Shown here one piece after another: positions 1-64,000 of a stretch of 64,000 nucleotides of DNA. The notes beneath the pieces are model-generated. The model was given only the letters and a program-made list of their open reading frames with translations. It was not told the origin of the DNA and did no database searches. Position numbers and translations under genes: made by a program. Every line of letters starts with the position of its first letter. Position 1 is the first letter of the stretch. The stretch is from assembly GCF_016916835.1 (NCBI RefSeq), contig NZ_JAFFIX010000001.1, positions 558,001 to 622,000 on the forward strand, in the 5' to 3' direction. This stretch comes from Actinacidiphila bryophytorum. Its GTDB lineage: Bacteria > Actinomycetota > Actinomycetes > Streptomycetales > Streptomycetaceae.

Positions 1-1195
1 TCGTGCCGGCGGGCAGGGGACGGGGGTCGGCGCCGACGATGTCGGCGTCGGCCTCGGGGTCCTGCTGGGCGAGGTTGATCGTCGGGGGAGCGATCCGGTG
101 GTGGAGGGCCAGGACCGAGGCGACCGTCTCGATTCCGCCCGCACCGCCGAGGAGGTGCCCCGTCATGGACTTGGTCGCGGAGATCGCCATGTGGTCGACG
201 TCGTCGCCGAAGACCCGCCGCAGCGCCTTGATCTCGGCGACGTCACCCTGCGGGGTGGACGTCGCATGCGCGTTGACGTGCACGATCTCGGCCGGCTTGA
301 GGTCGGAGCCGTCCAGCAGGTGCTGGAGCGCCGCGGCGATGCCGCGGCCGGTGGGCTCGGGCTGCGTGATGTGGTGCGCGTCGGCCGAGATGCCCTGGCC
401 GACGACCTCCGCGTACACCCGGGCGCCGCGCGCCCGCGCGTGCTCGACGGACTCCAGGACGACCACACCGGCACCCTCGCCGAGGACGAAGCCGTCCCGC
501 CCGGCGTCGTAGGGGCGCGAGGCGCCCTGCGGGTCGTCGTTGTTCTTGGACATCGCCATCATGTTGCCGAAGGCGACGATGGGCAGCGGGTGGATCGCCG
601 CCTCGGTGCCGCCGGCGACCACCACGTCGGCGCGGCCGGTGCGGATCATCTCGACGGCGTAGCCGATCGCTTCCGCGCCGGAGGCGCACGCGCTGACCGG
701 GGTGTGCACACCGGCCCTGGCGTTGATGTCGATGCCGACGTTCGCCGACGGGCTGTTGGGCATGAGCATCGGCACGGTGTGCGGCGACACCTTGCGTACG
801 CCCTGCTCCTTGAGCACGTCGTACTGCCCCAGCAGCGTGGTGACACCGCCGATGCCGGAGGCGACGACCGCGCCGAGCCGGTCGGGGTCGACGGCCGGGT
901 CGTCGCCCGCCTTCGCGGTGAAACCGGCGTCGGCCCACGCCTCGCGGGCCGCGATCAGCGCGAACTGGGCGCTGCGGTCCAGCTTGCGGGCCAGCGGCCT
1001 GGGCAGGACCTCCCCGGGCTCCACGGCGATCTGCGCGGCGATGCGTACGGGCAGCTCGGCCGCCCAGTCCTGTTCCAGCAGGCGCACGCCTGACCGGCCG
1101 GCCAGCAGCGCCTCCCAGGTCGACGCGCTGTCGCCACCCAGCGGTGTGGTTGCTCCGATACCGGTGACGACCACGGTGCGATTGGTCGGGCTCAC
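1..1195 (-). CDS. fabF: Beta-ketoacyl-ACP synthase II (FabF/KAS II), 3' end beyond window
   Basis: Elongating condensing enzyme of type II fatty acid synthesis: it joins malonyl-ACP to a growing acyl-ACP in the cytosol. About 398 codons are visible, so only the last few residues are missing. The N-terminus reads SPTNRTVVVTGIGATTPLGG. The nucleophile motif SACASG is near residue 168, and the two catalytic histidines lie in HVNAHATSTPQGD and KSMTGHLLGGAGG, giving the Cys-His-His triad of elongating synthases. The GTG start at 1195 is the only one that keeps the conserved N-terminus. It is the last gene of fabD-fabH-acpP-fabF, 115 bp after acpP. Family assignment is secure. Confidence 0.96.
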   Translation of the reverse strand, partial: MSPTNRTVVVTGIGATTPLGGDSASTWEALLAGRSGVRLLEQDWAAELPVRIAAQIAVEPGEVLPRPLARKLDRSAQFALIAAREAWADAGFTAKAGDDPAVDPDRLGAVVASGIGGVTTLLGQYDVLKEQGVRKVSPHTVPMLMPNSPSANVGIDINARAGVHTPVSACASGAEAIGYAVEMIRTGRADVVVAGGTEAAIHPLPIVAFGNMMAMSKNNDDPQGASRPYDAGRDGFVLGEGAGVVVLESVEHARARGARVYAEVVGQGISADAHHITQPEPTGRGIAAALQHLLDGSDLKPAEIVHVNAHATSTPQGDVAEIKALRRVFGDDVDHMAISATKSMTGHLLGGAGGIETVASVLALHHRIAPPTINLAQQDPEADADIVGADPRPLPAGT

Positions 1196-1310
1196 AGGAA
1201 TTGTTCTCTCCACGTCTAGAAGGGCGGGCGACAGACGCGTCGACCCGGTGGTGCCGACCCCGCGGGCGCCTGCGTGTGCGGCGCCGAGGGATCGTTTCGG
1301 CCCAGCGGCG

Positions 1311-1559
1311 TCAGACCTGCTGCGCCTTGAGGATGTAGTCGGCGGCGTCGCCGACGGTCTTGAGGTTCTTCACGTCGTCGTCCGGGATCTTCACACCGAA
1401 CTGCTCCTCGGCCGCCACGACGACCTCGACCATCGACAGCGAGTCGACATCCAGGTCGTCGGTGAAGGACTTGTCGAGCTTGACGTCCTCGGTGGGGATG
1501 CCGGCGATCTCGTTGACGATGTCGGCGAGACCTTTGACGATCTCTTCCTGGGTGGCCAT
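1311..1559 (-). CDS. acpP: Acyl carrier protein
   Basis: Small acidic carrier of growing acyl chains, 82 residues, the usual ACP length. The phosphopantetheine site is the DSL motif with Ser40 (DDLDVDSLSMVEVV), where a holo-ACP synthase would attach the prosthetic group. Helix I (residues 2-18) and the acidic helix II after DSL fit the ACP fold. The ATG start gives the standard short N-terminus MATQEEIVKGLADIV. It lies between fabH and fabF in the order typical of the streptomycete primary FAS cluster, so it is the fatty acid ACP and not a polyketide one. Confidence 0.97.
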   Translation of the reverse strand: MATQEEIVKGLADIVNEIAGIPTEDVKLDKSFTDDLDVDSLSMVEVVVAAEEQFGVKIPDDDVKNLKTVGDAADYILKAQQV

Positions 1560-1630
1560 TGTGTACGGCGCTCCTTGATGTGTTACCGGTGGCGCGGCGG
1601 GCGGGACTGCTGCGCCGCGAGGGTGTGTGA

Positions 1631-2641
1631 CTAGGGGAGAGTAACCACAGTCGCCGCGTAGACCAGACCCGCCCCGAAGCCGATGACCAGGGCGGTGTCG
1701 CCGCTCTTGGCCTGGCCGGTGGCGAGCAGCCGCTCCATGGCGAGCGGGATCGACGCGGCGGAGGTGTTGCCCGTGGTCTCGATGTCGCGGGCCACGGCGA
1801 CATGGTCGGGGAGCTTCAGCGCCTTGATCATCGAGTCGATGATCCGCATGTTCGCCTGGTGCGGGATGAAGGCGTCGAGCTGGTCCGCGGTGATGCCCGC
1901 TGCGTCCAGCGCCTCCTGGGCGACCTTGGCCATCTCGTAGACGGCCCAGCGGAAGACCGCCTGGCCCTCCTGGGTGATCGCCGGGAAGCGCACCTGCTCT
2001 GCGGCGGTGTCCCGGTAGACCTCCCACGAGACGGTCTGCTTGATCGTCTCCGCCTTGTCGCCCTCGGAACCCCACACCGTCGGGCCTATGGCGGGTTCCT
2101 TCGACGGTCCGACGATGACCGCGCCGGCCCCGTCGCCGAACAGGAAGGCCGTCGCGCGGTCCTCCCGGTCGGTCAGGTCGCTGAGCCGCTCCACGCCGAT
2201 GACCAGCACGTGTTCGGCGGTGCCGTCGGTGACCATGCCCTTGGCGAGGGTCAGGCCGTAGGTGAAGCCCGCGCAGCCCGCCGAGATGTCGAACGCGGCC
2301 GGCTTGCCCGCGCCGATCCGGTGCGCGATGTCGGTGGCGACCGCAGGAGTCTGCTTGAAGTGCGAGACGGTCGCGACGACGACGGCGTCGATGTCGGATG
2401 CGCTGATCCCGGCGTCCGCGATGGCCTTGCCGCCCGCGGCGATCGACATCTCCGCGACGGTCTCGTCGGGTCCCGCCCAGTGCCGGCTGGCGATGCCGGA
2501 CCTGGACCTGATCCACTCGTCGCTGGAGTCGATGTGCTCCAGGATCACCTCGTTGGGCACCACACGGGTGGGGCGGTAGCCGCCGACACCGAGGATACGG
2601 GCGTACGGGGAGCCCTTGCTGGGGCTGATCTTCGCTGTCAT
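1631..2641 (-). CDS. fabH: Beta-ketoacyl-ACP synthase III (FabH)
   Basis: Initiating condensing enzyme: it joins an acyl-CoA primer to malonyl-ACP. In streptomycetes it prefers branched primers, which is family knowledge. The 336-residue chain has the Cys-His-Asn triad: Cys123 in DISAGCAGF, His in FIPHQANMRI near residue 261, and Asn in TTGNTSAAS near 291. The C-terminal GFGAGLVYAATVV is typical. The ATG at 2641 overlaps the fabD stop (ATGA), which indicates translational coupling. A longer reading extends upstream in the same frame but only through fabD in the wrong frame. Confidence 0.96.
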   Translation of the reverse strand: MTAKISPSKGSPYARILGVGGYRPTRVVPNEVILEHIDSSDEWIRSRSGIASRHWAGPDETVAEMSIAAGGKAIADAGISASDIDAVVVATVSHFKQTPAVATDIAHRIGAGKPAAFDISAGCAGFTYGLTLAKGMVTDGTAEHVLVIGVERLSDLTDREDRATAFLFGDGAGAVIVGPSKEPAIGPTVWGSEGDKAETIKQTVSWEVYRDTAAEQVRFPAITQEGQAVFRWAVYEMAKVAQEALDAAGITADQLDAFIPHQANMRIIDSMIKALKLPDHVAVARDIETTGNTSAASIPLAMERLLATGQAKSGDTALVIGFGAGLVYAATVVTLP

Positions 2642-3612
2642 CGCTGCGACGGCTCCTGTTCTGCTGAGGCTTCTGGTACCGCGTCCGGAGCCGCGGCCTG
2701 CGCCGCCACCTCGGCGGCCAGCGCGCGGGCCGCGTCGAGGTCCTCGGGCGTCTTGAGCGCCAGCGTCCGCACCCCGGGCAGCGCCCGCTTGGCCAGACCC
2801 ACCAGGGTGCCGCCGGGCGACACCTCGATGATCGCGGTGACGCCGCGCTCCTTGAACGTCTCCATGCACAGGTCCCAGCGCACCGGGTTGGACACCTGCG
2901 CGACCAGCCGGCGGACGACGTCACCGCCCTTGTCCACCGCCTGCCCGTCCGCGTTCGAAACATACGGAACCGCGGGGTCGGAGACCGCGAGCGAAGGCGC
3001 GAGCGCCTCCAGCGCGGCGACCGCGGGGGCCATGTGGGCGGTGTGGAAGGCGCCCGCGACCTTCAGCGCGATGACCCGGGCCTTCTCCGGCTTGTCGGCC
3101 GCGAGCGCGTCGAGCTGCTCCAGCGTGCCTGCGGCGACGATCTGGCCGGCGCCGTTGATGTTCGCCGGGGTCAGCCCGAGGCCGGTCAGATGGGCCACGA
3201 CCGCGTCCGGGTCGCCGCCGAGCACCGCGGACATGCCGGTCGCGGTCACCGCGGCCGCGTCGGCCATCGCACGGCCGCGGGCCGCAACGAAGGTCATCGC
3301 GTCCTGCGCGGACAGCACACCGGCCAGTACGGCAGCGGTGATCTCGCCGACGCTGTGCCCCGCGACCGCGCCCGGGGTCAGCCCCAGCTCGCCCGCCGAC
3401 AGCAGTCCCGCGGCGACCAGCAGCGGCTGCGCGACCTTGGTGTCGCGGATCTCGTCCGCGTCGGCCTTGGTGCCGTAGTGGGCGAGATCCAGCTCCGCCG
3501 CGGCGGACCAGCCTGCGAGGCGGTCGGCGGCGCCGGGGAGGTCGAGCCAGGGGGCGAGGAAGCCGGGCGTCTGTGCGCCCTGGCCGGGAGCGACGAGTAC
3601 GAGCACCTTCAC
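2638..3612 (-). CDS. fabD: Malonyl-CoA:ACP transacylase (FabD)
   Basis: Loads malonate from CoA onto ACP, the feeder step for FabH and FabF. 324 residues. The oxyanion motif GQGAQTPG is at residues 10-17 and the nucleophile elbow is GHSVGE with Ser87. A catalytic His is expected in the GAFHTAHMAP segment, and all three are visible. I chose the GTG at 3612 because it starts directly at the conserved MKVLVLVAPGQGAQ, with a purine-rich GAGAGAG just upstream. It is the first gene of the fab operon, and a palindromic operator candidate lies about 62 bp upstream. The stop overlaps the fabH start. Confidence 0.96.
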   Translation of the reverse strand: MKVLVLVAPGQGAQTPGFLAPWLDLPGAADRLAGWSAAAELDLAHYGTKADADEIRDTKVAQPLLVAAGLLSAGELGLTPGAVAGHSVGEITAAVLAGVLSAQDAMTFVAARGRAMADAAAVTATGMSAVLGGDPDAVVAHLTGLGLTPANINGAGQIVAAGTLEQLDALAADKPEKARVIALKVAGAFHTAHMAPAVAALEALAPSLAVSDPAVPYVSNADGQAVDKGGDVVRRLVAQVSNPVRWDLCMETFKERGVTAIIEVSPGGTLVGLAKRALPGVRTLALKTPEDLDAARALAAEVAAQAAAPDAVPEASAEQEPSQR

Positions 3613-3673
3613 ACTCTCTCTCGCGGGCGGGGCGGACCGCCCGTGGGGACAGGGACCAAGAACTGTCAGGTGA

Positions 3674-3692
3674 TTTGTGGGTGTCCCACAAA
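3674..3692. promoter_or_regulatory. Candidate FasR operator upstream of fabD
   Basis: A perfect 8-bp inverted repeat with a 3-bp spacer, TTTGTGGG tgt CCCACAAA, sits between the end of fasR and the start of fabD, 62 bp before the fabD start codon. FasR-type activators are known to bind inverted repeats in the fab promoter. The position, the symmetry and the adjacent fasR gene make it the best operator candidate. A terminator for fasR is unlikely because the stem is short and no T-run follows. Confidence 0.6.
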
Positions 3693-3695
3693 CGC

Positions 3696-4901
3696 TCAGC
3701 TCGGCCGCTCCGCATCGGACAGCCTGCCGAGGATGAGGGCGATGCGCAGGGTGAACGCCGAACGTACATCGGAGGGTGACCAACCGGTGACGTCGGTCAC
3801 ACGTCGCAGCCGGTAGCGAACGGTATTGGGGTGGACGAACAGCATACGCGCGGCACCTTCGAGGGACGACGCCTGCTCCAGATAGACACTCAGCGTCTCC
3901 AGCAGCGCCGACCCCGCTTCCTCCAGAGGCCTGTAGATCTCCTCCACCAATTGGTCACGCGCATGGCGGTCGCCCGCCATCGCACGTTCCGGCAGCAGAT
4001 CGTCGGACGACACCGGCCTCGGCGCGTCGGGCCACGCGTGGCAGGCCCGCAGACCGGCTGCCGCGGCCTGCGCGGAACGCGTCGCCGACAGCAGGTCGCC
4101 CACCACGGGGCCGGCCACCACGGGGCCGGCCGCGAACGGGCCGATCAGCGCCTTCGCGACCCGCACCGGGTCGTCGTCGCCGCCCGCGACCACCACCAGG
4201 CGCTCACCGAGCACCCCCGTCAGGACCTGCAGCTTCGCGTGCCGCGAGGCCCGCCTGATCGCCTCCACGGTCAGCTCGCTGTCCCCGTTCGGGGCGGTGC
4301 CCAGCACCACGACGATCTTGTCCGGCGAATTCCAGCCGAGCGCCGCGGCCCTGGACAGCACGCCCTCGTCCGCCTCGCCCGACAGCACCGCGTTGACCAC
4401 CAGCGACTCAAGACGCGCGTCCCACGCGCCGCGCGCCTCCGCGGCCTGCGCGTACACCTGGGCGGTGGCGAAGGCGATCTCCCGCGCGTACACCAGCAGC
4501 GCCTCGCGCAGCACCGCCTCGTCGCCGGGCGCCGCGACCTCGTCGATCGCGGCCTCCATCACCTCGATCGTGGTCCGCACCATCTCCACGGTCTGCCGCA
4601 GCGAGATCGCCCGGGTCAGCTCCCGCGGTGCGGTGCCGAACACGTCCGTGCTGATCGCCTGCGGCGCCTCCGGGTGCCGGAACCACTCGGTGAAGGCCGC
4701 GATGCCGGCCTGCGCCACCAGGCCGATCCAGGAGCGGTTCTCCGGCGGCATCGCCCGGTACCAGGGCAGCTGCGCGTCCATCCGGGCGATCGCGTTGGCG
4801 GCCAGCCGCCCCGCGGACTTCTCCAGCCTGCGCAGCGTCGCGGAGTGATCCCCGCGACCGGGTTCGGCGGGGGTTTGCGGTGACTGCGAGGCGTTCGGCA
4901 C
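3696..4901 (-). CDS. fasR: FasR, PucR-family activator of fatty acid synthesis
   Basis: DNA-binding regulator of 401 residues. The last 60 residues form the PucR/CdaR-type helix-turn-helix (ARMLFVHPNTVRYRLRRV), preceded by a GGDEF-like CdaR region and an N-terminal RsbRD-like helical segment. In streptomycetes the gene at this position directly upstream of fabD is FasR, which activates fabD-fabH-acpP-fabF. That link is established for the family and here rests on synteny. The GTG start at 4901 gives MPNASQSPQTPAEPG. The gene has its own promoter region facing away from the pirin gene, and 83 bp separate it from fabD. Confidence 0.9.
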   Translation of the reverse strand: MPNASQSPQTPAEPGRGDHSATLRRLEKSAGRLAANAIARMDAQLPWYRAMPPENRSWIGLVAQAGIAAFTEWFRHPEAPQAISTDVFGTAPRELTRAISLRQTVEMVRTTIEVMEAAIDEVAAPGDEAVLREALLVYAREIAFATAQVYAQAAEARGAWDARLESLVVNAVLSGEADEGVLSRAAALGWNSPDKIVVVLGTAPNGDSELTVEAIRRASRHAKLQVLTGVLGERLVVVAGGDDDPVRVAKALIGPFAAGPVVAGPVVGDLLSATRSAQAAAAGLRACHAWPDAPRPVSSDDLLPERAMAGDRHARDQLVEEIYRPLEEAGSALLETLSVYLEQASSLEGAARMLFVHPNTVRYRLRRVTDVTGWSPSDVRSAFTLRIALILGRLSDAERPS

Positions 4902-4956
4902 GAAGCCAAGCCTATGGGGTCGGTATTTCCGGCTTGCCGCCGTCTACTGTGGACGC

Positions 4957-5679
4957 ATGATCGACGTGCGCCGGGGCGCGGACCGCTACGCCGGCGGGGA
5001 GCCGGACGCCGGGGTCGACACCCGGCACGCCTTCTCCTTCGCGGGCTTCTACGACCCCGGCAACGTACGCTTCGGGCTGCTCGTCGCCTGCAACGAGGAG
5101 CGGCTCGCGCCGGGCGCCGGGTTCGAGGAGCACACGCACCGCGACACCGAGATCGTCACCTGGGTCATCGAGGGCGAACTCGAGCACCGCGACGGCCAAG
5201 GGCGCGTGGCGCGGCTGCGGGCCGGCGACGCGCAGTGGCTCAGCGCCGGCAGCGGGGTGCGGCACGTCGAGCGCAACGCGCACGCCTCGGGCGGCGAGCT
5301 GCGCTTCCTGCAGATGTGGCTCACGCCGGGGGAGTACGGTGTGCGGCCCGACTACGCCGCGGTGACCTCGCCGGTCCCTGCCGGCCCCGGGCTCACCCTG
5401 CTCGCCTCGGGGGCGCCAGACGCCACCCCTGCGCTGCGCTTGCGGCAGCCTGCCGCCGCGCTCCGTGTGGGCCGGCCCACAGCCCCCGACCAGGTGGCGC
5501 TGCCCCCGGCCCCCTTCTCGTACGTCCACGTACTCCGCGGAACGGTCCGCCTCGCCGGCGAGGCTCTCCACCCGGGCGACGCGGCCCGCCTCACCGACGA
5601 GGAGGGCCTCACCCTCTCCGCCTCGGGCGGGGCGGAATATCTCATCTGGTCGATGCAATCCCCTCAGCCGGGTGCCTAA
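4957..5679 (+). CDS. Pirin-family bicupin (YhhW-like)
   Basis: Cytosolic bicupin of 240 residues. The N-terminal cupin holds the metal ligands in EEHTHRDTEIVTWVIEGELEH (two His, one Glu), and a second, weaker cupin follows after residue 140. Bacterial YhhW-type pirins can have quercetinase activity, but most have no assigned role, so function is left open. The ATG at 4957 follows 55 bp after the divergent fasR start. Downstream comes a block of dispersed intergenic repeats, which suggests the transcript ends there. Confidence 0.85.
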   Translation: MIDVRRGADRYAGGEPDAGVDTRHAFSFAGFYDPGNVRFGLLVACNEERLAPGAGFEEHTHRDTEIVTWVIEGELEHRDGQGRVARLRAGDAQWLSAGSGVRHVERNAHASGGELRFLQMWLTPGEYGVRPDYAAVTSPVPAGPGLTLLASGAPDATPALRLRQPAAALRVGRPTAPDQVALPPAPFSYVHVLRGTVRLAGEALHPGDAARLTDEEGLTLSASGGAEYLIWSMQSPQPGA

Positions 5680-5709
5680 GGGGTTGCCCCTTTCGGTGGC
5701 GTCGCGTCT

Positions 5710-5931
5710 TTCCCGCCGTCGTGGCTTGTCGCGCAGTTCCCCGCGCCCCTGGGTGATTGCCACTTGCTGTGAGCTTCCACCTTTCGGTGCATCGTGGCTT
5801 GTCGCGCAGTTCCCCGCGCCCCTGATGGCTTGCCCTCTGCGCAGAGGGTGAGCGTTTTCAGGGGCGCAGGGAACTGCGCGCGCAACCACGATGGCGGGAA
5901 AGACGCGCCGCCACAGCAAGTGGCAACCCCT
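5710..5931. repeat. Dispersed intergenic repeat block A
   Basis: Two forward copies of CGCGCAGTTCCCCGCGCCCC (5740-5759 region and 5802-5821 region) and one inverted copy (GGGGCGCAGGGAACTGCGCG, 5861-5880) alternate with a second module, TGCCACTTGCTGTG, and its inverse CACAGCAAGTGGCA. The arrangement can fold into large hairpins between convergent genes. The same two modules recur in at least six other gaps of this window. Confidence 0.85.
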
Positions 5932-6746
5932 TAGGCGCTCAGGTCGGCGAGGACCGCGTCCGAGAGGGTGGGCCAGAGGGGGGTGGTCCAGGGGCCGAAG
6001 GGGCGGGGGGTGAGGACGGCGCAGGCGGCGGACGCGGCCGGGTCGAACCACAGGAACGTGCCGGACTGGCCGAAGTGGCCGAAGGTCGCGGGGGAGGACC
6101 GGGACCCGGTCCAGTGCGGGGACTTGTGCCCGCGGATCTCGAAGCCGAGCCCCCAGTCGTTGGGGTCCTGCATGCCGTACCCGGGCAGCACCCCGCGCAG
6201 CCCGGGGAAGGCGACCGACGTGGCCAGGGCCACGGAGGACTCGTGGAGCAGCCGCGGCGCCAGCACTTCCGCCGCGAAGCGGCCGAGGTCGGCGGCCGTG
6301 GAGACCGCACCGGCGGCCGGGGAGCCGTCGAGCCGGGTCGAGGCCATCCCGAGCGGCCGGAGCACCGCTTCGTCCAGGTAGGACGCGAAGGGCATGCCCG
6401 CGGCCTTGGCGAGGGTGTCCGCCAGGACTTCGAACCCGGTGTTGGAGTAGATCCGCCGGGTGCCGGGTGCGGCCTGCACCTGGTGGCCGTCGAAGGCCAG
6501 CCCCGAGGTGTGGGCGAGCAGGTGCCTGACCGTGGAGCCCTCGGGCCCGGCCGGGTCGTCGAGTTCGAAGACGCCCTCCTCATAGGCCACGAGCGCCGCG
6601 TACGCGGTGAGCGGCTTGGTCACCGAGGCGAGGGCGAAGGCCTGGTCGAGCGGCCCGTAGGAGCCCGCCGTGGTGCCGTCGCTGCGGACGACGACGGCCG
6701 CCGCCTCCGGCACCGGCCACTGATCGATCAACCGTAGGCTGTCCAT
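5931..6746 (-). CDS. Serine hydrolase of the class C beta-lactamase/DD-peptidase superfamily
   Basis: 271-residue penicillin-binding-like hydrolase. The SxxK motif is S41-V-T-K44, the YxN motif is YSN in RRIYSNTGF, and the third box (usually HxG/KTG) appears as HFGQSG near residue 215. No signal peptide is visible, so it is probably cytosolic. Such proteins include esterases, DD-peptidases and beta-lactamase-like enzymes, and the substrate cannot be told from sequence. It is short compared with AmpC (about 360). The start is ATG at 6746, divergent from the MerR gene. Confidence 0.85.
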   Translation of the reverse strand: MDSLRLIDQWPVPEAAAVVVRSDGTTAGSYGPLDQAFALASVTKPLTAYAALVAYEEGVFELDDPAGPEGSTVRHLLAHTSGLAFDGHQVQAAPGTRRIYSNTGFEVLADTLAKAAGMPFASYLDEAVLRPLGMASTRLDGSPAAGAVSTAADLGRFAAEVLAPRLLHESSVALATSVAFPGLRGVLPGYGMQDPNDWGLGFEIRGHKSPHWTGSRSSPATFGHFGQSGTFLWFDPAASAACAVLTPRPFGPWTTPLWPTLSDAVLADLSA

Positions 6747-6769
6747 ATCGTGAGCCTAATGGCCCGCAC

Positions 6770-6808
6770 TTGCCTGGAGTGCACTCCAAGGTCTTAGCGT
6801 GGTGACCA
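6770..6808 (+). promoter_or_regulatory. MerR-type promoter with internal palindrome, probably leaderless transcript
   Basis: TTGCCT (6770-6775) and TAGCGT (6796-6801) are separated by a long 20-bp spacer filled by the perfect palindrome TGGAGTGCACTCCA (6776-6789 region). Overlong spacers with a central dyad are the hallmark of MerR-family promoters. The ATG at 6808 lies about seven bases after the -10, which predicts a leaderless mRNA. Regulation by the MerR product is inferred. Confidence 0.75.
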
Positions 6809-7277
6809 TGACGGTCGTGCAGATGGTGAACCAGGAAACCGTTCCGGCGGCGCTGTGCGTGGCGGAGGACGAGACGCATCCGCGGCCCGACGGCAGGGAC
6901 CAGTACACGATCAGCGAGGTGGCCGCGTTCACCGGGATGAGCGCGCACACCCTGCGCTGGTACGAGCGGATCGGGCTGATGCCCCACGTGGACCGCTCCA
7001 ACACCGGGCAGCGCCGTTTCAGCAACCGCGACCTGGACTGGCTGGCCTTCGTCGGCAAGCTGCGGCTGACCGGGATGCCGGTCGCCGACATGGTGACGTA
7101 CGCGGAGCTGGTCAGGGAGGGCGACCGCACGCAGCGGGAGCGCAAGGCGCTGCTGGAGGCGACCCGGGTGGACGTGGTGAAGCGGATCGCGGAGCTGCAG
7201 GACACCCTGACGGTGCTGGACTACAAGATCGGAACGTATGCGGGCGCCGAGCAGGCGCCGGAGAGGACGGGCGCGTG

Positions 7278-7278
<1 letters not shown>
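6808..7278 (+). CDS. MerR-family transcriptional regulator
   Basis: About 157 residues. The N-terminal winged helix-turn-helix reads YTISEVAAFTGMSAHTLRWYERIGLM followed by the RFSNRDLDWL wing, then a coiled-coil dimer helix (residues 105-140). No cysteine cluster for metals is present, so it belongs to the general MerR/BmrR-SoxR-like group that senses small molecules. Two GTG codons lie 6 and 9 bases upstream, but the ATG at 6808 fits a leaderless transcript. It precedes and overlaps the aldo-keto reductase gene, a common regulator-target pair. Confidence 0.9.
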
Positions 7279-8294
<1,016 letters not shown>

Positions 8295-8315
8295 GACCCG
8301 GCAGGACACGCCCTC

Positions 8316-8490
8316 GGCCGTGTTTTGGAAGTCCCGCCTGCCCCGCGGCGCCTGGCACGCACGCTCGCTGCGTTGTCGGAGTCGTCCGAGTAGGCCCACT
8401 ACGAGGACGACCCTCCGCCTTGCGATCGCACGCACCAGACGCCGCGGGGCCCGCCCTGTGGGCGGACGGCGCCACTTCCAAAACACGGCC
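8316..8490. mobile_element. 175-bp palindromic MITE-like element
   Basis: The ends are perfect 17-bp terminal inverted repeats, GGCCGTGTTTTGGAAGT and ACTTCCAAAACACGGCC. The interior also pairs imperfectly along its whole length: CCCCGCGGCG matches the inverse of CGCCGCGGGG, and the centre GTCGTCCGAGTAGG pairs with CTACGAGGACGAC, so the element can fold into one long hairpin. It has no coding capacity. The right end abuts the stop codon of the DUF4429 gene: the final C of the element starts the CTA (TAG on the minus strand). I see no clear target duplication. Confidence 0.7.
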
Positions 8491-9206
8491 TAGGGCCGCA
8501 CCCGCACCGACCTGATCGCGGCCAGCACGGACGCCGCGAACGGCAGCGACTCGTGCACGGGGCCGTAGCCGAGGCCGAAGACGACGGCGGCGGGGTCCTG
8601 GTCGGGTTCGCCCGGCTGCGGACCGCCGCCGTTCCTGCGCAGCAGCCGCAGGTAGCCGTGCAGCATCTCGGGGGAGCGCCAGTCGACGCCGGCCAGCTCC
8701 TCGACCGGGAAGCTCTGGTCGCCGGCCTTCCACTTCGCCGAGGACGCGCCGGTCCAGAACCAGCGGAAGCTGACGGTGCGTCCGTCGAAGAGCGCCTTGG
8801 CGTCATAGGCCTTGAAGGAGCGCGGCGGTGACGGGGCGTCGACCAGGAAGCGGCCGGCGGCCTCGCCCGGGTCGCCGATCTTCGCGCGTAGCTCGTCGCG
8901 GTAGTACTCCGCGAGGGTGCTGAACTGCTCGGGGACGACCAGCCGGTAGGGGTCGGCGCTGTCCTTGAGCTGGCCGCCGGCCGCCTCGACCAGCGGGTCC
9001 GCGCCCGCGCGGGGTGCCGCCCGCAGCACGACGTGGCCGCGCCTGCCGTCCTCCAGGTCGACCGACGCCAGCGCGGCGTGCGGCACCCGCCGCTCCCCGA
9101 GCATCTGGAGCAGCCGCGACCCCCGAGCGCCCCGGCCGTACCGGATCACGACGGCGTCGGGCTCGAACTCCCATACGGCATTGCTTCCGGCCAGCACATC
9201 GCCCAT
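8490..9206 (-). CDS. DUF4429 domain protein
   Basis: 238-residue soluble protein. It shows the actinobacterial DUF4429 pattern: an N-terminal half of PH-like strands (VWEFEPDAVVIRYGRGARGSRLLQ) repeated near residue 130 (FKAYDAKALFDGRTVSFRWFW), and a SHOCT-free C-terminus. Function is unknown. The gene ends exactly at the border of the hairpin element, so its last codons (SVRVRP) may have been altered when the element arrived. The ATG start is at 9206. Confidence 0.8.
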   Translation of the reverse strand: MGDVLAGSNAVWEFEPDAVVIRYGRGARGSRLLQMLGERRVPHAALASVDLEDGRRGHVVLRAAPRAGADPLVEAAGGQLKDSADPYRLVVPEQFSTLAEYYRDELRAKIGDPGEAAGRFLVDAPSPPRSFKAYDAKALFDGRTVSFRWFWTGASSAKWKAGDQSFPVEELAGVDWRSPEMLHGYLRLLRRNGGGPQPGEPDQDPAAVVFGLGYGPVHESLPFAASVLAAIRSVRVRP

Positions 9207-9329
9207 ACCGCTCAGCCTATTGCGCGAAGCGCATTCCGGACATGGGTGCGCGCTCCGAGCGCCACCTGCGGTGGCGGCTCGGCCCGCGGAGGGCGCGCGT
9301 CCTCAGCGGCCCGCGCCCGGCGGGGCGGT

Positions 9330-10511
9330 TCAGACCAGGCCGGCCGTGCAGGCCGAGACGGATGAGCCGCCGCAGGCGACGGCGGGGTAGTTGCCCAGGG
9401 CGATGGCGGTGAAGTTCCCCAGACTCGCGGTCCCGGGCGCGAAGTACCCGGGGTGGCCCGCGGCGCCCCTGGCGCTGACGACCCGCGCTCCGAACTTCTC
9501 GGAGACGGGGTCCGTGCCGTGGCCGAGCCCGGCGAACTCCAGGTGCGGCACGTCCTCGATCCAGTCGTCGCTGTCCCTGGCCGCCCACACGTTCGCGTCG
9601 GTGTGCAGCTGCGAGGCCCGCTTGACGTGCATCCCCGGGCTGCCGAAGACGGTGATGTCGGTGACCTGGCCCTTGGCCAGGCCGGGTGCGGCCACCCCGC
9701 ACAGCACGGAGCCGTAGGAGTGGCAGAACAGGGCGACCCGCTGCCACCGGGGGAGCGTGCCGAGCAGCGCGAGCAGCCGGGTCGCGCCGTGCTCTGCGAG
9801 GTTAGCGGTGGACGCGTCGAGCCCGACGCCGCTGGGCGTCACGTAGTCGGCCCAGGCGATCACCGCGGTCCTCGCGTCCGGCTCCGCGGCCTTCTCCCGC
9901 CGGTAGAGGGCGCGGGCCATGCCGACGGGGGCCGCGTACGCCTTGGTGGCGCGCTCGAAGCTGAGGATGTTGGTGTCGACGCCCGGCACCACGACCGCCA
10001 CCCGGGTCGCGGTGCCGAGGTCGCCGAGGACCTCGGCGGCGCGGCCGGCGCCGCTGGGGTCGAACGCGAGGATCTGCCGGTGCCCCGAGAGCAGCGAGGT
10101 GTAGCGCTCGGCGCGCCGCCCCGCGTCCTTGCGGCCCGCCGGGGTCAGCGCGTTGCTGACCGCGCGCAGCCGCTCGTCGGCGCGGGCCTTGAGCAGGGCG
10201 TAGCGGTTGGCCTGGTAGCGCAGCGCGAGCGGCACACCGTTGAGGTTGCCGACGACCAGCGGGTAGCGGCGGGTCAGCCGCAGTGCCTGCGGGCGGCTGA
10301 GCGAGGAGAACAGCCGGGCCACGGCCCCTGCCGGTGCGGTGTCGGGGTCGGGCAGCCGGTGGCCGCCGACGGTGGCGCGCAGCCAGGCGCGTACCGCGAC
10401 CGAGCGTGCGTCGGCGGGGCCGTGCGGGCGGACCGCCGTCCACCCCGTGGTGGCCAGCATGACGAAGACGACGGCGAGTGCCATGGTCGCCCGGAAGGTG
10501 GTGAAGCTCAT
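9330..10511 (-). CDS. Secreted DUF1023-type alpha/beta hydrolase
   Basis: Exported hydrolase of about 393 residues. A signal peptide is visible at the start (a hydrophobic stretch MALAVVFVMLATTGWTA after a short basic N-terminus). The nucleophile elbow is CHSYGS, and the DUF1023 signature VVVPGVDTNILSF precedes it. Catalytic Asp and His are expected in the DDWIEDVPHLEF and GHPGYF segments. DUF1023 proteins are secreted serine hydrolases of unknown substrate. The start could be the ATG at 10511 or a GTG seven codons upstream (10532); neither has a strong ribosome binding site. Confidence 0.85.
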   Translation of the reverse strand: MSFTTFRATMALAVVFVMLATTGWTAVRPHGPADARSVAVRAWLRATVGGHRLPDPDTAPAGAVARLFSSLSRPQALRLTRRYPLVVGNLNGVPLALRYQANRYALLKARADERLRAVSNALTPAGRKDAGRRAERYTSLLSGHRQILAFDPSGAGRAAEVLGDLGTATRVAVVVPGVDTNILSFERATKAYAAPVGMARALYRREKAAEPDARTAVIAWADYVTPSGVGLDASTANLAEHGATRLLALLGTLPRWQRVALFCHSYGSVLCGVAAPGLAKGQVTDITVFGSPGMHVKRASQLHTDANVWAARDSDDWIEDVPHLEFAGLGHGTDPVSEKFGARVVSARGAAGHPGYFAPGTASLGNFTAIALGNYPAVACGGSSVSACTAGLV

Positions 10512-10697
10512 GCGCGCGTAGAGAAGTGTCACTCGCGGATGCCTCGCGGAGGTGAGGGGAGCGGGGTCGCCGGCCGCCGGTGCGGAGCGGACGGTCGGCC
10601 AAGCGTAGGCGACCCGCGGCCTCCTGACGGCGATTCAGGTACGCGAAGAGGTTTGGCGCGGCGGAATCTGGAGATAGAAACGGCGCGAAAACGCCGG

Positions 10698-10730
10698 AGC
10701 CCCGGGCCGGCGTACTGCCGGTCCGGGGCT
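10698..10730 (-). terminator. Terminator hairpin after aceE
   Basis: AGCCCCGGGCCGGC and its near-complement GCCGGTCCGGGGCT form a 14-bp stem (one G-T pair) around a five-base loop, 15 bp past the aceE stop. The strong GC stem without a T-run is usual for streptomycete terminators. Confidence 0.75.
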
Positions 10731-10744
10731 CGGTGCGGAGTGCG

Positions 10745-13549
10745 TCAGGCGTCGCCGCCGGCCGCGCCGGGGTCGGCCGCGCCCACGTCGAGCAGCTGGT
10801 AGCGGTCCACGGCCTGCTTGAGCACCGAACGGTCGATCTTGCCGTCGCGGGCCAGCTCGGTCAGCACCGCCAGCACGATCGACTGCGCGTCGATGTGGAA
10901 GAAACGGCGTGCGGCCCCGCGCGTGTCGGCGAAGCCGAAACCGTCGGCGCCCAGCGAGGTGTAGCGCCCCGGCACCCAGCGGGCGATCTGGTCGGGCACC
11001 GAGCGCATCCAGTCGGACACCGCCACGAACGGGCCCTCGGCCCCGGACAGCTTGCGGGTCACGTACGGGACCTGCTGCTCCTCCTCGGGGTGCAGCAGGT
11101 TGTGCTCCTCGACGGCGACGGCCTCGCGCCGCAGCTCGTTCCAGGACGTCGCCGACCACACGTCGGCCCGTACGTTCCAGTCCGCGGCGAGCAGCTGCTG
11201 CGCCTCGACCGCCCACGGCACCGCCACGCCGGACGCCATGATCTGCGCCGGGATGGCACCGGCCTCGCCGGCCTTGAAGCGGTAGACGCCCTTGAGGATG
11301 CCCTCGACGTCCACGTCGGCGGGCTCGGCCGGGTGCTGGATCGGCTCGTTGTAGACGGTCAGGTAGTAGAAGACGTCCTCGCCGGGCTTGCCGTCGGCGG
11401 TCGCCCCGTACATCCGGCGCAGGCCGTCCTGCACGATGTGCGCGATCTCGTACCCGTACGCCGGGTCGTAGGCCACACACGCCGGGTTGGTGGACGCCAG
11501 CAGCTGGGAGTGGCCGTCGGCGTGCTGCAGGCCCTCACCCGTGAGGGTGGTGCGGCCCGCGGTGGCGCCCAGCACGAAGCCGCGCGCCAGCTGGTCGGCC
11601 ATCTGCCAGAACTGGTCGCCGGTGCGCTGGAAGCCGAACATCGAGTAGAAGACGTACACCGGGATCAGCGGCTCGCCGTGCGTGGCGTACGCGGAACCCG
11701 CGGCGATCAGCGACGCCGTGCAGCCCGCCTCGGAGATGCCGTCGTGCAGCATCTGCCCGGTCGGCGACTCCTTGTACGCCAGCAGCAGCTCGCGGTCGAC
11801 CGACTCGTACTGCTGCCCCAGCGGGTTGTAGATCTTCGCGCTCGGGAAGAACGCGTCCATGCCGAAGGTGCGGTACTCGTCGGGGGCGATCAGCACGAAG
11901 CGCTTGCCGATCTCCTTGTCCCGCATCAGGTCCTTCAGGACCCGCACGAAGGCCATCGTGGTGGCGATGGACTGCTGGCCCGAGCCCTTCTTCGCCGTCG
12001 CGTACGCCTTGTCGTCGGGCAGCGGCAGCGGCTTGGCGCGGACGATCCGGGTCGGCACGTAACCACCGCAGGCCTTGCGGTGGTCGTGCATGTACTGGAT
12101 CTCCTCGGAGTCCCGGCCCGGGTGGTAGTACGGCGGGTAGCCCTCGTCCAGCTGCTTGTCGGTGATCGGCAGGTGCAGCCGGTCACGGAAGCGCTTGAGG
12201 TCGTCGACGGTGAGCTTCTTCATCTGGTGGGTCGCGTTGCGGCCCTCGAAGTTCGGCCCCAGCGTCCAGCCCTTGATGGTCTGGGCGAGGATCACCGTCG
12301 GCTGGCCCTTGTGCTGCATCGCGGCGGTGTAGGCGGCGAAGATCTTGCGGTGGTCGTGGCCGCCGCGCCCCAGGTGCAGGATCTGCTCGTCGGTGAGGTT
12401 CTCGACCATCTTGCGCATGCGCTGGTCGTCGCCGAAGAAGTGCTCGCGGATGTACGCGCCGGACTCGGTGGCGTACGTCTGGAACTGGCCGTCGGGCGTC
12501 GTGTTCATCTTGTTGACCAGCAGGCCGTCGCGGTCCTGGGCCAGCAGCGGGTCCCAGGAGCGGTCCCACACCAGCTTGATCACGTTCCAGCCGGCGCCGC
12601 GGAACTGCGACTCCAGCTCCTGGATGATCTTGCCGTTGCCGCGCACCGGGCCGTCGAGCCGCTGCAGGTTGCAGTTGACCACGAAGGTCAGGTTGTCCAG
12701 GCCCTCGCGGGCGGCGATGGACAGCTGGCCCAGTGACTCGGGCTCGTCCATCTCGCCGTCGCCGAGGAAGGCCCACACGTGCGACGCGGAGGTGTCGGCG
12801 ATGCCGCGCGCCTCCATGTAGCGGTTCATCCTGGCCTGGTAGATCGCACCCAGCGGGCCCAGGCCCATGGACACGGTCGGGAACTCCCAGAAGTCCGGCA
12901 TCAGCCGCGGGTGCGGGTAGCTGGACAGCCCGTCGGGCGCCTTGGACTTCTCCTGCCGGAAGGCGTCCAGCTGCGGCTCGCTGAGCCGGTCAAGCAGGAA
13001 GGCGCGGGCGTAGATGCCGGGCGAGGCGTGGCCCTGGAAGAAGATCTGGTCGCCGCCCCTGCCGTCGTCCTTGCCGCGGAAGAAGTGGTTGAAGCCCACG
13101 TCGTAGAGCGACGCCGACGACGCGAAGGTCGCGATGTGGCCGCCGACACCGATACCGGGGCGCTGTGCGCGGGAGACCATCACCGCGGCGTTCCACCGGG
13201 TCGCGTTCAGGATGCGCCGCTCGATCTCCTCGTTGCCGGGGAAGAACGGCTCGTCCTTGGTCGCGATGGTGTTCACGTAGTCGGTGCTGCGCATCTCGGG
13301 CACCGCGACGCGCTTCTCGCGGGCGCGCTCGATGAGCCGCAGCATCAGGTAGCGGGCACGTTCACGGCCGCGCTCGTCGATGGCCGCGTCCAGCGAGTCG
13401 AGCCATTCCGCCGTCTCCTCGGGATCGAAATCCGGGACCTGGCTGGGAAGGCCGCCAATGATGATCGGGTTGCGATCGGATCCGGAAGCCACGCTTTTCC
13501 TTTGCTGCTCGTCGGTGCTCGGTGCTCTACTGGGTCGCGCCGCATCCAT
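10745..13549 (-). CDS. aceE: Pyruvate dehydrogenase E1 component, homodimeric type (AceE)
   Basis: ThDP-dependent E1 that decarboxylates pyruvate and passes the acetyl group to lipoyl-E2, linking glycolysis to the TCA cycle and fatty acid synthesis. About 934 residues, near the usual length. The ThDP-binding motif is [10 protein letters not shown] with the downstream [10 protein letters not shown]. The N-terminal [19 protein letters not shown] and the conserved block [25 protein letters not shown] are diagnostic. Starts are possible at 13549 ([10 protein letters not shown]) or nine codons upstream at 13576. The E2 and E3 genes are not in the window, as is normal in streptomycetes. Confidence 0.95.
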
Positions 13550-13576
13550 CGTGTACCGCGCCGCGCGATACGTCAT

Positions 13577-13910
13577 CTCTACCCAGTGGTAACCGCAGGG
13601 CCTGCGGGACGGCGGCTGCGGGACCGGTGGTCCGCCCCTGCGGCCAAACCTGAACTCTACGCCCAGTCGGACGTACGGCCGACTGGCGGTGCCAATCGTG
13701 CGCAAGACCGGCAAACCGTCGTGAGCTGCGTCACCATTGGGTGTGCGGGTTGCGGCGACACGGTCGAATCGTCACTGTTTCGGCGGTCTCGTACGCCGGG
13801 TACTTGCGCGATCCGCCGCGCCCGTGTGGACTACCGCCAATAAGTCCGCGTGCGCGCGGGCACACACTGGACTGAGACGAACCGACAGTCCCCATGACAG
13901 GAGGCAAAGC
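13577..13910. other. Divergent intergenic region aceE / DUF3052 gene
   Basis: About 335 bp without a supported gene. It must hold the aceE promoter (minus strand) and the promoter of the DUF3052 gene. A good ribosome binding site (AGGAGG, 13898-13903) precedes the GTG at 13911. I see no clear -35/-10 pair, riboswitch or large palindrome. Confidence 0.6.
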
Positions 13911-14351
13911 GTGAGCGCGACCGCGGACCACGCGGAGGAGCGGACCAACCCGGCGAGCCGGCTTGGTTTCGAGCCCGGACAGGTGGTCCAGGAGCTCGGG
14001 TACGACGAGGATTGCGACCAGGAGCTTCGCGAGGGCATCGAGGAGCTGACGGGCGAAGAACTCGCCGATGAGGAGTACGACGACGTGCCCGACGCCGTCC
14101 TGCTGTGGTTCCGCGAGGACGACGGCGACCTCACCGACGCGCTGGTCGACGCCACGTCGACCGTCGATCCGGGCGCCCCGATCTGGCTGATGACCCCCAA
14201 GACGGGACGCGACGGCCACGTCGAGCCCAGCGAGATCGGTGAGGCCGCGCAGACGGCTGGTCTCGCGCAGACCAGCAGCGTCAACGCGGCCAAGGACTGG
14301 ACTGGCAGCCGCCTCGTCACCCCCAAAGCCGCGCGCGCCGGCAAGCGCTAG
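13911..14351 (+). CDS. DUF3052 family protein
   Basis: 146-residue acidic cytosolic protein. It matches the actinobacterial DUF3052 pattern: LGFEPGQVVQELGYDEDCD at the N-terminus, a strongly acidic middle (EELADEEYDDVPDAVLLWFREDDGDL), and the C-terminal WTGSRLVTPKAARAGKR. The function is unknown. The GTG start is supported by ACAGGAGGC eight bases upstream. Its place between aceE and a peroxiredoxin gene is a conserved actinobacterial arrangement, but that does not reveal its role. Confidence 0.88.
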   Translation: MSATADHAEERTNPASRLGFEPGQVVQELGYDEDCDQELREGIEELTGEELADEEYDDVPDAVLLWFREDDGDLTDALVDATSTVDPGAPIWLMTPKTGRDGHVEPSEIGEAAQTAGLAQTSSVNAAKDWTGSRLVTPKAARAGKR

Positions 14352-14449
14352 CCCTTCCGGCGGTCCTCCACGCCTTGCGGCTCGCCGCCGCGGGGCTGCG
14401 GCGGACCGCCGCGGGGCTTGATCTTCTTGCCCGGGTGCCGGCCGTCCCC

Positions 14450-14545
14450 GCCTGGGCGCGCAGTTCCCCGCGCCCCTCAAAAACGGTCACCCTCTCCGCA
14501 GAGGGCAAGCCCTCAGGGGTGCGGGGAACTGCGCGCGCAACCGGC
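14450..14545. repeat. Dispersed intergenic repeat block B
   Basis: One forward copy (GCGCGCAGTTCCCCGCGCCCC) and one inverted copy (GGGGTGCGGGGAACTGCGCG) flank a CCCTCTCCGCAGAGGG palindrome, so the whole block folds into a long hairpin downstream of the DUF3052 gene. It belongs to the same family as block A. Confidence 0.8.
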
Positions 14546-14616
14546 CGCTCGGGGACGATCCGGGGACAGCCCTGCCCGGCAGGGCGGGCGGAACCCCGAG
14601 GAGGGATGCTCGCGCA

Positions 14617-15102
14617 ATGAGCGCAATGAGCGCAATCGGCACCGCGGCAGCGGACTTCGCGCTGCCCGACCAGCACGGTCGGACGGTGCGCCTCACCGAC
14701 TTCCGCGAGCGCAAGAACGTCGTGCTGGTCTTCTACCCCTTCGCCTTCACCAGCGTGTGCGCCGGTGAGCTTCAGGCGCTGCAGGCGCGTTCGGCCGACT
14801 TCGAGCGCGAGAACGCGCAACTGCTCGCCGTCTCCTGCGACTCCATGCACACCCAGCGGGTCTTCTCCGAGCAGGAAGGCCTCGACTTCCCGCTGCTGGC
14901 CGACTTCTGGCCGCACGGGGAGGTGGCCAGGGCCTACGGGGTCTTCGCCGAGGACAAGGGCTGCGCGCTGCGCGGGACCTTCGTGATCGACCCGGCGGGC
15001 ACCGTGCGCTGGTCGGTGGTCAACGCGCTTCCCGACGCCCGGGACCTTCATGAGTACGTAAAGGCGCTGGAAGCGGTGCGGTCCGGGGGAACCGGTCACT
15101 AA
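14617..15102 (+). CDS. Peroxiredoxin, AhpE-like
   Basis: Thiol peroxidase that reduces hydroperoxides, 161 residues, cytosolic. The peroxidatic motif is P41-FAFTSVC48 (PxxxTxxC), preceded by the thioredoxin-fold strand NVVLVFY. Further cysteines are Cys74 (AVSCDS) and one in DKGCALRG, either of which could resolve the sulfenate. The pattern FPLLADFWPHGEVARAYGVF fits AhpE-type one-cysteine peroxiredoxins. The ATG at 14617 follows GAGGAGGG; a second in-frame ATG three codons later is possible. Confidence 0.9.
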   Translation: MSAMSAIGTAAADFALPDQHGRTVRLTDFRERKNVVLVFYPFAFTSVCAGELQALQARSADFERENAQLLAVSCDSMHTQRVFSEQEGLDFPLLADFWPHGEVARAYGVFAEDKGCALRGTFVIDPAGTVRWSVVNALPDARDLHEYVKALEAVRSGGTGH

Positions 15103-15173
15103 GCTCGGCACGTTGACCGGGCACGTCGGCCGGTCGGCCTTACGTACACATCGAAAATGACAGGGGAGGACTC

Positions 15174-15749
15174 GTGGGAGTCAGCCTGAGCAAGGGTGGC
15201 AACGTCTCGCTGACCAAGGAGGCCCCCAATCTCACGGCGGTCGTCGTCGGTCTGGGCTGGGACGCGCGGACGACCACCGGATCCGACTTCGACCTCGACG
15301 CGAGCGCGCTGCTGACCAACGAGGCCGGCAAGGTGCTGTCGGACCAGCACTTCGTGTTCTTCAACAACCTGCGCAGCCCGGACGGCTCGGTCGAGCACAC
15401 CGGCGACAACCTCACCGGTGAGGGCGAGGGCGACGACGAGGTCATCAACGTCAACCTCGCCGGCGTCCCGGCCGACGTCGTGAAGATCGTCTTCCCGGTG
15501 TCGATCTACGAGGCCGAGTCCCGCCAGCAGAGCTTCGGGCAGGTCCGCAACGCCTACATCCGGGTGCTCAACGCGGCCGACCAGCGCGAGCTGGCCCGCT
15601 ACGACCTGACCGAGGACGCCTCGACGGAGACCGCGATGGTGTTCGGCGAGCTGTACCGGCACGGCGGCGAGTGGAAGTTCCGGGCCATCGGCCAGGGCTA
15701 CGCCTCGGGCCTGCGGGGCATCGCGCAGGACTTCGGCGTCAACGTCTGA
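15174..15749 (+). CDS. TerD family protein 1
   Basis: 191-residue cytosolic TerD-domain protein of the tellurium-resistance/stress family. The N-terminus [20 protein letters not shown] and the calcium-binding motif [10 protein letters not shown] are intact, and the C-terminal [25 protein letters not shown] is full length. TerD proteins bind Ca2+ and are proposed to act in membrane-associated stress complexes with TerC. The GTG at 15174 follows GGGGAGGAC. It is followed 30 bp later by a close paralogue, probably a tandem duplication, and then by a TerC-like gene. Confidence 0.93.
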
Positions 15750-15779
15750 GCAGCACCCGCCAAGGGGGAAAGGACCACC

Positions 15780-16355
15780 ATGGGCGTCACGCTCGCCAAG
15801 GGAGGCAACGTCTCCCTCTCCAAGGCCGCGCCGAATCTCACCAGGGTGCAGATCGGCCTGGGCTGGAGGGCACGCTCGACCACCGGGGCCGACTTCGACC
15901 TGGACGCCAGCGCCCTGCTGTGCGCGAACGGCCGGGTGCTGGGGGACGAGTACTTCGTCTTCTACAACAACCTCAAGTCGCCGGAGGGCTCCGTCGAGCA
16001 CACCGGCGACGACCTGACCGGCGGCAGCGGCGGTGACGACGAGACGATCCTGGTGGACCTGACCCTGGTCCCGCCGCAGGTCGACAAGGTCGTCTTCCCG
16101 GTGTCGATCTATGACGCCGACTCCCGGGTGCAGACGTTCGGGCAGGTCAGCGACGCGTACATCCGGGTGCTGAACCAGGCGGACGGCGCCGAGCTGGCCC
16201 GCTACGACCTGACGGAGGACGCCTCGACGGAGACCGCGATGATCTTCGGCGAGCTGTACCGGTACGGCGGCGAGTGGAAGTTCCGGGCGGTAGGCCAGGG
16301 GTACGCGTCCGGGCTGCGCGGGATCGCCCTAGACTTCGGGGTCAACGTTTCGTAA
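15780..16355 (+). CDS. TerD family protein 2
   Basis: Paralogue of the preceding gene, same 191-residue length and alignable without large gaps. It has MGVTLAKGGNVSLSKAAPNL at the start, the Ca2+ motif [10 protein letters not shown] and the same C-terminal [25 protein letters not shown]. The two copies differ mostly in the loop after EHTGD ([11 protein letters not shown] against DLTGGSGGDDE). The ATG at 15780 follows GGGGGAAAGGA. Likely cotranscribed with TerD1 and the DUF475 gene. Confidence 0.93.
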   Translation: MGVTLAKGGNVSLSKAAPNLTRVQIGLGWRARSTTGADFDLDASALLCANGRVLGDEYFVFYNNLKSPEGSVEHTGDDLTGGSGGDDETILVDLTLVPPQVDKVVFPVSIYDADSRVQTFGQVSDAYIRVLNQADGAELARYDLTEDASTETAMIFGELYRYGGEWKFRAVGQGYASGLRGIALDFGVNVS

Positions 16356-16415
16356 AGCCGCGTACCGCGCGGGGGACCTCGTGGTCACAGGTCACAAGGA
16401 TTGGGTGGGAAGCTC

Positions 16416-17582
16416 GTGCTCCTCAGAACATTCGGCTGGTCGTTCGGCATCACCGCCGCCGGCCTGGCCCTGGCCGGCGTCCTCTGGGGAGGGAAAGGGC
16501 TCGCGATCGTCGCGATCCTGTCCGTCCTGGAGATCTCGCTCTCCTTCGACAACGCCGTCATCAACGCGGGCATCCTGCGGAAGCTGAACACCTTCTGGCA
16601 GAAGATGTTCCTCACCGTCGGCGTGCTCATCGCGGTGTTCGGCATGCGCCTGGTCTTCCCGATCATCATCGTGGCGATCACCGCGAAGCTCAGCCCGTGG
16701 GAGGCGGTCAGGGTCGCGATCGACGACCACGACCGCTACGAGGCGCTGGTCACCGGAGCCCACCCGGCCATCGCGGCCTTCGGCGGGATGTTCCTGCTGA
16801 TGATCTTCCTCGACTTCATCTTCGAGGAGCGGGAGATCACCTGGCTCGGCTGGCTGGAGAAGCCGCTGGCGCGGCTGGGCAAGCTGGACATGCTGTCGGT
16901 GGTGATCGCGCTGGTGGCTCTGGTCATCGCGGCCACCACCGTTGCCACCGGGGTCCCGGTGCACGGCGGCCACGGCACGATCGACAAGGCCGAGACGGTG
17001 CTGCTGTCCGGTGTCGGCGGTCTGATCACCTACCTCGTGGTCGGCGGCATCTCCGGCTTCTTCGAGGAGCGCCTGGAGGAGGACGAGGACGACGACGAGG
17101 ACGAGGACGGCGAGGACGGACAGGCCGCCGAGCCGGCCGCGAACGGTCCCACCAAGGCACAGGTCGCGGGTCTGGCCGGCAAGGCCGCCTTCTTCATGTT
17201 CCTGTACCTGGAGGTCATCGACGCCTCCTTCTCCTTCGACGGTGTCGTCGGCGCCTTCGCCATCAGCAACGACATCTTCGAGATCGCGCTCGGCCTCGGC
17301 ATCGGCGCGATGTACATCAGGTCGCTGACCGTCTTCCTGGTCCGCAAGGGCACCCTGGACGACTACGTGTACCTGGAGCACGGTGCGCACTACGCGATCG
17401 GCGCCCTGGCGGTCATCCTGCTCGTCACGATCAAGTACGACGTCAGCGAGGTGATCACCGGTCTCGTCGGTGTGGTGCTGATCGCCGCTTCGTACTGGTC
17501 GTCGGTGGTACGCAACCGCCGTCTCGGGGAAGGCTCCCAGGAGTCGGACGACGACAAGACGGAAGTCACGACCGGCGTGTAG
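16416..17582 (+). CDS. TerC-like DUF475 integral membrane protein
   Basis: Multi-pass membrane protein of about 388 residues. Hydrophobic helices carry the TerC-superfamily acidic motifs SLSFDNAVINAG (near residue 35) and ASFSFDGVVGAFAISND (near 275), the two halves of an internal duplication. A long acidic loop (EERLEEDEDDDEDEDGEDG, near 215-235) lies between them and could bind Ca2+ or Mn2+. TerC proteins are linked to metal homeostasis and pair with TerD. I chose the GTG at 16416, with GGGAAG upstream; a TTG at 16401 is possible but has poorly spaced Shine-Dalgarno sequence. Confidence 0.88.
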   Translation: MLLRTFGWSFGITAAGLALAGVLWGGKGLAIVAILSVLEISLSFDNAVINAGILRKLNTFWQKMFLTVGVLIAVFGMRLVFPIIIVAITAKLSPWEAVRVAIDDHDRYEALVTGAHPAIAAFGGMFLLMIFLDFIFEEREITWLGWLEKPLARLGKLDMLSVVIALVALVIAATTVATGVPVHGGHGTIDKAETVLLSGVGGLITYLVVGGISGFFEERLEEDEDDDEDEDGEDGQAAEPAANGPTKAQVAGLAGKAAFFMFLYLEVIDASFSFDGVVGAFAISNDIFEIALGLGIGAMYIRSLTVFLVRKGTLDDYVYLEHGAHYAIGALAVILLVTIKYDVSEVITGLVGVVLIAASYWSSVVRNRRLGEGSQESDDDKTEVTTGV

Positions 17583-17603
17583 CCCGGTCGCGCACGGCAC
17601 AGC

Positions 17604-17631
17604 GCTGCCCCCGTCGTCCGGCGGGGGCAGC
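17604..17631 (+). terminator. Terminator hairpin after DUF475 gene
   Basis: GCTGCCCCCG and CGGGGGCAGC form a perfect 10-bp stem with an eight-base loop, 21 bp after the stop codon. It separates the TerD-TerD-DUF475 unit from the TerA-like gene. Confidence 0.75.
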
Positions 17632-17679
17632 CGCGTGTCCGGGCAGGCAGACATCAGGACAGGGGAGGGGTGGCGGCAG

Positions 17680-18411
17680 ATGGCGTGGTGGGACTTCTTC
17701 CGGCCGAGCGGCGCCGGCCGGTTCGACGTCGCGAACGCGCACACGGTCGAGCTGACCAAGCGGCACCCCGTGGTGTCGCTGACCAAGCAGGGTGCCGCGG
17801 TCGGCAACATGCGCGTCAACCTGTCCTGGTCGATGCGCACCTCCGACACCGGCGGCTGGCACAGCGACCGGCGCGGCTTCCTGCGCCGCCAGTTCGACGT
17901 CTTCCGGCCGCAGGTGGTGCAGGCCGCGGGACCCGCGATGGTCAACGTCGACCTGGACCTGGCGTGCATGTACGAGCTGGCCGACGGCTCCAAGGGCGTC
18001 GTCCAGCCGCTGGGCAACTTCCTCGGCGACCTGGACGCGCCCCCGTACATCCAGATGAGCGGTGACGACCGCTTCGGCGGCACCTCGGGCGAGACGCTCT
18101 ACATCAACTTCGACAAGCGCGAGGAGTTCGTCCGGCTGCTGGTGTTCGTCTACATCTACGACGGCACGCCGGCCTTCGACCGCACCCACGCGAAGGTGGA
18201 GATCTTCCCCGGTTCGGGCCCGCGGATCGAGATCCCGCTGACCGAGCGCGAGCCGCAGGCCCGCTCCTGCGCGGTGGTGCTGATCGAGAACCGCAAGGGC
18301 GAGCTGACCGTGCGCCGCGAGGTGAAGTACGTCTACGGCTTCCAGGCCGAGATCGACCGCCTCTACGGCTGGGGCCTGCAGTGGGGCCGCGGCTACAAGA
18401 CCAAGGTCTGA
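17680..18411 (+). CDS. TerA-like tellurium resistance protein
   Basis: 243-residue soluble protein. The N-terminus MAWWDFFRPSGAGRF is followed by a TerD-like beta-sandwich (residues 25-225): LTKQGAAVGNMRVNLSW, VDLDLACMYELADGSKG and the closing EVKYVYGFQAEIDRLYGWGLQWG. TerA-type proteins are TerD-fold relatives found in Ter operons and act with TerD and TerC. The ATG at 17680 has AGGGGAGGGG at good spacing; a GTG 15 codons upstream would add an unconserved extension. Confidence 0.88.
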   Translation: MAWWDFFRPSGAGRFDVANAHTVELTKRHPVVSLTKQGAAVGNMRVNLSWSMRTSDTGGWHSDRRGFLRRQFDVFRPQVVQAAGPAMVNVDLDLACMYELADGSKGVVQPLGNFLGDLDAPPYIQMSGDDRFGGTSGETLYINFDKREEFVRLLVFVYIYDGTPAFDRTHAKVEIFPGSGPRIEIPLTEREPQARSCAVVLIENRKGELTVRREVKYVYGFQAEIDRLYGWGLQWGRGYKTKV

Positions 18412-18494
18412 TTCTTTCTGCCGCCCTCGCACCGCTGCGCGGGCTTCGGGCGGCTGCGCCGGACTCCGTCCGGCGGGGTGTGCGCGCCCTGCGC

Positions 18495-19376
18495 TCAGCG
18501 GTCCGGCTGGAACTGCGGGCCCTGCGGGGGCAGCGTGAAGGGCGCGGCGCCGTTGTCGGCGGGGGCGGTCGCACCCACCGGCTGCGGGTAGCCGTAGGCC
18601 GGGTAGCCCGGCTGCGGCTGCTGGTGGACCGGCGGGGCGGTCGGCGGCGGGGGCGGCGGCGCCTGGGCGGCGACGGGCTGCGGGTAGCCGTAGGCGGGCT
18701 GTGCGGGCACGTGGCCGCCCGTGGGGGCCTGCAGCGGGTATCCGTAGGCGCTGGTCGGCCCCGGCTCGGGCTGCGGTTGCGGGCGGGAGGGCGCGGAGGC
18801 CGGCTGCGGGTCGGCACGCCCGGCCTCCGGCTCCACGTCGTCCACGGTGATGCCGAACTCGGTCGCCAGGCCCACCAGGCCCGTGGCGTAGCCCTGCCCG
18901 ACCGCACGGAACTTCCAGCCGCCGTCCTTGCGGTACAGCTCGCCGCAGTTCAGCGCGGTCTCGTCGCCGGTGTCGGGGCGTACGTCGAAGGTGACCAGCG
19001 GGGCGTGCCGCGGCCCCGAGGTGTCGTAGAGCAGCACGCACAGGTCGCGGACCTGGCGGAAGGCCCCGCCGTCGCAGGAGGCGGCGATCACCACCCGGTC
19101 GACGCCGGCGTCCAGTGCGGCCAGGTCCACCTCGACGGTGTCGGTCAGACCCTCGGCGACCCGCTGCTTGGGCAGGTGGCGGGCCAGGCCCGAGGGGTGC
19201 CGGGGTTCGTTGTAGAAGACGAAGTCGTCGTCCGAGCGCACCCGGCCGTCGCGGCCGAGCAGCAGCACGGAGGCGTCCACGTCCGGGGTGCCGGAAGCGG
19301 GGCTCCAGCGCAGCACGGCCCGGATGCCGGGGGCGTCGAGGGGGACGTTCGAGCCCTTCACCATCACGTGCGTCAT
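18495..19376 (-). CDS. TerD-domain protein with proline/tyrosine-rich C-terminal tail
   Basis: 293 residues. The TerD domain covers residues 1-175, with DVDASVLLLGRDG in place of the usual Ca2+ loop and the ending GWKFRAVGQGYATGLVGLATEFGITVDD. A low-complexity tail follows, rich in Pro, Gln, Ala and Tyr, with three AYGYPQP-like repeats and a poly-Pro run. Such tails are seen in actinobacterial TerD proteins and suggest multivalent interaction or membrane-surface assembly. The ATG at 19376 is chosen; upstream codons in frame are not conserved. It is divergent from the CitE-like gene. Confidence 0.88.
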   Translation of the reverse strand: MTHVMVKGSNVPLDAPGIRAVLRWSPASGTPDVDASVLLLGRDGRVRSDDDFVFYNEPRHPSGLARHLPKQRVAEGLTDTVEVDLAALDAGVDRVVIAASCDGGAFRQVRDLCVLLYDTSGPRHAPLVTFDVRPDTGDETALNCGELYRKDGGWKFRAVGQGYATGLVGLATEFGITVDDVEPEAGRADPQPASAPSRPQPQPEPGPTSAYGYPLQAPTGGHVPAQPAYGYPQPVAAQAPPPPPPTAPPVHQQPQPGYPAYGYPQPVGATAPADNGAAPFTLPPQGPQFQPDR

Positions 19377-19570
19377 GCGGTCATCCTGCCCTTCCCACGG
19401 CGCGGCCCACAACGCCGGGTGGCGGGGTCGGCACGCGGCGCGCGGAAGGTCACACGGTGGACCTGTGGCGGTTACTTGTTTTTCACGTACAAAGGGAACG
19501 TGTGTCGCAAGCTCGCCCGTACGATAATCGGCCAGATGTCCTCAAGGCCCGTATGTTGAAAGGGGGCGCA

Positions 19571-20743
19571 ATGCGACACTTCGGACACCTCGCCGCGGAG
19601 ACGAGGGAAGAACTGTTCCACCGCGAGCCGCAGGAGTTCACTGCCGACTCGCCGGCACGTACGCTCGCCGCCGCCCTCGGGGCCACCCTCTACAGCCCCG
19701 CCACCCGCGGCACGCTCGCCGACGACGTCCTCAAGCAGGCCGCACGCGGGGTGGTGTCCATGGTGCTGTGCCTGGAGGACTCCATCGACGACCGCGACGT
19801 ACCGGCGGGCGAGGCCAACCTCGTACGCCAGTTCCGCGACCTCGCCGACCGCCCCGGCGCGGCCGGGCAGATCCCGCTGCTGTTCATCCGGGTCCGCACC
19901 CCCGGGCAGATCACCGACCTCGTGCGGCGCCTCGGAGAAACGGTTCGGCTGCTGTCCGGCTTCGTGCTGCCCAAGTTCACCGAGGAGTCCGGCGTCCCCT
20001 TCCTGGAGGCGCTCAGCCAGGCCGAGGCCTCCTGCGGGCGCCGGCTGTTCGCCATGCCCGTCCTGGAGTCCCCCGAGCTGCTGCACCTGGAGAGCCGGGT
20101 CGAGACGCTCTACGGCATCTCCCGCACCGTCGACAAGTACCGCGACCGCGTGCTCGCGCTGCGACTGGGAGTGACCGACTTCTGCTCCTCCTACGGGCTG
20201 CGCCGCGCCCCCGCCATGACCGCCTACGACGTCCAGATCGTCGCCGCCGTCATCGCCGACGTGGTCAACGTGCTGGGCCGCGCCGACGGCAGCGGCTTCG
20301 TGGTGACCGGGCCGGTCTGGGAGTACTTCCGCCACCAGGAGCGGATGTTCAAGCCGCAGCTGCGCCGCAGCCCCTTCAGCCCCGAGGCCGAGGACCTGCG
20401 CGAGGCGCTGCTGGAGCGCGACATGGACGGGCTGCTGCGGGAGATCGAGCTCGACCGCGCCAACGGGCTGCAGGGCAAGACCTGCATCCACCCCACCCAC
20501 GTGCCCGTCGTGCACGCACTCAGCGTGGTCACCCACGAGGAGTTCAGTGACGCCGCCGACATCCTGCACGAGGACCGCAGCGGCGGCGGCGTCCTGCGCT
20601 CCGCCTACACGAACAAGATGAACGAGGTCAAACCGCACCGGGCCTGGGCCGAGCGCACCCTGCACCGGGCCGCGGCCTTCGGCGTCGCCCGCGAGGGCAT
20701 CAGCTTCGTCGAACTGCTCGCGGCCGGCCTGCCGCCGGCCTGA
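19571..20743 (+). CDS. HpcH/HpaI aldolase/citrate lyase (CitE-like) of the Ter module
   Basis: 390-residue TIM-barrel enzyme of the CitE/HpcH superfamily. Visible landmarks are MVLCLEDSIDDRDV (metal-binding and substrate Glu-Asp), the Arg in LLFIRVRTP, and KTCIHPTHVPVVH near the C-terminus. In the Ter systems described by comparative genomics, a CitE-like lyase, PRTases with TRSP and a HAD phosphatase form a biosynthetic module for an unknown, probably nucleoside-like product. The next two genes here are exactly those partners. The ATG at 19571 follows GAAAGGGGG. Confidence 0.85.
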   Translation: MRHFGHLAAETREELFHREPQEFTADSPARTLAAALGATLYSPATRGTLADDVLKQAARGVVSMVLCLEDSIDDRDVPAGEANLVRQFRDLADRPGAAGQIPLLFIRVRTPGQITDLVRRLGETVRLLSGFVLPKFTEESGVPFLEALSQAEASCGRRLFAMPVLESPELLHLESRVETLYGISRTVDKYRDRVLALRLGVTDFCSSYGLRRAPAMTAYDVQIVAAVIADVVNVLGRADGSGFVVTGPVWEYFRHQERMFKPQLRRSPFSPEAEDLREALLERDMDGLLREIELDRANGLQGKTCIHPTHVPVVHALSVVTHEEFSDAADILHEDRSGGGVLRSAYTNKMNEVKPHRAWAERTLHRAAAFGVAREGISFVELLAAGLPPA

Positions 20744-20764
20744 CCAGGCATCCTTGTAGTAGTC

Positions 20765-23230
20765 ATGGAACCCACGGAAGAAGACCGCCACCGCATGCTG
20801 ACGACACCGCCCTGGTCGGGACAGTGGGTCGCCGACCGCCTCGGCATCGGGCTGCACGGCGACGGCCTGCACGACCTGCTCGGCCTCGCCCTGCGCCGCA
20901 ACCCCAAGCGGGCGCACCTGCTGGTGTCCAACGTGCTCGGCAAGCACGTCCCGCAGCGCCCCGGCACGGTCTACGGCCACGCCCGCGACCTCGGCCTGCG
21001 GGTCCGCGCCCTGCTCGGCGAGCAGGAGGCCGACCGGGCCGTCGTCGTCGGCTACGCCGAGACCGCCACCGGACTCGGGCACGCCGTCGCCGACGGCGTC
21101 GGGGCCGTGCCCTACCTGCACTCCACCCGGCGCGAGGTGCCCGGCATGGCCTCCGGCGGCGCCTTCCAGGAGGAGCACAGCCACGCCACCGGGCACCTGC
21201 TGCTCCCCGAGGACCCCGCACTGCTCGCCGGCAGCGGACCGCTGGTGCTCGTCGACGACGAGTTCTCCACCGGGCAGACCGTCCTCAACACCGTCCGCGA
21301 CCTGCACCGCCGCCACCCGCGGGAGCGCTACGTCGTGGTCGCCCTCACCGACATGCGCTCCTCGGCCGACCACGCCAGGCTCACCGGCTTCGCCGCGCAG
21401 CTCGGCGCCCGGGTCGACATACTCGCGCTCGCCTCGGGCACCGTGACCCTGCCCGAGGGCGTCCTGACCCGCGCGCAGGCCCTCGTGGCGTCCTGCACCG
21501 CAGAGGACGCCGAGGACGCCGAGGACACGACTGCCGCCGCCCCGGCTGCCCCTGCCGCCCGCATCGACCTCGGCTGGCCCGCCGGGACACCCGACGGCGG
21601 CCGGCACGGCTTCCTGCCCGAGCACCGCGCACGCCTGGAGGGCGCCCTGCCCGCCATGGGCGCCCGCATCGCCGCCGCCCTGCCGCCCACCGCCCGGCGC
21701 GTCCTCGTCCTCGGCAACGAGGAGCTGATGTACGCACCGCTGCGGCTCGCCCAGGCACTGGAAGCGCACAGCGGCGTCGAGGCCTACTTCTCCACCACCA
21801 CCCGCTCACCCGTGCTCGCCGTGGACGACCCCGGCTACGCCATCCGCAGCCGGCTGGTCTTCCCCGCCCACGACGACCCAGCCGACACCGGGTCGCGCGA
21901 GCGGTACGCCTACAACGTCGCCGGCGGCGGCTTCGACGCCGTCGTCAGCGTCGTGGACTCCGCCGGGGACACCCCCGCCCTGCACGCACCCGGCGGGCTG
22001 CTCGCGCAGCTCGCCGCGCATACGGAGACGGTGCTGCTCGCCGTCGTCCCCTGCTACCGACCGAACGGAAACCCTGGCCCCATGAGTGCACCCACCCGGC
22101 CGCTGCGCGGACCCGCCTTCGGATCGTACGCACCGGACGAGGTGGGCTGGCTGCTCAAGGACCTCTCCGACGTGCCGCTCGAAGCGCCCACCGAGGAGCG
22201 CGAGGAGGCCATACAGAGCGGCGGCGCCCACTACGCGGAGTCGCTGCCCGTCGAATACCAGCCCAGCGCCGAATACCAGCAGCTGTTCAAGGCGGCCCTG
22301 GCCACCTCCGCCGAGCGCATCGCCCGCGCTGTCGGCGCCGTCACCGAACTCGTCCTCGCCGAGCGCGGCCCCGACGCCGTCCTGGTCTCCCTGGCCAGGG
22401 CAGGCACCCCGGTCGGCGTCCTCATGCGCCGCTGGGCCAAGCACGCCCACGGCCTCGACCTGCCGCACTACGCCGTGTCCATCGTCCGCGGCCGCGGCAT
22501 CGACCGCACCGCGCTCAGCTGGCTCGCCGCCCACCACGACCCGGCCGACGCCGTGTTCGTCGACGGCTGGACGGGCAAGGGCGCCATCACCCGCGAACTC
22601 GCCGACGCCATGGCCGATTTTCCCGGCTTCCGCCCGGAGATCGCGGTGCTGGCCGACCCCGGGGGCTGCGTGTCCACCTACGGCACCCGCGACGACTTCC
22701 TGATCCCGTCGGCGTGCCTCAACTCCACGGTCTCCGGCCTGGTCTCACGCACGGTGCTGCGCGCCGACCTCATCGGCCCGGGCGATTTCCACGGTGCCAA
22801 GTTCTACCGCGACCTCGCCGGCGCCGACGTCTCCGCGCTGTTCCTCGACACCGTCGCAGCTGCCTTCGGCACGGTCGGCGACGGCGTCGCCGAGGACGTC
22901 AAGTCGCTGCGCTCGCAGGACCGTTCACCCACCTGGGCGGGCTGGGCCGCGGTCGAGCGGATCAGCGAGGAGTACGGCATCGGCGACATCAACCTCGTCA
23001 AGCCCGGCGTGGGAGAGACCACCAGGGTGCTGCTGCGCCGCGTCCCGTGGAAGATCCTCGCCCAGCGCGGCGCAGGCGCCGACCTCGACCACGTACGGCT
23101 GCTCGCCGCCCAGCGGGGGGTGCCCGTCGAGGAGACCGACGGCCTGCCGTACTCGTGCGTCGGCCTGATCCACCCCCGCTACACCCGCGGTGCGACCGGC
23201 ACCGACGGCAAGGCGGTGTCGTCCCTGTGA
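20765..23230 (+). CDS. Fused phosphoribosyltransferase-TRSP / StiP-type PRTase protein
   Basis: 821-residue cytosolic protein that appears to join two enzymes. The N-terminal PRTase (residues 20-240) carries the PRPP-binding motif LVLVDDEFSTGQTVLNTV, followed by a TRSP-like domain (about 280-440: GFLPEHRARLEG, VLVLGNEELMYAPLRLAQAL). The C-terminal half (450-821) matches the second Ter-associated PRTase, annotated as StiP-like, with VLVSLARAGTPVGVLMRRW and DAVFVDGWTGKGAITREL. The usual partners are separate proteins in many genomes. It starts 22 bp after the CitE-like gene and overlaps the HAD gene. Confidence 0.82.
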   Translation: MEPTEEDRHRMLTTPPWSGQWVADRLGIGLHGDGLHDLLGLALRRNPKRAHLLVSNVLGKHVPQRPGTVYGHARDLGLRVRALLGEQEADRAVVVGYAETATGLGHAVADGVGAVPYLHSTRREVPGMASGGAFQEEHSHATGHLLLPEDPALLAGSGPLVLVDDEFSTGQTVLNTVRDLHRRHPRERYVVVALTDMRSSADHARLTGFAAQLGARVDILALASGTVTLPEGVLTRAQALVASCTAEDAEDAEDTTAAAPAAPAARIDLGWPAGTPDGGRHGFLPEHRARLEGALPAMGARIAAALPPTARRVLVLGNEELMYAPLRLAQALEAHSGVEAYFSTTTRSPVLAVDDPGYAIRSRLVFPAHDDPADTGSRERYAYNVAGGGFDAVVSVVDSAGDTPALHAPGGLLAQLAAHTETVLLAVVPCYRPNGNPGPMSAPTRPLRGPAFGSYAPDEVGWLLKDLSDVPLEAPTEEREEAIQSGGAHYAESLPVEYQPSAEYQQLFKAALATSAERIARAVGAVTELVLAERGPDAVLVSLARAGTPVGVLMRRWAKHAHGLDLPHYAVSIVRGRGIDRTALSWLAAHHDPADAVFVDGWTGKGAITRELADAMADFPGFRPEIAVLADPGGCVSTYGTRDDFLIPSACLNSTVSGLVSRTVLRADLIGPGDFHGAKFYRDLAGADVSALFLDTVAAAFGTVGDGVAEDVKSLRSQDRSPTWAGWAAVERISEEYGIGDINLVKPGVGETTRVLLRRVPWKILAQRGAGADLDHVRLLAAQRGVPVEETDGLPYSCVGLIHPRYTRGATGTDGKAVSSL

Positions 23231-24045
23231 ACCGCACCTACAGCCGGACGATCGTCGCCAGCGACCTCGACCGCACCCTCATCTACTCCGCCGCCGCGCT
23301 CGCCCTCACCATGCCCGACGAGGACGCGCCCCGGCTGCTGACCGTCGAGGTCCACGAGGCCCGGCCGCTGTCCTACATGACCGAGGCCGCGGGCCGGCTG
23401 CTGGTCGAACTCGCCGACGCCGTGCGCTTCGTGCCCGCCACGACCCGCACCCGCAAGCAGTACCGGAGGATAAGCCTGCCGGGGCCGCAGCCGAGCTACG
23501 CGATCTGCGCGAACGGCGGGCACCTGCTGGTCGGCGGGCGCACCGACCACGACTGGAACCGCGAGATGCGCCGCCGGCTCGACGACGGCTCGGCCCCGCT
23601 CGCCGAGGTGCGGGCGCACCTGGCCGCCACCGCGGACCCGGAGTGGCTGCGCAAGGAGCGGGTCGCGGAGGACCTCTTCGCGTACCTCGTCGTCGACCGG
23701 GACCGGCTCCCGGCCGGCTGGGTCAAGGAACTCGCGGCCTGGGCGGAGCCGTTGGGCTGGACCGTGTCCCTGCAGGGCCGGAAGATCTACGCCGTGCCCA
23801 AGCCGCTGTCCAAGAGCGCGGCGCTCGCCGAGATCGTCCGGCGCACCGGCGCGGAGCGCGTCCTCGCCGCCGGCGACTCCCTCCTGGACGCCGACCTTCT
23901 CCTCGCGTCCGACGCGGGCTGGACGCCGGCCCACGGCGAACTCGCCGACACGGGTTGGACTGCGTCCCACGTCACCCCCCTCCCGGCGGGCGGCGTCCTG
24001 GCCGGCGAACAGATCCTCCGGCGGTTCCTGGCATCCACCGCGTGA
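23227..24045 (+). CDS. HAD-superfamily hydrolase of the Ter module
   Basis: 272-residue phosphatase. Motif I is SDLDRTLIYS with the nucleophile at Asp13, motif II is the Thr in VPATTRT, the motif III lysine falls around KSAAL, and motif IV is AAGDSLLDADLLLASD. It is a Cof-like enzyme with a C2 cap between residues 90 and 190. The GTG start overlaps the preceding stop (GTGA), so it is translationally coupled. With the CitE-like and PRTase proteins it forms the Ter biosynthetic module; no ATP-grasp gene follows. Confidence 0.87.
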   Translation: MNRTYSRTIVASDLDRTLIYSAAALALTMPDEDAPRLLTVEVHEARPLSYMTEAAGRLLVELADAVRFVPATTRTRKQYRRISLPGPQPSYAICANGGHLLVGGRTDHDWNREMRRRLDDGSAPLAEVRAHLAATADPEWLRKERVAEDLFAYLVVDRDRLPAGWVKELAAWAEPLGWTVSLQGRKIYAVPKPLSKSAALAEIVRRTGAERVLAAGDSLLDADLLLASDAGWTPAHGELADTGWTASHVTPLPAGGVLAGEQILRRFLASTA

Positions 24046-24084
24046 CTGCCCCATGCGGTGCGTTGCCTGCCTGTGGCTGCGTGG

Positions 24085-24501
24085 GGGGCTGGTCTCGCAG
24101 TTCCCCGAGCCCCTGGGTGATTGCCACTTGCTGTGGCGTTGCCTTTCCCCCTGCGGGGTGGGGGGCGCTCCGTTCTCCCCCAGAGGGGGTACCCCCACGC
24201 GCCCCTAAGCACGCTCACCCTCCGCGGAAGGGCGAGGCCCCTGGCAGGGGCCATTGCTGGGCGTAGGAGGACGCAGGCCCAAAGGGGCGCGGGGAACTGC
24301 GCGCCCCGTCACGATGCACCGGAGGGTGCGAGCTCACCGCAAGTGGCAATCACCCAGGGGCGCGGGGAACTGCGCGCCCCGTCACGACGGCGGGAAAGTC
24401 GACCGCGCACCGCAAGGGGCAATCACCCAGGGGCGCGGGGAACGGCGCGACCAGCCACGACGGTGGGAAAGTAGGCGACGCCACTGCAAGTGGCACCCAC
24501 C
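24085..24501. repeat. Dispersed intergenic repeat block C, largest array
   Basis: This 456-bp gap has no supported gene. It holds at least four copies of the GGGGCGCGGGGAACTGCGCG module: one forward (near 24095, diverged) and three inverted in tandem (near 24283, 24358 and 24433). They alternate with the TGGCAATCACCCAGG and CCACGACGG-type modules. The three inverted units follow a period of about 75 bp, which suggests local amplification. Confidence 0.85.
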
Positions 24502-25131
24502 TCACGGGTCCCGGGGGGACACGACCCTGGTGCAGAAGGGGCGAGTCAGCTCGACCCGTCTGGCGTTCAACCGCTCGCTGGACGCGATGAAGGCGCGCGC
24601 TTCGGCCTCGGTGCGCCCACCCCGCACATGCCGCCGCAAAAGGCGGCGCTCGCGCAGCCGGCGCGGTGTCTCGACGTACCAGAGTTCGTCGAGGAGATCG
24701 CGGACCTGCCCCCAGCCGGGCCCGTCGTCGGCGAGGTAGTTGCCCTCGGTGACGACGAGCGCGGTGCCGGCGGGGACGACGAGCCCGGCGGCGACCGGTT
24801 CGTCGAGCCGCCGGTCGAAGTCGGGCGCGTAGACGGGCCGGGTCCGCTCGGAGCGGAGCCGCCCGAGCAGGGCCACGTATCCGTCGACGTCGAAGGTCTC
24901 CGGCGCCCCCTTGCGGTCGCGCAGCCGCAGCCGGTCCAGCTGGGCGTTGGACAGGTGGAAGCCGTCCATCGGGACGTACGCCGCCGTGCCGGCGCCGAGC
25001 CGGTCGTTGACGCCCGCGACGAGCCGCCGGGCAAGTGTCGACTTGCCGGCAGCCGGCGCGCCCGCCAGCCCCAGCAGGGCGCGGCGGCCTGGAATGCTGG
25101 GCACCAGGGCGACCGCGTCATCGACAAGCAT
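24502..25131 (-). CDS. P-loop nucleoside/sugar kinase family protein
   Basis: 209-residue cytosolic kinase of the uridine kinase/phosphoribulokinase-like group. The Walker A motif is GLAGAPAAGKST (residues 21-32), the substrate motif VPMDGFHLSN follows near 53, and VVTEGNYLADDGPGW near 127 is the Walker B region. The pattern matches nucleoside/nucleotide kinase family proteins (YggC/FrcK-like), whose substrate may be a sugar or a nucleoside. A link to the Ter nucleotide chemistry is possible but only positional. Divergent from the O-methyltransferase gene. Confidence 0.85.
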   Translation of the reverse strand: MLVDDAVALVPSIPGRRALLGLAGAPAAGKSTLARRLVAGVNDRLGAGTAAYVPMDGFHLSNAQLDRLRLRDRKGAPETFDVDGYVALLGRLRSERTRPVYAPDFDRRLDEPVAAGLVVPAGTALVVTEGNYLADDGPGWGQVRDLLDELWYVETPRRLRERRLLRRHVRGGRTEAEARAFIASSERLNARRVELTRPFCTRVVSPRDP

Positions 25132-25171
25132 CCCGTCACCCTAACCAAGCGCCACACATCGGAGCAGACAC

Positions 25172-25834
25172 TTGTACGAAACGAAGAACCCGCAGCTCAC
25201 ACCGGAGCTGTACGCCTACGTCCTGGACCACAACCCGCCGCTGGACCCGGTCCAGCGCGGGCTGGTCGAGACCACGCACCGCCGCCTCGCCGGGGTGGCC
25301 GGCATGCAGACCGCCGAGGAGCAGGGACCCCTGCTGGCCTTCCTGGTGCGGCTGACCGGTGCCCGCCAGGTCGTCGAGGTCGGTACCTTCACCGGTTTCT
25401 CCACGCTGTCGATGGCGCAGGCGCTGCCCGAGGGCGGGCGGCTGATCGCGTGCGACATCTCCGAGGAGTGGACCGCGGTGGGCCGCGAGGCGTGGGAGCG
25501 GGCCGGTGTCGCGGACCGTATCGACCTGCGGATCGCCCCGGCGATCGACACACTGCGGGCGCTGCCCGCGGGGGAGTGGATCGACCTGGTCTTCCTGGAC
25601 GCCGACAAGGAGTCCTACGTGGACTACTGGGAGGAGCTGGTGCCGCGGATGCGGCCCGGCGGGCTGCTCGTGGTCGACAACACCCTCTACCACGGTGACG
25701 TCGCCGACCCGGCGGCCACCGGCGGCGGCGCGGCCGTGCGCGCCTTCAACGACCGTGTGCGGGCCGACGACCGGGTGGACGACGTCCTGCTGACCGTCGC
25801 CGACGGCCTCACGCTGGCCCGCAGGCTGCCGTAG
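25172..25834 (+). CDS. SAM-dependent O-methyltransferase (caffeoyl-CoA type)
   Basis: 220-residue class I methyltransferase. The SAM motif I is VVEVGTFTGFSTLSMA (near residue 68), the acidic loop GRLIACDISEEW follows, and the metal-binding Asp residues sit in LVFLDADKESY and LLVVDNTLYHG, as in CCoAOMT/COMT-like enzymes that need a divalent cation. The TTG start at 25172 is supported by GGAG at seven bases; no ATG or GTG fits. The substrate is unknown. Confidence 0.92.
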   Translation: MYETKNPQLTPELYAYVLDHNPPLDPVQRGLVETTHRRLAGVAGMQTAEEQGPLLAFLVRLTGARQVVEVGTFTGFSTLSMAQALPEGGRLIACDISEEWTAVGREAWERAGVADRIDLRIAPAIDTLRALPAGEWIDLVFLDADKESYVDYWEELVPRMRPGGLLVVDNTLYHGDVADPAATGGGAAVRAFNDRVRADDRVDDVLLTVADGLTLARRLP

Positions 25835-25853
25835 CCGCAGCCTCGTGTACCGG

Positions 25854-26399
25854 TCAGTGCTGGGGGAGTCCGCGGCGGGGCGGCGGCCTCCTGGCGGCCG
25901 CCGCCGCCCGCTCCCTGGCGTGCTGCTCGCGTGCGGCCTCCTCCGGGTGGCGGCGGATCCAGTACGGGTTGTCGTGCGGCAAGCCGCCGGTGACCCGCCC
26001 GTACAGTCCGAAGAACAGCAGCAGGAGCCCGACGCCGAAGCTGAACAGCACGTTCGACATCTTGAACGCCAGCAGGTTGCTGTCGGTGTCCAGCAGCGCC
26101 AGGTTCACGAAGCCGCTGATCAGGAAGGCGCATCCGACGCAGATGTTCAGCGTGGAGGCGAAGTTGCCGCCGATGACCATGCCGACGAAGAGCAGCGCGC
26201 CGATCACGATGGAGATCGTGCTGAGCGCGCCGTTGGAGTTGAGCCCCGCGATCCGCTCACCGGCCTTCGACATGAACGACACGTGGTTGAGCAGCCCCAG
26301 GATGCCGAAGACGACGAGAATCAGGCCCATCGCGCCCGCCCCGAAGCGGTAGACCTGGTTCAGCCGGTGGTCGACGGGGAGGTGGTCGTCGAGTCGCAT
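25854..26399 (-). CDS. DUF4383 membrane protein
   Basis: 181-residue protein with four predicted membrane helices (about residues 20-40, 58-80, 84-104, 110-132): VYRFGAGAMGLILVVFGILG, ISIVIGALLFVGMVIGG, LNICVGCAFLISGFVNLALL and LFSFGVGLLLLFFGLYG. A basic, Pro/Arg-rich cytosolic tail with PYWIRRHPEEAAREQ follows. It matches the actinobacterial DUF4383 family of unknown role. The ATG at 26399 has an excellent GAAGGAGG. Confidence 0.85.
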   Translation of the reverse strand: MRLDDHLPVDHRLNQVYRFGAGAMGLILVVFGILGLLNHVSFMSKAGERIAGLNSNGALSTISIVIGALLFVGMVIGGNFASTLNICVGCAFLISGFVNLALLDTDSNLLAFKMSNVLFSFGVGLLLLFFGLYGRVTGGLPHDNPYWIRRHPEEAAREQHARERAAAAARRPPPRRGLPQH

Positions 26400-26512
26400 G
26401 GGCGCCTCCTTCGGGGGCTGGACTCGTCGAGGACGCCGTTGCCTCAAGGATAGGTCGGGGGTGCCCCCGCAGCACCGCGGCGACAGCGGGCGCCGACCGC
26501 TACCCTGAGGCC

Positions 26513-26740
26513 ATGCCTCGTTACGAATACCGCTGCAAGACGTGCGGAGCCACCTTCGAGATGCGCCGCCCGATGTCGCAGTCCGGCGCCCCAGCGCCCT
26601 GCCCGCAGGGCCACGGCGACACGGTCAAGCTGCTGTCGACCGTCTCGGTGGGCGGCACGGCCTCCGCGGCCGGTTCCGCCGCGTCCGCACCGGCCCCCGC
26701 GGGCGGCGGTGGCTGCTGCGGTGGCGGCTGCTGCAGCTGA
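26513..26740 (+). CDS. FmdB-family zinc ribbon protein
   Basis: 75-residue zinc ribbon of the FmdB/CxxC_CXXC_SSSS family. The N-terminus MPRYEYRCKTCGATFEMRRP gives the first CxxC knuckle. The second metal site is CPQGHGD, where a His follows a single Cys instead of the usual CxxC. The tail is Ala/Gly-rich and ends in a cluster of four cysteines (CCGGGCCS), which could bind extra metal or form disulfides. Function is unassigned for the family. Confidence 0.88.
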   Translation: MPRYEYRCKTCGATFEMRRPMSQSGAPAPCPQGHGDTVKLLSTVSVGGTASAAGSAASAPAPAGGGGCCGGGCCS

Positions 26741-26755
26741 CGGGCGGCGGGACGG

Positions 26756-27997
26756 TCAGCGGCCCGCGGCCCGGTCCTCCCTGATGTTGGACACCACACG
26801 GTTCGCCGTCTCCCGGACGGCGGCCGTCTCGGTGAGGAAGGCCCAGTAGTCGGGGTGCCGGCCCTCCAGCGCGGCCAGCGCCCGGTCGAGCCTGGCCACC
26901 GCCTCGTCGAGCGGCCTGGCGTGCCGCGGCTCCGGCGTCGTACGGCCCTGCATCGCCAGCCGCTGGGCGTCCCTGATCACGAAGCGGGTCTTCTCGACCT
27001 CGGCCTTGGGGTCCTTGCTGACCTCGTTGAGCCGGCGCAGCCGGTCGCCCGCGGCCCCCACCGCGCCGTCGACGTCGTCCATCAGCGCGCGCACCGAGGC
27101 GAGCTTCGCGGTGGCCTGCGCCCACTGCTGCCCGTCCCGCGCCCTGCGCGCCTCGGCGAGCGCCGTCTCCGCCTGCCGTACGGCCTGCGCGGCCTGCTCG
27201 GGGACCTGCTGCAGGTCCTGCCAGCAGGCAAGCGAGAACCGCCGGCGCAGTTCGCTGAGCACCGGCGCGACGCCCTCCGCCCGGGTGCCGAGCGCCTGCA
27301 CGCGGGTCCGCAGCGACACCAGCCGCTTGTCGATCTCCCTGGCCTGCTCCGGCAGCCGCTCGGCCTCCGCCCTGACCGCCTCCGCCTTGCGGCGGATGTC
27401 GTCGGCGCGCTGCACGGTCTCCTTGACGCCGTGCTTGGCTGCGCCCTCGTTGAGCTTGGTCAGCTCGGGCGCCAGCGCCGCCAGCCGGGACGCCAGCTCG
27501 TCGGCGGTGATGCCGGCGGCCCGCACCGCGTCGAGGGCGTTGCTCGCCGCGAGCAGCGACTGCTTGGCCCGCTCCCTGGCCGGCGCGAGCCGGGCGAGCT
27601 GGGTCTCGGCGCGGTTCAGCAGCGGCGTCATCGTCGACTGGTAGCGCTCCAGCTCGGTCCTGGCGTTGACCAGGTCGTCCTTGGCGCGGGTCAGTTCGCT
27701 GACCGCCCGGGAGGCGGACGCGTGGTCCAGCTCGTCCCGGTCCAGGTCATGGGCGTCGACGGTGGCGATGTAGGCCGCGCTGACCTGGTCGATCTTCTCG
27801 CCGAGGGCGCGGAAGCCGGACAGCGCGCGGCTCGCCTCGGGGGACTGCTCGACGGCCGAGATCGTCTCGATGGAGATCTCCAGCTCGCGCTGGGCGGTGT
27901 CCAGCTCGTAGAAGGCCTGGGCGGCGGCGTCCTTGGCCGCCAGCGCCTCCGCACGCAGGTTGTCGCCGCGCCGCCACCACGAACGTGCCGTCGTCAC
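26756..27997 (-). CDS. Coiled-coil protein of unknown function
   Basis: 413 residues, almost wholly helical, with long heptad-rich segments between residues 15 and 390 (for example AERLPEQAREIDKRLVSLRT). No signal peptide, TM helix or catalytic motif is visible. It resembles actinobacterial coiled-coil proteins annotated only as hypothetical. The GTG at 27997 (MTTARSWWRRGDNL) is preceded by a purine-rich GAGAGAG. It runs toward the FmdB gene, 15 bp away. Confidence 0.75.
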   Translation of the reverse strand: MTTARSWWRRGDNLRAEALAAKDAAAQAFYELDTAQRELEISIETISAVEQSPEASRALSGFRALGEKIDQVSAAYIATVDAHDLDRDELDHASASRAVSELTRAKDDLVNARTELERYQSTMTPLLNRAETQLARLAPARERAKQSLLAASNALDAVRAAGITADELASRLAALAPELTKLNEGAAKHGVKETVQRADDIRRKAEAVRAEAERLPEQAREIDKRLVSLRTRVQALGTRAEGVAPVLSELRRRFSLACWQDLQQVPEQAAQAVRQAETALAEARRARDGQQWAQATAKLASVRALMDDVDGAVGAAGDRLRRLNEVSKDPKAEVEKTRFVIRDAQRLAMQGRTTPEPRHARPLDEAVARLDRALAALEGRHPDYWAFLTETAAVRETANRVVSNIREDRAAGR

Positions 27998-28165
27998 AGT
28001 GACTCTCTCTCCCCGCGTTCGCCCACCACCGTCCGCTCCATACTCCCACCCGGCCGCCCCGAACACACGGCCCGGTCGGCCTGCCGCACTCTCCCCGTAC
28101 GCGCCCCCGCATGCGCTTGCCCACCCGCCCCCGCGGCGGGGTAACCTGTGACGTCGCAATCTCCG

Positions 28166-28237
28166 GGGCGTGTAGCTCAGTGGTAGAGCGCCGCCCTTAC
28201 AAGGCGGATGTCGGCGGTTCGAAACCGTCCACGCCCA
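28166..28237 (+). tRNA. tRNA-Val (anticodon UAC)
   Basis: A 72-nt cloverleaf. The acceptor GGGCGTG pairs with CACGCCC, the D-arm is GCTC/GAGC, the anticodon stem CCGCC/GGCGG encloses the loop CTTACAA (anticodon TAC, reading GUA), and the T-arm is GGCGG-TTCGAAA-CCGTC. The discriminator is A. CCA is not encoded. Confidence 0.93.
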
Positions 28238-28383
28238 CCCCTCCCTCTTCGCCCGGGTGCATTCCGGGCCGCCCCGGCGCCGGCTCGCACGAATGATCGA
28301 GTGTTTGGTGCCGGTATTACTCCTTTCGGGGAATGCTGTACGACTGTCGGCGCGTCGTGCGCCGGGGTGCTGACGATGAACGC

Positions 28384-29145
28384 GTGAGCCTTTCCAGGGG
28401 GAAGCGCATACGCGCGTGGGCGGCACTTGCCGTGGTGACGGCGGCCGTGGGGTCGTGGGGGTTGTGCGGGGCGGCAGCGGCTGCCCCCGGCCATCCGCGT
28501 CCGCCGGCGCCCGTCGGCATGCCCGCCACCGTTTCCGTACGCCTGCCCGTTCCGATGGCCGCGCCCGCGGGCGTGGCCGTGTCCTTGCACCGTCCGAAGC
28601 CGCCGCATGTCCATGTGCCCGACCACGGGCACAGACCGAGGCCCGAACCCGGGCCTCCGCACAAACCGCACAAGCCCCACAAGCCGCGGCCCGCGTACTG
28701 GTGCGGGCGGTGGCATCCGCACTGGCACTGGCCGCCGCCGCTGCACTGCCACAAACCGCCGCCGCCACCGCCGCCGAAGGTGACGCCCAAGCCGCGGCCC
28801 GTGCACACGGTGAAGCCGGCGCCCAGGCCCGCGCCCAGACCGGCCCCGAAACCGGTGCCCAAGCCCGCGCCCAGACCCGTGGCCAAACCCGTGCCCAAGC
28901 CGGCGCCCAAACCCGTACCGAAGCCCGTGCAGCGGCCCAGGCCCGTCGTCAGGCACGCGCCCGCGCCGAAGCCGGCGCCGCCGGCCGTCGTGCACTGGCC
29001 GCGGCAGAAGGTCGAACCGGCCGCGGCACCCGAGCCGCACCGGCGGAAGCTGACGACCACGCTGCTGCTCACGACGGTGCCCGGGCTGCTGGCCGCCGCC
29101 GTGCTCAAGCCCGGCTCAGGGGCGTATCGCAGGAACAACCGGTAG
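28384..29145 (+). CDS. Secreted proline-rich protein with KP/AP repeats
   Basis: 253 residues. A signal peptide is visible: basic SLSRGKRIRAW, hydrophobic AALAVVTAAVGSWGLCGAAAA, then an AAAAAP cleavage region. The mature part is dominated by Pro, Lys and His: PHKPHKPHKPR, WHPHWHWPPPLHCHK, and a PAP/KPV repeat tract at residues 135-195. The C-terminus has a short hydrophobic segment (LTTTLLLTTVPGLLAAAVL) that may anchor it. It probably spans or binds the cell wall; His-rich parts may bind metal. The GTG at 28384 is chosen because it gives a clean signal peptide, though its ribosome site is weak. Confidence 0.72.
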   Translation: MSLSRGKRIRAWAALAVVTAAVGSWGLCGAAAAAPGHPRPPAPVGMPATVSVRLPVPMAAPAGVAVSLHRPKPPHVHVPDHGHRPRPEPGPPHKPHKPHKPRPAYWCGRWHPHWHWPPPLHCHKPPPPPPPKVTPKPRPVHTVKPAPRPAPRPAPKPVPKPAPRPVAKPVPKPAPKPVPKPVQRPRPVVRHAPAPKPAPPAVVHWPRQKVEPAAAPEPHRRKLTTTLLLTTVPGLLAAAVLKPGSGAYRRNNR

Positions 29146-29164
29146 GACGCGAGGGGGAGTTCAC

Positions 29165-29914
29165 ATGTCGCAATGGGTGGTACTGCTGATCGCGATGGCC
29201 GCGGTCTGCGCGGTCGTCGTCACCGTCGTCGTCCTCAGGCAGCGCAGGATCTCCGAGGACGACGATCCGAGCGAGACGCCGGACGTCATCGAGTACATGG
29301 TCATGATGATCGGGGTGATCTACGCGATCGTGCTGGGCCTGGCGATCGCCGGAGTGTGGGAGGGGATGGGCGGGGCGCAGGCCGACGTGCTGGCCGAGAC
29401 GCAGGCGCTGCACGAGGTCAAGGTCCGGGTGCAGGTCTACCCGGCCGATGTCAGGGACAAGGTGCGGGCGGACGTCGACGCCTATGCCGCGTTCGTCGCC
29501 GACAAGGAGTGGTCCTACATGCGCCACCACGGCGAACTATCGCCGCGGGGAACGGAGTTGCTCAACCAGGTGCGCACCGACGTCACGACCTTCGACCCGA
29601 AGAGCGACCTGGCGGCGCAGGCGTACCAGCCGGTGGTGGACGAGGTCGCCGCGGCCGACACGGCGCGGGCCTCGCGCGGCCAGAGCGCGGGCTCGACGAT
29701 GCCGGGGGTGGTCTGGTTCGGTCTGATCACCGGCGCACTGGTGACCGTCGGGCTGATCTTCACGCTGCAGATCAGGCGGTCGGCGAGGGAACTGCTGCTC
29801 GCCGGGCTCTTCAGCGCGCTCATCGCCTTCCTGCTGTTCCTGATCTGGGACCTGGACGCGCCCTTCGGCAGCGGCCTGGCCGTCTCCTCCGACCTCTTCC
29901 GCCAACTGCTGTGA
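29165..29914 (+). CDS. DUF4239 (bestrophin-like) membrane protein
   Basis: 249 residues. Two N-terminal membrane helices (VVLLIAMAAVCAVVVTVVVL and EYMVMMIGVIYAIVLGLAIAGVW) and two C-terminal helices (GVVWFGLITGALVTVGLIFTL and LLAGLFSALIAFLLFLIWDL) flank a soluble helical middle. The EYMVMMIGVIYAIVLG motif and the ending LDAPFGSGLAVSSDLFRQLL are the DUF4239 signatures. A channel-like role is suspected for the family but not shown. It starts 19 bp after the proline-rich gene, so both may be cotranscribed. Confidence 0.87.
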   Translation: MSQWVVLLIAMAAVCAVVVTVVVLRQRRISEDDDPSETPDVIEYMVMMIGVIYAIVLGLAIAGVWEGMGGAQADVLAETQALHEVKVRVQVYPADVRDKVRADVDAYAAFVADKEWSYMRHHGELSPRGTELLNQVRTDVTTFDPKSDLAAQAYQPVVDEVAAADTARASRGQSAGSTMPGVVWFGLITGALVTVGLIFTLQIRRSARELLLAGLFSALIAFLLFLIWDLDAPFGSGLAVSSDLFRQLL

Positions 29915-29959
29915 GCATGTGAAGCGGCCCCGCGCACAGGGCGGTTCCGCACACGAGGC

Positions 29960-29995
29960 GGCCCCGCCGCCCGGTCAGGTCCGGGCGGCGGGGCC
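29960..29995. terminator. Bidirectional terminator between DUF4239 and encapsulin genes
   Basis: GGCCCCGCCGCCCGG and CCGGGCGGCGGGGCC form a perfect 15-bp stem with a six-base loop. It lies between two convergent genes, 46 bp from one stop and 27 bp from the other, and can serve both. Confidence 0.82.
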
Positions 29996-30021
29996 TCGTG
30001 ACGGGCGCTCGGCGCCGCCGC

Positions 30022-31440
30022 TCAGCGCCAGTTGGACACGTTCACGTTCTCCAGCACGCCCAGCGCGTCGGGCACCAGGACGGCCGCCGAGAAGTACGTG
30101 CTGACCAGGTAGCTGATGACCGCCTTGTCGTCCACCCCCATGAAGCGGACGTTCAGACCGGGCTCGTACTCGTCGGGCAGACCGGTCTGGTTCAGGCCGA
30201 TCACACCCTGGTTGTCCTCGCCGGTGCGGATCGCGATGATCGAGCTGGTACGGGCCTCGGTGACCGGGATCTTGTTGCAGCTGAGGATCGGGATACCGCG
30301 CCAGGCGGGCACGGTGGAGCCGTGGCACTCGACGGGGTCGGGGTAGATGCCGGCCCGCGTCCACTCGCGCGCGATGGCCGCGATGGTGCGGGGGTTGGCC
30401 AGCAGGTAGCGGGTGCCGCGGCGGCGGCTGATCAGCTCGTCCAGGTCGTCGGGCAGCGGCGGCCCGGCGTGCGGCTGGATGCGCTGTTCGTACTCGGCAT
30501 TGTGCAGCAGCCCGAACTCCGGGTTGTTGATCAGCTCGTGCTCCTGGCGCTCCCGCAGCGCCTCGACGGTGAGCTTGAGCTGCTCCTCGGTCTGGTTCAT
30601 CGGCTCGTTGTAGAGGTCGGCGACCCGGCTGTGGACGCGCAGCACGGTCTGGGCGACGCTGAGTTCGTATTCGCGGGGCTTGACCTCGTAGTCGACATAC
30701 GTGGCGGGCAGCTGGGCCTCGCCCTTGTGCCCGGAGGCGAGTTCGATGTTCGCCTCGCCGCGCCGGTTGGCCCGCTGCTGCGGGATCGACCGGACCGCCT
30801 CCAGGTGCTGGCGCAGCGGCCCCGCCTGGGCGAGCAGCTGCTCCAGCTCCTGCCGGCCGAGAGCCAGCACGGTGGTGGCCGCCGCCGCCCGGACGGTGAA
30901 GGCCCACTCGCCGTCCCCGGTCAGCAGCGCCTGCTCGCCGAAGTGGTCGCCGTCGGCGAGGGTGCCCAGCCGGTTCTGCTCGCCGTAGGACCCCTCGCCG
31001 AGCTTCTCGACCTTGCCGTGGGCGATCAGGTAGACCGTGTCGGCCGGCTGCCCCGCCTCCGCCAGGACGTCACCGGGGGCGAACTCCCGCTGGACGAAGC
31101 GGTCGGCGAGCGCGGTCAGCGCCTCCTCGTCGCCGAAGGAGCGCAGCGCCGCGATCTCGCCCAGTTCCTGTGGGATGACCCGGACCTGCGACCCGGTCTT
31201 GACGAACGTCACCCGGCCGTCGCCGACGGCGTAGCTGAGCCGCCGGTTGACCCGGTAGGTGCCCGCGCTGACCTGGACCCAGGGCAGCACCTTGAGCAGC
31301 CACCTGGACGAGATGCCCTGCATCTGGGGGGTGGACTTGGTCGTCGTGGCCAGATTCCGCGCGGCGGCCGTATCGAGGCTCGTACGCGCTGCATCCTGCG
31401 GATTGCCGTGTGCGGTGTCCTGGCCCGCATCAACCGACAT
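30022..31440 (-). CDS. Family 2B encapsulin shell protein with inserted cyclic-nucleotide-binding-like domain
   Basis: 472-residue HK97-fold shell protein of the family 2B encapsulins, which assemble into protein nanocompartments. A CRP-like domain (about residues 92-210, [23 protein letters not shown] and [13 protein letters not shown]) is inserted in the shell fold; the rest carries encapsulin landmarks ([67 protein letters not shown]). Position 179 is Trp (GEWAFTVRA) where a cyclic-nucleotide pocket normally has Arg. I chose the ATG at 31440 because AAGGA is seven bases upstream; the ATG two codons earlier is too close. No known cargo gene (terpene cyclase, prenyl transferase, cysteine desulfurase) is adjacent. 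Confidence 0.88.
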
Positions 31441-31460
31441 GTGCATGTCCTTCCCGTATG

Positions 31461-31534
31461 GGGGTGATACGGGAGTATTCTTTCGGTGACGCTGCGTGCT
31501 TGCCTATTGCCGTATCGAGTGAGAATACTTTTGA
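31461..31534 (-). promoter_or_regulatory. Candidate control region of the encapsulin gene
   Basis: Two short sequences each occur twice in opposite orientation: AGTATTCT (31474-31481) with AGAATACT (31522-31529), and GATACGG (31466-31472) with CCGTATC (31510-31516). The tract is AT-richer than its surroundings. Paired inverted sites 40-50 bp apart suggest a regulator that binds two positions and may loop the DNA. I do not recognise the factor. Confidence 0.45.
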
Positions 31535-31597
31535 CGTCGGTGGGGGAGTGCCACGCAAAGCGCCCGCCGGCGGCCGTTCACGGCGCCAGGCGGGCGG

Positions 31598-32281
31598 TCA
31601 GAGGGCTTCGACGACCGAGCTGCGGTCGGGGCCCGCGGCGGCCTGAGGGGGGATCGTCAGCGGAACCGCCGCATAGGCTGCGGCCATCGCCGTACGGCGC
31701 TCGCGACGGAAGACGTAGGCGGCGAAGGCGCCCGCGCCCAGCAGCGCCACGAAGGACATCAGGGTGCCGAGCCAGCTCGCGCCGAGCCACTCGCCGCCGA
31801 CCCAGCCCAGCCCCACGCTGTAGGTGGCCCAGCACACGCCGGCCAGCGCGGACCACGGCAGGAACTCCCGGGGGCGGCGGCGGGCCGTACCCGCGCCCAG
31901 GCTCACCACGCTGCGGCCCGCGGGGGCGAAGCGGGCGAGCACCACCAGGGCGCCGCCGCCGCTCGCCAGCACCTGGCCGAGCCGGTCGTGCGCGGCCGCC
32001 AGCCGCCGCGAGGAGGCCATCCGGCGGTCGAACCAGTCGCCGCCGCGGAAGGCCACCCGGTAGGCGATCAGATCGCCCAGGCAGGACGCCACCGCCGCGC
32101 AGGCCAGCAGGGCCAGTACGTCGAGGATGTCGTCGCTGGTGCCGGAGGAGCCTGCGGTCGCCGCGCTGACCACCAGCACACCGCTGGGCAGTACGGGGAC
32201 GAAGACGTCGAGGAGGACGGACAGCGCCACGAGCACGTAGATCCACGGCCACTCGAAAAGAGAGCCCAGGCCTTGCAGCAC
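31598..32281 (-). CDS. DedA/VTT-family membrane protein
   Basis: 227-residue multi-pass membrane protein. It has the DedA/SNARE-associated pattern: an N-terminal helix and re-entrant loop (VFVPVLPSGVLVVSAA), the signature LGDLIAYRVAFRGGDWF, and ARFAPAGRSVVSLGAG, the FxRxxPxxR-like motif with Arg kept. DedA proteins act in membrane phospholipid (undecaprenyl phosphate or phosphatidylethanolamine) translocation or pH homeostasis. The C-terminus is cytosolic and basic. GTG start at 32281. It is the next gene upstream of the encapsulin on the same strand, 151 bp away. Confidence 0.85.
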   Translation of the reverse strand: MLQGLGSLFEWPWIYVLVALSVLLDVFVPVLPSGVLVVSAATAGSSGTSDDILDVLALLACAAVASCLGDLIAYRVAFRGGDWFDRRMASSRRLAAAHDRLGQVLASGGGALVVLARFAPAGRSVVSLGAGTARRRPREFLPWSALAGVCWATYSVGLGWVGGEWLGASWLGTLMSFVALLGAGAFAAYVFRRERRTAMAAAYAAVPLTIPPQAAAGPDRSSVVEAL

Positions 32282-32720
32282 CGCGCCTCCTCGTCCTTCG
32301 CCAGTCCTACGCGTCGTTGTCGGGTCCTGTCGGGTCCTGCAATGCCGCTGGGAGCGTGTGCCGATGCCTGGCGGTGCTTGATCCGTGCGGTGCCTTATCC
32401 GTGATCTGCCCGTTTGTGCTGGTCAAGGCCTTGCGGAGCTGTCAGTGCCGGTCTCGCGTCAACGGCGGCGGATCTTCATCCACCGTCAGCCGTACAGCGT
32501 ACGCCAGCATGGGCCGGCGGTACCGATCAGGGTGCGTGACGTACGAGACAATCACGACGTTGTCACGGCAGGAATACTTCCCGGAACAACGTTCCGGCTT
32601 CCGGGGAAGCGCCCGCGCCGCGGCATCACCGCGCCGGCGCCGAACCTGCTCCCATGGTGCAGGAAAAGTGCCGGTGCTGAAATCTGCCCAGGTCGGGCGT
32701 CCCGTACACTGGTGGGCAGC
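32282..32720. other. 439-bp intergenic region without a recognised gene
   Basis: It separates DedA from the riboswitch. Two short direct repeats (GTCGGGTCCT at 32318 and 32329) and one palindrome, CCGGAACaaCGTTCCGG (32580-32597 region), are visible. Reading frames that cross it have poor codon use and no family match. The promoter of the riboswitch transcript lies at its right edge: TACACT (32705-32710 region), about 10 bases before the GGGGAGTA box. Confidence 0.5.
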
Positions 32721-32721
32721 A

Positions 32722-32863
32722 GAAGGGGAGTAGCTCTTCGCCGGACCGTCGACATACTGCCCGGGTCCTCGAGCGGCGCCGAAAGGCGCGACAAGAGGCC
32801 GGGGCCGGCGCCCGGAGGCAGCGATACGGAAACGTGACGCGGCCAGCGAGACCTTCGGCCGCA
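32722..32863 (+). ncRNA. yybP-ykoY manganese riboswitch
   Basis: The leader shows the conserved elements of the yybP-ykoY class: GGGGAGTAGC at the 5' side, the first-loop sequence CGTCGACATAC, a GC-rich variable arm closed by CCGAAAGG, and the terminal arm GGCCAGCGAGACCTTCGGCC, whose AGCGAGACCTT is the hallmark of the Mn2+ site. It precedes a GDT1-type manganese/calcium exporter gene, the usual target, which should be switched on by excess Mn2+. GGCAGCG and CGCTGCC flanks can close the outer helix. Confidence 0.85.
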
Positions 32864-32948
32864 GTGTTCCGACGCTGCCGTGCCGAAGCGACCCCTTTTC
32901 CGTAGGTCTCTCGGCAGGGCAGCCCCTACCGATCGAGGAATCCGACCC

Positions 32949-33530
32949 TTGCTCAGCCTCAGCGTCATCGCCGTCGTCTTCGGCGTGATCTTCCTGGCCG
33001 AACTCCCCGACAAGACGGCGCTCGCCGGTCTCATGCTCGGCACCCGCTACCGGGCCTCCTACGTCTTCGCCGGCGTCGCCGCGGCCTTCGTGGTCCACGT
33101 CGCGCTCGCCATCGCCGCGGGCTCGCTGCTGACACTGCTGCCGCACCGCTGGGTGCAGGGCGTCGTCGGCCTGCTCTTCCTGGGCGGCGCGGCGATGCTG
33201 CTGTTCTCCAAGGGCGACGACGAGGAGACCGTCAAACCGCCCGCCGACCAGAGCTTCTGGAAGGTCGCGGGCACCGGCTTCATGCTCATCCTGGTCGCCG
33301 AGTTCGGCGACCTCACGCAGATCATGACCGCCAACCTCGCCGCCCGCTACGACGACCCCGTCTCGGTCGCCGTCGGCGCGGTGCTCGGCCTGTGGGCGGT
33401 CGCGGCCCTGGGCATCTTCGGCGGCCGGATGCTGATGAAGCGGGTGCCGCTGGCGCTGATCACCAAGATCGCCGCCGGTGTGATGGTCGTGCTGGCCGCC
33501 TTCAGCCTCTACGAGGCGATCGCGGGCTGA
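32949..33530 (+). CDS. GDT1/TMEM165-family cation exporter
   Basis: 193-residue membrane protein with six helices in two inverted repeats. Each repeat carries the family motif: AELPDKTALAG (residues 17-27, a variant of ExGDKT in which Gly is Pro) and AEFGDLTQIMT (near 117). The acidic residues bind Mn2+ or Ca2+. Bacterial relatives (MneA-like) export manganese, which agrees with the manganese riboswitch upstream. The TTG start at 32949 gives the family N-terminus; a GAGGAATCC ribosome site precedes it. Confidence in the metal rests on the riboswitch. Confidence 0.9.
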   Translation: MLSLSVIAVVFGVIFLAELPDKTALAGLMLGTRYRASYVFAGVAAAFVVHVALAIAAGSLLTLLPHRWVQGVVGLLFLGGAAMLLFSKGDDEETVKPPADQSFWKVAGTGFMLILVAEFGDLTQIMTANLAARYDDPVSVAVGAVLGLWAVAALGIFGGRMLMKRVPLALITKIAAGVMVVLAAFSLYEAIAG

Positions 33531-33532
33531 AC

Positions 33533-33580
33533 GGCGGGCGGCGTGCTCAGCCCACCGTGACGGTGAGCACGCCGCCCGCC
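33533..33580. terminator. Bidirectional terminator with perfect 17-bp stem
   Basis: GGCGGGCGGCGTGCTCA and TGAGCACGCCGCCCGCC pair without mismatch around a 14-base loop. It lies at the junction of two convergent genes. One arm is coding: it forms the last codons of the HAD gene, whose stop falls in the left arm. Confidence 0.85.
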
Positions 33581-34197
33581 GCTGCCACCACCACGTCCTC
33601 CAGCGAGGCGGCATGGGCGGAAGGCCCGAAGGCGGCGGCCCGCGGCCCCACTCCCACCACCCGCATCCCCGCCGCCCTGGCCGCCGCGATGCCGACCTCG
33701 GCGTCCTCGAAGACCAGGCACTCCTCGGGTGCGAAGCCCAGTTCCGCCGCGCCCTTCAAGAAGCCCTCCGGGTCCGGCTTGCCGGCGCCCACCCGCTCCG
33801 CGGTCACCCGCACCGGCGGCAGCGGCAGGCCGGCCGCGCCCATCCTGGCCAAGGCCAGCTGCTCGCCCGCCGAGGTCACCAGGGCGTGCGGGTGCCCGGT
33901 CAGGGCGGCGAGGAAGGCGGGGGCGCCGGGGACCGGGACGACGCCTTCGAGGTCGGCGGTCTCCTCGGCGAGCATGACCGCGTTCTCGGCGTAGTTCTGC
34001 GCCATGGGGCGGTGCGGGAGCAGTTCGGCCATCGTGGCGTGGCCCTGCCGCCCGTGCACCACCCGCAGGACCGCGGCCGGGTCCAGGCCCTGCCGGACCG
34101 CCCAGCGCGACCAGCAGCGCTCCACCACCGCGTCGGAGTCGACCAGCGTCCCGTCCATGTCGAGCAGCAGGGCGCGGGCGGTGAACACGGACGGCAT
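33547..34197 (-). CDS. HAD hydrolase, beta-phosphoglucomutase-like
   Basis: 216-residue phosphatase/phosphomutase. Motif I is LLLDMDGTLVDSD (nucleophile in DMDGT), motif II is LVTSAG, motif III Lys is in GAGKPDPEGFL, and motif IV is CLVFEDAEVGIAAARAAGM. The helical C1 cap lies between residues 20 and 90. It matches sugar-phosphate phosphatases of the YfbT/GppA-like group. The ATG at 34197 has GGGAGC upstream. The C-terminus (LTVTVG) is encoded within the terminator stem. Confidence 0.92.
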   Translation of the reverse strand: MPSVFTARALLLDMDGTLVDSDAVVERCWSRWAVRQGLDPAAVLRVVHGRQGHATMAELLPHRPMAQNYAENAVMLAEETADLEGVVPVPGAPAFLAALTGHPHALVTSAGEQLALARMGAAGLPLPPVRVTAERVGAGKPDPEGFLKGAAELGFAPEECLVFEDAEVGIAAARAAGMRVVGVGPRAAAFGPSAHAASLEDVVVAAAGGVLTVTVG

Positions 34198-34317
34198 GGG
34201 GCTCCCTGGAACGGTGCGAGACGTACTCAGTGGTCCCGCCCGCCGGTCAGGGTGAGCGGGCGGAACCACTTTGTTCCTCGAACATACAAAATATTCGGGG
34301 GCCGCGCCACCCCGGGC

Positions 34318-34878
34318 TCACGGCGGGTCGGTGAACTGCAGAAGACCCCAGGTGAAATGGGCGACGATCCGCTCGCCGGTCACCGGAGCGGTCAGCGCGA
34401 GGCGCGCCCGGCTCGGGGCGTCCGCCGGCAGCGGGGCCGCCGGCGGGAAGGCGCGGGCCACGTCGTCCACGACGCACGACCACGGGGTCAGGTCGGCGAC
34501 GCTGCTCAACCGCGGTGGCTCCGCGCCGGGGGCGCGGACCAGCCACTCGTTCCACACCGCCGTGCCGCCGGGGGCGCACAGCACCTCCCACCGCAGGTCC
34601 GGCCACAGCGGCAGCCGCCACAACATGGCCCTGCACCGCAGGTCGCCGACCTGCCGCTCGACCTCCTGCTCGGGCGGCCCGAGCATCACCCGGTAGCCGC
34701 GCTCGCCGCGGGGGTGCGACGTGCTGCGCAGGCGGGCCTGCCACTTGTTGTGCGCCTCGCGCAGGTCGGCGTGCGAAGCATTCAGCGCCCGCAGGGCGCT
34801 GTCCACCAGCTCCGGGCGGTGGTCCTGCATCCGCCGCAGCACGGCGAGCTGAAACTCGCCTACTCCGTAGCCCCTCAC
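34318..34878 (-). CDS. Hypothetical protein, unrecognised
   Basis: 186 residues, soluble, no signal peptide or membrane helix. Codon use is typical of the genome (G/C at third positions), which supports it as a real gene. The middle part has Trp- and Pro-rich strands (AMLWRLPLWPDLRWEVLCAPGGTAVWNEWLV). I recognise no domain. The GTG at 34878 is chosen because a GGGGG precedes it; upstream sequence belongs to the repeat block. Confidence 0.65.
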   Translation of the reverse strand: MRGYGVGEFQLAVLRRMQDHRPELVDSALRALNASHADLREAHNKWQARLRSTSHPRGERGYRVMLGPPEQEVERQVGDLRCRAMLWRLPLWPDLRWEVLCAPGGTAVWNEWLVRAPGAEPPRLSSVADLTPWSCVVDDVARAFPPAAPLPADAPSRARLALTAPVTGERIVAHFTWGLLQFTDPP

Positions 34879-34914
34879 CCCCCCGACGCTACGCCCCCGC
34901 CCCGCCCGACCCGG

Positions 34915-35258
34915 CGCGTGGCCGACCGCGCAGTCCCCCGCGCCCCTGGGTGGTTGCCACTTGCCGTGGCGTTGCTTTCTTCCCGCCCGTCCGGGCGGGG
35001 CGCGCAGTTCCCCGCGCCCCTCAAAAACGCTCACCCTCGCAGGCAGACGGCGCCGCCTGACGGCGCCGGCCTCTGCGAGAGAGGGCACCCCTCAGGGGCG
35101 CGGGGAACTGCGCGCCCAATCACCCACGCACCGGGACTGTGAACGCAACAGGATGTGGCACCCACCTGGGGGCGCGGGGAACTGCGCGACCAGCCACCAC
35201 CGCACCGGGAGGTGCAAGCTCACCGCAAGGGGCAGGCGCCCGGGGGCGAGGCCCCCCG
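34915..35258. repeat. Dispersed intergenic repeat block D
   Basis: This 388-bp gap has no supported gene. Forward copies of the CGCAGTTCCCCGCGCCCCT module lie near 34927 (variant) and 35002, inverted copies near 35096 and 35173, with the CCACTTGCCGTGGCGTTGCT and GGCACCCACC modules between them. A long inverted pair around CAGGCAGACGGCGCCGCCTGACGGCG is also present. Confidence 0.85.
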
Positions 35259-35266
35259 GGTGGGGG

Positions 35267-36310
35267 TCAGTGGTTGTGGTGGCCCTCTGAGGGGGTGGCC
35301 GCGAGGAGGGCGGCGCGGGTGGCCGGGCCGTAGACGCCGGAAGGGTCGCCCTGGACGCCGTACCAGACCTGGAAGGTCGCCACCGCGTGCTCGACGTCGG
35401 AGTCGTACTTGCCGTCCATCGGCCCGTGGTAGACCCACACCGCGGTCAGGCGGGCCTGAAGGTCCTGGACCTCAGGCCCGCTCGCCCCGAGCTGGAGCAC
35501 GCCCGGCGTGGAGGAGCCCCCCGGCGGGGGCGGCGTGCTGGACGGCGGCGGTGTGGCCGTCGCGGTGGCGGTCGCGGTGGCCGTGGGTGAAGGGGACGCC
35601 GGGGTGGTGGAGGGCGGCGCCGTCGTGGACGGCGTCACCTTGGGCGCGGGAGTGGTCGTCGCCCGCATCGGGTGATGCGGTGTGACCTTCACGGGCTCGG
35701 TGACCGCCCCCGGCGCCGCCCCCGCGGGAAGGGTGACGTCGGGCGCTGCCGACGCGGGCTCGGGCAGCGCCCGATCCGTGCCGTTCTGCTCCTCGCCCAT
35801 GACCGAGCCGGTGACGGCGACGGCCCCGGCGGCGAGCGCGGACGCGGCGACGGCCGCCGCGGCGACCACGATGCCGCGTCTGCGCCTGCGGTGCCTGCCG
35901 TGGGCCGCGGCCACCGCGGCGGCCGCGGCGTCGCGGGCGCGCCCGTCGTCGGCCGGGTACTCCTGGGGCGCCCCGACGACGGCGTAGGCCGCGGGGAAGA
36001 GCCCGAGGTCCTGCGTGGCGGGACCGCCGTCCGCGGCGCCGACGTCGATGAGCGGCCGCGCGGTCGTACCGCCGCCGAAGGTGTCGTCGTGCTCGCCGGC
36101 GACGTAGGGGCGTACCCGCAGCGGGTGGAAGCCCTCGGTCACCGCGAGGGCGGCGGCCCGTTCCGCGGAGCGCTCGGCGGCCCTGACCTCGCCGTCGACC
36201 TCGATACCGCCGTCCTCCGTGACCTCGGCGTACTCGCTGGTCACACCGGTCTCACCGGTGTCGTCAGGCTCGTACGGCCCTGCCGTTCGGTCCGGCTGCT
36301 GCGGCGCCAC
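35267..36310 (-). CDS. Membrane-anchored peptidoglycan-binding domain protein
   Basis: 347 residues. A cytosolic N-terminal part (1-145, acidic, EYAEVTEDGGIEVDGEV) leads to a basic stop-transfer (HRRRRRG) and one TM helix (IVVAAAAVAASALAAGAVAV). The outer part has a Thr/Pro-rich wall-spanning linker (PSTTAPPSTTPASPSPTATA) and a C-terminal PG_binding_1 domain (residues 275-340: LQLGASGPEVQDLQARLTAVW, YDSDVEHAVATFQVWYG). It probably tethers the membrane to peptidoglycan. The GTG at 36310 has GGAGGGGAA upstream. Divergent from the MFS gene. Confidence 0.85.
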   Translation of the reverse strand: MAPQQPDRTAGPYEPDDTGETGVTSEYAEVTEDGGIEVDGEVRAAERSAERAAALAVTEGFHPLRVRPYVAGEHDDTFGGGTTARPLIDVGAADGGPATQDLGLFPAAYAVVGAPQEYPADDGRARDAAAAAVAAAHGRHRRRRRGIVVAAAAVAASALAAGAVAVTGSVMGEEQNGTDRALPEPASAAPDVTLPAGAAPGAVTEPVKVTPHHPMRATTTPAPKVTPSTTAPPSTTPASPSPTATATATATATPPPSSTPPPPGGSSTPGVLQLGASGPEVQDLQARLTAVWVYHGPMDGKYDSDVEHAVATFQVWYGVQGDPSGVYGPATRAALLAATPSEGHHNH

Positions 36311-36488
36311 TGGGTTCCCCTCCCGCCGTCGTTCGCGCGTTCGCAAAGACGTGTCAGTGATTATGCCGATACCCCATGCCGCCGCATACCCGGTCCCTCC
36401 CCGCTGGCCCATTCCCACAGGTCGTATCACCGCAAACGGTGCGAATATGAGAGTCCGACCGTCGGGGGGCGACGCGAGGAGCCGTTCG

Positions 36489-38540
36489 ATGGCGCAGGAC
36501 ACCAGTACGGCCGCGGTGCCGGGCGCGGAGCAGGACCGGCGCCAGGTGCGGATCGCGATCGGTGCCCTCGCCCTCGGCCTGCTGCTGGCCGCCCTCGACC
36601 AGACGATCGTGTCGACCGCGCTGCCCACCATCGTCAGCGAACTGGGCGGCATCGACCACCTGTCGTGGGTCGTCACCGCCTATCTGCTCGCCTCGACCGC
36701 CGCCACCCCGCTGTGGGGCAAGCTCGGCGACATGTACGGCCGCAAGCGGCTGTTCCAGACCGTCATCGTGATCTTCCTGATCGGCTCCGCGCTGTGCGGA
36801 ATCGCCCAGAGCATGGGCGAGTTGATCGCCTTCCGCGCGCTCCAGGGCCTGGGCGGCGGCGGGTTGATCGCGCTGTCCATGGCGATCGTCGGCGACATCG
36901 TGCCGCCCCGCGACCGGGGCCGCTACCAGGGCGTGTTCGGCGGGGTGTTCGGCGCGGCCAGCGTGCTGGGGCCGCTGCTCGGCGGGGTGTTCACCGAGCA
37001 GCTGTCCTGGCGCTGGGTGTTCTACATCAACCTGCCGATCGGCCTGGTCGCCCTCGCCGTCATCGCCGCCGTCCTGCACATCCCGGTGCGCCGCACCTCG
37101 CACCGCATCGACTACCTCGGCATGGCGACGGTGGCCGCGGCCGCCACCTGCCTGGTGCTGGTCACCTCGCTCGGCGGCACCACCCTGGACTGGGGCTCGC
37201 CCGCGATCGTCACCCTCGCGGTGGTCGGCGTGGCACTGGTCGCCGCCTTCGTGCTGATCGAGCGCCGCGCCGAGGAACCGGTGCTGCCGCCGCGGCTGTT
37301 CCGGGTGCGGACCTTCGTGGTGTGCTCGGTGATCTCCTTCATCATCGGCTTCGCCATGTTCGGCGCCATGACGTACCTGCCGACCTTCCTCCAGGTCGTG
37401 CACGGCTACTCGCCGACGCTGTCAGGCGTGCACATGATCCCGATGGTCGTCGGCCTGCTGATCGCCTCCACCGGCTCCGGGCAGATCATCAGCCGCACCG
37501 GCCGCTACAAGGTCTTCCCGATCCTGGGCACCGCCGTGACCGCGGTCGGTCTGCTGCTCCTGCACCAGCTCGACGAGCACACCGCGACCTGGCTGATGAG
37601 CCTGTACTTCTTCATCTTCGGCTTCGGCCTCGGCATGGTGATGCAGGTGCTCGTGCTCGCCGTGCAGAACGCCGTCGGCTACGAGGACCTGGGCTCGGCG
37701 ACCTCGGGCGCGACCTTCTTCCGCTCCATCGGCGCGTCCTTCGGCGTCTCGGTCTTCGGCACCATCTTCACCAACCAGCTGCGCGACAAACTGACCGCCG
37801 CACTGCGCGGCGTCCCCGTACCGCCCGGGTTCGACCCCGGGCAGCTGCAGGCCGACCCGAAGGCCATCGCCGGGCTGCCCGCCGCGATCAAGACACCGGT
37901 GATCCACGCCTACTCGCAGGCCATCACCACCGTCTTCCTGTACGCGATCCCGGTCGCGCTGGTCGGCTTCGCGACGGCCTGGCTGCTCAAGGAGCAGCCG
38001 CTGCGCGGCAGCGTGACCGTGCCCGACGCCAGCGAGACGGTCGGGGTCAACCCGGTGGAGCGGTCCTCGCTGGACGAGATCGCCCGCTGCCTGTCGCTGC
38101 TCGGCAGCCGGGACGCCCGCCGCGACCTCTACACCCGCATCACGCGGCTCGCGGGCCTCGACATCCACCCCGCCACCAGCTGGCTGCTGCTGCGGCTGGT
38201 CCACGACGGCAGCGCCGACCCGGTGGAACTCGCGCGCCGCACCACCGTGCCCGCCGACGTCATCGAGAGGGCCGCCGTCGAGGCGGAGACCCGCGGCCTG
38301 GCCGTACGCGAGGGCAATCCGCTGGCCCTCACCGCGTCGGGCAGTGCGGTCGCCGAACAGCTCATCGAGGCCAGGCGCTCGGTCCTCGCGGGCCTGCTCG
38401 GCGACTGGGACCCCGCAGGGCACGAGGAACTCGCGGCGCTGGTACGCAAGTTGAGCGGCGAGTTGTGCGCCGGGGACTCCGACCACCCGGAGCGGCGGGC
38501 GGCCCGCACGAAGCCGGCCGCCACCGGGGAGGCGGTGTAA
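36489..38540 (+). CDS. MFS drug exporter (DHA2, 14 TM) fused to C-terminal winged-helix domain
   Basis: 683 residues. The first 520 form a 14-helix EmrB/QacA-type exporter: LDQTIVSTALPTIVSEL in TM1, motif A GKLGDMYGRKRLF, and the antiporter motif GPLLGGVFTE. After the last helix (VALVGFATAWLLKE) an extra domain of about 130 residues (545-670) resembles a MarR-like winged helix (SWLLLRLVHDGSADPVELARRTTVPADVIERAAVEAETRGLAVREGN). It lies on the cytosolic side. The ATG at 36489 has GAGGAG upstream; a longer start at 36447 is possible. Confidence 0.9.
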   Translation: MAQDTSTAAVPGAEQDRRQVRIAIGALALGLLLAALDQTIVSTALPTIVSELGGIDHLSWVVTAYLLASTAATPLWGKLGDMYGRKRLFQTVIVIFLIGSALCGIAQSMGELIAFRALQGLGGGGLIALSMAIVGDIVPPRDRGRYQGVFGGVFGAASVLGPLLGGVFTEQLSWRWVFYINLPIGLVALAVIAAVLHIPVRRTSHRIDYLGMATVAAAATCLVLVTSLGGTTLDWGSPAIVTLAVVGVALVAAFVLIERRAEEPVLPPRLFRVRTFVVCSVISFIIGFAMFGAMTYLPTFLQVVHGYSPTLSGVHMIPMVVGLLIASTGSGQIISRTGRYKVFPILGTAVTAVGLLLLHQLDEHTATWLMSLYFFIFGFGLGMVMQVLVLAVQNAVGYEDLGSATSGATFFRSIGASFGVSVFGTIFTNQLRDKLTAALRGVPVPPGFDPGQLQADPKAIAGLPAAIKTPVIHAYSQAITTVFLYAIPVALVGFATAWLLKEQPLRGSVTVPDASETVGVNPVERSSLDEIARCLSLLGSRDARRDLYTRITRLAGLDIHPATSWLLLRLVHDGSADPVELARRTTVPADVIERAAVEAETRGLAVREGNPLALTASGSAVAEQLIEARRSVLAGLLGDWDPAGHEELAALVRKLSGELCAGDSDHPERRAARTKPAATGEAV

Positions 38541-38626
38541 CCGCATAGGGGGCAGGGGGTTTGCCTTCCGCAAGCGCGGCAAACCGACCGTCTGGAGGGT
38601 GACACCCGGACAGACGGGAGCAGACC

Positions 38627-39346
38627 ATGTCCACAGGAGCGATCATCGCCGTCGCCGCGGCGGTCGTCATCGTGGCGGCGATCGCCGCCGCGGTGATGCT
38701 GCAACGCGGTGGCGGCCCCCTGCTCAAGCGCCGCTTCGGACCCGAGTACGAGCGGGTCCTGGCCCGGCACGACGGTTCCACCCGCGCCACCCGGCGCGAA
38801 CTCGCAGAACGCGTCAAGCGCTACCGCGGCATCGAGCTGCGGCCGATGAGCGCGCAGACCAGGGAGCGGTACGCGGCCCGCTGGTCGGCGGTGCAGGCGC
38901 GGTTCGTGGACGATCCGGCCGACGCGGTCGGAGCCGCGGACACGCTGATCGCCGAGGCCGCGGTCGAGTGCGGCTACCCCGCCGCCGACTCGCCCGAGCA
39001 CGTCGACGCGCTGTCCGTGCACCACCCGCACCACGTCCAGGGCTACCGCGAGGCCCACGCGGCCGCGCTCGCCCACGGCAAGGGCCGCCGCCTGGACACC
39101 GAGGCGCAGCGCAAGGCGCTGGTCGCCGCCCGCGGGCTCTTCGACGAGCTGATGGCCCGCGCCGACGCGGGGCCGTCCGTTCCCCCCGCCCCGGCCGCCG
39201 TACCGGAACCGGAACCGGCGGAGCCGCCCGCGGCGGCCGGGGAGCCCAAGGCCGCGGCAGCCGACGGGACGACCTCGCGGTCGGCGCTCGGCAAACGGTT
39301 CGCGGCACTCACCGCACGCGGCGGGAAGACGGAGGCGCACCAGTGA
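38627..39346 (+). CDS. Membrane-anchored protein of unknown function
   Basis: 239 residues. One N-terminal TM helix (AIIAVAAAVVIVAAIAAAVML) is followed by a basic stretch and a helical domain (residues 35-185: RRFGPEYERVLARHDGSTRATRRELAERVKRY), then a Pro/Ala/Glu-rich tail. The helical core is conserved in actinobacterial hypothetical proteins. It overlaps the next gene by four bases (GTGA), so the two products probably act together. The ATG at 38627 follows GGAGCAG. Confidence 0.75.
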   Translation: MSTGAIIAVAAAVVIVAAIAAAVMLQRGGGPLLKRRFGPEYERVLARHDGSTRATRRELAERVKRYRGIELRPMSAQTRERYAARWSAVQARFVDDPADAVGAADTLIAEAAVECGYPAADSPEHVDALSVHHPHHVQGYREAHAAALAHGKGRRLDTEAQRKALVAARGLFDELMARADAGPSVPPAPAAVPEPEPAEPPAAAGEPKAAAADGTTSRSALGKRFAALTARGGKTEAHQ

Positions 39347-39840
39347 GGGACACCGAGACGGCTGCGGCGCAGTCACCGCAGACCGACGAACGAGCGACGG
39401 AGGACGGCGGCCCGCAGCGCGAGACGCGCAACGCACCGCGGTCCGAGGGCCGGGCGGGCACGGACCGGCGGCCCGGGGAGCGGGGGCGTACGGACCCGGC
39501 GTCCGAGGAGCGGGCGAAGAAGCACCTGGCCGGTGCGCCCGCCGCCACCGCGGCGCCGCAGGCCGCGGAGGACCCGGCTGTCGGCGGGGGCCAGGCGGCC
39601 CGGGTGTTCGGGCGGCGGATGGACCACGCCGTCCACGACTTCGTGGAGGACCCGCGGCGGGCGGTGCGCGAGGCCGACGCCGTACTCGACGAGGTCATCG
39701 GGCGCGTGCAGCAGGCACTGGAGGCGCGCAGGCAGGCGCTGCGGGAGGGCTCGGCACCCGGCGCCGACACCGAGGCGCTGCGGGTCGCGCTGACCCGCTA
39801 CCGCGACCTGACGGGCAGCCTGCTCACCCTCGCGGAGTAG
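39343..39840 (+). CDS. Hypothetical partner protein with disordered N-terminus
   Basis: 165 residues. The first 90 are charged and low in hydrophobics (Glu, Arg, Ala, Gly), probably disordered. The last 75 form a helical domain (RMDHAVHDFVEDPRRAVREADAVLDEVIGRVQQALEARR) ending LTRYRDLTGSLLTLAE. It lacks signal and TM segments. Translation is coupled to the preceding membrane-anchored protein by a GTGA overlap, and its end overlaps the convergent ECF gene by 17 bp. Function unknown. Confidence 0.75.
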   Translation: MRDTETAAAQSPQTDERATEDGGPQRETRNAPRSEGRAGTDRRPGERGRTDPASEERAKKHLAGAPAATAAPQAAEDPAVGGGQAARVFGRRMDHAVHDFVEDPRRAVREADAVLDEVIGRVQQALEARRQALREGSAPGADTEALRVALTRYRDLTGSLLTLAE

Positions 39841-40690
39841 CCGCGGGCTCCGGCTCCGGGGGCGTGAACTCCGGGGCCGGAGCGAAGGACGCGCGGCGGG
39901 TGGCCCGGCGCAGGGCCTTGAGCAGGGTCGGGCCGAGGGTGAAGGACAGCACCGCGGTCAGCGCCGCCCGCGGCAGGTCCCAGCCCAGCGAGGTCGTCAG
40001 GCAGTAGGTGGTGAACCGGGCCAGGTTCGCGGCGAGCGACAGGTGCGGGGAGTAGCTCACGTTCGAGGCGAGGCCCGCGATGTAGGGCCAGCCCTGGAGG
40101 TTCATCACCGTGCCGTACGCCACCGCGGCCACCGCACCGTACGCGGCGAGCATCAGCAGCTCGCGGCGCCCGCGCATGCCGGGCCGCGGCAGCAGCCCCG
40201 CCCCCATCGTCACCCACCCCATGGCGAGCATCTGGAAGGGCAGCCACGGCCCGACGCCCCCGGTCAGCAGCGCGGAGGCGAACATCGTCAACGAGCCAAG
40301 CGCGAAGCCGAACCCGGGTCCCAGGACCCGCCCCGACAGCACCATCAGGAAGAACATCGGCTCGATGCCCGCCGTGCCCGCGCCCAGCGGGCGCAGCGCC
40401 GCGCCCGCCGCGGCGAGCATGCCGAGCATGGCGACAGCCTTGGGGTCCATGCCGTTGTCGGCGATCGTGGCGATGACGACGGCGACCAGCAGCGGCAGCA
40501 GCGCCGCGAACAGCCAGGGTGCGTCCGCGCTGTGGGCGGCGACCGCTGACCCGTGCGCGGCCAGCAGCGGCCAGCAGAACGCGGCCACCCCGATCAGCGA
40601 CACCAGCCCCAGCACGACGACCGCCCGCGCCCCGAGCCGCACCGCGTCCGTACGCCCCGCCTCCTGCCCTGCTTGCCCGAGACGGGTCAC
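39824..40690 (-). CDS. ECF transporter S component (substrate-binding subunit)
   Basis: 288-residue integral membrane protein with six or seven helices. It follows the S-component pattern: cytosolic N-terminus, MDPKAVAMLGMLAAAGAALRPLGAG, and LSGRVLGPGFGFALGSLTMFASALLTGGVGPWLPFQMLAMGWV, the conserved block of the CblT/QueT-like subgroup. The small-molecule substrate (a vitamin such as a cobalamin precursor, or another) cannot be read from sequence. It is the last gene of the five-gene operon and overlaps the ATPase stop (GTGA). Confidence 0.87.
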   Translation of the reverse strand: MTRLGQAGQEAGRTDAVRLGARAVVVLGLVSLIGVAAFCWPLLAAHGSAVAAHSADAPWLFAALLPLLVAVVIATIADNGMDPKAVAMLGMLAAAGAALRPLGAGTAGIEPMFFLMVLSGRVLGPGFGFALGSLTMFASALLTGGVGPWLPFQMLAMGWVTMGAGLLPRPGMRGRRELLMLAAYGAVAAVAYGTVMNLQGWPYIAGLASNVSYSPHLSLAANLARFTTYCLTTSLGWDLPRAALTAVLSFTLGPTLLKALRRATRRASFAPAPEFTPPEPEPAATPRG

Positions 40691-42300
40691 GGGGCGGCCT
40701 CCAGGGCGCGGGTCACCTGCGTGACGGTCAGCCAGGGGGAGGGCGCGAGGATCTTGGCGGTCTGCGGCGCGAAGGCGGGCGAGGACAGGACGACGTCGGG
40801 GGTGGGGCCGTCGGCGACCACGTCCCCGTCGGCGAGTATCACCACGCGGTCGGCGAGGTCCGCCGCCAACTCCACGTCGTGGGTGGCCAGGACGATCGCG
40901 TGGCCCGCGGCGGCCAGCGACCGCAGCAGGCCGACCAGCCGGGACTTGGCCGCGTAGTCGAGGCCGCGGGTCGGCTCGTCCAGGAGCAGCACCGGCGGGC
41001 TCGCGGCCAGCACGATCGCCAGCGCGAGCGACAGCCGCTGGCCCTCGGACAGGTCGCGCGGGTGGACGTCGTCGGGCATACCGGGCAGCAGGTCCTCGAC
41101 CAGCGCCCGGCAGGTGCCCGGCTCGGCTGCGGCGTCCCGGTCGGCGGCGGTGCACTCGGCGGCGACGGTGTCGGCGTAGAGCAGGTCGCGCGGCTCCTGC
41201 GGGACCAGGCCGACGCGGCGGAGCAGGTCCGCGGGCCGGGTGCGGTGCGGGACCGCGCCGCCGACGGTGACGGTGCCCCCGGCCGGGGTGTGCAGGCCGA
41301 CCAGGGTGGACAGCAGCGTGGACTTGCCCGCGCCGTTGCGCCCCATCAGCGCGACCGTCTCGCCCGCCCGCACGCTCAGGTCCACCTCGCGCAGCGCCTC
41401 GGTCCGCCCCCTGCGCACGGTCAACCGCTCGGCGCGCACCAGGAGTTCGCCGGAGGCATCGGGACCGGGGGCCTCAGGCGCGCGGTCCGCGAGGCGCTCC
41501 CGCAGCGGTCCGGCCGCGCGGCGGGCGTCGCGTATCGACAGCGGCAGCGGCGACCACCCGGCGAGCCGCCCCAGCGCCACCACCGGGGGGTGCACGGGCG
41601 ATACGGCCATGATGTCGGCGGGTGCGCCGATGACCGGCGGGGCGCCGGGGGAGGGCAGCAGGACGACCTGGTCGGCGTACTGCACGACGCGCTCCAGGCG
41701 GTGCTCGGCGAGCAGCACCGTCGTGCCCAGGTCGTGCACCAGGCGCTGCAGGACGGCCAGCACCTCCTCGGCCGCGCCCGGGTCGAGCGCGGACGTCGGC
41801 TCGTCCAGGACCAGCACCTTCGGGTGCACGGTCAGCACCGAGCCGATCGCGACCCGCTGCTGCTGCCCGCCCGACAGCGTCGCGATCGGGCGGTCGCGCA
41901 GCTCGGCCAGGCCCAGCAGGTCGAGGGTCTCCTCGACGCGGCGCCGCATCGTCTCCGGGGCCACGCCCAACGACTCCATGCCGTAGGCGAGTTCGTCCTC
42001 GACAGTGTCGGTCACGAAGTGCGAGAGCGGGTCCTGCCCCACCGTGCCGACGACGTCGGCGAGTTCACGCGGCCGGTGGGTGCGGGTGTCGCGGCCCGCG
42101 ACGGTGACCCTGCCGGTCAGGTGTCCGCCGGTGAAGTGCGGCACCAGGCCGCTCACCGCCCCCAGCAGCGTGGACTTGCCCACCCCCGACGGCCCCACGA
42201 CAAGGCACAACTCGCCCTCGGGCACCTCGATGTCGACACCCTGGAGCGCCGGCGCCGCGGTGTCCGCGTAGCGGAAGGAGACCTGCTCGAAACGGATCAC
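40687..42300 (-). CDS. ECF transporter ATPase, two fused ABC domains
   Basis: 537 residues with two nucleotide-binding domains in one chain, replacing the usual EcfA1/EcfA2 pair. Domain 1 (1-250): Walker A GPSGVGKST, signature LSGGQQQR, Walker B VLVLDEPTSALD. Domain 2 (290-520): Walker A GRNGAGKST, signature LSEGQRLSL, Walker B VLLLDEPTRGLD, H-loop ATHDVE. Both sites look active. It powers uptake with the T and S subunits. The GTG start overlaps the T-component stop. Confidence 0.92.
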   Translation of the reverse strand: MIRFEQVSFRYADTAAPALQGVDIEVPEGELCLVVGPSGVGKSTLLGAVSGLVPHFTGGHLTGRVTVAGRDTRTHRPRELADVVGTVGQDPLSHFVTDTVEDELAYGMESLGVAPETMRRRVEETLDLLGLAELRDRPIATLSGGQQQRVAIGSVLTVHPKVLVLDEPTSALDPGAAEEVLAVLQRLVHDLGTTVLLAEHRLERVVQYADQVVLLPSPGAPPVIGAPADIMAVSPVHPPVVALGRLAGWSPLPLSIRDARRAAGPLRERLADRAPEAPGPDASGELLVRAERLTVRRGRTEALREVDLSVRAGETVALMGRNGAGKSTLLSTLVGLHTPAGGTVTVGGAVPHRTRPADLLRRVGLVPQEPRDLLYADTVAAECTAADRDAAAEPGTCRALVEDLLPGMPDDVHPRDLSEGQRLSLALAIVLAASPPVLLLDEPTRGLDYAAKSRLVGLLRSLAAAGHAIVLATHDVELAADLADRVVILADGDVVADGPTPDVVLSSPAFAPQTAKILAPSPWLTVTQVTRALEAAP

Positions 42301-43445
42301 CGCAAAGCTCCCCTCGGGGCGGCGACGGCCGGGACCAGGCCGAGCAGCACGCAGGCCGCGGGCCACAGCGGGAGGGTGGGCTCGGCCAGCGGCACCGCGG
42401 GCGGGTCGAGAGCGGCGGGCGCGTACGCGGTGGCGGCGATCATCGCGGCCGCCACCGCGGCGCCGGAGCCCGCCACCAGCCAGGCGCGGGCGCCCCACGG
42501 GTCGGGCCGGTAGCGCGTACGCGGCGATCGCCGCCCGCCCAGCCGCAGCCCCGCGACCGCCGCCGCCAGGCCCACTAGCAGCAGCGGCAGCCCGTACCCG
42601 GCGCCCACACCCGAACCGCCCGCGGCCAGCAGGCCGTACGTGCCCGCACAGATGCCCAGCAGGCCGCCGACGGTCAGCGCGGCCGTCGCCCGGCGGACGG
42701 CGGGCGCCACGTTCGCGGTACGGCCGTATCCGCGGGCGTCCATCGCCGCGGCCAGTGCCACCGAGCGCTCCAACGCGCCCTCCAGGACCGGAAGTCCGAC
42801 CTGGAGCAGTGCCCGCACCCCCCGGTCGTCCCGGCCGCGCAGCCGGCGGGCCGCCCGCAGCCGCGCCACGTCCGCGACCAGGTGCGGGGCGAACGTCATC
42901 GCCACGACGACGGCGACACCGGCCTCGTAGAGCGCACCCGGCAGCGACTTCAGCAACCGGGCCGGGTTCGCCAGGGAGTTGGCGGCCCCGACGCAGACCA
43001 GGAGGGTGGCCAGCTTCATACCGTCGCGCAGCGCGAAGACCACGGACTCGGCCGTCACCCGTCCGCCCAGCCGCACCCCCTGCGCCCAGCCGGGCAGCGG
43101 GACCTCCGGCAGCGTGAACAGGGTGTGCGTCCCCGGGATCGGCGAGCCGAGCACGACGGCGAACAGCAGGCGGATCGCCAGGACGGCGACCCCCAGCCGC
43201 AGGAAGGTCCCGTACGAACGGGACCACGGCGCGTCGGTCCTGCGGGCGGCGACGACGTAGCCGGCGACGGCGGTGAGCAGAGCCAGGAGCAGGACGTTGG
43301 TCGTCCTGCTCGCTGCGGTGGCCAGGCCCAGCGCCCAGATCCACCACGCGCCGGCGTGCACGTGCACGCCGGGCCTTGCCGTTCGGGGCGGCTCAGCCCC
43401 GTGGATGCCCCGCGGCTCGGGGGCGGCAGCCCGTCCGGGTGCCAT
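42297..43445 (-). CDS. ECF transporter T component (EcfT/CbiQ-like)
   Basis: Integral membrane scaffold of about 382 residues that couples the ATPases to the S subunit. The two coupling motifs are visible: ALERSVALAAAMDARGYGRT (the AxxARG/MxxRG box) and the earlier VARLRAARRLRGRDDRG. The N-terminal VHAGAWWIWALGLATAASRTTN is conserved, so the true start may be a GTG closer to it; the ATG at 43445 adds a Pro/Ala-rich leader that reaches into the repeat block. The stop overlaps the ATPase start. Confidence 0.88.
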   Translation of the reverse strand: MAPGRAAAPEPRGIHGAEPPRTARPGVHVHAGAWWIWALGLATAASRTTNVLLLALLTAVAGYVVAARRTDAPWSRSYGTFLRLGVAVLAIRLLFAVVLGSPIPGTHTLFTLPEVPLPGWAQGVRLGGRVTAESVVFALRDGMKLATLLVCVGAANSLANPARLLKSLPGALYEAGVAVVVAMTFAPHLVADVARLRAARRLRGRDDRGVRALLQVGLPVLEGALERSVALAAAMDARGYGRTANVAPAVRRATAALTVGGLLGICAGTYGLLAAGGSGVGAGYGLPLLLVGLAAAVAGLRLGGRRSPRTRYRPDPWGARAWLVAGSGAAVAAAMIAATAYAPAALDPPAVPLAEPTLPLWPAACVLLGLVPAVAAPRGALR

Positions 43446-43469
43446 GTGCGGTTGGTGCGCGACCTTCTC

Positions 43470-43612
43470 GCCGTGGTGGGTTGCTCGCGCCGTTCCTCGC
43501 ACCCCTGGGTGGGTGCCACTTGCGGTGGTGTTGCCTTCCTCCCGCCGCTGTGGCTTGTCGCGCAGTTCCCCGCGCCCCTTTGGGGCGCCCCCCTGGGTGT
43601 CGTCCTGCCCGG
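43470..43612. repeat. Dispersed intergenic repeat block E
   Basis: A variant copy (CGCGCCGTTCCTCGCACCCC, near 43488) and one forward copy of the standard module (CGCGCAGTTCCCCGCGCCCC, near 43560), with GTGCCACTTGCGGTGGTGTTGCC between them. The block sits inside the ECF operon between the SCO2322-like gene and the T-component gene. Confidence 0.78.
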
Positions 43613-44239
43613 TCATCGGTTGCGGGAGCGGCGGGATTGCCAGGTGGCGGCCAGGGCCAGGGCGGCGATGGCGGCGGCTGCGGCGATCAGGCCGAGGGAG
43701 GGGCCGTTGTGGGAGGAGTGCGGGGTGGCGGAGATCTCGTCGCCGCAGCCGGCCGCGGGGTAGCCGGTGATGGCGCAGACGATGCCCGCCGAGTTGTAGC
43801 GCAGGGGTTTGGCCACCGCGGCCAGGGCGTCGGCCGAGGAGGCGGACGGGGGGAGTTGGGCGCACGCGGTGCGGGGGGCGGGCGGGGTGGCCGAGGAGTC
43901 GGGGGCGTCGGCGGGCGTGCCCGGGTCGATGAGGAGGGCGACGCGCTTGCGGCCGGGGGCCGCGGGCACGTTGGCGCAGATGGCCGCGAAGTCCGCGCTG
44001 CCGCGGGGCTGCGCGGCGGTGGCCGCCGCGTCCTCGCTGACCGCGAAGCGCCAGCCCTCGACGGTGCCGTCGGCGGGCGTGTGCATCGCGGGGCCGGTCT
44101 GGGCGTACGTCCAAGTGGCCCCGGAGCGCAGCCAGTAGGACCAGTAGCGGTAGCCGGCGGCGTGTGCGGGGGCGGCGAGGGCGAGCAGCAGCAGGACCGC
44201 GGCGGCGGCCGGGAGCGCGGCCAGGCGGCGGCCGCGCAT
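43613..44239 (-). CDS. Secreted membrane-anchored SCO2322-like protein
   Basis: 208 residues. It has a signal peptide (RRLAALPAAAAVLLLLALAAPAHAA), an extracellular domain with an aromatic start (GYRYWSYWLRSGATWTYAQ), three or four cysteines that could pair, and a C-terminal TM helix with a basic end (LGLIAAAAAIAALALAATWQSRRSRNR). It looks like the streptomycete SCO2322 family, which always sits beside this ECF transporter. A role in substrate capture is inferred from position. It overlaps the stop of the upstream toroid gene by one base. Confidence 0.82.
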   Translation of the reverse strand: MRGRRLAALPAAAAVLLLLALAAPAHAAGYRYWSYWLRSGATWTYAQTGPAMHTPADGTVEGWRFAVSEDAAATAAQPRGSADFAAICANVPAAPGRKRVALLIDPGTPADAPDSSATPPAPRTACAQLPPSASSADALAAVAKPLRYNSAGIVCAITGYPAAGCGDEISATPHSSHNGPSLGLIAAAAAIAALALAATWQSRRSRNR

Positions 44240-45492
44240 CAGCTACGCCGTCGCTTGCGGGCGCTGATCAGCAGGCCGGCGCCGATACCGGCCACCAGGG
44301 CGACGCCGACGACTGTCCAGACGGTGGCGGCGGAGGACGAGTCGTCCTTCTTGTCGGCCTCGGGCATGGCGCCGGTGGGGCGCTTGGTGGGGGCCGGGCC
44401 GAGGGCGATGAGCTGCTGGAGGGGTGCGGTGCCGGTGGCGGAGCGGTCGGCGCCCGACAGGACGAGCTGGGCCAGTGCGGCCGGGTTGCCCTTGGCCCAG
44501 GCGGCGGAGTTGGCGCCCAGCCAGGTGGCCGTGGCCTGGGTGTCGGCGGTGCGGCCGAGCCCGTTGAGTGCGATGACGGCGTCCGCTGTGGTGCCGTAGT
44601 CAGGGGTGGGGGTGTCGGCGCCCGGGGTGGTGGCGGTGAGGTGGCCGCCGCCGGCGTGGAGGCGGCCGAGCAGCCAGTCGGCGGCCGCGGAGGCGGCGGC
44701 GTTGGGGTCGAGCTTGGCGTAGGCCTGCGGATTGCCGTCGCAGTCCGCGGACTTGGGCGGGGCGGCGGGGGTGGAGGGGCTGGCGTAGGCGTAGCCGGCG
44801 AGGTGGCCTTCCACCAGGCCGTGGACGGCGTCGGCGGTGGCCTTCGCGTTGGGCGTGAGCTTGCCGTCGGTGCCGGGGTAGCCGAAGGCGCCGCGGTCCG
44901 CGGGTGCGGCGTCGCAGCCGAACTGGAAGCCGAGCAGCGCGTCGTAGGGCGACGCGCCCTTCGCGTTGGGCTTCAGGCTCGCGTCGCGGCCCAGCGCGCC
45001 GATCACGACGGCGGTGGAGTCGGGGTCGGAGGGGCCGCCCGGGTTGTACGACCAGCCGCCGTCGGCGTTCTGCACGGAGCCCAGCCAGGCCAGGGCGCGG
45101 TCCACGGCGGCACCGGACTGCGAACTCTGCACGATACGCAGGGCCTGCACGGCGATGCCGGTGGCGTTGGTGTCCTCGGTCTTCGGGTCGCAGGCCTTGG
45201 CGGTGTCCTTGCGGTACGAGGGCCAGCCGCCGTCGGCGCACTGCTGGGCCAGCAGCCACGCGGTGGCGGCGCCGCTCGCGAAGTAGCCGGACCGGGCCAC
45301 GGCTATCTCGGCGTACGACTGCCGCCACACCCCGTCGTAGGTGGGGTCCGCCGCGCCGTACAGGTCGCCGCGGGCCGCCGCCGTGCCGGTGGCCGGCGGC
45401 GCGGTGGTGTCCGCGAGAGCGGCCGGTGCCGCGAGGGCGGTGAGCGTCGTGGCGGCGGCCACCAGTACGGCGGCGCGGCGGCGCAAGGGCAT
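44239..45492 (-). CDS. Secreted alpha/alpha-toroid (prenyltransferase/squalene-oxidase repeat) protein, membrane anchored
   Basis: 417 residues. A signal peptide (RRRAAVLVAAATTLTALAAPAALA) precedes a terpene-cyclase-like alpha/alpha toroid with QW-type repeats: WLLAQQCADGGWPSYRKDT, WLGSVQNADGGWSYNPGG, and IALNGLGRTADTQATATWLGAN. A C-terminal TM helix (TVWTVVGVALVAGIGAGLLI) ends in RKRRRS. The DxDD or VSDCT acids of true cyclases are absent, so it is a binding domain, not an enzyme. The fold is shared with transcobalamin. It is the first gene of the ECF operon. Confidence 0.85.
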   Translation of the reverse strand: MPLRRRAAVLVAAATTLTALAAPAALADTTAPPATGTAAARGDLYGAADPTYDGVWRQSYAEIAVARSGYFASGAATAWLLAQQCADGGWPSYRKDTAKACDPKTEDTNATGIAVQALRIVQSSQSGAAVDRALAWLGSVQNADGGWSYNPGGPSDPDSTAVVIGALGRDASLKPNAKGASPYDALLGFQFGCDAAPADRGAFGYPGTDGKLTPNAKATADAVHGLVEGHLAGYAYASPSTPAAPPKSADCDGNPQAYAKLDPNAAASAAADWLLGRLHAGGGHLTATTPGADTPTPDYGTTADAVIALNGLGRTADTQATATWLGANSAAWAKGNPAALAQLVLSGADRSATGTAPLQQLIALGPAPTKRPTGAMPEADKKDDSSSAATVWTVVGVALVAGIGAGLLISARKRRRS

Positions 45493-45607
45493 GAGGTCGA
45501 GGCCTTTCCTGGTCCGGGGGAGCCCTCACCCTAACGTGCGGCGGCCGGCCTCCCGGGGTGACCTCCGGCACCCCGCGGCCGCCGCCCGGTGCTACGAGGA
45601 ACACGGC

Positions 45608-45802
45608 CTAGGGAGCCGCGGCTCCGTGTTTGATCGCCTGGAGGAAGCGGGCCAGGGCCGAGGGTGTGGTGGAGAGCACGACGCCCGGCTCGTCGCTCTC
45701 GCGTATCAGCACCGCACCCTGGGCCGTGACGGCCAGCTCCACGCAGTCGCCCTGCTCCTGCGAATACGTGGACTTCTGCCAGATCACTGTCGGCGCGGTC
45801 AT
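45608..45802 (-). CDS. DUF397 protein
   Basis: 64-residue protein with the DUF397 signature WQKSTYSQEQGDCVELAV and the closing LARFLQAIKHG. DUF397 proteins always accompany XRE regulators of the Scr1/WhiJ type in actinomycetes and act with them, probably as small antagonists or partners. The regulator lies directly upstream with an 18-bp gap. The stop codon lies in the sequence ACACGGCCTAGGG, which also occurs at the border of the hairpin element near 8490. Confidence 0.92.
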   Translation of the reverse strand: MTAPTVIWQKSTYSQEQGDCVELAVTAQGAVLIRESDEPGVVLSTTPSALARFLQAIKHGAAAP

Positions 45803-45820
45803 CGGCTGGGCCTTCCGGTC

Positions 45821-46675
45821 TCAGAGGTCTCGGGAGGCGCTGAGGATGAAGTCCCGCGACCGGGACTCGTCGAGCGCGACCGCGGCGAGGGTGTTGTACA
45901 GGGTGCGGTAGTTGGCCAGTTGGGAGGCCGCGTGCAGGAAGGTGACGCCGTGGGCGGAGTCGATCTGCACGGTGTCGAGGGCGCGGACGGCGCCGCTGGT
46001 GTAGAGCATCGCGTGGCCCGAGCCGATGTGGCCGTCCGCGGCGAAGGGGATCACCCGGACCCTTATGTGCGGCAGGTGGCTCAGCTCCATGAGGTGTTCG
46101 AGCTGGGCGCGGGCGACCTTGCCGCCGCCGAACCGCATCCGCAGCGCCGCCTCGTGGATGACCGCGTCGTAGGGCGGGGCCGAGTCGCGGTAGAGGACGT
46201 TGGAGCGCTCCATGCGCTGCGCGACCCGGGCCTCCAACTCGCCCTGCGGCAGCGGCGGGATGGCGTAGCCGAAGACGGTGCGGGTGTAGTCCTCGGTCTG
46301 GAACACCCCGGGGATGTGGGTGATCTGGATGGTGCGCAGTGCGGTGGCGTGGAATTCCAGCTCCGCGATGTCCAGCAGCGCGGCCGGCACGACTCCGCGG
46401 TAGGCCTCCCACCAGCCTTTGCGGCCGAGGCCGTTGGCCATCACCACGAGGGCGTCGATGAGTTCGGTGTCACCGCATTCGTAGAACGACGCGAGCCGCC
46501 GCAGCCGCTCTTCGCTGACCCCGAGCCGCCCGGCCTCGATGTGGCTGACCTTGGCCGGGTCGGTGCCGAGCAGACGGGCCGTGTCGCGAGCGGTGATGCC
46601 GGCTGCCTCGCGCATTTTCCGTAGCTCCGCACCGAGGCGCTCCTGACGGGCGGTTGCGGTGCTTCTGAGCGGCAT
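45821..46675 (-). CDS. XRE-family regulator with DUF5753-type C-terminal domain (WhiJ/Scr1-like)
   Basis: 284 residues. The N-terminal helix-turn-helix covers residues 10-65 (LGAELRKMREAAGITARDTARLLGTDPAKVSHIEAGRLGVSEE). The remainder is the typical DUF5753 domain: VPAALLDIAELEFHATALRTIQITHIPGVFQTEDYTR and VRVIPFAADGHIGSGHAML. Such proteins are developmental or antibiotic regulators that pair with DUF397 proteins (WhiJ, BldB-like systems). It is divergent from the LanKC gene across a 380-bp region with operator-like palindromes. Confidence 0.93.
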   Translation of the reverse strand: MPLRSTATARQERLGAELRKMREAAGITARDTARLLGTDPAKVSHIEAGRLGVSEERLRRLASFYECGDTELIDALVVMANGLGRKGWWEAYRGVVPAALLDIAELEFHATALRTIQITHIPGVFQTEDYTRTVFGYAIPPLPQGELEARVAQRMERSNVLYRDSAPPYDAVIHEAALRMRFGGGKVARAQLEHLMELSHLPHIRVRVIPFAADGHIGSGHAMLYTSGAVRALDTVQIDSAHGVTFLHAASQLANYRTLYNTLAAVALDESRSRDFILSASRDL

Positions 46676-46766
46676 GGTGTCCCTTCTTGATGCTGGTTCG
46701 AGTGTGCCGTTTCCGCTCACCTCGGGTCCAGATCGTTTCTGGAAATTTCGGCGACAAGGTTGCAGA

Positions 46767-46782
46767 GGGGCACTATTGCCCC
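46767..46782. promoter_or_regulatory. Palindrome GGGGCA-N4-TGCCCC, candidate XRE operator
   Basis: A perfect 6-bp inverted repeat with a four-base AT-rich spacer (CTAT) lies 92 bp upstream of the XRE start in the divergent 46676-47055 region. The position suits autoregulation by the XRE/DUF397 pair. The rest of that 380-bp region has no supported gene. Confidence 0.45.
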
Positions 46783-46981
46783 ATAAGGTCCAGCGGGGCG
46801 CGCGTACGTGAACAGTCAACTCCCTTGCGATGCACGGCTGTTGACAGGGGTACGCGGTTACGGCGACCGCCGGGTGCTCCCACCTGCGGCCGACGGGCCG
46901 CCGGCGCCGCACCGGGCCGTCCGCGCCGCCCGCCGGGTGTTCAGTGTGCCTGCCGCAATCGTGCGTTCTGCACGGCCATGA

Positions 46982-47024
46982 GGTGACAACGGTGACTTCA
47001 CCGTCCACGCGCCGATATGTAAAT
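46982..47024 (+). promoter_or_regulatory. Candidate promoter and activator site of the lanthipeptide operon
   Basis: GGTGAC occurs twice in direct repeat nine bases apart (46982-46987 and 46991-46996), and the second copy is part of the inverted repeat CGGTGActTCACCG (46990-47003). An AT-rich TATGTAAAT at 47015-47023 can serve as -10, about 33 bases before the LanKC ATG. This layout resembles an activator-bound promoter, with RamR as the likely activator. Confidence 0.5.
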
Positions 47025-47055
47025 CTTTGTCCGTCACCGCCACTGGGGGGGATCG

Positions 47056-49737
47056 ATGGACAATCGTTACGAGATATTCTGCCTCGCGGACCGGTACTTC
47101 TACGAGAGTCTCGACCGGCTTCCGCGCGCTGAACGCGACGATTCCGGTTCGCCTTCGGCCCCGCACCCGGCCCCGCGCGTCGAGGACTTCGGGACCGCCC
47201 GGCGCGACGTGCCGGACGGCTGGCGCACGGTACGGGTCGGCGACTGGCTGCACCTCGACCCGACGTCGGCGCAGGGGGCCGAGGACCGCCCGCTGCAAGG
47301 GTGGAAGGTGCACGCGTCCGCCGGCCTGGGCAATGCCGACGCCGTGGCCGCGAAGGTCTGGGACCACTGCGTGCCGCGCCGCATTCCGTTTAAATTCGTG
47401 CCGAGCCCGCAACTGCTCCACCTGCGGAACTCGAAATACGCCGGCCGCGACACCAGCGGGAAATTCGTCACGATCTATCCGCGCGACGAGACGCAACTGC
47501 GGGCGGTACTCGAAGAACTCGGAGAACTCCTCGACGGCGAACCCGGCCCGTATATCCTCACCGATCTGCGCTGGCGTGAAGGACCGCTCTACGTGCGCTA
47601 CGGCGCATTCGCGAAGCGCTTCTGCGTGGGCGACCACGGCACCCTGGTCTCGGCGATCGAGGACGCACAGGGGCGGCTGGTTCCCGACAGCCGCGCCCCC
47701 GCCTTCCACGTACCCGAGTGGGTGACACTGCCCGACTTCCTGCACCCGCATTTGCAGGCGCGCAACAGCACGACCGTCGGCGAACTGCCCTACCGCATCG
47801 AGAAGGCGCTGCACTTCTCCAACGGCGGCGGCGTCTACGCCGGCACCGACACCCGCAGCGGCGAGAAGGTCGTCCTCAAGGAAGGCCGCCCGCACGCCGG
47901 GCTCGCCTCCGACGGCGCCGACGCCGTCACCCGCCTGGAACGCGAACGGGACGCGCTGCAGCGGCTGTCAGGGCTCGGCGTCGCCCCCGAGGTACGCGAC
48001 TGGTTCACCCTCGGCGACCACCGCTTCCTGGTCATGGAGTTCCTCGACGGCAAACCGCTCAACACCTTCTTCGGCCACCGCCACCCGCTGCTCACCCCCG
48101 AGCCCGACCCCGCGGAGGTCGCCGCCTACACGCGGTGGGCGCTGCGCGTGCACGCCGGCGTCGAGGAGGCCGTCGCCGCCGTCCACTCCCGCGGAGTCGT
48201 CTTCAACGACCTGCACATGTACAACATCATGGTCGGCGAGGACGGCGAGTCCGTCCGCCTGCTGGACTTCGAGGCCGCCGCGGCCGACACCGACAACGTC
48301 CGCCAGTCGGTCGCCCACCCCGGCTTCATGGCACCGCCCGACCGCCGCGGCACCGCCGTCGACCACTACGCCCTGGCCTGCCTGCGGCTGGCCCTCTTCC
48401 TGCCGGTCACCACGCTGCTCGCGGTCGACCGCCACAAGGCCGCGCACCTCGCCGAGGTCATCGCCGGGCAGTTCCCGGTGCCGCGCGCCTTCCTGGACGA
48501 GGCGGTCGCCGAGATCACCCGAGGCCTGCCCGCGGCCCCCGGGGCGCGTACGACGGCTGCCGCCGTCCCCCAGGCCGCCGTCCCCCAGGCCGCCGTCCCC
48601 GCGGCGTCCTACCTGCCCGCCGCCACCACCGACTGGCCCGCCGCCCGCGACGCCATGGCGGAGGCGATCCTCGCCTCCGCCACGCCCGACCGCGACGACC
48701 GGCTCTTCCCCGGCGACATCGCCCAGTTCTCCGACGGCGGCGGCCTCGGCCTCGCACACGGCGCCGCCGGCGTCCTGCTCGCCCTCGCCGAAGCCGGCCT
48801 GCCCCGCTACGACGACGGCGAGAAGTGGCTGCTGGCCCGCGCCGCCGCACCGCCCAGCGGCACCCCGCTCGGCCTCTACGACGGCATCGCCGGCACCGCG
48901 TACGCCCTCGACCGCCTCGGCCACACCGAACGCGCCCTGGAACTCGCCCGCCTGCTGCTCGCCGAGAAGTGGCAGCAGTCGTCCTCCGACCTGTCGGGCG
49001 GCCTCGCAGGCATCGGCCTGGTCCTAGACCACCTCGCCCGCACCACCGGCGAAAGCGCCCTGCAGGAACGGGCGTTGGAAGCCGCCGGGATCGTCGCGGC
49101 ACGGCTCGCCGCCGCCGGCACCTCGCGCGCCGGGCTCATGCGCGGCGCCACCGGTGCGGCCCTGCTCTTCGTACGCCTCTACGAGCGCATCGGCGCCCCC
49201 GCACTCCTCGGCCACGCGGCCCGCGCCCTGCAACTCGACCTCGACCGCTGCGTGCTGACCGCCGCCGGCGGGCTCGACGTCGACGAGGGGTGGCGCACCA
49301 TGCCCTACCTCGGCGACGGCAGTGCCGGCATCGGAATGGTCCTGGACGACTTCCTGCCGCTCGCCTGGGACGCGGGCGACCTCGACCCGGCCGTCGCCGC
49401 CCGCTTCGAGCAGGCCCGCGCCGGCATCGTCCGCGCGGCGACCCTGCGGCTGTACGCCCAGCCCGGGCTGCTCGCCGGCCGGGCCGGCACCATCGCGCAC
49501 CTGGCCCGCACCAGCACGCCCGGGGTGCCCGCGGGCGCGCTCGCCGCGCAGATCGACGCGCTCGGCTGGTACGGCATGCCCTACCGCGGCGGGCTCGCCT
49601 TCCCCGGCAACCAGATGATGCGGCTGTCGATGGACCTCGGCACCGGCACCGCAGGGTGCCTGCTCGCCCTGAGCGCCGCGCACCGCGGCACCGCCGCCGG
49701 GCTGCCCTTCCTGCCGCCGCTCACCGGCGGCTCCTGA
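47056..49737 (+). CDS. Class III lanthionine synthetase (LanKC/RamC-like)
   Basis: 893 residues in three domains. The OspF-like phospho-Ser/Thr lyase (1-230) shows PFKFVPSPQLLHLRNSKYAG and GKFVTIYPRDE. The kinase (240-490) shows VVLKEGRPHAG, the catalytic loop FNDLHMYNIM and LLDFEAAA in place of DFG. The LanC-like cyclase (540-893) has GLYDGIAGTAYAL and GDGSAGIGMVLDDF but lacks the zinc Cys-Cys-His ligands, as usual for class III. An AVPQ repeat linker lies before the cyclase. It phosphorylates, eliminates and cyclises the precursor encoded next. ATG at 47056 follows GGGGGGGA. Confidence 0.95.
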   Translation: MDNRYEIFCLADRYFYESLDRLPRAERDDSGSPSAPHPAPRVEDFGTARRDVPDGWRTVRVGDWLHLDPTSAQGAEDRPLQGWKVHASAGLGNADAVAAKVWDHCVPRRIPFKFVPSPQLLHLRNSKYAGRDTSGKFVTIYPRDETQLRAVLEELGELLDGEPGPYILTDLRWREGPLYVRYGAFAKRFCVGDHGTLVSAIEDAQGRLVPDSRAPAFHVPEWVTLPDFLHPHLQARNSTTVGELPYRIEKALHFSNGGGVYAGTDTRSGEKVVLKEGRPHAGLASDGADAVTRLERERDALQRLSGLGVAPEVRDWFTLGDHRFLVMEFLDGKPLNTFFGHRHPLLTPEPDPAEVAAYTRWALRVHAGVEEAVAAVHSRGVVFNDLHMYNIMVGEDGESVRLLDFEAAAADTDNVRQSVAHPGFMAPPDRRGTAVDHYALACLRLALFLPVTTLLAVDRHKAAHLAEVIAGQFPVPRAFLDEAVAEITRGLPAAPGARTTAAAVPQAAVPQAAVPAASYLPAATTDWPAARDAMAEAILASATPDRDDRLFPGDIAQFSDGGGLGLAHGAAGVLLALAEAGLPRYDDGEKWLLARAAAPPSGTPLGLYDGIAGTAYALDRLGHTERALELARLLLAEKWQQSSSDLSGGLAGIGLVLDHLARTTGESALQERALEAAGIVAARLAAAGTSRAGLMRGATGAALLFVRLYERIGAPALLGHAARALQLDLDRCVLTAAGGLDVDEGWRTMPYLGDGSAGIGMVLDDFLPLAWDAGDLDPAVAARFEQARAGIVRAATLRLYAQPGLLAGRAGTIAHLARTSTPGVPAGALAAQIDALGWYGMPYRGGLAFPGNQMMRLSMDLGTGTAGCLLALSAAHRGTAAGLPFLPPLTGGS

Positions 49738-49805
49738 ACCGGCTCCGGCCGCCCCGGCCGGAGCCGTGCACCACCTGGTGTTACTCCCATCGAAAGGACA
49801 CTGCC

Positions 49806-49925
49806 ATGGCACTTCTCGACCTGCAGAACATGGAGACGGAGAACGGACACAGCGGGGGCGCCCCCGCCAGTTCGCTCAGCCTCATCGGCTGCATCAGCTC
49901 CGTGAGCTTCCTCGTCTGCCTGTAG
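49806..49925 (+). CDS. Class III lanthipeptide precursor (RamS/SapB/AmfS-like)
   Basis: 39 residues. The leader has the class III recognition motif LLDLQNME (3-10). The core has two copies of an S-x2-S-x3-C unit: S22-S25-C29 (SSLSLIGC) and S31-S34-C38 (SSVSFLVC). Each gives a lanthionine or labionin ring, so the product should be a two-ring amphipathic surfactant like SapB or AmfS. AAAGGA lies eight bases before the ATG. It is followed by a strong hairpin that would let it be expressed above the transporter genes. Confidence 0.93.
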   Translation: MALLDLQNMETENGHSGGAPASSLSLIGCISSVSFLVCL

Positions 49926-49932
49926 CGGACAA

Positions 49933-49970
49933 GCCCCGGGCGGCCCGGCTCCCTGCGGACCGCCCGGGGC
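49933..49970 (+). terminator. Attenuator/terminator between precursor and ABC genes
   Basis: GCCCCGGGCGG and CCGCCCGGGGC form a perfect 11-bp stem with a 16-base loop, seven bases after the precursor stop. It probably stops most transcripts so that precursor mRNA exceeds transporter mRNA. Confidence 0.82.
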
Positions 49971-50210
49971 ACCCCTGCGCTGCGCGTGCGTCCCGAGCCG
50001 ACCGCCACCTGCGGTGGTGCGTCGGCTCTCTGCCGGTGGGGGCCGAGCGCTCCGTTCGCCCCCGGAGCTCCGCCTGGGAGGCACCCCCGCGGCGCACCCG
50101 GCGGGGTGGCCCCTGACGGCCGCTGCCGGCACAGGCGGCATGCAGGGCTGCGGACATGCTTCATCGGCGTGCGTCCCTCGGGGGCGCCGGAGACGGAGGG
50201 AAGGGGCGGG

Positions 50211-51887
50211 ATGGGGGTTGTCGGAGAGGCCGGGCGGCGGGACGCCGGGCGGTACGCGGGCGTCACCGCGCTCGGCCTCGTCTCCGCCGCGCTCGCACTG
50301 GCCCTGCCGTACGCACTCGGGCACACGCTCGACCAGCTGCTGCGGGGTGCCGCAGCCGGGTGGTGGATCGCCGGATGCGGCGCGCTCGTCGCCGCGCAGA
50401 CCGCCGCCGCGGCAGGGGAGGACCTGCTCGCAGGACTTGCCACCGCACGGGCCGCCGCCACGGTACGGCGGCGCACCGTACGGCACATGCTCGCCGCGGG
50501 TCCGCCCGCCGCGGGCCAAGGGACCGGCGACCTCGTCACCCGCGTCGTCGGCAATGCCGCGGACGCCGCGGTGACCCCGGCTGCCGCCGCCGCACTGCCC
50601 GCCGCCCTCGCCGCACCGGTCGGCGGCATCGTCGCGCTCGGCCTCACCGACATCTGGCTCGCCGCCGCCTTCCTCGCCGGGGCGCCGCTGCTGACGCTGC
50701 TCGTGCAGCGCTTCGCCCGCGCCTCGTCCGACTGCGTCACCGCCTACCAGAACGCCCAGGGCCGCATCGCCACCCTGCTGGTCGAGGCGCTCGGCGGGGC
50801 GCGCACCATCGCCGCCGCCGGGAGCGAGCAGCGCGAGACCGCCAGGATCCTCGGGCCGCTGCCCGAACTCGGCTCCCACGGACGCCGGATGTGGCGCGTC
50901 CAGGGCCGCGCCACCGCCCAGGCCGCCGTGCTCGTCCCGCTGCTCCAGCTCACCGTCCTCGCCGTCGGCGGCATCCGGCTGTCCGCCGGCGCACTGTCCG
51001 TCGGCGACCTGCTCGCCGCGAGCCGCTACGTCCTGCTGGCCACCGGAATCGGTGTCGTCGTCGGCCAGTTGGGTGCCGTCGTCAAAGGCAGGGCCGCAGC
51101 CGCGAGGGTCGACGAGGTGCTGGCCGTGCCCGTACCCGCCTACGGGGAGCGGCAGTTGCCCGAAGACGGTGCGGGCACCCTGGAGTTGCGGGGGGTCACC
51201 GCCGTCCGCGGCGCCGAGACCGTACTCGACGGGCTCGACCTGACCGTGCCCGGCGGCAGCTGCGTCGCCGTCGTCGGACGCTCAGGCGCCGGCAAGTCCG
51301 TCCTGGCCGCACTCGCCGGCCGGCTCGCCGACCCCGACGCCGGCACCGTCCTGCTCGACGGCTGCCCGCTTCCCGAACTCACCGCCACCGGGCTGCGCGA
51401 CGCCGTCGGCTACGCCTTCGAACGCCCCGCCCTGCTCGGCGACACCGTCGCCGACACCATCGCCTTCGGGCCGCGCCCGCTGCCCCCCGACCACGTCACA
51501 CGCGGCGCCCTGGCCGCCGAAGCCGACGCCTTCGTCCGCCTGCTCCCCGACGGCTACGCCACCGCCCGCAACCAGGCGCCCTTCTCCGGCGGCGAGGTCC
51601 AACGCCTCGGCCTGGCACGTGCCTTCGCCCACCCCACCCGCCTCCTCGTCCTGGACGACGCCACCTCCAGCCTCGACACGGTCACCGAATCCCGCGTGGC
51701 CCAAGCCCTCTTCCACCCCCCCACCCCCCGCACCCGCCTCCTGACCACCCACCGCCCCGCCACCGCCGCCCGCGCCGACCTCGTGGCCTGGCTGGATTCC
51801 GGCCGCATCCGCGCCCTGGCCCCCCACGAGACCCTCTGGGCGATCCCCGAATACCGCGAGCTGTTCGGGGGTGGGGACGGTGGGTGA
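50211..51887 (+). CDS. ABC exporter half-transporter (RamA-like)
   Basis: 558 residues: six membrane helices (residues 15-300) and a nucleotide-binding domain (330-550). Walker A is GRSGAGKS (near 356), the signature is FSGGE, and the Walker B is LLVLDDATSSLD, where the catalytic Glu is Asp. The Q-loop Gln appears replaced by Glu (YAFERPALLG). So this half has a degenerate ATP site and should pair with the RamB-like half. The ATG at 50211 has GGAGGGAAGGGG; 285 bp of hairpin-rich, gene-free DNA precede it. Confidence 0.92.
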   Translation: MGVVGEAGRRDAGRYAGVTALGLVSAALALALPYALGHTLDQLLRGAAAGWWIAGCGALVAAQTAAAAGEDLLAGLATARAAATVRRRTVRHMLAAGPPAAGQGTGDLVTRVVGNAADAAVTPAAAAALPAALAAPVGGIVALGLTDIWLAAAFLAGAPLLTLLVQRFARASSDCVTAYQNAQGRIATLLVEALGGARTIAAAGSEQRETARILGPLPELGSHGRRMWRVQGRATAQAAVLVPLLQLTVLAVGGIRLSAGALSVGDLLAASRYVLLATGIGVVVGQLGAVVKGRAAAARVDEVLAVPVPAYGERQLPEDGAGTLELRGVTAVRGAETVLDGLDLTVPGGSCVAVVGRSGAGKSVLAALAGRLADPDAGTVLLDGCPLPELTATGLRDAVGYAFERPALLGDTVADTIAFGPRPLPPDHVTRGALAAEADAFVRLLPDGYATARNQAPFSGGEVQRLGLARAFAHPTRLLVLDDATSSLDTVTESRVAQALFHPPTPRTRLLTTHRPATAARADLVAWLDSGRIRALAPHETLWAIPEYRELFGGGDGG

Positions 51888-52175
51888 GATACGGGCCGGG
51901 CAGTGCGTGCGCCTCCCCGCCGCCTGGGTTGCGGGCGGGGTCTGCGTGCTGGCTCCGCAGGTGGGGCTGCGGGCTGCGCCCGCGTGCCGGGTGTGGTGGG
52001 CGACGGTGCGTGGGATGTGGGTCAGGGGGTGGGTACGGGGCGCCGCCGGTGGGGTCCGCGTGCGGGCGCGGCGAGAGGCGGCTCGGGGCCGCCGCGCCGT
52101 CGCTGCTTGGGTCGGACGGGCTGAGCCCGGCTGCCGGGCGCTGTTCGGGGGTGGGGACGGTGGGTGAGATACGGG
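51861..52175. repeat. 35-bp direct repeats flanking a 245-bp segment at the RamA/RamB junction
   Basis: The sequence CTGTTCGGGGGTGGGGACGG plus the next 15 bases is identical at 51861-51895 and 52141-52175. The first copy carries the RamA stop; the second carries the RamB start GTG. The segment between them (about 245 bp) has no domain, though one small frame (51871-52167) is open and ends in the same LFGGGDGG as RamA. The ancestral form was probably a GTG/TGA overlap between the two genes that was split by the extra unit. Confidence 0.75.
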
Positions 52176-54070
52176 GGCGGGACTGTGTGCGGGGGCGCGG
52201 CGGTGCGCTTGTGGGGCTGCTCGGGTGGTCCGTGCTTGAAGCAGGGCAGACGTTCCTCTTCGGCTACGCCCTCGCCCACGCCCTGGACCAGGGCTTCCTG
52301 CGCGGGCGGCAGGGCACCGGCCTGTGGTGGCTGGCGCTCGCCGCGGCTGCCGTGCCCGTCGGGGCGTACGGCACCGCGCGGGTCTTCGGTGCGGTCGCCG
52401 CACTGGTCGAACCCGTGCGGGACCGGCTGGTACGGCACGTCGTCCGCGGCGGCCTCGCCACCGCGGTGCGGGCCGCGGCCCGCGGCGGCGGCCGGCCCGC
52501 CGACTCGGCAGTGGTCTCCCGGCTCACCCACCAGGTCGAGATCGCCAGGGACTCACTCGGCGGCATCGTCATGGTGCTGCGGTCCTTCGCGTTCACCGCG
52601 GCCGGCGTCGTGGCCGGCATGATCGCGCTCGCGCCGGTGCTGCTCCTGGTGGTGCTGCCGCCGCTCGTCGCGGGCACCGCACTCTTCACACTGGCCCTGC
52701 GCCCGCTGGCCAGGCGGCAACGCGACTTCCTCGCCGCGGACGAGGCCGTCGCCGAGGAGTGCGGCGCCCTCGCGGGCGGGCTGCGCGACATCACCGCGTG
52801 CGGTGCGCAGCGGCCGATGGCCGAGCGGGCCGACCGCCGCATCGCGGACGCCCAGCGGGCGTCCCGCGCCCTCGCCACGTGGGGCGTGACCCGCACCCTC
52901 GCGCTGGCCGTCGCCGGCCAACTCCCCCTGGTCCTGCTGCTGACGGCGTCCCCCTGGCTGCTGTCCACCCACCGCCTCACCCCGGGCGCCCTCCTCGGCG
53001 CCCTCGCCTACCTGACCCAGTCCCTCCAACCCGCCCTGCAGTCCCTCCTCCACACCCTCACCACCTCCGGCACCCGCCTGACGGTCGTCCTGACCCGCTT
53101 GACCTCCCCGCCGCCGGGGGCCGCTACGGGGAGCGGGTCGGACGCGCCTGCGGGTGGGGGGAGGGGGGCCAGTGCGCCGGCGTGGCGCGCCTTCGGCGGC
53201 GGTTCGGGTGAGTCCCCGGCGGCGGGGAAGGCGCCCGTTCCCCGGGCGGGAGTTGCCGCTGGGGGCGGGCCGGGGGAGTCCGCGGCAGCGGCGAAGGTGC
53301 TCGCCCCCCGGGGCGGGTCGGGTGAGTCCTCACCGGCGGGGGAGCCGCCCGCTCCCCACCCGCGGCCGGGTGGGGCGAAGAGCGGGGCCGGGGGCGCCGT
53401 CGAGTTGCGGGGGGTCACGTTCGCGTACGGCGTCGGGGCAGAACCCGTGCTGCGGGGGCTGGATCTCGTCGTCGCGCCCGGCGAGCATCTGGCCGTGGTC
53501 GGGCCGAGCGGGGTCGGGAAGTCCACGCTCGGGGGGCTGGTCGCCGGGCTGCTCGTCGCGGACGCGGGGGTCGTGCGGCGGGGCGGGGCGGTGGCGCTCG
53601 TGCCGCAGGAGGCGTACGTCTTCCGCGGCACTGTCGGGGAGAACGTCGGCTACCTGCGCGAGCACACCACGCCCGCCCTGGTCTGGGCCGCCGCTGCGGC
53701 CGTGGGGGCGGGCGGGCTGGTCGACGCGCTGGGCGGGCCGGACGCGCAGGTCGACCCGGGCGCGCTGTCCCAGGGCGAGCGCCAGCTGCTCGCCCTGGCC
53801 CGCACCTACCTCGCCCCCGCCGCGGTCGTCGTGCTGGACGAGGCGACCTGCCACCTCGACCCGGCGGCCGAGGCGTCCGCGGAACGCGCCTTCGCCGACC
53901 GCCCGGCGACCACCCTGATCGTCATCGCCCACCGGATCAGCTCCGCGCGCCGCGCGGACCGCACCCTCGTCCTGGACGGCGCCGACACCATGTGCGGCCC
54001 GCACGCGGAACTGCTCGTGGGCTCCCCGCTCTACCGCGACCTGGCCGCCGCGTGGACGGCCGTGTCATGA
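52160..54070 (+). CDS. ABC exporter half-transporter (RamB-like)
   Basis: 636 residues. Six membrane helices (25-310), a low-complexity Gly/Pro/Ala linker (about 317-410, three GGSGES-like units), then a full nucleotide-binding domain: Walker A GPSGVGKST (near 447), Q-loop VPQEAYVF, signature LSQGERQ (near 536), Walker B VVVLDEATCHLD with catalytic Glu, H-loop IVIAHRIS. It complements the degenerate RamA-like half for lanthipeptide export. The GTG at 52160 lies in the second direct repeat; the frame stays open far upstream but without codon bias. Confidence 0.9.
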   Translation: MGEIRGRDCVRGRGGALVGLLGWSVLEAGQTFLFGYALAHALDQGFLRGRQGTGLWWLALAAAAVPVGAYGTARVFGAVAALVEPVRDRLVRHVVRGGLATAVRAAARGGGRPADSAVVSRLTHQVEIARDSLGGIVMVLRSFAFTAAGVVAGMIALAPVLLLVVLPPLVAGTALFTLALRPLARRQRDFLAADEAVAEECGALAGGLRDITACGAQRPMAERADRRIADAQRASRALATWGVTRTLALAVAGQLPLVLLLTASPWLLSTHRLTPGALLGALAYLTQSLQPALQSLLHTLTTSGTRLTVVLTRLTSPPPGAATGSGSDAPAGGGRGASAPAWRAFGGGSGESPAAGKAPVPRAGVAAGGGPGESAAAAKVLAPRGGSGESSPAGEPPAPHPRPGGAKSGAGGAVELRGVTFAYGVGAEPVLRGLDLVVAPGEHLAVVGPSGVGKSTLGGLVAGLLVADAGVVRRGGAVALVPQEAYVFRGTVGENVGYLREHTTPALVWAAAAAVGAGGLVDALGGPDAQVDPGALSQGERQLLALARTYLAPAAVVVLDEATCHLDPAAEASAERAFADRPATTLIVIAHRISSARRADRTLVLDGADTMCGPHAELLVGSPLYRDLAAAWTAVS

Positions 54071-54074
54071 CACG

Positions 54075-54692
54075 TCACAGCCAGCCCGCGAAGCGGGAGA
54101 TGCGTATGGCGTCCACCCGGTTGCGCGCCCCGGTCTTGCGGGTGATCGCGGCCAGGTAGTTGCGCACGGTGCCGTTGCACAGGTGCAGGCTGCGGGCGAT
54201 CTCCGCCACCGACGCCCCCTCCGCGCTGAGCGAGAGCACGCTCAACTCCCGCGGTGTCAGTGGCATGTCGGCCGCCTGCAGGAACTCCACCGCGAGGGAC
54301 TCGTCGACGAACCGTTTCCCCTGCGCCACCTGGCGCACCGCGGCGGGCAGCCGGTCCGCCGAGCGGTCCTTGTTCACGAAGCCCAACGCGTCGGCCGTGT
54401 ACGCCCGGCGCAGGTTCCCCGGCTTGCCGCCGTTGGTCAGCACGATCAGCGCGCTGTCCTCCGCGGCCGAGCGGGCGGCGCCGGACGACAGGGCCGCGGC
54501 CTCGTCGGTGTGCCGGCGCCAGCCGGGACAGTCCGCGTCGACCACGCACACCTGCGGCCCGCGCAACCGCCCGTTCTCGCTCAGCCCGTGCCACCCGGTG
54601 TCGCTCACCTCGAAGTCCGGTTCCCTGACCAATAACGCCGCGAGAGCGGATCGCAGCAGGCTCGTGTCATGCGCCACCAGCACGCGTATCAC
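54075..54692 (-). CDS. ramR: RamR-like orphan response regulator with TTA codon
   Basis: 205 residues. The receiver domain (3-120) has a poor acidic pocket: VAHD at the start, VVDADCPG for the phosphorylation Asp, and VNKDRSAD for the Lys. A LuxR-type helix-turn-helix follows (145-195: LTPRELSVLSLSAEGASVAEIARSLHLCNGTVRNYLAAI). No sensor kinase is adjacent. RamR homologues activate the ramCSAB operon. Leu20 is TTA (54635-54633), the only in-frame TTA I found in a securely placed gene, so translation should need the bldA tRNA. The GTG at 54692 follows AGGGGAAAG. Convergent with RamB. Confidence 0.93.
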   Translation of the reverse strand: MIRVLVAHDTSLLRSALAALLVREPDFEVSDTGWHGLSENGRLRGPQVCVVDADCPGWRRHTDEAAALSSGAARSAAEDSALIVLTNGGKPGNLRRAYTADALGFVNKDRSADRLPAAVRQVAQGKRFVDESLAVEFLQAADMPLTPRELSVLSLSAEGASVAEIARSLHLCNGTVRNYLAAITRKTGARNRVDAIRISRFAGWL

Positions 54693-54878
54693 GTCGGCTT
54701 TCCCCTTGTGTTGTCGCACCGTTCCCCGTTGGAGCACCGTTCGGGTCCCCTCCGGTTCTACCCCGGCAGGCCGCGGCACAGGATCCCGATTCCGGTCATC
54801 AGGGCGCAGTGGAGAGCGGTCCGTTGCGCTCGGGGGGCGCGCGCAGCCGCGCGGAACACGCCGTGGGCTACCGCTGCT

Positions 54879-55784
54879 TCACACCCCCGGGCGCCCCACC
54901 AGCCTGCGCAGCCGCTCCTGTGTCGGCGAACCGGGCTCGGGGAAGTGCACCACCACACTGCGGCCCGGATCGTCCTCGACCGCCAACCGCACGTACGACA
55001 GGTCGAGTTGCCCGACCACCGGGTGGTGGAAGCGGCGCACCGAGGAGCGGAAGACCTGCACGTCGTGCGCCGCCCACAGCTCACGGAAGAGCGGACTGGC
55101 CCCGAGCAGCGCGTCGATCAGCTCGGCGAACCGCGGGTTGTCCATCTCGTACGCCGCCTGCCCGCGCAGCATCGCGGTCAGCCAGCGCACCTCGCCGTCC
55201 CAGTCGTCGAACAGCCCGCGCAGGCCCGGCTCGGTGAACATCAGCCACAGCACGTTGAGTTCGGACTGCGGCCGGTCGACGTCCAGCCGCCCCGCGACCA
55301 GCGCCTGCTCCGCGTCGTTCCACGCCAGTACGTCGAAGCAGCGGTCGATGACGAAGGCCGGGTTCGGCGACTGGGCGTCGAGGAAGGCGCGTACCGCGGG
55401 GCTCATCGGGGAGGCGGCGGCCGTGCGCACCGCCGGCGGCGGCTCCGCCCCCGCCAGCCGGAAGAGGTGGTCGCGCTCGACGGCGTCCAGCGACAGCGCC
55501 CGGGCCAGCGCCAGCAGGATCTGCGGCGACACGTTGATGTCCCGGCCCTGCTCCAGCCACGTGTACCAGGTCAGGCTGACGCCCGACAGCAGCGACACCT
55601 CCTCCCTGCGCAGCCCCGGCGTCCGCCGCCGGCCGCCCGCGGGCAGCCCGGCCGCCACCGCGGACGGTTCGCTGCGCTCGCGCCGTGAGCGCAGGAAAGC
55701 GCCGAGTTCCTTGCGGCTGTGCTCGCTCAGGGTGGGCCTCCCGCTGCCGGATGCTGGTGTCGCCACCACCAGTAAAACCGGCAC
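54879..55784 (-). CDS. XRE-family regulator, MmyB-like
   Basis: About 285-301 residues. The helix-turn-helix (20-85: LGAFLRSRRERSEP, TPGLRREEVSLLSGVSLTWYTWLEQGRDINVSPQIL) and the MmyB-type PAS-like ligand domain (110-300: DRCFDVLAWNDAEQALV, YVRLAVEDDPGRSVVVHFPEPGSPTQERL) are complete. Such regulators often control the divergent oxidoreductase gene, here the SDR. The start is unclear: the outermost GTG at 55784 would include a TTA codon (position 4), whereas GTGs at 55769 or 55766 would not; none has a clear ribosome site. Confidence 0.9.
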   Translation of the reverse strand: MPVLLVVATPASGSGRPTLSEHSRKELGAFLRSRRERSEPSAVAAGLPAGGRRRTPGLRREEVSLLSGVSLTWYTWLEQGRDINVSPQILLALARALSLDAVERDHLFRLAGAEPPPAVRTAAASPMSPAVRAFLDAQSPNPAFVIDRCFDVLAWNDAEQALVAGRLDVDRPQSELNVLWLMFTEPGLRGLFDDWDGEVRWLTAMLRGQAAYEMDNPRFAELIDALLGASPLFRELWAAHDVQVFRSSVRRFHHPVVGQLDLSYVRLAVEDDPGRSVVVHFPEPGSPTQERLRRLVGRPGV

Positions 55785-55850
55785 TCTTCACGGCGGCCAC
55801 GGCCGCACCGAGGGTGGAAGGGAGATCACTTTCCTGCGAAAGGCAGTTCC

Positions 55851-56717
55851 GTGTCGCACTCTTCCACCCCGTCCGCCCCCGCCAGGTCCGTGCTCGTCAC
55901 CGGGGCCACCGGCGGCCTCGGAGCCGCCGTGACCCGCCGGCTCGCCGCCGAGGGCTGGACGGTCCACGCGGCGGTACGCACCCAGGCCGGCGCCCGGCAG
56001 CTCGCCGAACTGCCCGGCGACATCCGCCCCGTCACCCTCGACGTCACCGACGAGGCGAGCGTCGCCGCCGCGGCCGAGCAGGTCGGCGGCCCGCTCGACG
56101 GCCTGGTCAACAGCGCCGGCCTGATCGTCCAGGGCTTCTGGGAGCAGGTGCCCGCGGTGGCGCTGCGCCGGCAGTTCGACGTCAACGTCCTCGGCCTCAT
56201 GGCGGTGACCCGGGCGTTCCTGCCCGCGCTGCGCGCCGGCGGCGGGCGGGTCGTCAACATCGGCGCCCTCAGCTCACTCGTCGCCCTGCCCTTCTTCGGC
56301 CCCATCGCCGCGTCCAAGGCGGCACTCGCCTCGATGACGGACTCCCTGCGGATCGAGCTGCGGCACCAGGGGGTGAAGGTCGCGCTCGTCGAGCCGGGCG
56401 CGATGCGGACGGAGATCTTCGCGCGGGCCGTCGCGTCGGCCCGCGCGGACGGGGTGGCCGGGGGGCCGGAGGTCGAGCGGCACTATGCGCGTGCCGCGGC
56501 CGCTGCGGGGGAGTCGGTGGCGGCCACCAAACTCCATCCGGTGGACGCCGCGGTCGGTGCCGTGCACCACGCACTTACCGCGCGGCGGCCGCGCACCCGG
56601 TATCTCGTCGGGCCTGACGCCAGGACCGTCCGGGTCGCCCGCCGCCTCCCGACCGCGGTCCGCGACCGCGCCCTCCTCTCCGCCCTCCACGTGACGCCGG
56701 CGTCCTTCAACCCCTGA
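55851..56717 (+). CDS. Short-chain dehydrogenase/reductase lacking the catalytic tyrosine
   Basis: 288-residue Rossmann-fold protein. The cofactor motif TGATGGLG (17-24), the LVNSAGL strand (85-91) and the catalytic Ser (141-142) are present. The YxxxK motif is I152-A-A-S-K156: Ile (codon ATC) replaces the catalytic Tyr while Lys is kept. The protein is otherwise full length, with the ending of SDRs from MmyB-linked pairs. It may be an inactive or altered enzyme. The GTG at 55851 is divergent from the XRE regulator. Confidence 0.9.
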   Translation: MSHSSTPSAPARSVLVTGATGGLGAAVTRRLAAEGWTVHAAVRTQAGARQLAELPGDIRPVTLDVTDEASVAAAAEQVGGPLDGLVNSAGLIVQGFWEQVPAVALRRQFDVNVLGLMAVTRAFLPALRAGGGRVVNIGALSSLVALPFFGPIAASKAALASMTDSLRIELRHQGVKVALVEPGAMRTEIFARAVASARADGVAGGPEVERHYARAAAAAGESVAATKLHPVDAAVGAVHHALTARRPRTRYLVGPDARTVRVARRLPTAVRDRALLSALHVTPASFNP

Positions 56718-56734
56718 CCGTCACCCTCCGGGTG

Positions 56735-57115
56735 GGTACCGAGGCAGGTGGGTGCCCCTTGCAGCGGGCGGTTGGCTTCCCCGCCGCGGTGGCTGGTCGC
56801 GCCGTTCCCCGCGCCCCTTGATGTCCTGCCCCTTGCGGTGTGCGGTCGCCTTGCCCCCGGTGGTGGGTTGCGCGCGCCGTTCCCCGCGCCCCTGATGGTT
56901 GCCCTCTGCGCGCAGAGTCGGCGCTTTCAGGCGCCGCCGTCTGCCTGGGAGGGTGAGCGTTTTTCAGGGGCGCGGGGAACTGCGCGCCCCGCCCGAACGG
57001 GCGGAAAGAAAGCAACGCCACAGCAAGTGGCAATCACCTGAGGCACCCCCACCGGGGGAAAGGCGTACCGCCACAGGAAGTGGCACCCACCCAGGCCCCC
57101 GCCAGGGGGAAGGGT
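56735..57115. repeat. Dispersed intergenic repeat block F
   Basis: This 404-bp gap has no supported gene. Two diverged forward modules (CGCGCCGTTCCCCGCGCCCC, near 56797 and 56872) and one inverted module (GGGGCGCGGGGAACTGCGCG, near 56970) are present, with CCACAGCAAGTGGCAATCACC and CCACAGGAAGTGGCACCCACC after it. The order of modules resembles block D. Confidence 0.83.
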
Positions 57116-57121
57116 GCCCTC

Positions 57122-57724
57122 CTACCCGGGGAGGCCCGGGGGGATGAGGCGGCAGGCGGTGCGGAGGTCTTCGCGGACCTGGTCGACCGGGGAACGGTCA
57201 GCGAGCCAGCTGACCAGCGTGGCATGCCACGTGTGCTCGACGACGCGTATCGCCGACAGCAGATCGGGGGACGGCTCGGCGCCGAGCCGCATGGCGTCGA
57301 GAATGATCGCCCGCGTGAGCACCGACACCGTGTCGACCTCCGCACGGACCGACCGGTCCGCGAAGATCACCGCCCGGACCATCGCGTCAGCGAGCAGCGG
57401 CTCGCGCTGCAGCGCGCGAAAAGCCCTGAGCAGCGTCTCCGCCACCCGCTCACCCGGGCTGGAAGCCGTGAGCGGCCGGTCCCTGAGCGTGTCGTGCAGC
57501 TGCCCGAGCTGGTCCTGCATGACGGCGACGAGCAGGTGGATCTTGGAGGGGAAGTAGCGGTAGAGCGTGCCGAGGGCGACGCCCGACTCCTCGGCGACCT
57601 CCCGCATCTGGACCGCGTCGAAGCCGCCGCCCGCGGCGAGCCGGGTGCTCGCGTCCAGGATGCGCCGCCGCCTGGCTTCCTGCCGTACGGTCAAAGCGGT
57701 GATGCGGCTCATACGTACATCCAT
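57122..57724 (-). CDS. TetR-family regulator, KstR-like
   Basis: 200 residues. The helix-turn-helix (15-65) reads RRRRILDASTRLAAGGGFDAVQMREVAEESGVALGTLYRYFPSKIHLL, and the C-terminal domain contains ALQREPLLADAMVRAVIFADRS, as in KstR, the actinobacterial repressor of sterol catabolism. No steroid genes are nearby, so the ligand may differ (a lipid or CoA thioester is likely from the family). A KstR-type operator lies in the divergent promoter region. ATG at 57724 or 57712. Confidence 0.88.
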   Translation of the reverse strand: MDVRMSRITALTVRQEARRRRILDASTRLAAGGGFDAVQMREVAEESGVALGTLYRYFPSKIHLLVAVMQDQLGQLHDTLRDRPLTASSPGERVAETLLRAFRALQREPLLADAMVRAVIFADRSVRAEVDTVSVLTRAIILDAMRLGAEPSPDLLSAIRVVEHTWHATLVSWLADRSPVDQVREDLRTACRLIPPGLPG

Positions 57725-57782
57725 CCGTCCCACGTGAGGACCCCGTCGGCTTGCCCGCGGACCCGCCGTCTGTACCATCGAG

Positions 57783-57800
57783 TCTGAAACTTGTTCTAGA
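57783..57800. promoter_or_regulatory. KstR-type operator
   Basis: TCTgaAACttGTTctAGA has the TnnAACnnGTTnnA core of KstR operators, extended by TCT/AGA at the ends. It lies 59 bp upstream of the TetR start and 51 bp upstream of the glycosyltransferase start, so one dimer pair could control both divergent genes. Confidence 0.75.
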
Positions 57801-57850
57801 TTAGCGCGACCGGTTACGCTCCGGCTCTATCGCTGAGAAGGGGGCCGGGA

Positions 57851-59596
57851 GTGACGGCAGAGGCCAGGCCGCTACGGGTCGCGCTGCTCAGCTACAAGGG
57901 CAATCCCTACTGCGGTGGCCAGGGCGTCTACGTCCGGCACCTGTCGCGTGAGCTGGCCGCGCTGGGCCACAGCGTCGAGGTCATCGGCGCGCAGCCGTAC
58001 CCCGTGCTGGACGCCCTGGGTGACGGCGTCACCCTCACGGAGCTGCCCAGCCTGGACCTGTACCGGCAGCCGGACCCGTTCCGTACGCCGAAGCGCGAGG
58101 AGTACCGGGACTGGATCGACCTCCTGGAGGTCGCGACCATGTGGACCGGCGGCTTCCCCGAGCCGCTGACGTTCAGCCTGCGGGCCAGGCGGCATCTGGC
58201 GGGCCGGCGTGCCGACTTCGACGTCGTGCACGACAACCAGACGCTCGGCTACGGCCTGCTCGGCCTCCCGCTGCCGCTGGTCACCACCGTGCACCATCCG
58301 ATCACCGTGGACCGCCGGCTGGACCTGGCCGCCGCACCGGACTGGAAGCGGCGGGCGTCGATACGGCGCTGGTACGGCTTCACGCGCATGCAGAAGCGGG
58401 TGGCCGGGCGGCTGCCGTCGGTGCTCACGGTGTCGGGTTCCTCCAGCGCGGAGATCACCGCCGACCTGGGCGTACGGCCCGAGCGCATCCACACGGTGCC
58501 GATCGGCGCCGACACCCGGCTCTTCTCGCCCGACCCCGCGGTCGCGGAGGTCCCCGGGCGGATCGTGACCACGTCCAGCGCGGACGTGCCGCTCAAGGGC
58601 CTGGTCTTCCTGGTCGAGGCGCTCGCCAAGGTCCGGGTGCAGCACCCGGACGCGCATCTGGTCGTCGTCGGCAACCGCCCGCAGAGCGGTCCGGTCGCCG
58701 AGGCGATCGAGGCCTTCGGACTTGAGGGCGCGGTCGACTTCGTGAAGGGCATCAGTGACGAGGAACTGGTGGATCTGATCCGCAGCGCCGAGGTCGCGTG
58801 CGTGCCGTCGCTCTACGAGGGCTTCTCGCTGCCCGCGGCCGAGGCGATGGCCACGGGGACGGCGCTCGTCGCCACCACGGGCGGCGCCGTGCCGGAGGTC
58901 GCAGGACCCGACGGCGAGACCTGCCTCGCCGTCCCCCCGGGCGACGCCGGCGCCCTCGCCGCGGCCCTCGACCTGGCCCTCGGTGACCCTGTGCTCCGCC
59001 GCCGCCTCGCGTCCGCGGGCCGCGCCCGCGTCCTCGCCCACTTCACCTGGACCCGCGCCGCCGCGGCCACCGCGGAGCACTACCGCGAAGCCATCGCGCG
59101 CCAGGCCCCGCCCCGGGGCGCCCCCCGGACAGCCCGCCCTGCCGCGGGGGGCACCCCCCAGGGGCACGGGGCTGCATCTGATCTGCGGCTGCCGCCGCGT
59201 GGGCGCGGTAGCCAGACGGCGGGGCCGAGCACACAGGGGCGCGGGGCACTGCGCGCCCAGCCCACCACCGGGGCGCGGGTCGTCACCGACCCGGAGGGGC
59301 AGTTGCTGTCGCATCCGGACCACCGGCCGTCAGTGGCTGGTCGCGCAGTTCCCCGCGCCCCTGATATGCCACCGCCCGAGCGCAACAGCACCCCCGCAGG
59401 GGATGTGCTCGCGCCCGAGCGCAACAGCACCCCGCCAGGGGAAGTGCTCGCGCCCGAGCGCAACGGCGCCCCGGCAGGGGAAACCGCGCAGACCGCAGAC
59501 GCACCCGGGGCACCCGGACAGGCAGCCGGGGCACCCGGACAGGCAACCGGAGCAGCCGGAAAGGCACCCGGGGGAGTGGGGAGCAGGACATGCTGA
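57851..59596 (+). CDS. GT4-type glycosyltransferase with low-complexity C-terminal extension
   Basis: 581 residues. The GT-B fold spans residues 1-416: GGQGVYVRHLSRELAALGHSVEVI, VVHDNQTLGYGLLG, the donor-site ACVPSLYEGFSLPAAEAMATG (EX7E) and TRLFSPDP. From about residue 420 the sequence turns into repeat-derived, low-complexity protein: a stretch over dispersed intergenic repeats, then three 13-residue PERNSTPAGDVLA-like units and GAPGQA repeats. A/T-ending codons become frequent there, unlike the catalytic part. A stop may have been lost. It overlaps the methyltransferase start by seven bases. Confidence 0.9.
   Translation: MTAEARPLRVALLSYKGNPYCGGQGVYVRHLSRELAALGHSVEVIGAQPYPVLDALGDGVTLTELPSLDLYRQPDPFRTPKREEYRDWIDLLEVATMWTGGFPEPLTFSLRARRHLAGRRADFDVVHDNQTLGYGLLGLPLPLVTTVHHPITVDRRLDLAAAPDWKRRASIRRWYGFTRMQKRVAGRLPSVLTVSGSSSAEITADLGVRPERIHTVPIGADTRLFSPDPAVAEVPGRIVTTSSADVPLKGLVFLVEALAKVRVQHPDAHLVVVGNRPQSGPVAEAIEAFGLEGAVDFVKGISDEELVDLIRSAEVACVPSLYEGFSLPAAEAMATGTALVATTGGAVPEVAGPDGETCLAVPPGDAGALAAALDLALGDPVLRRRLASAGRARVLAHFTWTRAAAATAEHYREAIARQAPPRGAPRTARPAAGGTPQGHGAASDLRLPPRGRGSQTAGPSTQGRGALRAQPTTGARVVTDPEGQLLSHPDHRPSVAGRAVPRAPDMPPPERNSTPAGDVLAPERNSTPPGEVLAPERNGAPAGETAQTADAPGAPGQAAGAPGQATGAAGKAPGGVGSRTC
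59150..59372. repeat. Dispersed repeat block G inside a reading frame
   Basis: An inverted variant module (GGGGCGCGGGGCACTGCGCG, near 59236) and a forward module (CGCGCAGTTCCCCGCGCCCC, near 59342) of the intergenic repeat family lie within the 3' part of the glycosyltransferase frame. A tandem of three 39-bp units starting at 59374, 59413 and 59452 follows directly. Confidence 0.78.
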
Positions 59597-60342
59597 CCGT
59601 CGACTTCACGCGCTTCCCGGTCGCCGCGGGCGACACCGTTCTGGACCTGGGCTGCGGCGGCGGCCGCCACGCGTTCGAGTGCTACCGGCGCGGCGCCCGC
59701 GTCACCGCCCTGGACCGCAACGGCGACGAGATCCGCGAGGTCGCGAAGTGGTTCGCGGCGATGAAGGAGGCCGGCGAGGCCCCCGCGGGTGCGTCGGCGA
59801 CGGCGATGGAGGGCGACGCCCTCCATCTGCCCTTCGCGGACGACAGTTTCGACGTCGTCATCATCTCCGAGGTGATGGAGCACATCCCCGACGACAAGGG
59901 CGTGCTCGCCGAGATGGTGCGGGTGCTGCGGCCGGGCGGCCGGATCGCGGTGACCGTGCCGCGCTACGGCCCGGAGAAGGTGTGCTGGGCGCTGTCGGAC
60001 GCCTACCACGAGGTCGAGGGCGGCCACATCCGCATCTACAAGGCCGACGAACTCCTCGGCCGGATGCGGGAGGCGGGCCTGCGCCCGTACGGCACGCACC
60101 ACGCGCACGGGCTGCACGCGCCGTACTGGTGGATCAAGTGCGCGGTCGGCGTGGACAACGACAAGGCGCTGCCGGTGAAGCTTTACCACAAGCTCCTGGT
60201 GTGGGACATCATGAAGAAGCCGCTGGCCACGAAGGTGGCAGAACAGGCGCTGAACCCGCTGATCGGCAAGAGCTTCGTGGCGTACGCGACCAAGCCGCAC
60301 CTGCCGGTGGACGCCGTGGACGCCGTGGACGCGGCCACGTGA
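59590..60342 (+). CDS. Class I SAM-dependent methyltransferase
   Basis: 250 residues, Methyltransf_11 type. SAM motif I is VLDLGCGGGRHAFEC (near residue 18), ALDRNGDEI the acidic loop, GDALHLPFADDSFDVVI motif II and MVRVLRPGGRIAVTVPRYG motif III. The C-terminal third has ADELLGRMREAGLRP. The substrate is unknown, perhaps the product of the neighbouring glycosyltransferase. GGGGAGCAGGAC precedes the ATG. The stop overlaps the next start (GTGA), so it is coupled. Its end carries a short DAV repeat. Confidence 0.92.
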   Translation: MLTVDFTRFPVAAGDTVLDLGCGGGRHAFECYRRGARVTALDRNGDEIREVAKWFAAMKEAGEAPAGASATAMEGDALHLPFADDSFDVVIISEVMEHIPDDKGVLAEMVRVLRPGGRIAVTVPRYGPEKVCWALSDAYHEVEGGHIRIYKADELLGRMREAGLRPYGTHHAHGLHAPYWWIKCAVGVDNDKALPVKLYHKLLVWDIMKKPLATKVAEQALNPLIGKSFVAYATKPHLPVDAVDAVDAAT

Positions 60343-61439
60343 CCCGGGCCGGGCGCAGGCAGCGCAGGACCGAGCGGCTGGCGCTGCCGGGGGTGCTGAC
60401 CGCGGGGCAGGCGGCGCGGACGGTGGACGCGGTGCTGGCCGTGCAGCGCCCGGACGGGGCGATCCCGTGGTTCACCGGGCACCACCTGGACCCGTGGGAC
60501 CACATCGAGGCGGCTATGGCGCTGGACGCGGCGGGCGAGCACGACGCCGCCGAGGCCGCGTACGACTGGCTGGTGCGCCACCAGGACGCGGACGGCGGCT
60601 GGTTCGCCGCCTACCAGGACGGCGACGCGGCGCGGCCCGCCGACCGCTCGCGGGAGTCGAACTTCTGCGCGTATCTGGCCGTCGGCGCCTGGCACCACTA
60701 CCTGTCGACCGGCGACGACCCCTTCATCGAGCGCATCTGGCCGGCCGTCGCCGCAGCCGTCGGCTTCGTGCTGGCGCTGCAGCAACCGGGCGGGCAGATC
60801 GGCTGGAAGCGGGAGGCGGCCGAGGACGGCGGCGGCATCGTCACCGACGCGCTGCTGACCGGGAGTTCGTCGGTGCACCAGGCCCTGCGCTGCGCGCTGG
60901 CGATCGCCGAGCACCGCGAGGAGCCGCAGCCGGACTGGGAGTTGGCGACGGGCGCGCTCGGCCATGCGATCCGCCGGCACCCCGAGCGCTTCCTCGACAA
61001 GAGCCGCTACTCGATGGACTGGTACTACCCGGTGCTGTCCGGCGCCCTGCGCGGCCCGCGCGCGCTGGCGCGGATCGAGGAGGGCTGGTCGCGTTTCGTG
61101 GTGCCGGGCCTGGGCGTGCGCTGCGTGCTGCCGAACCCGTGGGTGACCGGCGGCGAGTCCGCCGAACTGGCCCTGGCCCTGTGGGCGGTGGGGGAGTCGG
61201 ACCGAGCGGTGCGCATCCTCGCCGACATGCAGCACCTGCGGGCGGACGACGGCCTGTACTGGACCGGCTACGTCTTCGAGGACGACGCGGTGTGGCCCGC
61301 CGAGCGCACCACCTGGACTGCGGGTGCGCTGCTGTTGGCGGTGGCCGCACTCGGGGGGGACGAGGCGACCACCGCCGTCTTCGGGGCGGAGCGGCTGCCG
61401 AACGGCCTTGCGCCCGGCTGCTGTCCGCCCCGGCTGTGA
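60339..61439 (+). CDS. Alpha/alpha-toroid protein (prenyltransferase-like)
   Basis: 366 residues, cytosolic (no signal peptide). It has helical-barrel repeats like those of squalene-hopene cyclases and (alpha/alpha)6 hydrolases: VLAVQRPDGAIPWFTGHHLDPWDHIEAAMAL, WLVRHQDADGGWFAAYQDG, LALQQPGGQIGWKREA. No DxDD cyclase motif is present. The conserved HHLDPWDHIE and DWYYPVLSG are likely active-site residues. In related genomes such proteins accompany a GT4 and a methyltransferase, and here the three are translationally linked under a KstR-like regulator. Confidence 0.85.
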   Translation: MTRAGRRQRRTERLALPGVLTAGQAARTVDAVLAVQRPDGAIPWFTGHHLDPWDHIEAAMALDAAGEHDAAEAAYDWLVRHQDADGGWFAAYQDGDAARPADRSRESNFCAYLAVGAWHHYLSTGDDPFIERIWPAVAAAVGFVLALQQPGGQIGWKREAAEDGGGIVTDALLTGSSSVHQALRCALAIAEHREEPQPDWELATGALGHAIRRHPERFLDKSRYSMDWYYPVLSGALRGPRALARIEEGWSRFVVPGLGVRCVLPNPWVTGGESAELALALWAVGESDRAVRILADMQHLRADDGLYWTGYVFEDDAVWPAERTTWTAGALLLAVAALGGDEATTAVFGAERLPNGLAPGCCPPRL

Positions 61440-61454
61440 GGGATCACCGGGCGG

Positions 61455-61742
61455 TCAGGCCCGGTTGACCCGGCCGGCGATCGCGTGGGCGATCAGCATG
61501 TAGACCACCGCGGGCAGACCGTAGTTGAGCACGGTGCGCCACTTGGCGTTGTCCGGTGTGAACAGGTCCTTCGACCATCCCGCGAGCCAGTCGGCCGCGT
61601 GGTGCACCCAGTCGACCAGGTCGTTCGCCCGGTTGGCGTCGAAGACGAAGAACAGGATCCACAGGACGAGGATCAGTGCAGCGATGTCTGCGGCGATGAG
61701 GATGATCGCCGCGGCGGGGTTGCCGCCATACCGTCTGGCCAT
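61455..61742 (-). CDS. Small two-helix membrane protein
   Basis: 95 residues. Two TM helices (AAIILIAADIAALILVLWILFFVF, residues 10-33, and VLNYGLPAVVYMLIAHAIAG, 70-89) flank an aromatic-rich loop (DWVHHAADWLAGWSKDLF). Such small actinobacterial proteins are common and unassigned. ATG at 61742. It points away from the lipoprotein gene and towards the toroid gene, 15 bp apart. Confidence 0.8.
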   Translation of the reverse strand: MARRYGGNPAAAIILIAADIAALILVLWILFFVFDANRANDLVDWVHHAADWLAGWSKDLFTPDNAKWRTVLNYGLPAVVYMLIAHAIAGRVNRA

Positions 61743-61834
61743 GACGGCCGCCTTGCCCCGATCGGGTGGTCGAAACCCGTTCGGTCGCGCACCGGTCGCG
61801 CAGGTGTGCGGGCCGGGTGATGCTGCGAGGACAT

Positions 61835-62422
61835 ATGACGCATCCCTCGCACGACGCCCACCGGAGGTCCTCCGTGCCGACCGGCATTCCGCTGCGCAGA
61901 ACCCTGGCCGCGCTGCTGCTCGCCGTCGCCCTGCTGGCCCTGCCGGCGTGCGGCGGCTCGTCCTCGCGCGGCGGTACGACCGCCGCCGTCAACATCACCG
62001 CGTCGCCCACCGCGTCGCAGCAGAAGCTCGCCAAGACCCGCTTCGTGGCCAACGCCGGGCTCGCCGCGGGAGCCGCATACCAGTGGATCATCAAGCCCTA
62101 CCGCAAGGGCTCGTTCAAGAAGGGCGCCAAGGGCCGCACGGTGTCGCTGATCAAGGCGGGCCTGGCCGGCACCTTCGCGTACAACAGGCTCAAGGCCGCG
62201 TCCAAGAACGCCAAGGGCGACCCGACGCTGAGCAAGTACATGGCGCCGGTCACCGCGGGCATCGACGCGCTCAAGGACCTGCCCAAGAAACTGCGCAAGG
62301 GCGACGGCAGCGCCGTCAACAGCTACGACGACGTCATCAACAAGGTCAAGGAGGCCGGCAAGAACGCCGGCGCCGACGTCAAGGACCAGGTCCCCTCGCT
62401 CGACCAGCTCAAGAGCGGCTGA
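61835..62422 (+). CDS. Putative lipoprotein
   Basis: 195 residues with a lipobox: the signal (TLAALLLAVALLALPAC) ends in LALPAC-GGSS, so Cys39 would be acylated. The mature part is basic and helical (LAKTRFVANAGLAAGAAYQWIIKPYRKGSFKKGAKG). The ATG at 61835 has GCGAGGA. No domain recognised. The gene ends in a strong terminator shared with the convergent membrane gene. Confidence 0.82.
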   Translation: MTHPSHDAHRRSSVPTGIPLRRTLAALLLAVALLALPACGGSSSRGGTTAAVNITASPTASQQKLAKTRFVANAGLAAGAAYQWIIKPYRKGSFKKGAKGRTVSLIKAGLAGTFAYNRLKAASKNAKGDPTLSKYMAPVTAGIDALKDLPKKLRKGDGSAVNSYDDVINKVKEAGKNAGADVKDQVPSLDQLKSG

Positions 62423-62439
62423 ACTCCCGTACGCAGCAC

Positions 62440-62476
62440 GGCGGCCGGCCATCCCGTGACGGGAGGGCCGGCCGCC
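62440..62476. terminator. Bidirectional terminator
   Basis: GGCGGCCGGCC and GGCCGGCCGCC pair perfectly (11 bp), with an inner TCCCG/CGGGA stem. It lies between the convergent lipoprotein and membrane protein genes. Confidence 0.82.
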
Positions 62477-62495
62477 GTGGCCGTGGAGATACGGT

Positions 62496-63308
62496 TCAGC
62501 CGCGCTGGATGCCGCTGCTGTCCTGCAGCACACCGCGGCGGCCGTCCTGGGTCTGCGCGATCAGCGCGGCACCGCGCTGGTCGACGGCCAGGTACCAGGT
62601 GCCCGGGGTCAGTTCCGCGATCTGCGCACCGGAGTTGTCCTCCGCGAACAGCGGGCGCGGCACCGGCACCGCGAACCAGAACGCGGTGAAGTCCGAGGCG
62701 GGCGCCGCCGCCGCGGGCTGCGGCTGCGGCGCCGCGGCCTGCGCACCGTACGGCTGCTGGCCGAAGGCCGGGTCGACGGACTGCGCGCCGCCCGGGTAGC
62801 CGTAACCGGCCTGCTGCGGTGCGGCACCGTAGGGGGCCGCACCGCCCACCGCGTACGGCTGCTGCTGGCCGGCCGGCGAAGGGGCGCCCATCAGCGGGGC
62901 CTTGAGCGCCGGCAGCCGGCTGGACAGCGGCGCGACGATCGCGATGGCCAGACCGAACAGCAGCGTCAGCCAGTTGCCCGAGCCCTTGTCGAGGCCGTCG
63001 GGGTTGTGGAAGAGCGTCGCCCACACCGCGGACCAGCCGACGTAGATCGACAGCGACACGGCCCACTGCTCCAGCGACAGCCCGAGCACCTGCTTGCCGG
63101 TGAACTGCGGGGAGCGGGCCATGAGTACGGCGCCTGCTGCCACGAGCGCAGCGAGCGTCACCGACGGCAGAGTCGGGAACCAGTCCGAGTGCCACAGGTT
63201 CCGGGACTCGGACCCCACGCTGTAGAACGGCAGGAAAGAGGCGATCAGGAGCAGCACCGCTGCTCCGATCACCGCGCCGTCTCCTCGGGTCAGGGAGCGG
63301 ATGTTCAC
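62496..63308 (-). CDS. Membrane protein with Gln/Pro/Ala-rich linker and soluble C-terminal domain
   Basis: 270 residues. Four TM helices lie in residues 1-135 (IGAAVLLLIASFLPFY, SVTLAALVAAGAVLM, SLEQWAVSLSIYVGWSAVW, LTLLFGLAIAIVAPL). A low-complexity linker (145-200) has YGYPGG- and QQPYG-like repeats. The C-terminal part (205-270) is a compact beta domain (FTAFWFAVPVPRPLF, GTWYLAVDQRGAALIAQTQDGRRGVLQ). The layout recalls actinobacterial DUF5336-like proteins. The role is unknown. GTG start at 63308. Confidence 0.8.
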   Translation of the reverse strand: MNIRSLTRGDGAVIGAAVLLLIASFLPFYSVGSESRNLWHSDWFPTLPSVTLAALVAAGAVLMARSPQFTGKQVLGLSLEQWAVSLSIYVGWSAVWATLFHNPDGLDKGSGNWLTLLFGLAIAIVAPLSSRLPALKAPLMGAPSPAGQQQPYAVGGAAPYGAAPQQAGYGYPGGAQSVDPAFGQQPYGAQAAAPQPQPAAAAPASDFTAFWFAVPVPRPLFAEDNSGAQIAELTPGTWYLAVDQRGAALIAQTQDGRRGVLQDSSGIQRG

Positions 63309-63446
63309 GTCAGGTCCTGTCCTTTGTCAGTTCTGTCAGTTCTCTTGGGTCACTCGGGGCGGTGCCCCATGGTACGAGGATGATCTTGGCCGGGTGGCCG
63401 GGTATGGGCATTGGTGCACGATCCATACCGGACTGCTACAGCCCCG

Positions 63447-64000
63447 TCACCTCTTCCCTTCCAGGAAGGCGGTGATTCCGTCGGCGATACCCCGCGCAGC
63501 CTGCTGCCGCCAGGCGGCGTTCGTCAACGCGGCGGCGTCGTGCGCGTTGCGCATGTTGCCGCACTCGATGAAGACCTTCGGCACCCTGGTCAGGTTGAGC
63601 CCGCCGAGGTCGTCGCGGATCGTCAGACCCTTCCCGCCCAGGTAGTTGGCCACCGGCTCGCCGGTGGCGGCGTTGAAGTGCGAGCGCAGGGTCGTCGCGA
63701 GCAGCAGCGAGGGGCCGGCGACGGCGCGGGTGTCCGCCGCGCCCTTGTGCACCGACTTGGGCGCGATCACATGGAAGCCGAACTTGTCCGCGGGCGCGCC
63801 GTCCGCGTGGATCGACAGCGCCGCGTCCGCGTGCGCCTCATTGCCGATCCTGGCCCGCTCGTCCACGCACGGCCCCCACGCCCGGTCGCCGTCGTAGGTC
63901 AGCACGACCTTCGCGCCGCGCGCCTGCAGCAGCGCCCGCACCCGGTGGGACACGTCCAGCGTGTACGTCGCCTCCGGGTAGCCGGCGTCGGTCGCGGTGC
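63447..64000 (-). CDS. N-acetylmuramoyl-L-alanine amidase (Amidase_3), 5' end beyond window
   Basis: Cell wall hydrolase, the C-terminal 184 codons are visible; the start is outside. The zinc-site Glu and His are in NEAHADAALSIHADGA (His of SIHAD) and in the C-terminal VPKVFIECGNMRNAHDA (Glu). The ending ARGIADGITAFLEGKR is typical for Amidase_3 enzymes that cleave the glycan-peptide bond of peptidoglycan. The signal peptide, expected for this family, would lie beyond position 64000. Confidence 0.92.
   Translation of the reverse strand, partial: TATDAGYPEATYTLDVSHRVRALLQARGAKVVLTYDGDRAWGPCVDERARIGNEAHADAALSIHADGAPADKFGFHVIAPKSVHKGAADTRAVAGPSLLLATTLRSHFNAATGEPVANYLGGKGLTIRDDLGGLNLTRVPKVFIECGNMRNAHDAAALTNAAWRQQAARGIADGITAFLEGKR

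Follow-up and report, generated by a model that had tools for sequence, protein, structure and literature searches.

A stand-alone family 2B encapsulin conserved across Actinacidiphila, with geosmin synthase as a candidate cargo encoded in trans

Shell genes of family 2B encapsulins usually, though not by definition, share an operon with the gene of their cargo. The window analyzed here, a 64-kb stretch of DNA from Actinacidiphila bryophytorum, contains such a shell gene with no recognizable cargo gene beside it. This locus raises the question of whether the shell is functional and, if so, which protein it encloses and where that protein is encoded. The nearest named relatives of the source genome are A. 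cocklensis and A. paucisporea (94%).

A sequence-only reading of the window had described the gene as a family 2B shell with a CRP-like insert. Profile searches confirmed this description, with the PF00027 match located between the shell segments. The features of the gene are as follows:

30022..31440, minus strand: family 2B encapsulin shell gene, 472 amino acids (NCBIfam NF041163, encap_f2b, matching residues 21-469 with 756 bits against a cut-off of 400; PDB relatives 9bhu, 9bix and 9bje)
30034..30783, minus strand: HK97-fold shell domain (SrpI-like), residues 220-469 (Pfam PF19307, 445 bits)
30826..31089, minus strand: CRP-like domain (cNMP_binding fold) within the E-loop, residues 118-205 (Pfam PF00027, 8e-19)
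30904..30906, minus strand: codon of Trp179, which takes the place of the canonical phosphate-binding Arg (invariant Trp in 102/102 family 2B shells)

Among solved structures, those of the S. griseus 2B shell (9bhu) and of two shells from S. lydicus (9bix and 9bje) are the closest. A second in-frame ATG is present at 31446, upstream of the start at 31440, but the opening MSVDAG of the orthologues and the spacing from GGAAGG favor 31440 as the probable start codon. About 20 variable residues precede the conserved SLxTAAARN segment of the shell, in line with the N-terminal extension of about 18 residues expected of such proteins. No second shell gene was found in the source genome (8.05 Mb, 96 contigs), which sets the system apart from the two-component family 2B encapsulins with their two different shell genes. 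In itself the shell is an ordinary family 2B protein; what is unusual is its single-gene setting, which is stable.

The predicted model of the whole shell has a mean pLDDT of 52 and is usable for the CRP-like domain alone, which is modelled at a pLDDT of about 70-88. Comparison of the insert with CRP, as the sequence-only reading had proposed, gave a CRP-like fold with CRP, PKG and CNBD structures as Foldseek matches. In a gap-free alignment (W-A-F-T-V-R-A against the PKA-type R-A-A-T-V-K-A), Trp179 occupies the position of the phosphate-binding Arg of a canonical cyclic-nucleotide-binding domain. The suggestion of an altered nucleotide pocket was therefore correct for the residue, but not as a peculiarity of this gene, since every one of the 102 family 2B shells compared (Actinomycetota, Cyanobacteriota and Chloroflexota) has the equivalent Trp. 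The three solved Streptomyces shells (9bhu, 9bix and 9bje) also have Trp at this position, and the 2B insert domains have been reported not to bind cyclic nucleotides, their binding residues being divergent (PMC12407261). Thus, the altered pocket is a family-wide trait of 2B shells, and the question of a ligand concerns the family rather than a single gene.

The genes flanking the shell were those recognized in the sequence-only reading, with Pfam support for three of the four products:

28333..29145, plus strand: proline/lysine/histidine-rich protein, probably secreted, without a Pfam match; a conserved neighbour and not a cargo candidate
29165..29914, plus strand: bestrophin-like (DUF4239) membrane protein, a conserved convergent neighbour of the shell (Pfam PF14023, 1.7e-55)
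31598..32281, minus strand: DedA/VTT-domain membrane protein, a conserved neighbour for which a transcript shared with the shell is not favored (Pfam PF09335)
32880..33530, plus strand: GDT1 divalent cation/proton antiporter, a conserved neighbour (Pfam PF01169)

The whole 64-kb window was searched for cargo genes by tblastn, with geosmin synthase, 2-MIB synthase, polyprenyl synthase, xylulokinase and methyltransferase as seeds, and by motif scans that included a cysteine desulfurase pattern; none was found. Neither was a cargo gene found in the retrieved flanks (up to 10 kb) of the 15 orphan loci with long flanks. The claim that no known cargo gene lies near the shell is upheld by these searches, and the orphan state extends across the genus.

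Several other features of the neighbourhood were recorded. A bestrophin-like gene 56-64% identical to that of the window recurs near 2B shells in Streptomyces and Kitasatospora (L018 8142-8888, L032 12778-13527 and L057 12795-13541), in one case together with geosmin synthase; the bestrophin-like protein may be a functional partner of 2B shells. Small secreted genes resembling the proline-rich gene were observed in L015, L016, L032 and L057. A large StiP/PRTase/TRSP/PELOTA stress-type protein is encoded at positions 20765-23230 of the window, in a cluster whose downstream gene encodes a HAD-like phosphatase. Repeated peptides (RGELRA and GARGTARP) in spurious ORFs at about 24100-24700 and 34900-35250 point to putative interspersed short intergenic repeats.

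A shell match was identified in each of the 35 Actinacidiphila genomes. In 28 of these it is a close orthologue, 79-95% identical and full-length in every case, and four genomes (G029, G013, G025 and G007) carry a more divergent shell (64-67%) at the same locus, as judged by its neighbours. The orphan locus is thus conserved in 32 of the 35 genomes. The other three are G006 and G019, with fragments at contig ends that leave the locus undecidable, and G009, in which the only shell directly adjoins geosmin synthase. In G006, a divergent 2B shell (44%) directly adjoins a cysteine desulfurase with N-terminal repeated TPGGL units (L285 4211-7031). The bestrophin-like gene is found near the shell in all 15 orphan loci with long flanks, and the DedA and GDT1 families in 15 of 16 loci. 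The dN/dS of the shell against its orthologues is 0.12-0.25 (Nei-Gojobori). Upstream of the gene lies a further conserved feature:

31504..31523, minus strand: 20-base conserved upstream element CTCACTCGATACGGCAATAG, probably the promoter/operator region of the shell gene itself, present in 38 orphan-clade loci

The element (CTCACTCGNTNCGGCAATAG) is located about 85 bases before the shell start. It was found in the 38 orphan-clade loci and in none of the other fetched loci, and has a single match in the window, with 0.00 expected. An imperfect inverted repeat, CCGTAT..ATACGG, follows the element and adjoins the ribosome-binding site. Based on the conservation of the locus, the dN/dS values and the conserved element, the shell gene is under purifying selection and is probably transcribed on its own. 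A transcript shared with DedA was considered and is disfavored, as the stretch from the conserved element to DedA varies among loci although the element itself does not. Furthermore, G029, G025 and G007 have DedA on the opposite strand, and in PH10-H1 a hydrolase gene intervenes. The orphan state is of long standing and has been maintained.

In the shell tree, the orphan clade has a support of 99; the branch of row L111 carries no meaning, as the wrong strand was used for this row, and the orphan clade is unaffected by it. The sister group is a clade in which three strains carry a duplicated shell beside 2-MIB synthase, showing that the orphan shell lineage is able to pair with a terpene cyclase. 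In three strains of the Actinacidiphila lineage (L017, L167 and L168), a second shell copy, 76-79% identical, is located beside 2-MIB synthase; these copies represent a recent duplication that gained linkage to a cargo gene.

Decay following the loss of an encapsulin operon would fit the absent linkage, but this explanation is very improbable given that 28 of 28 close orthologues are full-length, with low dN/dS and a conserved upstream element. If the shell is functional, its cargo may be encoded elsewhere, and geosmin synthase, present in 35/35 Actinacidiphila genomes, is a candidate. In the source genome, the enzyme is encoded on contig C45, at least 269 kb from the shell as estimated from the distances to the contig ends; where Actinacidiphila genomes are complete, a distance of 0.26-0.56 Mb separates the two genes. 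The enzyme displays GPTGIGTSAA in the linker separating its two cyclase domains and GATGLGTSAARL near the C-terminus (a GATGLGTSAAR motif). The sequence GPTGLGTSAAR in the linker and at the C-terminus has been proposed as possibly targeting geosmin synthases to the shells they are associated with (Andreas and Giessen, PMC8346489), and motifs occupy the same two positions in shell-adjacent geosmin synthases from Cyanobacteriota, Chloroflexota and Actinomycetota. In the AlphaFold model of the shell-linked geosmin synthase of S. megasporus, only residues 328-378 and 714-772 have a pLDDT below 50, and these segments, predicted to be disordered, hold both motif copies. The sequence-only reading had implied a distant or novel cargo. 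A distant candidate with cargo-type motifs does exist; since it is of a known type, novelty is not required.

At least one strict motif copy was present in 31/31 readable Actinacidiphila geosmin synthases, with both copies in 17, and eight genomes of the genus have a single copy (linker or tail) or a weakened one. Among sampled Streptomyces enzymes, a strict copy was present in 15 of 32. Ten Streptomyces genomes with a single shell have a polyprenyl synthase beside it (G055, G069, G075, G081, G084, G102, G135, G141, G153 and G157), and in seven of these ten the geosmin synthase has no clear motif copy. In a large group of Streptomyces geosmin synthases (G042, G063, G084, G157 and similar), the linker is degenerate (GPGTSAADV) and the C-terminal motif is absent, suggesting that packaging was lost in this group. 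The GPTGxGT motif is informative only in its context. As a genome-wide cargo finder the bare pattern was rejected, with 13 matches in the genome compared to 42 for the reversed control; most coding matches were sedolisin-like peptidases, which read GPTGLGTP and not GPTGLGTSAA.

The co-occurrence of geosmin synthase and family 2 shells was analyzed in a sample of 395 Actinomycetes genomes, with geosmin synthase called at E up to 1e-100. A family 2 shell was identified in 94 of 94 genomes with geosmin synthase, as compared to 25 of 301 without it (Fisher's p = 5e-68); the genomes are related and not phylogenetically independent, so that these counts show an association rather than independent events. 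Not one of the 395 genomes had a geosmin synthase without any 2B shell. The 25 shell-bearing genomes that lack the enzyme include 15 whose shell scores more like family 2A and 10 more like 2B. In family f16, geosmin synthase is located beside the shell in most cases. Several f15 genomes show the order shell, geosmin synthase, shell. In G265, G297, G321, G373 and G381, the enzyme gene is flanked by two different 2B shell genes. Geosmin synthase is known to be linked to 'cnb' genes in Cyanobacteria and Deltaproteobacteria, a linkage known to be less conserved in Actinobacteria (PMC7251104).

Our preferred explanation, to which we assign a probability of about 0.57, is a functional family 2B encapsulin with its cargo supplied in trans, most likely geosmin synthase. 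From the observed tags, co-occurrence, selection and locus conservation, we infer that two GPTGLGTSAA(R)-type tags would attach to the inner surface of the shell, and that the enzyme would be packaged through the attached tags in the course of shell assembly. The externally displayed CRP-like domains would lie over part of the two-fold pores and may modulate the passage of substrate and product, and their ligand, if any, would not be a cyclic nucleotide. Geosmin synthesis would then be compartmentalized, as has been reported for 2-MIB synthesis, despite the distance between the shell and enzyme genes. Weighing against this explanation, the two genes are unlinked and share no upstream element; co-regulation through the 20-base element was considered and rejected, as no match was found near geosmin synthase. 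The loading role of the motif in geosmin synthase is itself a published proposal, and the enzyme evidently functions without the motif, which about half of the sampled Streptomyces enzymes lack. Finally, unlinked enzymes with the motif are also present in Pseudonocardiaceae-type genomes, where the shells may serve other partners.

Three alternatives accept a functional shell. That the cargo is a different, so far unrecognized protein encoded elsewhere is unlikely. None of the conserved neighbours is a plausible soluble cargo, and 2B cargos beyond the terpene cyclases often have no common motif (PMC8346489), both of which would suit such a protein; yet geosmin synthase, which is universal and bears the motif, is already present as a candidate of a known cargo type. 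A polyprenyl synthase acting in trans was considered and rejected. The best two of five matches in the source genome, one from a hopanoid cluster on C17 and one from a cyclase-P450 cluster on C4, fall outside the shell-linked group. They are about 40-51% identical to shell-linked enzymes, whereas the latter share 53-61% identity with the shell-linked enzyme of L080. Slightly more doubtful is that the cargo in trans is the genome's own 2-MIB-synthase-like cyclase, alone or alongside geosmin synthase. This enzyme (G000:C66:84919-86055, followed by its methyltransferase) is encoded on another contig than the shell and has no shell of its own. The closest shell paralogues (G018, G020 and G021; 76-79% identical) adjoin 2-MIB synthase, and the shell relatives in S. 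griseus and S. coelicolor serve 2-MIB operons. However, six genomes with a close orthologue of the shell (G003, G008, G022, G028, G030 and G031) have no 2-MIB synthase match. The enzyme also lacks the GPTGLGT motif, although the shell-linked 2-MIB synthases of Actinacidiphila lack it too, and for this reason its absence was dropped as a negative control.

We consider it about as doubtful that the shell encloses no enzyme and has, for instance, a role in development as a sequestering particle or a regulator like EshA. Streptomyces EshA has been reported to influence ppGpp levels, differentiation and antibiotic production, and a single-gene locus with its own conserved upstream element would be consistent with such a role. 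However, EshA (SCO7699) is the shell of a 2-MIB operon, so that its phenotypes are no proof of a cargo-free role, and family 2B shells are otherwise associated with enzymes (PMC8346489).

The packaging of geosmin synthase in trans may be part of a broader arrangement, to which we give slightly less than even odds. The genus would possess a stand-alone 2B shell with its own promoter, stably split from its cargo gene, that packs geosmin synthase through paired linker and tail tags and is possibly shared by several terpene cyclases. Geosmin synthesis in Actinomycetes would then be tied to a 2B shell even without linkage. If the trans-cargo explanation is true, gene neighbourhood alone is insufficient for assigning the cargo of family 2B encapsulins, and shells catalogued without cargo may have one encoded elsewhere. 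It would also become testable why a family 2 shell accompanies every sampled geosmin synthase, and whether geosmin, like 2-MIB, forms inside a protein compartment.

Comparison with known systems places the shell closest to the S. griseus 2B encapsulin (PDB 9bhu, 9bhv and 9bi0; 672 bits to 9bhu, full-length) and to EshA/SCO7699, which have the same domain architecture and the same invariant Trp in the insert. By analogy, a T=1 shell with external CRP-like domains is expected here. Those shells differ in belonging to an operon with 2-MIB synthase and methyltransferase (SCO7699), whereas no cyclase is adjacent to the present shell and the 2-MIB-synthase-like gene is on another contig. The two-component shells of S. 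lydicus (PDB 9bix and 9bje; xylulokinase operon) are also similar over their full length (667 and 648 bits), but have two shell genes per operon (PMC12407261), as compared to one in the whole genome here. The 2B-polyprenyl synthase systems of Streptomyces, common in the same bacterial family, likewise have a single shell gene of the same family; there, the polyprenyl synthase directly adjoins the shell, which is not the case here. In the geoA-cnb cluster of Cyanobacteria and Deltaproteobacteria (PMC7251104), geosmin synthase is followed by two 'cnb' genes, whose products in the fetched cyanobacterial loci are family 2B shells, 60-63% identical to the shell described here. The cyanobacterial geosmin synthase carries the same two motifs as the Actinacidiphila enzyme, in the linker and at the C-terminus. 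Thus, shell and motif-bearing enzyme form a linked cluster in those bacteria, whereas in the source genome they are not adjacent but separated by at least 269 kb.
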